IMG/VR virus record: IMGVR_UViG_3300001450_000258
Location: 1-20,802 of that record
From: a virus
Length of the DNA: 20,802 nucleotides
Strand: one strand, 5' to 3'
Made by a program: the position numbers and the translations under genes. A model generated the notes under the pieces. It was not told the origin of the DNA, ran no database searches, and saw nothing but the letters and a program-made list of their open reading frames with translations. Of the stretch, positions 1 to 20,802 are shown piece by piece (the stretch's first letter is position 1; each line of letters begins with the position of its first letter).

Positions 1-2270
1 GCTTTATTAGTATCTGATTCTGTGGCTCTTTGTAAAAGGTTCAATAGTTTATCCTTCCCCACCTGTTCATAATTAGGATTCATTAGTCCGTCAAACATGA
101 TACCTTGAAATATATTATACAAACTATCTCTAAATGTATCTGCTATGCTTCCAAACCCTGCCGTAGATTGGTCATCAAATTCTTCCCTTTCTCTTAGTCT
201 TTCTGAAAATTCCTCATCTGATTCATCTTCTTCCTGTTCTTCTTCTACACCTTGAGAACCCTGTTCTATCTTATTACCAATTTCATTAATCATTAAAGAA
301 AAACTATCAACAATTACTTCCAATCTTTCTTCATTAAGTGCCAATTGTTTCATAGTGTTTACGAACTGTTGCCTGTCATCTACAAGTTCACCAACATTAA
401 CCATAAATTCTACAAATGGTACATAACTCTCGTTAATTTCATTAATGTTAAAATCAATATTGTTAAAAGATTCTTCATCAAATGCTTCATCTTCATTTTC
501 ATCAGTAAAAATTTGAATAAAACCTAGCAATTTATTGAAATCACCAGATAAATTACTTTTAACTTGACTGTGCATTTTTCTCATTTGTTTAGTAAATGAC
601 GCATCATCTTTATCAAAAATTTCCCTAAGTTGTAAAATAGGTGTATTGGCTTTATCTCTTATCTGTCTCCCCTCTTCTTCAAAACTAATTGTTTTTGGGC
701 TAAATTTAACTACATTTTTTACCCTTGATTCTAACTTTCTAACTGATTCACCGTATTTTGCTGTATATGGGTTATATTCATTTGTTTCTAATTTATAACC
801 CTTTTTACCTTTTAGTGGACTTACTGTTAGATTTCCACTTGTTAATAATTGATTAAAATATTCTAATAAATCATCAGGACTTAAATAAATAGATTCACTT
901 TCACCTATATCATCTTCATCCCTTTGTTTAGGGCTAACCATTTTACGCTTCTTAGCCGCTTCGTAAATGCTTTCTATTTTACTAGTTAGCATATTGTCAA
1001 AATTAGCAAATTCTGGTAAAGAGCCAAAAATTTCTGCTTTCTTTTCTTGAATAAATGTTTCAACTGCATCCATAACAATGCGTTTTGCTTTACCTTGTAA
1101 TGACCTACTTCTCCCTTGACCACCGTATTCTATTAGTGTTACTAACAATCTATCCCATTCTTCTTGAGACATGGCTTCTAAATTAATTTCGACTGTATTT
1201 TTACCACTATAATCTTGAGCAGGGTCAAATCCAACATCACTAACACTTGCAATACCTTCACCCGTTAAAGATGTTTGAATTACCGAATCAGTTCCAAAAA
1301 TTTCTTGAGCCATTCTTCTAGCATTACCTTCACCTAAGGGTAAAAGTTGATTTTGAATAACAGTTATTTCTGTTGGTGAAATTTTCATACTAGCCATTGT
1401 TCTATAATTGTAAATACCTTCATCAACCTTTAACCCTGCTTCAGTTAATCTTCCCTCAACTGTACTTAAATTTTTTACATCAAACATTCCAGAAACATAA
1501 TTACCGATTACCATTTGCATATAATCAGAAACACCCTTAGATAATCCCCTAATTGCAATTGCTTTTTTCTCGTCTTCATCTTCAATCGTTTTAAGATAAT
1601 TTTTTATTTCTTCTTGAATTTGTTTGTCTGTCATAACTTCTGTATATACAGGTAACAATTCACCAAAGTATTCCACAAAGTCTTCGTTAAAAATATCAAA
1701 GAATGTAATAAAGTCAAGATTTGTTTTCCTCTCATCCATTAGGTCGCCTACTGTAAATTGTTTAATTTTAGAAGCCGATGAAGTTCTTGCGTTTTCTAAT
1801 TTATCCCCCACCCTTTTCATAACAATTATCATATCATCATGTTGTTTTGCATAGGACAAATGATTTCCTAATCTTTCTTTAGTTTTATCGTCAAAGTAAC
1901 CTTCTAATACTTCCTTCGCAGTTATTACATCTTCCCCCTCAGATTTAATACCTATCAAATCAACCAAACGTATATCGCTAATTTGCTTTAGCGCATCTTT
2001 GTTAATCTTGTCGAACTCTGAGTCATCGTAACCACCTACATTGTGATTCTTACTCAAAAATGTAACCATGTTCTTTAGGCTAAATTTGGTGGTTATTTTA
2101 TTAATTTTACTTTTAATGCTATCATTTATGGCAGATGCCTCATATATAATGTATGAAAGGATAGCATCTTTCGCTGATTCTACATTCCATGACTTTTTAA
2201 CTATGGCATCGCCTGTACCTGTTTTAATAGCCTCAGGAGTTATGTATGAAAATTCTGGTATATTAGTTAT
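1..2270 (-). CDS. Large unknown acidic protein, 3' end beyond the left edge; probable ATA start
   Basis: One reading frame stays open from about position 2285 to the left edge, giving at least 756 codons with no stop. The product is unknown. It is charged and mostly helical in appearance, with few cysteines, and near the truncated end it has a very acidic stretch of Glu/Asp after an EIGNKIEQG segment, which suggests a flexible linker. The start is odd. There is no in-frame ATG, GTG or TTG before an ATG at 2068, yet the preceding 200 bases look coding (ITNIPEFSYITPEAIKTG at the start). A good Shine-Dalgarno, GGGGGTG at 2282-2276, lies five bases before an ATA codon at 2270, the same spacing that other genes here use. 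I therefore place the start there. The alternative is ATG 2068 with a weak ribosome site. The gene follows the small head proteins, so a structural or neck/tail role is possible, but nothing in the sequence proves one. Confidence 0.72.
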   Translation of the reverse strand, partial: MTNIPEFSYITPEAIKTGTGDAIVKKSWNVESAKDAILSYIIYEASAINDSIKSKINKITTKFSLKNMVTFLSKNHNVGGYDDSEFDKINKDALKQISDIRLVDLIGIKSEGEDVITAKEVLEGYFDDKTKERLGNHLSYAKQHDDMIIVMKRVGDKLENARTSSASKIKQFTVGDLMDERKTNLDFITFFDIFNEDFVEYFGELLPVYTEVMTDKQIQEEIKNYLKTIEDEDEKKAIAIRGLSKGVSDYMQMVIGNYVSGMFDVKNLSTVEGRLTEAGLKVDEGIYNYRTMASMKISPTEITVIQNQLLPLGEGNARRMAQEIFGTDSVIQTSLTGEGIASVSDVGFDPAQDYSGKNTVEINLEAMSQEEWDRLLVTLIEYGGQGRSRSLQGKAKRIVMDAVETFIQEKKAEIFGSLPEFANFDNMLTSKIESIYEAAKKRKMVSPKQRDEDDIGESESIYLSPDDLLEYFNQLLTSGNLTVSPLKGKKGYKLETNEYNPYTAKYGESVRKLESRVKNVVKFSPKTISFEEEGRQIRDKANTPILQLREIFDKDDASFTKQMRKMHSQVKSNLSGDFNKLLGFIQIFTDENEDEAFDEESFNNIDFNINEINESYVPFVEFMVNVGELVDDRQQFVNTMKQLALNEERLEVIVDSFSLMINEIGNKIEQGSQGVEEEQEEDESDEEFSERLREREEFDDQSTAGFGSIADTFRDSLYNIFQGIMFDGLMNPNYEQVGKDKLLNLLQRATESDTNK

Positions 2271-2275
2271 ATTTA

Positions 2276-2282
2276 CACCCCC
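2276..2282 (-). promoter_or_regulatory. Shine-Dalgarno GGGGGTG before an ATA codon
   Basis: GGGGGTG on the minus strand overlaps the TAG stop of the upstream 157-aa gene and is followed after five bases by ATA at 2270-2268. It decides the start of the long left-edge gene, because no standard start codon lies within a usable distance. Confidence 0.5.
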
Positions 2283-2755
2283 TAATTAGTAAGGGCGTAA
2301 ATCTCTAGTGTTGTAAAATTATCAGCAATAATCTTTATTCCATTTCGACAAACAATACTTAGACCTCTAATTACATTAGATGTATTAGCAGCAATTATAA
2401 ATTTACCAATCTGGTTATCCCCATCAATAAATGTTAATAAACTTCCCACAGTATTACCACCTGTTGTACTAGCACTTAGTTCAAAATCTGTACCATTTGT
2501 GATAGATGCAATTTTAGCACCATCAGGTATTCCAGTACCAGTAACAAACATACCCACTTTCAAAAGTGTAGTATCTACTGTAACAATAGTGGGGTCGTTA
2601 TTATAATTACAAGGGAAAGCCAAGTTTGCCACCTTGCTATCGAATACATTTACCACAGATGCAGTAGCACCATTATGGTAAATAAATCCATCAAACTTTC
2701 CACCTATTGGGGAAACTTGAGTGTTCGCTGTTATTTTCGTTGAATTTATAGTCAT
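2282..2755 (-). CDS. Small virion protein with an inserted beta-rich domain (157 aa)
   Basis: The start is ATG with a GAGGATGAT ribosome site. Residues 1-43 and 111-157 together resemble the roughly 90-residue beta-sandwich proteins often coded just after phage capsid genes: GKFDGFIYHNGATASVVNVFD, then a KFIIAANTSNVIRGL strand pair and a terminal TLEIYALTN. Between them, residues 44-110 hold a separate Thr/Gly-rich module, VGMFVTGTGIPDGAKIASI, which is a pattern repeatedly seen in phage structural proteins. I infer a capsid decoration or minor head protein with a domain inserted in a surface loop. There is no signal peptide or membrane segment. The gene is third after the capsid gene, 46 bases downstream of the SAP-motif gene. 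The exact role is unknown. Confidence 0.8.
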   Translation of the reverse strand: MTINSTKITANTQVSPIGGKFDGFIYHNGATASVVNVFDSKVANLAFPCNYNNDPTIVTVDTTLLKVGMFVTGTGIPDGAKIASITNGTDFELSASTTGGNTVGSLLTFIDGDNQIGKFIIAANTSNVIRGLSIVCRNGIKIIADNFTTLEIYALTN

Positions 2756-2767
2756 ATTATCATCCTC

Positions 2768-2806
2768 TTAGTTAATGGCAAAGACTAGTAACTAATAAAA
2801 GTTACT
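2768..2806 (-). other. Two overlapping, mutually exclusive inverted repeats in a gene gap
   Basis: The 46-base gap between two small head genes holds TTAGTTA/TAACTAA arms (2768-2774 and 2789-2795). An overlapping AGTAAC/GTTACT pair (2787-2792 and 2801-2806) covers the upstream stop codon. They share bases 2789-2792, so only one stem can form. In the transcript the TTAGTTA stem ends right next to the ribosome site of the next gene. The stems are AT-rich and weak and could be chance; there is no T-tract typical of an intrinsic terminator. Confidence 0.25.
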
Positions 2807-3113
2807 CTTCTTCACTAAGTAAATCTATCAAGTTAGCCTTAGATTGAGACATTTTATAAGAAATACCTAGACTTCGGAGATGTGCTTGTAATTCTCTCTT
2901 AGTCATAGAATCTAAGTCGGGGAGTGGAGAGACTGTTTCATCGTTTTCCTCAACAATCTCTTCCACTTCCTCCACAACAGTTTCTTCCAAAATGGTAAAA
3001 CCGTTTCTTATAAAAATACCACGCATTTCTTCATCGGCATCAAATTCTTGATTACCTAGATAAGATATACCTAGAACTACTTTAGTTCCGCCAGTAGTAT
3101 TTTTTACCTTCAT
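2802..3113 (-). CDS. Small head-region protein with C-terminal SAP/HeH-like motif (103 aa)
   Basis: The start ATG follows a near-perfect GAGGTGAT ribosome site. Residues 1-43 form a small beta-like domain. Residues 44-66 are a Glu/Val-rich linker. Residues 70-99, with TKRELQAHLRSLGI and a later KANLIDLL, match the helix-extended-helix pattern of SAP/HeH domains, which bind nucleic acid or proteins. HeH motifs at the C-terminus of small proteins beside the capsid gene are known in phages, for example in head-completion or head-tail joining proteins. I infer such a role, or a DNA contact inside the head. The call for the motif is from pattern alone; the N-terminal domain is not recognised. Confidence 0.82.
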   Translation of the reverse strand: MKVKNTTGGTKVVLGISYLGNQEFDADEEMRGIFIRNGFTILEETVVEEVEEIVEENDETVSPLPDLDSMTKRELQAHLRSLGISYKMSQSKANLIDLLSEEE

Positions 3114-3122
3114 TATATCACC

Positions 3123-3719
3123 TCAAAGTAGTCCGTATGCTCTAACTCTAAATGTACCAATGTCTCCAGCAACAACCGCACCTGTTGAAAGTGTGGATGG
3201 TTCAAGAAGCAAATACTCACCAATAGTAGCGGAACTTGTACTGTTTTGTAAAGCACCCGTAGTTAAAAGTTTTGTATTTAGTTGAACCAAGTTGTTTTCC
3301 TGCGCCATAACTTCAATGTGGCTAAGTCGGGAAAGTCCCAAATCCGAAGCAACAAGTGTAAAGTTATTACCAACAATAGTAATTTCATCATCAGTAGCAT
3401 TAGTTCCAAGTGCTGAAATAACCATAGTGTCTGCACCGTCAATACTAACAATAGTAAATTCACCGTCATTTCCACCAGTAGCAGAAGAACCTAAAGTAAT
3501 TGTACTACCAACGGTGTATGTTGTTGAAGCATTAAGAGCAGTTCCACTTTTACGAAGAATCGTATTAGTAGCCGCAGTATAATCTACTGTTGTTGTTACC
3601 GAAGCAGTAGCACCCTTAGTTACATTAAGAATAAAATCAACATAGTAATAATGTCCTTGAACCTTTGGTGCAGTAGAACCTAGATGGTCTGCTATAAATG
3701 TAATTGCATTTAATCCCAT
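3123..3719 (-). CDS. Probable capsid decoration or minor head protein with inserted domain (198 aa)
   Basis: This gene lies directly after the capsid gene (10-base gap, ribosome site GAGGTG). It is Ser/Thr/Ala-rich and predicted beta-rich, with no cysteine. Residues 1-47 and 118-198 look like one shell: the central NNFTLVASDLGLSRLSHIEVM and a terminal GTFRVRAYGLL resemble decoration proteins found beside HK97-type capsid genes. Residues 48-117 look like an inserted Ig-like module, with VGSTITLGSSATGGNDGEFTI followed by IDGADTMVI, a pattern common in phage virion proteins. The position and composition support an outer-capsid role. The assignment is by pattern and context, not a confident family match. 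Confidence 0.82.
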   Translation of the reverse strand: MGLNAITFIADHLGSTAPKVQGHYYYVDFILNVTKGATASVTTTVDYTAATNTILRKSGTALNASTTYTVGSTITLGSSATGGNDGEFTIVSIDGADTMVISALGTNATDDEITIVGNNFTLVASDLGLSRLSHIEVMAQENNLVQLNTKLLTTGALQNSTSSATIGEYLLLEPSTLSTGAVVAGDIGTFRVRAYGLL

Positions 3720-3729
3720 TTAAAACACC

Positions 3730-4950
3730 TCATTGAAGGTCAATTATCTTGCCTTGTCCTCTAAAGTAAGTACATACAGTTTCAGCAACAGTTCGGTAAA
3801 GTCCACGATGTCCTAGTTTTCCATGTCCGAATACATCAGCATTAATTCCACCTTCAAAGTATTCAGTAGGCTTAAGTGTGCAAAGGAACAAATGGTCAGT
3901 ATCTAGAATTAGCATATCTGAAAGTCCTGCGCCACCATTTGGCATATCCTTAACTGGGATAATAGGAATATCGTGATATGTTGCAACACGGAATCCCATT
4001 TCTCGGCCAGAAACTCCCTTAATTCCCGAATGGGAAGGAACTACTTCTGTACGACCCATGAATCTTTCCTGTGCTTGAAGCAATTCTCCCAAAGTTTGAA
4101 TTGTATCATATCCAGTTAGAATAACCTTAGGGTCTCCGCCTCTTGCCATCAAACTGCGAAGTGCAGTATTTAGCAAATTAACTGTTAGGTTTCGGTCTGT
4201 TCCAGAATTAGAATCAACGTAAGATTCTAGGTATTCTGTTCCAGAAGATGCCCGTGTTTGTCCATACAAATCATTCTTATTTGCATAGTTACCCATAGCA
4301 TTTGTTTCAGCGTGTGTTGCGATAATCTTATACAAAGGTGTAAGAATATCATCTGCACCACTAAATCCAGAATGGTCAAGACCCTTACCCGCTACATCAG
4401 TCAAATCTTGCAATACCATAGCATTCATAACTTCTGCGTGTGTAATACCTACTTCTTCACGGTAATTAGAAATAAGGTCTCCAATACCATCATCAAGACC
4501 TGCCATCATTTGTGCGATTTCAGAAATCTCAAAAGTATGTGCAATTGTCTTAGGTGTTACAGTTAGAGTTGTGTAATCTGGCTTAACGTTAGTAATGCTA
4601 GAAAGTGCTGCGTTTTCAGCAGTACCGCCCAAATCATCAGCGTCAGAAACAGAGAAAGTATCTCCATTACCACCAATTGCTCGGCTCTTTAGCATTCTCC
4701 AACCGCTAGACTTCCAAGGTTTCTTAGGAAGCATTGAAAGTGCATTAATTTCACGGTTAATCATTGACCAAACTTTTTGCCCATATACAATATTGTATAG
4801 TTCAGTTGTTTGTAAATCTCCAGAAGCACCAGTTGAATAGTGCCGACCTTCAATACCTGAAGTTACGCCTGTTGATTTCAAAATGTTGTCGCTTCCTATA
4901 CCATAGGTCGCTCGCTCTAAGTCTCCGATTGTCTTAAAATATCCACTCAT
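3730..4950 (-). CDS. HK97-fold major capsid protein (406 aa)
   Basis: The protein forms the icosahedral shell. Evidence is its place immediately after the protease/scaffold gene, its length, which is typical of HK97-type capsids, and its layout. The N-terminal region (about 1-60) could be a delta-like or N-arm segment. A region at about 70-170 contains INALSMLPKKPWKSSGWRML, followed by the beta-rich P-domain-like DYTTLTVTPKTIAHTFEIS. A long helix follows, and a C-terminal A-domain has GDPKVILTGYDTIQTL, IPIIPVKDMP and LILDTDHLFLCTLKPTEYFEGG. The ribosome site GGGGGG lies in the last codons of the protease gene. I see no transmembrane segment or cross-linking signature that I can assign. Confidence in the class is high; the exact family is not assigned. 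Confidence 0.9.
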   Translation of the reverse strand: MSGYFKTIGDLERATYGIGSDNILKSTGVTSGIEGRHYSTGASGDLQTTELYNIVYGQKVWSMINREINALSMLPKKPWKSSGWRMLKSRAIGGNGDTFSVSDADDLGGTAENAALSSITNVKPDYTTLTVTPKTIAHTFEISEIAQMMAGLDDGIGDLISNYREEVGITHAEVMNAMVLQDLTDVAGKGLDHSGFSGADDILTPLYKIIATHAETNAMGNYANKNDLYGQTRASSGTEYLESYVDSNSGTDRNLTVNLLNTALRSLMARGGDPKVILTGYDTIQTLGELLQAQERFMGRTEVVPSHSGIKGVSGREMGFRVATYHDIPIIPVKDMPNGGAGLSDMLILDTDHLFLCTLKPTEYFEGGINADVFGHGKLGHRGLYRTVAETVCTYFRGQGKIIDLQ

Positions 4951-4951
4951 A

Positions 4952-5530
4952 TTAGTTGCCCCCCTTTACACGGGAAAATTCTGCATGGGCTTCATCCCAT
5001 GACATATTAGCAATATCACCAATTGTTACGGTGCTTGCTTCTGTTTGTTGTGCCTTAGTAATAACATCACTTTCTAGAGACTTCTTAAGTTCTGAAAGTT
5101 CTGATGCCAAAGTACCAATTGCTGATTGTGCATCAAACTTAGCCTTAGCAGACTCAGCCTTTTCCACAACAAGTTCTTCTTGATAGCGAGATTCAAATTG
5201 GTGCTTAATTACCTCATATGCTCTCTCTTCTTCTTTTTCAGCCTTGAATGCTTCATATGCCTTTTCAATGTTACTTTGTGAAAGGTCAAGTGTTGTTACT
5301 TCATTTGCTTTCTTTTCAAAGTTATAATCGCCCATTTCGACGGTCTTTTCATCTTCATCATAATCAGCCTTTGTTGCTTCTTCTTCAACATCCTCCATTT
5401 GGATGTCGGCTTCTTCCTCAGGCATTGAATCCATAGTTTCCAGTTCTTCACCTTCTTCTTTTAGGATTGTGTCCTTAAGTTCTGCCATTACTTCGTTAAA
5501 CTCATTTAGTGCTTTTTCTATTTCGCTCAT
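4952..5530 (-). CDS. Nested scaffold protein from an internal start (192 aa)
   Basis: An in-frame ATG at codon 180 of the protease gene is preceded by AAAGGAGGA (5546-5538), one of the best ribosome sites in the window, seven bases away. It sits exactly where the protease domain ends and the acidic helical part begins (MSEIEKALNEFNEVMAEL). A separate scaffold made in excess from the same frame is the arrangement of lambda C/Nu3. Translation from this site is inferred, not shown. Confidence 0.6.
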   Translation of the reverse strand: MSEIEKALNEFNEVMAELKDTILKEEGEELETMDSMPEEEADIQMEDVEEEATKADYDEDEKTVEMGDYNFEKKANEVTTLDLSQSNIEKAYEAFKAEKEEERAYEVIKHQFESRYQEELVVEKAESAKAKFDAQSAIGTLASELSELKKSLESDVITKAQQTEASTVTIGDIANMSWDEAHAEFSRVKGGN

Positions 5531-6067
5531 ATTTTTGTCCTCCTTTACAATATTAAATTTGGCTTCGGGATTAATCCCTTCCTCACAAATGGTGATTTCA
5601 TGCAATTCAAGTTTATCAATTTCTTTATATGTTCCTGCATCGGAATCATACTTATTTGTCTTGTTTATCGCTTGTCCACCTATCGAGAAAGAACGAAGTT
5701 TGCCACGACGAATATCCCTCGCCACATCTTTCGCTTTCTCTATATCATTTCTTAATTTTATCACTACAAAAAAACCTGTATCATCAACGCCTGTTTTTAG
5801 GACTTTCCCATTGGAATCTGTATATTGGTCTACTACTTCTCCGACCTGCACATTGGAATGTGTAATCATTACATTCCTATATCTATCGTGCTTCATAAAT
5901 TTATCAGCGGCTTCTTTAATTGCCCCTAATGTAATCTTATCATTTTGCTTATCTACAACATCAACAGATGCGTAACCTGCAATTACTGTATTGTCATCCT
6001 CTTTTAGAATAACGAGTTCTCCACCACTATGAATATCATCTCCGAACATCGGTGTCATTAACTGCAT
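4952..6067 (-). CDS. Prohead protease (XkdF-like) fused to scaffold (371 aa)
   Basis: Residues 20-175 are a herpes/HK97-type serine maturation protease of the XkdF/S78 group. They contain AGYASVDVVDKQNDKI, the His motif NVMITHSN (H70), RGKLRSFSIGG with the likely nucleophile S128, and a later ELHEITICEEGINPEAKF typical of the domain end. Residues 180-371 are acidic and strongly helical (many Glu/Lys/Ala), as expected of a scaffold that is digested on maturation. There is no good ribosome site before ATG 6067, unlike all neighbours, but a TATA-like box lies about 27 bases upstream. A second start with a strong ribosome site lies inside at 5530. The downstream neighbour is the capsid gene. The protease cleaves scaffold, capsid and itself; this role is from family knowledge. 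Confidence 0.9.
   Translation of the reverse strand: MQLMTPMFGDDIHSGGELVILKEDDNTVIAGYASVDVVDKQNDKITLGAIKEAADKFMKHDRYRNVMITHSNVQVGEVVDQYTDSNGKVLKTGVDDTGFFVVIKLRNDIEKAKDVARDIRRGKLRSFSIGGQAINKTNKYDSDAGTYKEIDKLELHEITICEEGINPEAKFNIVKEDKNMSEIEKALNEFNEVMAELKDTILKEEGEELETMDSMPEEEADIQMEDVEEEATKADYDEDEKTVEMGDYNFEKKANEVTTLDLSQSNIEKAYEAFKAEKEEERAYEVIKHQFESRYQEELVVEKAESAKAKFDAQSAIGTLASELSELKKSLESDVITKAQQTEASTVTIGDIANMSWDEAHAEFSRVKGGN
5538..5546 (-). promoter_or_regulatory. Internal Shine-Dalgarno AAAGGAGGA for nested scaffold
   Basis: AAAGGAGGA on the minus strand lies seven bases before an in-frame ATG at 5530 within the protease/scaffold gene. It is stronger than anything before the full-length start, and marks the domain boundary. 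Confidence 0.65.
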
Positions 6068-6089
6068 GATACTATATTTGTATGTTCGA

Positions 6090-6098
6090 CTATATTAA
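6090..6098 (-). promoter_or_regulatory. Candidate archaeal TATA box, leaderless promoter of the protease gene
   Basis: The minus strand reads GAAAAGG then TTAATATAG in the roughly 50-base gap between ligase and protease genes. The box centre is 27 bases before ATG 6067, the distance expected if transcription begins at the ATG of a leaderless archaeal mRNA, and the purines just upstream could serve as a BRE. It coincides with the only gene start in the window without a Shine-Dalgarno. The AT-rich background makes chance matches easy. Confidence 0.4.
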
Positions 6099-6116
6099 CC
6101 TTTTCTGAAAAGTGTG

Positions 6117-8204
6117 TCATTTCTTACTATAAATATCTATTTTTCCATCATCTGATGTTTCGGGTGTAGGTTTATTTTCATAACCAGTCCATGCTAAGAA
6201 CATCTCTTTACCATCAACGGGTAAATATCTAACATGGAGTTTAGAAATAATGTCCTCCCCCTTTATGATATACTCATGGTAATCATCTCTTTGTGCGCCT
6301 AGAATTAAGTTACCTTTATCTAAAAGTATCTTTTGTTCCAATTCCTTAGTAGCAACAGCGGGATATTTACCTGCCTCACCCAGTAGGTCATACACTTCTT
6401 CGTCTGAATTAGTGTCAATCTTCCAAATCATTTTATCATCCTTATACTCAATAACAAAGTACAAGTTTCTATCTTGATTAGCCCACAATTGAAATTTACC
6501 ATTCTTCTCTATTGATTTAGCGAGGGTATCTGTATCGTATGAAAACTTATTACCAACAAAAGTAATACCGTAGGCTTTACCTCCCTTTTTAAGTTTGTTT
6601 CTCATCTGTTTTAAACCATCTTTACTTCCAAATAACCTATTCATCATATTACTGTCATGCTTTACAGCCTGTCTAAATATCTGCTCATCGCTTAATTGTT
6701 GATTTCCGTCTAATAACTGTTGTACATAGACATAGAATTCACCACTATCTTTACCATAGGCGGCCTTCAACTGCTTCTCCCACATTCTTTTATTTATTAG
6801 TGCATTTTTAGACATTAGGTTTTTATCCTTAAAGCCGTGAAATATAAATCCTTCTAATTCTAATCCTGTGTCGAATTTAGCAACGCCATGAATATTATCT
6901 GTAACTGTGTAGGACTTTGTAAGTGCATCTACTGTGTAGTCTCCTAAACTTTTCTTACCATCTTTGGTTAAAAATTCTAAAGTAATTAATTTTTCTGGTT
7001 CAGCCGCTTCAGGAATCTCATGAAATTTTGTATTGAAAAGAGAAAAGCCCTTCTTAGGATTACCCATTATTTCATCTGCCTTTACTCTTATCACTTTACC
7101 AACTTCAATTTCCTCTTTAGTATTAGTAGTCTTACCTAAATTCATATAGAATTTACCCTCAAGTTCAAAAGCCTTAGGGGTATCTTCTTCAACTGGTCCG
7201 ACCCCAATTGTATAACTAAAGGTGTCGTTTTTATTCTGTTTAACATCTAATACCATTACATCGAGGTCTACAAATTTCTTCCACTTAACCCACTTAGGGT
7301 TTTTCTTTTTACCAATTATATAAGATGACTTAGAATCCTTAATTACCACGCCTTCTGATGTGGGGTTATTCATAATCTCCATAGCATACTCTTCAATCTC
7401 TTTCATTGAATCGGCTTCCCGTGTGTTTTTCTTATTAGGGAACATCACTCTTTCATCCGAATGTGCTGAAAAATTACTAACTAGGGTTTCCATTCTGTCT
7501 TCCAGTTTTTCCATAGCAATAGATTCATCTTCAAAATACATGATGTCAAAAATGTGTAATTTAATATCGCCCTCAGATTCAACCTTTTTATTAATAAAGG
7601 CAAGAGTATCTGCTCTAACTAAAGGTTCATCACCATTGTATAGAACTGCCTCTCCATCTAAAATACAATTAGGGAAGGTTCTCTCTTCTAAAACCTTAAC
7701 ACACTTTTCAAATTTATCGGTAATGTCTCTTCCATTGAAACTGTAAATACTAACCTTATTATCAAATTTATGAACTTGAACTCTTAGACCATCATACTTT
7801 TCTTGAACAAAAAATTCCCCAGTAAATCCATTAATTTCCTTCATATCCTCTATATCAAAAATACGATACATTGGTTTGTTAGGCTCTATGAACTTTTCTG
7901 GCTTATCCTGTTTTACTATTTCTGCGGGACTCCCCTCATTCATAAATTGTTCATACAAATGTTGCCCCTGTTCCATAGTATTATATGAATCGTTGGAGTA
8001 TAGTAGACTCGTATCAATGTTAGGGAACCTTTCTTTAATTCCAGGTTCTTCTAACATTACTCTCAATTCATCTACTAAAGTTTTCCAGTCTTCTTCGTAA
8101 GCCTTAGGGTTATCTCTAGCACTTAGAAAGGTTGCTCTAACCATATTTCTTAAAGAAGAAACATTTTTATTAATGCTATCAAAGGGTATATCAAAAGGAT
8201 TCAA
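6117..8204 (-). CDS. ATP-dependent DNA ligase with long C-terminal extension (695 aa)
   Basis: The enzyme seals nicks in DNA using ATP through a lysyl-AMP intermediate. The nucleotidyltransferase core runs from about 115 to 310: motif I EKYDGLR with K136 as adenylation site, SFNGRDIT at 155-162, motif III LDGEAV, LHIFDIMYF, motif IV EGVVIKD and motif V KWVKWKK. An OB-like domain follows to about 400. Residues 1-110 are too short for the usual DNA-binding domain of archaeal/eukaryotic LigI. Residues 405-695 are an extra region I cannot name, with GFIFHGF, YHEYIIKGED and a terminal HVRYLPVDGKEMFLAWTGYE. The start is TTG with AGGTGATTAA just before it. The placement between small coiled-coil genes and the protease is unusual, since ligases normally sit with replication genes. 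It may act on packaged or incoming DNA; that is speculation. Confidence 0.9.
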   Translation of the reverse strand: MNPFDIPFDSINKNVSSLRNMVRATFLSARDNPKAYEEDWKTLVDELRVMLEEPGIKERFPNIDTSLLYSNDSYNTMEQGQHLYEQFMNEGSPAEIVKQDKPEKFIEPNKPMYRIFDIEDMKEINGFTGEFFVQEKYDGLRVQVHKFDNKVSIYSFNGRDITDKFEKCVKVLEERTFPNCILDGEAVLYNGDEPLVRADTLAFINKKVESEGDIKLHIFDIMYFEDESIAMEKLEDRMETLVSNFSAHSDERVMFPNKKNTREADSMKEIEEYAMEIMNNPTSEGVVIKDSKSSYIIGKKKNPKWVKWKKFVDLDVMVLDVKQNKNDTFSYTIGVGPVEEDTPKAFELEGKFYMNLGKTTNTKEEIEVGKVIRVKADEIMGNPKKGFSLFNTKFHEIPEAAEPEKLITLEFLTKDGKKSLGDYTVDALTKSYTVTDNIHGVAKFDTGLELEGFIFHGFKDKNLMSKNALINKRMWEKQLKAAYGKDSGEFYVYVQQLLDGNQQLSDEQIFRQAVKHDSNMMNRLFGSKDGLKQMRNKLKKGGKAYGITFVGNKFSYDTDTLAKSIEKNGKFQLWANQDRNLYFVIEYKDDKMIWKIDTNSDEEVYDLLGEAGKYPAVATKELEQKILLDKGNLILGAQRDDYHEYIIKGEDIISKLHVRYLPVDGKEMFLAWTGYENKPTPETSDDGKIDIYSKK

Positions 8205-8212
8205 TTAATCAC

Positions 8213-8689
8213 CTATGAATCTAGTGGTGGTCTAACTCTATTTGCTTCTGAATCTGTAACTTGTAGTGTTGATTTCTTTTTCCTCAAAAGGGCAAGTACA
8301 GTTTCCAATGCTAGTTCTAATTGCTTTTCTTGAGAATCTTCGGCAGGTTCATCATCTTCAATATTGGCTGGCATTTCTGATTCACCCATTGAAGGTTTAT
8401 CTTCTCTAGGTTCTGTATCTTCTTCTTCAAATCTAGGTTCTTTGTATAATAGACCTTCTGGCATTAGTTTCTTACTTCCTCTTGGACTCTTAGCAATAGA
8501 TGGGCTAGAACTAGTGTTCTTAGCCGCCAACTTAGTAACATCTATAACCTTAGGTTTAATAGGCTTGTAGGTCTTAACCTCAGCCTTAAAGTCTTCTGAA
8601 CCTAATGCGTTATTAATAACAGTCTCAAGTTCTTGCAATCTAGTTTTTAATTCAGCGTATAGGCTAAATTCTGATTTTTCGTCGTTCAT
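8213..8689 (-). CDS. Small coiled-coil and linker protein, unknown (158 aa)
   Basis: The function is not recognised. Residues 1-35 form a likely coiled coil (ELKTRLQELETVINNAL). Residues 36-120 are low-complexity and probably disordered, first basic with Pro/Ser/Lys (AKSPRGSKKLMPEG), then acidic (EEEDTEPREDKPSMGES). Residues 121-150 form another helix ending in RKKKS. The start ATG overlaps the stop of the upstream gene in ATGA, with GGAGGG inside that gene. Translational coupling with the 75-aa gene suggests that the two act together. It could be an internal head or adaptor protein; there is no direct evidence. Confidence 0.8.
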   Translation of the reverse strand: MNDEKSEFSLYAELKTRLQELETVINNALGSEDFKAEVKTYKPIKPKVIDVTKLAAKNTSSSPSIAKSPRGSKKLMPEGLLYKEPRFEEEDTEPREDKPSMGESEMPANIEDDEPAEDSQEKQLELALETVLALLRKKKSTLQVTDSEANRVRPPLDS

Positions 8690-8913
8690 TGTGTTCCCTC
8701 CATCTTTGCTACAAATTGGTGTATGTCATCCCAATCCATATTTTGAATTTGACTATTAGAAGGCATACCTCTACTTGGTTTTGAGGATGGTGTTGGTGTT
8801 GATGCAACAAATCCAGATTTAATCAAGGTGGTCTCCGATTCATATAACTTACGTTCTAAATCTTGAACCTTTTCTACTAACATTTTCAATACACTTACTA
8901 TTTCTTCTTCCAT
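8686..8913 (-). CDS. Small coiled-coil protein, unknown (75 aa)
   Basis: Residues 1-33 have a clear heptad pattern (IVSVLKMLVEKVQDLERKLYE) indicating a coiled coil. Residues 34-57 are a Ser/Thr/Pro linker. The end, DWDDIHQFVAKMEG, could be a short binding peptide or helix. The ribosome site GAGGAGG lies in the final codons of the preceding gene, and the stop overlaps the next start. The function is unknown; the shape suggests a connector or multimerising factor. Confidence 0.78.
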   Translation of the reverse strand: MEEEIVSVLKMLVEKVQDLERKLYESETTLIKSGFVASTPTPSSKPSRGMPSNSQIQNMDWDDIHQFVAKMEGTQ

Positions 8914-8916
8914 TTT

Positions 8917-10437
8917 TTATTCCTCCTCATATACAATATCTCTTATTGTTCTGTACAATCTTTCGTAAATTTTTCTTAGAGCCGCCGCTTTTTTTACCAT
9001 TTGTAAATTTTCAACGCCGAGTTCCTCTAACAATTGTTCCTCTGATGTATCAGCCACATCGCCCAATATATTTATAAGTTTTCCTAGTTTAAGGTAATCT
9101 TCTCCAAAATATTCTGTTGGATGTGAGTTTTGCAGTATAGTTTTTATCTCCCTTCGTCTATCTTCATCTAAAGAAGATATGTCGGCCTTCAAAAATTCCA
9201 TAGATAGTTTTAGTTTCCCAGTATCTAATTTACTCTTAACTTCTCTAGCCATTCCATTTAGTTTACCCAAAGTGCTAACTTTATACTGTAAAAATATACT
9301 TAACATAATTGCTCTTAGTGATTTTACTTCATCTCCCAATTCATATCTTTCGTTTAATATAGTTTTCAATTTTTGATTGTTTTCTTCTGAAACATCATAA
9401 TTATCGTAAATTACTAAATAGGCAAGACCTGGAAAATATCTAGATGAGTCGGAATCTAATAACCTGTTAAAATAATTTTTATTATCTTTAGCAATTTTCT
9501 CTATTACCCCTTCGTAAGACGTTACTTTGTATTCTGCATTTATGGAAGGTAAAATTTTATCATTAAGTATTGTGTTAAAAGTTTGCATAAATTCTGGTCC
9601 TGTAATTAAGTTTCTTTTCTTAGCCTTTAATTGTGCCATTCTGTTATACATTGTCTTCATAACAGAGGCCATTAAATTATCTTTTCTAAAGAAATCTAGT
9701 CCAAAACTTTTAGCCATTTGTTTATATGCAGATGTTAGAATAGCATCATTAGATAGATTTGCCCTCGTTAAAGATACTTCCGTAGTGCTAGATAGAGTTT
9801 CTTTAGCGTTTACTCTAAAAGTTCTTCTAGTAGATTTCTCTTGACTGGGGTAAATAATAGCAGAAATCGTTTCATCCCTTACAGGTTGAGATTCAGAAGT
9901 TGGTCTTACAAGCATTTCTGGTTCTCTATAAAAGGGTTCAATTCTTAAAGTTGAACCCCTATCGGGTTCATATAAATACCTTTCAGTCATTGTCTGTCTT
10001 CCATATAACGGGTTGCCTTCTTCGGGAACATATTCTCCAGAAACTATTTCGCTCTTTTGAATAATCTTATCAATCTCGTATAGTATCTCACCCATGTTTA
10101 GTATTTCTACTTTTATAATTTTGTCAATGACTTCTTCTGTAAATAAATTTTCATAATCATCATATGGAAATGGTTTATTAGATTTAGCAAATTTTTCTAT
10201 ACTTTTATACAATTGATTCATTTTACCAGTATTAATTTTAGCCGCATCATCTACATCTATTGTTCTTCTATATTTACCTATAATTTTTAAACTGGTTGTA
10301 TTTAAAAAATCACTTCTTATTTCTTCCGTTTCTGGTCTGATAAGACTTTGAGGTTCTTTATCTTCTCTTAACTCTCTTACAGTTTTTAGATTTCTTTTCC
10401 AATCTTCTAAATAAGGATTTTCACTTTCTTCAACCAT
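8917..10437 (-). CDS. Unknown helical protein (506 aa)
   Basis: I place the start at ATG 10437 rather than the in-frame GTG 10455. AGGTG sits five bases before this ATG, and the shorter form clears the upstream gene's stop. The product is unknown. Residues 1-40 are charged and probably flexible. About 55-125 is helical. About 130-210 is Pro/Arg/Glu-rich, with YVPEEGNPLYGRQTM and EPFYREPEMLVRP, probably extended. From about 215 on it is mostly helical, with basic stretches such as MAQLKAKKRN, and it ends in KIYERLYRTIRDIVYEEE. There are no signal peptide, membrane segments or enzyme motifs that I can see. The position between portal and protease suggests a virion-associated protein. Confidence 0.85.
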   Translation of the reverse strand: MVEESENPYLEDWKRNLKTVRELREDKEPQSLIRPETEEIRSDFLNTTSLKIIGKYRRTIDVDDAAKINTGKMNQLYKSIEKFAKSNKPFPYDDYENLFTEEVIDKIIKVEILNMGEILYEIDKIIQKSEIVSGEYVPEEGNPLYGRQTMTERYLYEPDRGSTLRIEPFYREPEMLVRPTSESQPVRDETISAIIYPSQEKSTRRTFRVNAKETLSSTTEVSLTRANLSNDAILTSAYKQMAKSFGLDFFRKDNLMASVMKTMYNRMAQLKAKKRNLITGPEFMQTFNTILNDKILPSINAEYKVTSYEGVIEKIAKDNKNYFNRLLDSDSSRYFPGLAYLVIYDNYDVSEENNQKLKTILNERYELGDEVKSLRAIMLSIFLQYKVSTLGKLNGMAREVKSKLDTGKLKLSMEFLKADISSLDEDRRREIKTILQNSHPTEYFGEDYLKLGKLINILGDVADTSEEQLLEELGVENLQMVKKAAALRKIYERLYRTIRDIVYEEE

Positions 10438-10439
10438 AC

Positions 10440-10655
10440 TCACACCTGTTTCCACTTCTTACTCATTCTCGGACCAGCAGTAATAAAACCAGGAATGTTT
10501 TCATCTGGTTTAAAATTATCTGGTGGTACTTCGGGAACATTCATAGACATATCCTTAGTCTTACGTTCCTTAGGGGGTTCTCTATTGGCATCTTTTTCAA
10601 GTTTAGCCAAATTCTTTTTTGCTTCATCTAGTTTTCTTTTTATCATATCGCTCAT
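10440..10655 (-). CDS. Small basic protein, unknown (71 aa)
   Basis: The start is set at ATG 10655, with GAGGTGA four bases before it, overlapping the end of the 1031-aa gene. Residues 1-25 form a basic amphipathic helix (MIKRKLDEAKKNLAKLEKDA). The middle is a Pro-rich linker with many charges, and the end is GFITAGPRMSKKWKQV. The coding frame and the ribosome site make it credible as a gene. The function is unknown, and its design is similar to the other two short proteins in this block. Confidence 0.75.
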   Translation of the reverse strand: MSDMIKRKLDEAKKNLAKLEKDANREPPKERKTKDMSMNVPEVPPDNFKPDENIPGFITAGPRMSKKWKQV

Positions 10656-10656
10656 T

Positions 10657-13600
10657 TTATTCACCTCTACTTAGTTCTTGTTCAATTCCTTGTACTACAT
10701 CAGTATCTCGACCTGTTGGCATTCTTCCGTATCTTTGGAAGAAAATCCTGTTTGCTTCTGGAATTCTTCCCATATTTTCTCTAATATCAACTGAAGATTG
10801 TCGAATTTTTGCTTTGTGCGCCCAAGCAGAATTAGGGTTAAATTCGTTAAAATTCGCACCAGAAGAAGTACCAGAAGATATATTTTTCCCACCTATTTTT
10901 ATTTCCCCTGCCTCTAATACCTTTTTAACTAAACTATCTGTCCAATTTAAAAATTCTTGACCATATTTTTTGACTAATGATAAATGTGTTCTCAGCCTAT
11001 CAGCATCTCGATAAGTATTCTGACCCGACATAGGAGGAATTCTTCTACCATCATCTGTTGTGAAACCTTCTGCCATAGCATCAGTCGGTAATCCTTCCCG
11101 CATACCTGCCCTTTCTTTGTTATCCTTTATATTTCTATAACTAAAACTATTATCATAATCAATACCTCCTAAAACATACCATAACGCCTGGAATGCTGTA
11201 TTATCTCCCTTAGGAATATCTTTTCCTTGAAGACACGAACCTCTTTCTGTGGCTACTATCCCGACAGAATATGCGTCTTTAAAACTTTGTAGAGTGGGGT
11301 GTGGTTCTAAATTAGGCGATGCGGTAAAGTCAGCAAAATCACTTCGTCTATCTCCCAAATCTTCTAATGCTCTCTTATATACTAAATCAATCTTACCTAT
11401 ACATAATTGTCCTTCTTCCGAACCCCCGTAATAATCAGAATCTGAGTATAAGTAATAATACATAGCATTGTAATTATTTCTCCCCGCTATATATCCTATG
11501 TGTTGGTTTCTAAGGTCATTGTATTGCATTTTATCGACTATTATCTGTCCGAACCTTCTAGAATCCTGAAGCACCGTTTCAAACATAGTAGAAGCCCTTC
11601 TTGGGGGTGAATTAATAAAAGATGCTTCCCCGCCCTGAGTCGCCCTCATCATTATAGAATATTTACTCCCAGTAACAATTTCGTACATAAACACACCCAT
11701 ATCATCAAATGGGTATTCTATGGAAATTTCTTTTTTTGCAACACTAATAGTGTTTTTACCTTTACTTGACTCGGAGGAATATCTAGATATACTTGCTACT
11801 ACTGCTTCTATTTTATCTAATTTGTTATCTTTAAAGAAATAACAAAAAACTAAAACACCCATTCCTATTTCACCTTTTGATGATTTAACTTTACTACTTA
11901 TTGAAAAATATTGAAAAATATCTCCGTCTAAATTTTCTATTTTACTTAATATGGATGTTTTATCACTATTACTTGTTTTTGCCAAATTATTAGTAACTAA
12001 ATTCTTTGGAAGAGGTTCAAAAATATATTCTAAATTAAATTCAGTATTTCCAAATAGATATTCTTGGCCGTAAGGTTCATTTCTAAACTTGCTCTCAAAA
12101 GTTAGAATCTCATCTTCATTGAGGTCTTTAAATTCCTTTAATGGTCCAAATTTACTTCTAACAATTTCGTCACCCACTCTCTTTATATCACTTGCACTTT
12201 TTAATAAATTCTTTTTTACCACCATACGTCTACCTCTTCTCTTTGTTTGTGATAGAAAACCAAACATCGAATTTTCAACTATATCCTTAATATTATTGTT
12301 AATTTTATCCTGCACTTCAGGTGTAAATTTACTTAAATCTAGTTGCCCTTTAACTCTATAACTAACTTTTAAAGATTCTAAGTAAGAAACTAAACCATTA
12401 ACTGTATCTCTAGTTATATTTTTAGATACCTTAATCCAATCTTTATTAGACACCATTCTTTCACCAAGATACATATTTACTTCACTATCACTATAAAATA
12501 ACATATGACGGTCAGTAGGTTCCCACGTTTCATCACCATAAGGGTATTTTTTCTTATAAAATGCCACTATGTATAAGGGTAATTCCTCTTTCATTTTAGG
12601 AAAATATATAAAATGATTTTTAATATGATATAACGTAAAACCCAATTGTGGTGTATTTCGTTCAGTAGGTTTATCTCCTGTGTATTTACCTTCCCCTCTT
12701 CCTTCTCTAGTTTGTCTGCCCTGCAATCTTACTTCATATTGTAATCTTGATGTAATTTTCTTTACACTATCTGGAGTTAATACTTCATTAAGTTTATCTT
12801 GGTAAATGTCTTCTTTAAAATAATTAGGAATAGATTCTAATGGTTGATTTACAAGGTTCAAGAGTGGGGTGTTGTAATTTTTTTCATCTACACTTTCCAG
12901 CATGGTTTCACCTTGTACATAATTTATTCCTTTATAATTAATCCTCTCTCTATGGATATTAATTTCATCAATATCTTCTATAATTACTGGTTTAACCTTT
13001 TTACCCGACAATAATTTATTTAAAGCCTTTGGTTTAATAATGTAAAAATTATTAAATTCCTGTAACGTATTAATATCTGAAGTATTGTTAGTTATTGCTT
13101 CCTTTGTTGGTAAAAAATTAGTTTTAAAATTTAAAGTTTCCATAGTAGATGGGTCTATCGAATAACTATGTGCCATTATATAAGACACTTTTTCTCTATG
13201 GGTATTATCAAAGTCAAAAATGTTAATATATTCATCTTCTAAATCATCTACAATTACATCTCTACTATTATTAATTTTATAATTTCTACGGGAATCGAAT
13301 GAAATACGCCCTTTAGAATTGTTATATATAACTGGGTGTTGTACTACATTATTTAGCCCCCCGCTTACTACAAAATCAAGCCTTTCAATTTCATTATTCG
13401 CATCCACATATAACATTACTTTATCTAATTTAGGATTTTTTATAGCATCTATAACCCACTTTGCTTCCTTACTACTATTGAATCCTAAATTTCTTAAAGG
13501 ATTAACAACCTCTTCTACACGGAGATTACGAAGCGTTTCATCTACATTAGTACCCCCTTTTTCTCTAATTAACGCCTCATATACTTCGTATAATAGACTT

Positions 13601-13752
13601 GTAGTTGTCTTTATATCACTTGAACCCCTCAAGCCTTCTCTTTTTATATAAAAGTGTATTGCCTTATTTGATTGTTCTGAAATTCCCTGTTGAAAAATAG
13701 TTTTCCATTCCTCTAAGGTTGGTCTAATAATACTCTTCTCAATCTCTGCCAC
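10657..13752 (-). CDS. Very large protein of unknown function after the portal (1031 aa)
   Basis: The start is GTG with AAAGGAGGG before it, overlapping the portal gene by 14 bases. No family is recognised. Visible features include a helical N-terminus (1-110), then alternating beta-like and helical stretches with many Asn, Tyr and Lys. A Gly/Arg/Thr-rich stretch at 341-368 and a strongly basic patch at 503-526 (TKRRGRRMVVKK) could touch nucleic acid. Residues 625-710 look beta-rich with hydrophobic strands (GVLVFCYFF). The end, about 880-1031, is Gly/Ser/Arg-rich with NRIFFQRYGRMPTGRDTD. There is no Walker motif, metal-binding cluster, signal peptide or membrane helix that I can identify. 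Size and place suggest a structural or injected protein, or a MuF-type head protein too diverged to recognise. Confidence 0.88.
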   Translation of the reverse strand: MAEIEKSIIRPTLEEWKTIFQQGISEQSNKAIHFYIKREGLRGSSDIKTTTSLLYEVYEALIREKGGTNVDETLRNLRVEEVVNPLRNLGFNSSKEAKWVIDAIKNPKLDKVMLYVDANNEIERLDFVVSGGLNNVVQHPVIYNNSKGRISFDSRRNYKINNSRDVIVDDLEDEYINIFDFDNTHREKVSYIMAHSYSIDPSTMETLNFKTNFLPTKEAITNNTSDINTLQEFNNFYIIKPKALNKLLSGKKVKPVIIEDIDEINIHRERINYKGINYVQGETMLESVDEKNYNTPLLNLVNQPLESIPNYFKEDIYQDKLNEVLTPDSVKKITSRLQYEVRLQGRQTREGRGEGKYTGDKPTERNTPQLGFTLYHIKNHFIYFPKMKEELPLYIVAFYKKKYPYGDETWEPTDRHMLFYSDSEVNMYLGERMVSNKDWIKVSKNITRDTVNGLVSYLESLKVSYRVKGQLDLSKFTPEVQDKINNNIKDIVENSMFGFLSQTKRRGRRMVVKKNLLKSASDIKRVGDEIVRSKFGPLKEFKDLNEDEILTFESKFRNEPYGQEYLFGNTEFNLEYIFEPLPKNLVTNNLAKTSNSDKTSILSKIENLDGDIFQYFSISSKVKSSKGEIGMGVLVFCYFFKDNKLDKIEAVVASISRYSSESSKGKNTISVAKKEISIEYPFDDMGVFMYEIVTGSKYSIMMRATQGGEASFINSPPRRASTMFETVLQDSRRFGQIIVDKMQYNDLRNQHIGYIAGRNNYNAMYYYLYSDSDYYGGSEEGQLCIGKIDLVYKRALEDLGDRRSDFADFTASPNLEPHPTLQSFKDAYSVGIVATERGSCLQGKDIPKGDNTAFQALWYVLGGIDYDNSFSYRNIKDNKERAGMREGLPTDAMAEGFTTDDGRRIPPMSGQNTYRDADRLRTHLSLVKKYGQEFLNWTDSLVKKVLEAGEIKIGGKNISSGTSSGANFNEFNPNSAWAHKAKIRQSSVDIRENMGRIPEANRIFFQRYGRMPTGRDTDVVQGIEQELSRGE
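11901..11920. repeat. 10-bp perfect tandem duplication (TTGAAAAATA x2)
   Basis: Two exact adjacent copies lie inside the 1031-aa gene, coding for the segment around IFQYFSIS. The unit is not a multiple of three but the frame is intact, so it is either old or chance in AT-rich coding DNA. Confidence 0.6.
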
Positions 13753-15376
13753 TTCTAACCCTCCTTTCTGTTCGTCTGTCTACGTTATTATTAGCCGCCT
13801 CTTTAGGTAAACCGCTAAATCTCTTAGGTGGTCCAACTGACATCTTTTCTGTTTCACCAGCAACTTGTTGTTTACTACTGCCAGACATTAAAGCCTGTTC
13901 CTGTAATTGTCCTAATTGGGAGGCATCAATATTAGTACCTGCATATTTATCAACAGGTATTTGTCCCTCTATATCAACCTTAGTAGATTCTTCACTAGGG
14001 AATTTCTTATAGATAAAGTCTCCATCTTCGTTCATATCAACATCGAATCCTAAATTTTTCATTTGTACTGCTAGGGTAATTTCAATTTCCCTTCTCCTTA
14101 ATTGTGCGGTCATATCTTCTTCCTCAGACCTCAACAATTGAACTTTCCAGTCTTCAATTCCAAACTGTCTCATTAAGAAGGGGAACAGGTATTTATTATA
14201 AACATTTTGCCCCATCTCAACACTTCTGTTGGTAACTAAAATTTGTAGACCTTCATTATTAAGACCTCCAGCAGTAGTAGTGTCATTTTGGAAAATTTTA
14301 CTTACTCCATAAAAAGCACATATTCTATCTCTAAGGTCGTCTTTAACAGCAACATAATCCATTTCCTTTAACGTATTCATAAAAGGAATCCATTGTACAG
14401 AACCTCCAGAACCTCCCCCGTCATTTTCAATACCCATAATAGGTATGTAGTGTGGGTCTCTTTCTAACTTTTCCTTAACTCCCTTCCAATACTTAACTAA
14501 TGACTCCATGTTATTAGTCTGTACCGCTAGAATACCTCTTGGGGTTCTAGCCTTTTGATAAGATGTACTAATGTAACCTTCCATAGAGGCTAGGGTAAAT
14601 ATCTGACTATATAGAGTTACTACAGGAGGGTGGCCGTATAATCTACTTGGGCTATATTTACTAAAGTGAATTACCTCACCTGTAATATAATGTTGCTCAC
14701 CATCCTGTGTTTTATTTGTAAATTCAATTGCACTTAACAATGAATTACATTCGGGACATTTATCATGCTTTTCTTCACTAACGAAATCTCTATGAGTTAC
14801 ACAAGTATATCTATAATGTCCTCTATCCCCATCCTCATCAACCTCAATGAATAGCGTAGTGGGGTCGCCCCGATATAATTCATTTACTCTACTCATAACC
14901 ACGCATCCATCATCATCAAGATAATAGTCCTTTACTAGAATTAAATAAGCATCATCCATAATATTCAGGTCTGTTTCTAGTTCTTTTAAAACATCAATGA
15001 ATAGTTGGTGTGAACTGTTTATGTAATCTTTGAAAAATGATTCTGCATATTGTCGTTGTTCAGGGTTAGGAGTTCTAAGGTTGGTTGATTCACAAGCCAT
15101 ACATTCATTGACGTGTTTCTGGTGTTCATACCCACAATCCATGCACTTAAAATCAAAAGCCTTGACCCATTCATATCCTCTACGGAAAATTTCAGTCTTA
15201 AGTTGTACTAAACATGACCTAACAATTGTGGAGTTTTTAGCCAAATCATATAGATATTGCCCTGCTATATGTTGTGGGAACCTTCTCTCTTGTATACCCA
15301 TATTGTATACTTCTTTCTCCTTAGGAGTAGGTGTTTGTCGTCTAATTAAGTTTTTTAATCTGTCTCTTATTCCCAT
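13739..15376 (-). CDS. Portal protein with two zinc-knuckle insertions (545 aa)
   Basis: The portal forms the dodecameric ring at the vertex through which DNA enters and leaves the head. Typical portal segments are present: IVRSCLVQLKTEIFRRGYEW near the N-terminus, LETDLNIMDDAYLILVKDY at 133-151, the GEVIHFSKYSP stretch followed by GHPPVVTLYSQIF (wing/clip), and the DYVAVKDDLRDRICAFYGVSKIFQ region with VTNRSVEMGQNVYNKYLFP (stem and crown helices). Two inserts carry probable zinc sites: C78, C81, C92, C95, and C192, H195, C207, C210. The C-terminus (about 480-545) is Gln/Ser/Arg-rich and flexible. It lies downstream of the terminase as usual, separated from it by the homing endonuclease gene. 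The ribosome site is AAAGGAGG. The zinc sites are read from pattern, not from a structure. Confidence 0.9.
   Translation of the reverse strand: MGIRDRLKNLIRRQTPTPKEKEVYNMGIQERRFPQHIAGQYLYDLAKNSTIVRSCLVQLKTEIFRRGYEWVKAFDFKCMDCGYEHQKHVNECMACESTNLRTPNPEQRQYAESFFKDYINSSHQLFIDVLKELETDLNIMDDAYLILVKDYYLDDDGCVVMSRVNELYRGDPTTLFIEVDEDGDRGHYRYTCVTHRDFVSEEKHDKCPECNSLLSAIEFTNKTQDGEQHYITGEVIHFSKYSPSRLYGHPPVVTLYSQIFTLASMEGYISTSYQKARTPRGILAVQTNNMESLVKYWKGVKEKLERDPHYIPIMGIENDGGGSGGSVQWIPFMNTLKEMDYVAVKDDLRDRICAFYGVSKIFQNDTTTAGGLNNEGLQILVTNRSVEMGQNVYNKYLFPFLMRQFGIEDWKVQLLRSEEEDMTAQLRRREIEITLAVQMKNLGFDVDMNEDGDFIYKKFPSEESTKVDIEGQIPVDKYAGTNIDASQLGQLQEQALMSGSSKQQVAGETEKMSVGPPKRFSGLPKEAANNNVDRRTERRVRSGRD
14747..14803 (-). 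other. Second zinc-knuckle coding segment of the portal
   Basis: This codes for residues 192-210 of the portal, with C192, H195, C207 and C210 in a C-x2-H-x11-C-x2-C arrangement. It lies within the wing-like region. Confidence 0.6.
15092..15145 (-). other. First zinc-ribbon coding segment of the portal
   Basis: This codes for residues 78-95 of the portal, with two CxxC pairs (C78/C81 and C92/C95) ten residues apart, a short zinc-ribbon-like pattern. Confidence 0.68.
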
Positions 15377-15378
15377 AT

Positions 15379-16737
15379 TTATTCCTCCTTTACAATCGAG
15401 TCGATTTCATCCATTAAATTCATTTTATTATTATTTTTATATTTATTAATATCATCTTCATTAATGTCGTACTTTTCAAATTCTCTAGCACCTTGATACC
15501 TTGAGTCCTTCCAGTTTTCCCATTTTATTAGTTTGAAAATTTCCTTTACTCTGGGTTTTGCCCACTCTTCTTTTTTAAATCTCTTCTTAATTCTGATGGC
15601 TTCTCTAATCAACTTACCTTGTGCTTTTTTCATCCGCAGGTGAGGTATACACTTGTCCAATATTTTAGTGATGTCGTCTTGACTATAAAAGTTTAGCCTA
15701 TGCTGACTTCTGTTATTTTCACCCACCTTCTGGTCTAAATGAAGGCGACCACATTTAAGTTCACGTTCAAGTTCTTTAAAGAAAGCCCTGCCTCTATTAC
15801 CAGTAGCAATCATGCCTACTCTTGGTGAGAAGTTAGAGTCCATTGTAATATAACCATCGGAGTCAATGAATCCTGCTACATACGAATACAAGTCTTTCTT
15901 TATTTCATCGCCTATAATATAATACTCTCCATTTACATTAGTAGCATCAATTCTCTTTAACATCTTAGATATTGTTTGAGGAGTAGTAGAACGGTGATAA
16001 GATTTAGGTAAAAGAGAATGAACTGCGTTTGAAGTAAGACCTGGATTATTACACACTAGGTTTTTAATTAGTTTATCCAAAACAGACTGTCTTGATTTCC
16101 TAATTGATTGGTGTGAAATTTCCTTTAGTATCTTTCTAATTTCTTTCTTATTTTGTTTTAATGCTTTACAGCAGTTAAAATATTCATTACCATAGTCTAA
16201 CTTATTCCTATTGAGATTAGATTCCCACATCTTACAAAGTTTATCAATAACCCTTTTTCTAGTTTCTCCATCCTTAATGTAGTGGAATTTTTTAATTGCT
16301 GAAAGGTCGGGTATGAGAAGTTTAACTGCGTTTTTGTAAGGTCTAATCCAATAAACAGAGTCAATGGACTTGTTAATATGTTCAGTATATGCACCTATCA
16401 TAGTGTCAATAGTTTTGCTCATTTTATCCCTTGAGTTTCCCTTGAGTTTCCTTCTAATCATTCTCATTTCTTTAATTAGGTTGGGGATATTTTTACCATC
16501 AACAATAGGTTCTTCGGGTAACTTGCCTAGCATATCTCTAGCATCTGAAAGATTCATTGAGTAAATTTTAGAAATGTCCTTAATGATTTCAGTTTCATCA
16601 GATGTCTGATATTGAACCCACTTTGCCAATTCCTGTGTAATTTTATCTTTAGTCTCGGCTTGTCTAGCCTTTTCCTGTTCCAACATAGCCATTAATTTTT
16701 CTGTATCTAGTTCTTCTTCTTTACATATTAATTCCAA
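15379..16737 (-). CDS. Free-standing LAGLIDADG homing endonuclease with winged-helix-like region (452 aa)
   Basis: The LAGLIDADG motif is VAGFIDSDGYI (residues 287-297), with the catalytic acid in the FIDSDG core. A single-motif domain of about 100 residues (283-383) is followed by a basic tail, so it probably works as a dimer that cuts a long DNA site. About 215-280 resembles a winged helix-turn-helix (SVLDKLIKNLVCNNPGLTSN, then STTPQTISKMLKRID and a wing ending GEYYII). Residues 1-95 are acidic; about 95-215 is basic and helical. I chose TTG 16737 as start: GGAGGTGG lies five bases upstream, whereas the earlier ATG codons have no ribosome site and overlap the terminase gene more. No intein splice residues are seen. 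It lies between terminase and portal genes, and its target may be a homologous site in related viruses. Confidence 0.85.
   Translation of the reverse strand: MELICKEEELDTEKLMAMLEQEKARQAETKDKITQELAKWVQYQTSDETEIIKDISKIYSMNLSDARDMLGKLPEEPIVDGKNIPNLIKEMRMIRRKLKGNSRDKMSKTIDTMIGAYTEHINKSIDSVYWIRPYKNAVKLLIPDLSAIKKFHYIKDGETRKRVIDKLCKMWESNLNRNKLDYGNEYFNCCKALKQNKKEIRKILKEISHQSIRKSRQSVLDKLIKNLVCNNPGLTSNAVHSLLPKSYHRSTTPQTISKMLKRIDATNVNGEYYIIGDEIKKDLYSYVAGFIDSDGYITMDSNFSPRVGMIATGNRGRAFFKELERELKCGRLHLDQKVGENNRSQHRLNFYSQDDITKILDKCIPHLRMKKAQGKLIREAIRIKKRFKKEEWAKPRVKEIFKLIKWENWKDSRYQGAREFEKYDINEDDINKYKNNNKMNLMDEIDSIVKEE
16428..16449. repeat. 11-bp perfect tandem duplication (CCCTTGAGTTT x2)
   Basis: Two exact copies lie inside the homing endonuclease gene, coding for KLKGNSRDK at about residues 98-106, which is the border between its acidic N-terminal part and its basic middle part. 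The 11-base unit changes frame, so gain or loss of a copy would join or split frames here. Confidence 0.75.
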
Positions 16738-18136
16738 ATATTCCACCTCCAAAATCATTCTTTGGGTTTCCAAACAAGGCCGACCCATCTATATCCACAA
16801 AGGAGTCATTAAAAGACTTTGTGGCGTAATTTGCCAATGCTAGAGCAATAACTGTATCATCATGTGCGCCAAGACCTTCAATTCTCCCCTTTGAACTTAT
16901 ACCAAATGCCTCAAGTTCCATAGCAATTGCATTTGTTACTGCCCTCGCTTGGTCATCTGCATATGGGAGAATAATTTTACCATTTTCAAAATTCATTTGT
17001 AGATTAAGGATAATCTCTTCCTTCTTCTTTCTACTCATTGTAAATTCCTTTACTGGGAAGTCTGATATATCTTTTAATTCCATAGAGAAAGACTTGGCAA
17101 ATGTATTAGTTTCAATCATTACTATTTCTGGCTTGAACCTTTCACATAAATCACTTATGCGGGTGATATGGCTTCTGAAATCAATGTTCTTCTCTCTCAC
17201 CATATGTACGACTTTCTTATTCATATCCTCATCAACCTCTATAACTATCATTACGGTATAGTCTCCATCGGCTGATAATGAGGGGTCATATCCAATATAA
17301 TATTTGAAAGCCTCTGTGTTACCATGCCATAGAAGTTTACTAGTTCTGTCCTTAGATTTATCAACGTGTTCCTTACCAAATAACATAGTGTTAGAAGATA
17401 TAGGAATGCAAAGGTATTCTCTTGTAAATTTAGATGACCCAATTTCATTCCTTCTTCTCTCAAGTGATTCTAAATCCCAACGAGAAGGCCATAGTGCATC
17501 CCCAGTTTGTGATATGGCGGGGTATCTCTTTACGTCATATTCTGAGTTTTCCTCTAATTCAGAAAATATATCTGTATATGTGAAGGGTGTACCAATCATT
17601 CTAAGTGAAGATGTGTGGTGTAGAGTAGGAATCATGTCTCCCCAAAACCAGTCTGTAACTTTTTGAATAGCGGTTAGGCTAAATTCTTTCATAGGGTCGT
17701 CTACAATAATTTCATTAGGGTGAAGGCCACGAATTTGTGAACCTACTGAACGTTCTAATATTCTGTTACCGTTGGTTAATTCCATTCTTCCTACTGCCCA
17801 ACCAGTTTTAGGTTTAAACTTTCTTAAAGCGGGAACGGTGTCAAACATTCTATCTATGTCTTTCATGTGTACTAAAGTCTGTTTTTGATTAGAAGAAATG
17901 TAAATAATTTCATATGGGGCAGGTTGAAAAATTAATTGAAATACGCACCATGAATGGAAGAATACGGACTTTCCGTGGTCTCTTGAACAAATGGTAACTG
18001 TACGTTGTGAACCTTGAACTCTTTCTAACCATTCACGGTGAAAGTCTGCCATTTCAAAACCGAGAACATTAGTGAAGAAATATTCAAAATTGCCTTCTGA
18101 GGCTTTCATATCCATTTCAATTAGTAAGTCCATCAT
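16721..18136 (-). CDS. terL: Terminase large subunit, ATPase and nuclease (471 aa)
   Basis: This is the packaging motor that cuts concatemeric DNA and pumps it into the head through the portal. The ATPase domain has Walker A CSRDHGKS (50-57), Walker B IIVDDP (143-148) and the coupling motif RMIGTPF (179-185). The RNase H-like nuclease domain has its acids at D284 (GYDPSLSADGDYT), E342 (IVMIETN) and D426/D427 (GAHDDTVIALALA). The protein looks complete and has no intein. The C-terminus is a Gly-rich tail (FGGGIFGINM). The start is ATG 18136, overlapping the preceding stop as ATGA, with CAGGAGGAAG just upstream. The end overlaps the endonuclease gene by 17 bases. The upstream 244-aa and 137-aa proteins are candidates for the small subunit. 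Confidence 0.95.
   Translation of the reverse strand: MMDLLIEMDMKASEGNFEYFFTNVLGFEMADFHREWLERVQGSQRTVTICSRDHGKSVFFHSWCVFQLIFQPAPYEIIYISSNQKQTLVHMKDIDRMFDTVPALRKFKPKTGWAVGRMELTNGNRILERSVGSQIRGLHPNEIIVDDPMKEFSLTAIQKVTDWFWGDMIPTLHHTSSLRMIGTPFTYTDIFSELEENSEYDVKRYPAISQTGDALWPSRWDLESLERRRNEIGSSKFTREYLCIPISSNTMLFGKEHVDKSKDRTSKLLWHGNTEAFKYYIGYDPSLSADGDYTVMIVIEVDEDMNKKVVHMVREKNIDFRSHITRISDLCERFKPEIVMIETNTFAKSFSMELKDISDFPVKEFTMSRKKKEEIILNLQMNFENGKIILPYADDQARAVTNAIAMELEAFGISSKGRIEGLGAHDDTVIALALANYATKSFNDSFVDIDGSALFGNPKNDFGGGIFGINM
16743..16750 (-). promoter_or_regulatory. Shine-Dalgarno GGAGGTGG setting the TTG start of the endonuclease
   Basis: GGAGGTGG on the minus strand lies inside the end of the terminase gene, five bases before TTG at 16737-16735. 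It argues against the upstream ATG codons at 16788 and 16758. Confidence 0.7.
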
Positions 18137-18867
18137 TCTTCCTCCTGATGTTCTGGTGAATAAAATGTAGGTAGATTGCTATTCCTCCTAATTCTTCCAT
18201 CCATTCTTTTGTGAAATTTTAACAATTCTACATTATTTTCTCGTCTAAATCTTGTTGCCATCCTACTATGATATTTTCCTTTATCTTCTCTAGACATACT
18301 ATCATATTCTTCTTTAGTATAAGTTACACCATAGGCAGTTTCACCGCCTAACTCTGGAGTAGGATAAGTGGGTAAATTTGATTTGTTTCTCAATCTAGAA
18401 AGCATTCTTCCGTGAAATGCCTTATCATCAGTTAGTTCTCCCTTACCATAGTTTGCTTTCTCAGCATGATACTTTATTTTTTGTCCCGCATCTAATTTTT
18501 GGTATTCTTCTAATGTTAAATAGGGGCGAAGATTTCTAAGACCTCTAGGAGTTGTTGGTAGTTTAACTTCTTTTCGTTGTTCTTCTAATTCTGGAGAAAA
18601 ATAGTCTGGTTTGTTAATTTTACGTTTAAGTCTTGTATGTTGTCTTCCATGAAAATTTCTGATTTCTTGCAATTCTCTCATGTCTTCTTCTAAAGGAATG
18701 TTAGGGCTAGTTTCACCAACATTTCCTATCGAATTTCTTAATGCTATCAAACGCCTTTGATAAACGGCCTGTTTTGCACTATGATAGTTTTGCCTCTCTT
18801 CAGGGCTAGCATTGGTATAATCAGCCAATGTTTCAATCTTTCTCTTCAACACATTTTGCCAATCCAT
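18133..18867 (-). CDS. Basic protein of three two-part repeats, next to terminase; unknown (244 aa)
   Basis: No known family is recognised. The protein consists of three A-B units. The A part has EEY or a similar start, a D/E-rich turn and a conserved YH followed by basic residues (about 15-40, 120-140, 186-209; e.g. EEYDSMSREDKGKYHSRM). The B part begins with FH and runs FHxRxxxRxRxxxNLPxYxxPE (72-94, 151-173, 218-240). Each unit thus has two conserved histidines and many Arg/Lys, which suggests nucleic-acid binding. The start ATG has GTGAGGG upstream, inside the previous gene. It is coupled to the terminase gene by ATGA, where a small terminase subunit gene would be expected. That role is a guess; an RNA- or DNA-binding adaptor is equally possible. 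Confidence 0.85.
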   Translation of the reverse strand: MDWQNVLKRKIETLADYTNASPEERQNYHSAKQAVYQRRLIALRNSIGNVGETSPNIPLEEDMRELQEIRNFHGRQHTRLKRKINKPDYFSPELEEQRKEVKLPTTPRGLRNLRPYLTLEEYQKLDAGQKIKYHAEKANYGKGELTDDKAFHGRMLSRLRNKSNLPTYPTPELGGETAYGVTYTKEEYDSMSREDKGKYHSRMATRFRRENNVELLKFHKRMDGRIRRNSNLPTFYSPEHQEEE

Positions 18868-18868
18868 T

Positions 18869-19282
18869 TCAATCCCTCACAAATTCATCCCAATCTTTAT
18901 TGTCCAATCTCGTAAACGTACTCAATTCTTTATTACGGGCTGAAAAACCCAATTGTTTTTGAGAAACTTTGTAATATATATCGTCAAGTTCTTCATGAAT
19001 CATATATTTATCTTCTTGCAAAACAAGTGGACCTTCATCGAAAATCTCACTATTAATAAAAACATCTTGAGGATTATTTCTATCAAATCGGTGAGGTATG
19101 TCATAGTAGTCGGCTAAAGTAAGGGTAATTTCAACACCCGCCATTATTCTAGACATAAACTCAGGGTTTTCAAATGCAGATTCTGGAATTGGTTCACTCA
19201 AACTATCACGCAAAGTTTCTAACGGTCTTCTAGGGATTAGAATTGGGTTTGCTAAATTTTTAAGAACACGTTCCCACTTCAT
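18869..19282 (-). CDS. Unknown protein upstream of the terminase (137 aa)
   Basis: The function is not recognised. The N-terminus is basic and Leu/Pro-rich (ANPILIPRRPLETL), about 40-90 contains GVEITLTLADYYDIPHRF, and the C-terminal part is mixed helix ending in DNKDWDEFVRD. The start ATG overlaps the preceding stop as ATGA, with AGGGGG before it. It is one of two candidates for a small terminase subunit by position only. Confidence 0.8.
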   Translation of the reverse strand: MKWERVLKNLANPILIPRRPLETLRDSLSEPIPESAFENPEFMSRIMAGVEITLTLADYYDIPHRFDRNNPQDVFINSEIFDEGPLVLQEDKYMIHEELDDIYYKVSQKQLGFSARNKELSTFTRLDNKDWDEFVRD

Positions 19283-20802
19283 CTAAACATCCCCCTAATC
19301 TTATAAATTACATTAGGGTTAAGTCCCACGCCAGAAGCCATTGTATCATTAGAGATATTCAAGGTCAATATAGTTTCAATATCGTGGGCATAAATGTCCA
19401 CCCTATCCTCTTTGTAGATTAAGTCAATCACATAATCTACATCATCTATATCATTAATATCCATATAAGACTTATACATAGTCAGTCCCTTCGACTTTCT
19501 AATCATATCTGTGGCTATGGTGTACGACTTACTCAAGTTCATCTTCTCTTCATCATATATTTTACTCAATATACCACTTTGTAAAGTCTTTTTAAGTTCG
19601 GCCAAATTCTTTTGCATTCCACCTTCCCTATTAGCATATTTTGTGAAATCGGGGTCTGAAATAAGTTCCATCAGATATGTGATAATTAAATTGTCATCAG
19701 CAATAGTACCTTGATATTCTTTAATAGGTTTGTCGATAAATACAGTATCAATTTGTGATGCGTCAATACCCTTTGATTCATATATATCGAAGAGAATATT
19801 GCCTAGAGCGTTTTGTATTCTTTCGTTATATCTAGTTCTTTCTTGGCGAGATGTAGCCGCTATGTTAGCAATCTTATTCAATACCTCTACTGCATTTTTT
19901 GATTGACTCATAAAGTTAGTTAAATCAGCCCTACTGTACATTTTTAGTGATTTAAAATATTTTGACAAATAATCTAAATCATTTGGCTTAATCACCGACA
20001 CACCTTGAGTTCTAATTTGACGACCAACGGTTTTTTTAACCGAATCTTTTATTTGTGTATAACCATCAGTTTTAATAAATTCAGGGACATCCTTCCCAAA
20101 GAAAAACCTTCCATTCATTTCATCAATGTATAAAGGTTCTATAATTGCCTCGATTATATACTTAGCGTAACTACTAACCATTTTTGATTCTGGAATTAGA
20201 CCTGTAATGTTAGCCCCCTTCCCACTAAGATAATCTGTACCTGTGGCTTGATAACCTAAAGCCTTTACATTTTTTCTACTTAAAAAGGTTCTAGGTTGTT
20301 TTTCAATCATATTCGATAGAGTATCAAAGGCGTTTATGGCATCCTTATTTATCCTTGCACATAAATCAGGATAAGAATACATACCACCTTCTTCTAATAC
20401 CGTATCTGGTATATTATTCTCATCAATTTCAATTCTCAAATATTTATATTCGTGGGGTATAGTATCTGCTAATATTTCTTCTCCCCTAGAGGTAATTTTT
20501 CTAAACTTTTTAATAATATCTATATTGTTATCTAACATAGGTAAGTAATAATTTTCTCTATTTTCGATACCAATATTAATTTCTTTGATAAAGGTCTCAA
20601 AGGATTTGAGAAGCATTTCTCTTACTTCTGTGCTAAAATTATTAGCCCCAATCATTTCTTCATAGTAATCGTACATTTTAACTAATATCTTCTCGTCTAC
20701 TGTGAAAAAATCAGATTCCTTAATAGACTCTAACATAAATAATGGGTCTCCATCTTTATCCAAAGTTATATCCAAATCTTCTATTACATCCTGTGCAACT
20801 TC
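19279..20802 (-). CDS. Unknown helical protein, 5' end beyond the right edge (at least 507 aa)
   Basis: The frame is open to the right edge (EVAQDVIED before the first possible start). The TTG at 20775 has no ribosome site, so the gene most likely starts outside the window. The product is mostly helical and acidic-to-neutral with a Tyr-rich character. Segments include LARVNK-like helices, a GYQATGTDYLSGKGANITGL loop region at about 180-200, basic SVKKTVGRQIRTQG at about 250-265, and a C-terminal DDVDYVIDLIYKEDRVDIYAH stretch ending in GLNPNVIYKIRGMFR. There is no catalytic motif, membrane segment or known family that I can name. It is translationally coupled to the 137-aa gene. Confidence 0.82.
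   Translation of the reverse strand, partial: EVAQDVIEDLDITLDKDGDPLFMLESIKESDFFTVDEKILVKMYDYYEEMIGANNFSTEVREMLLKSFETFIKEINIGIENRENYYLPMLDNNIDIIKKFRKITSRGEEILADTIPHEYKYLRIEIDENNIPDTVLEEGGMYSYPDLCARINKDAINAFDTLSNMIEKQPRTFLSRKNVKALGYQATGTDYLSGKGANITGLIPESKMVSSYAKYIIEAIIEPLYIDEMNGRFFFGKDVPEFIKTDGYTQIKDSVKKTVGRQIRTQGVSVIKPNDLDYLSKYFKSLKMYSRADLTNFMSQSKNAVEVLNKIANIAATSRQERTRYNERIQNALGNILFDIYESKGIDASQIDTVFIDKPIKEYQGTIADDNLIITYLMELISDPDFTKYANREGGMQKNLAELKKTLQSGILSKIYDEEKMNLSKSYTIATDMIRKSKGLTMYKSYMDINDIDDVDYVIDLIYKEDRVDIYAHDIETILTLNISNDTMASGVGLNPNVIYKIRGMFR

Follow-up and report, generated by a model that had tools for sequence, protein, structure and literature searches.

A conserved DNA ligase gene between the portal and prohead protease genes of viruses with magrovirus-type gene content

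The ligase locus in the head-gene block

The window analysed here is a stretch of 20,802 nucleotides from a 25,305-base virus record (IMG/VR record IMGVR_UViG_3300001450_000258). The ligase gene starts 8 bases after an open reading frame of 158 amino acids to which no function is assigned, and it ends 49 bases before the gene for the S78 prohead protease; the gene for the major capsid protein comes next. The portal and large terminase genes are located upstream of the ligase on the same strand. The features of the locus and of the encoded protein are listed in the table. The relatives of the window are marine contigs of 85-98 kb whose gene content agrees with that reported for magroviruses (PMC12999244, PMC10768690), which are tailed viruses infecting Poseidoniales, archaea that abound in the ocean. 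From gene content and literature, rather than from a comparison with reference sequences, we infer that the window and its relatives are magroviruses. To our knowledge no magrovirus has been cultured so far. In the sea the group is one of the most abundant kinds of virus (PMC10160649); a magrovirus contig with a ligase adjoining the prohead protease is mentioned in passing in PMC7318539.

Table. Positions of genes, protein domains and motifs in the window (all on the minus strand; residue numbers refer to the ligase).
Feature	Position	Strand	Evidence or remark
Major capsid protein gene	3730-4950	-	Pfam and PHROG
S78 prohead protease gene	4952-6067	-	Immediately downstream of the ligase; Pfam and PHROG
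DNA ligase gene	6117-8204	-	ATP-dependent, head-module; 695 aa; TTG start; stop codon 6117-6119
Residues 567-678, LigD 3'-phosphoesterase-like beta-barrel	6171-6506	-	No His-His-Asp metal triad
Residues 481-561, winged-helix domain	6522-6764	-	Z 8.9 (cullin WHB), Z about 7 (IclR/TtgV wHTH)
Residues 405-480, conserved beta-strand linker (TD-x2-HG ... LM-x-KNA)	6765-6992	-	D436, H439, G440, L463, M464, K466 and A468 invariant
Residues 312-404, OB-fold domain	6993-7271	-	No recognisable motif VI (R-x-D-K); R373-V-K375-x-D377-E378 is invariant in its place
Residues 98-311, adenylyltransferase (NTase) domain	7272-7913	-	Pfam match (residues 125-309, E 2.8e-31); structure match
Motif I, K136-Y-D-G, adenylated lysine	7788-7799	-	Sequence; K136, D138 and G139 invariant in 41 relatives
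Residues 1-97, N-terminal helical region with conserved [YF]LSA motif	7914-8204	-	AF2 model; alignments
158-aa ORF directly upstream of the ligase	8213-8689	-	No function assigned
Portal protein gene with Cys-pair (zinc-ribbon-like) insert	13739-15376	-	Pfam and PHROG
LAGLIDADG-type ORF	15379-16788	-	Between terminase and portal
Large terminase gene	16721-18136	-	Pfam and PHROG
Tagged ORF	18133-18867	-	Variant of the N-terminal tag
Tagged ORF	18869-19282	-	Variant of the N-terminal tag

Among the 80 loci retrieved via the ligase, every contig of sufficient length has terminase, LAGLIDADG ORF, portal, ligase, protease and capsid protein in this succession. The profile search for the ligase/protease pair in other viruses, which an earlier note on this DNA had suggested, found the protease as the next gene in all 161 ligase-baited loci with room for it, a number in which some contigs are counted twice because the fetches overlap. 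When the portal served as an independent bait and only loci with at least 7.5 kb downstream were counted, 66 of 66 had both ligase and protease. No head-type ligase gene was located in a replication block among the relatives, the arrangement that the earlier note had named as speaking against its reading. Used alone, the C-terminal region of the ligase matches at least 539 stretches of the viral collection. The feature is real and conserved, and the data support a fixed place of the ligase in the head module, outside the replication block; the description in the earlier note of a gene lying between portal and protease, coupled to virion genes rather than to replication genes, holds across the relatives. 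A search of cellular genomes for the full ligase architecture, made with narrow patterns, returned five contigs, all of which look like magrovirus sequences placed in bacterial MAGs. These contigs (L087-L091) carry magrovirus head genes and are filed under Maricaulis and Altibacter, apparently binning errors. The nearest phage ligase matches inspected (Rhizobium, Bradyrhizobium) are located near integrase genes and not near head genes.

Other genes of the block are conserved as well. The Cys pairs of the portal insert are invariant in all 13 aligned portals. The LAGLIDADG-type ORF separates terminase from portal in 43 of 43 ligase-baited and 55 of 55 portal-baited testable loci, and its motif [AG]FIDSDG[YF]IT is kept in the sequences inspected. 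Since no testable locus lacks the ORF at this position, insertion of a homing endonuclease was set aside as an explanation; the ORF is a fixed gene of the packaging module rather than a sporadic homing endonuclease. In HVTV-1 the slot between terminase and portal is occupied by an HNH endonuclease.

Many short ORFs of the head block share an N-terminal tag, M-[ST]-W-x-x-[IV]-L-K, which starts 177 of 1,845 distinct ORFs (0.15 expected from shuffles) and none of 151 ORFs in four replication-block loci. Tagged ORFs are found mostly around the stretch from terminase to capsid, and the two in the window carry the variants MDWQNVLK and MKWERVLK, respectively. The tag is possibly a signal for head targeting or protease processing. 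The N-termini of the relatives' capsid proteins and proteases have recurrent motifs ([IL][LI]K and [IV][LI]K, respectively) that resemble the end of this tag and could mark protease cleavage sites.

Catalytic core and flanking domains of the ligase

The catalytic core of the protein is that of a DNA ligase. PHROG_114 (DNA ligase) is matched with an E-value of 4.8e-26, and a PDB sequence search with the window ligase found archaeal and human DNA ligases. In the AF2 model (mean pLDDT 80) residues 98-418 align with DNA ligases at a Z of about 24 (human Lig1, Pyrococcus ligase), an alignment that spans both the NTase and the OB-fold domain. Residues K136, D138, G139, R141, E185, F219, D220, E284, K289, K307 and K309 are invariant among 41 non-redundant relatives. 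The NTase/OB core and motifs I, III, IV and V are common to the window ligase, the DNA ligase I-type enzymes (Pyrococcus, Archaeoglobus, human Lig1) and the replicative ligase of magroviruses. Unlike these other enzymes, the window ligase has no detected DNA-binding domain and no recognisable motif VI, carries an added winged helix and barrel, and is encoded in the head block.

Motif VI (R-x-D-K), typical of the classical members, is present in 0 of 41 head ligases versus 16 of 16 replicative ligases; in this part of the OB domain R373, K375, D377 and E378 are invariant. Its absence weakens the claim of activity, not the assignment of the fold. To the earlier note the enzyme had looked active on account of the motif I lysine and motifs III to V; these are indeed invariant in the 41 relatives, but motif VI is missing from every one of them. 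Self-adenylation is therefore not assured, and to judge from the motifs ligase activity is likely, not certain. The missing motif VI also raises the question whether the NTase core serves RNA ligation, capping or protein nucleotidyl transfer instead of DNA sealing, with the OB domain altered accordingly. All 41 members have weak matches to the Pfam family RNA_ligase and 21 of the 41 to mRNA_cap_enzyme, as might be expected for such a role. The match to the Pfam family DNA_ligase_A_M is far stronger, however (E 2.8e-31 versus 5.5e-5), and the structure aligns best to DNA ligases across NTase and OB domain, which makes a role other than DNA sealing highly improbable.

The N-terminal region is about 130 amino acids longer in most relatives than in the window, which encodes a short form; the start codons of the relatives' ligases (TTG, GTG or ATG) are found in the same region as the TTG of the window. 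None of the 41 members has a Pfam match to the ligase DNA-binding domain (PF04675), and the Pfam signature for the ligase C-terminal domain is likewise absent from them. Comparison of the N-terminus of the long forms with the DNA-binding domain of the replicative ligases by hhalign gave a probability of 0.4%, and a DNA-binding domain in the long forms was rejected at the profile level. In the structure comparison a few N-terminal helices align with the end of the Lig1 DNA-binding domain. Ligases with about 200 extra C-terminal residues or with an insert before the catalytic core were also observed (L007:927-3653, L100; L032, L036, L017).

The extra C-terminal region of about 290 residues pointed out in the earlier note is real: residues 405-695 are conserved in every relative and have no match in Pfam, PHROG or PDB sequences. 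Predicted alone from 56 sequences, this region was modelled with a mean pLDDT of 82. By sequence the region is not a routine ligase domain. The structure prediction and fold search proposed for it showed a DNA-repair fold, consisting of the winged helix and the LigD phosphoesterase-like barrel. For residues 567-678 the six best PDB matches in Foldseek are all LigD phosphoesterases (E 5e-3 to 4e-2, probability 0.99-1.00), and VIA yielded Z values of 10.9 and 10.7 against archaeal LigD phosphoesterases. The barrel thus shares its fold with the LigD 3'-phosphoesterase family (Korarchaeum, Methanosarcina, Pseudomonas LigD PE). Sequence profile comparison with the LigD phosphoesterase gave a probability of 0.5%, which is not significant, and homology at the sequence level was rejected. 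Because the Foldseek E-values are modest and the profile comparison is not significant, the modelled resemblance is to be taken as a fold assignment and not as proven homology.

The manganese ligands of the LigD phosphoesterase are His42, His48 and Asp50 (PMC8656161). The corresponding pattern, H-x5-H-x-D, is found in the barrel region of none of the 56 members, and W594, K613, Y642-H-E-Y645, H657 and R659, among others, are invariant instead. Since the metal residues are absent, the second catalytic domain that the earlier note had considered for residues 405-695 is unlikely, and this candidate was rejected. The barrel is probably a module that binds DNA ends rather than a second enzyme; for the C-terminal region as a whole, a DNA- or protein-binding module is the most economical reading.

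A LigD phosphoesterase fold adjoining a ligase core is what an end-joining enzyme would have: its barrel would process 3' ends, and its ligase would join double-strand breaks or close the genome into a circle. The combination of DNA-end processing and ligation is known from LigD (PMC8656161). Several observations make this improbable for the head ligase. The metal triad is missing in 56 of 56 members, the ligase domain precedes the barrel, unlike in LigD, and there is no polymerase domain. A viral Ku gene (PF02735) was not found in 16 magrovirus records. The core is also closer by profile score to the replicative ligase (hhalign, 255 columns, E 4.5e-21) than to the LigD ligase domain (189 columns, E 5.7e-14).

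A second, canonical ligase in the relatives

Searching the whole records of the relatives with PF01068 identified a second ligase of about 500 residues, which is encoded far from the head block and near a gene for an RFC-like clamp loader. This canonical ligase has the Pfam DNA-binding, NTase and C-terminal (OB) domains. Of 25 magrovirus records that measure 84 kb or more, 24 carry both kinds of ligase, which supports that the head-module ligase is distinct from the canonical replicative ligase of most relatives. One record of 184,733 bases (G106), double the magrovirus length, contains four ligases, two of each kind, and is a concatemer, a chimera or two joined genomes.

The exception among the 25 records is G099 (88,181 bases), which belongs to the short-form clade of the window. 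The 99 bases at either end of this record agree with each other at 98 positions, and the genome is therefore probably complete. The canonical ligase is missing from it and no NAD-dependent ligase was found, the replication block being otherwise syntenic with the others. In G016, the ligase of which is 87% identical to that of the window, no ligase other than the head-block one was found within 64 kb, a stretch that includes PolB and RFC. On this sequence evidence, viruses of the clade of the window probably have no ligase but the head-block one, and this enzyme may therefore have a role in replication there.

These two genomes, in which the head-block enzyme is the only ATP- or NAD-dependent ligase found beside a syntenic replication block, also fit an ordinary replication or repair ligase that is merely transcribed with the head genes and has no physical tie to the virion. 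The canonical catalytic core would agree with that, as would the absence of the head-block tag from the protein. Such an enzyme does not explain why most relatives already have a canonical ligase beside the clamp loader and yet all keep the head-block one in place, nor the extra conserved domains and the missing Pfam signatures for the DNA-binding and C-terminal domains. We consider it unlikely, though a serious contender.

A possible role in packaging or entry

The gene is kept at one place among the late head genes and its product is distinct from the replicative ligase, which suggests that the viral genome is sealed at packaging, in the virion or at entry. A head-module DNA ligase of a second type in magroviruses, which acts late in this way, is the best explanation in our view, and we give it about even odds. 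The ligase would be made late, together with the head proteins, and its N- and C-terminal domains would hold it near the packaging complex or procapsid and attach to DNA ends or breaks but leave them uncut. It would then seal nicks in the genome during packaging, or later in the virion and immediately upon entry. In the clade of the window, where no other viral ligase was found, the same enzyme may also serve replication.

It is plausible that the ligase is packaged in the virion, as the earlier note had proposed. A more far-reaching version, in which the packaged ligase enters with the genome, binds its ends via the dead barrel and the winged helix and seals or circularises it before viral genes are expressed, is tentative and rather doubtful. 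The tag M-S-W-x-x-I-L-K of the head block is absent from the ligase, which counts against physical packaging, and gene position alone is no proof of a physical association with the virion.

Other viruses offer parallels to such a role. The ligase of phage T4 is the general replication ligase of that phage and lacks the extra domains of the window ligase. This viral ligase (gp30) has been reported to be needed for encapsidation of T4 DNA, as cited in PMC10893049. The African swine fever virus (ASFV) ligase NP419L, to which the window ligase aligns with a Z of about 21, has been reported as a late protein that resides in the virion nucleoid (PMC12172490). It comes from an unrelated type of virus and has other accessory domains than the window ligase, for which late expression and a place in the virion would be predictions. 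The cultivated relatives HVTV-1 and HCTV-1, which are haloarchaeal viruses, encode a zeta-kinase protein just upstream of the protease region; in HVTV-1 this protein has an ADP-ribosyltransferase (ART) domain. The zeta-kinase proteins are 1,210-1,313 amino acids long and are encoded between head-assembly genes and the maturation protease (L174:8623-12564 in HVTV-1, L175:6929-10561 in HCTV-1). Enzymes of the zeta/ART type have elsewhere been predicted to be packaged and injected (PMC5512222). The window ligase resembles MuF-linked or polyvalent proteins and the HVTV-1 zeta/ART proteins in that an enzyme gene is located between portal and prohead protease. No MuF domain was found in those proteins of the window that were scanned with Pfam. 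The zeta/ART proteins of HVTV-1 and HCTV-1 were rejected as homologues of the ligase, as they gave no matches with the HMMs of the ligase or of its C-terminal region, and no shared domain is detectable. By analogy, T4, ASFV and the HVTV-1/HCTV-1 pair lend support to a sealing role.

If the ligase does travel in the virion, a tailed archaeal virus would bring a ligase into the cell along with its genome. The LigD phosphoesterase fold has apparently been re-used beside a ligase with its metal site gone. A universal head-module ligase, which is kept even where the replicative ligase is lost, points to a step of DNA sealing, in virion assembly or genome entry, which is at present annotated as replication. 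This makes the ligase a concrete test protein for the handling of nicks and ends during packaging in archaeal tailed viruses.
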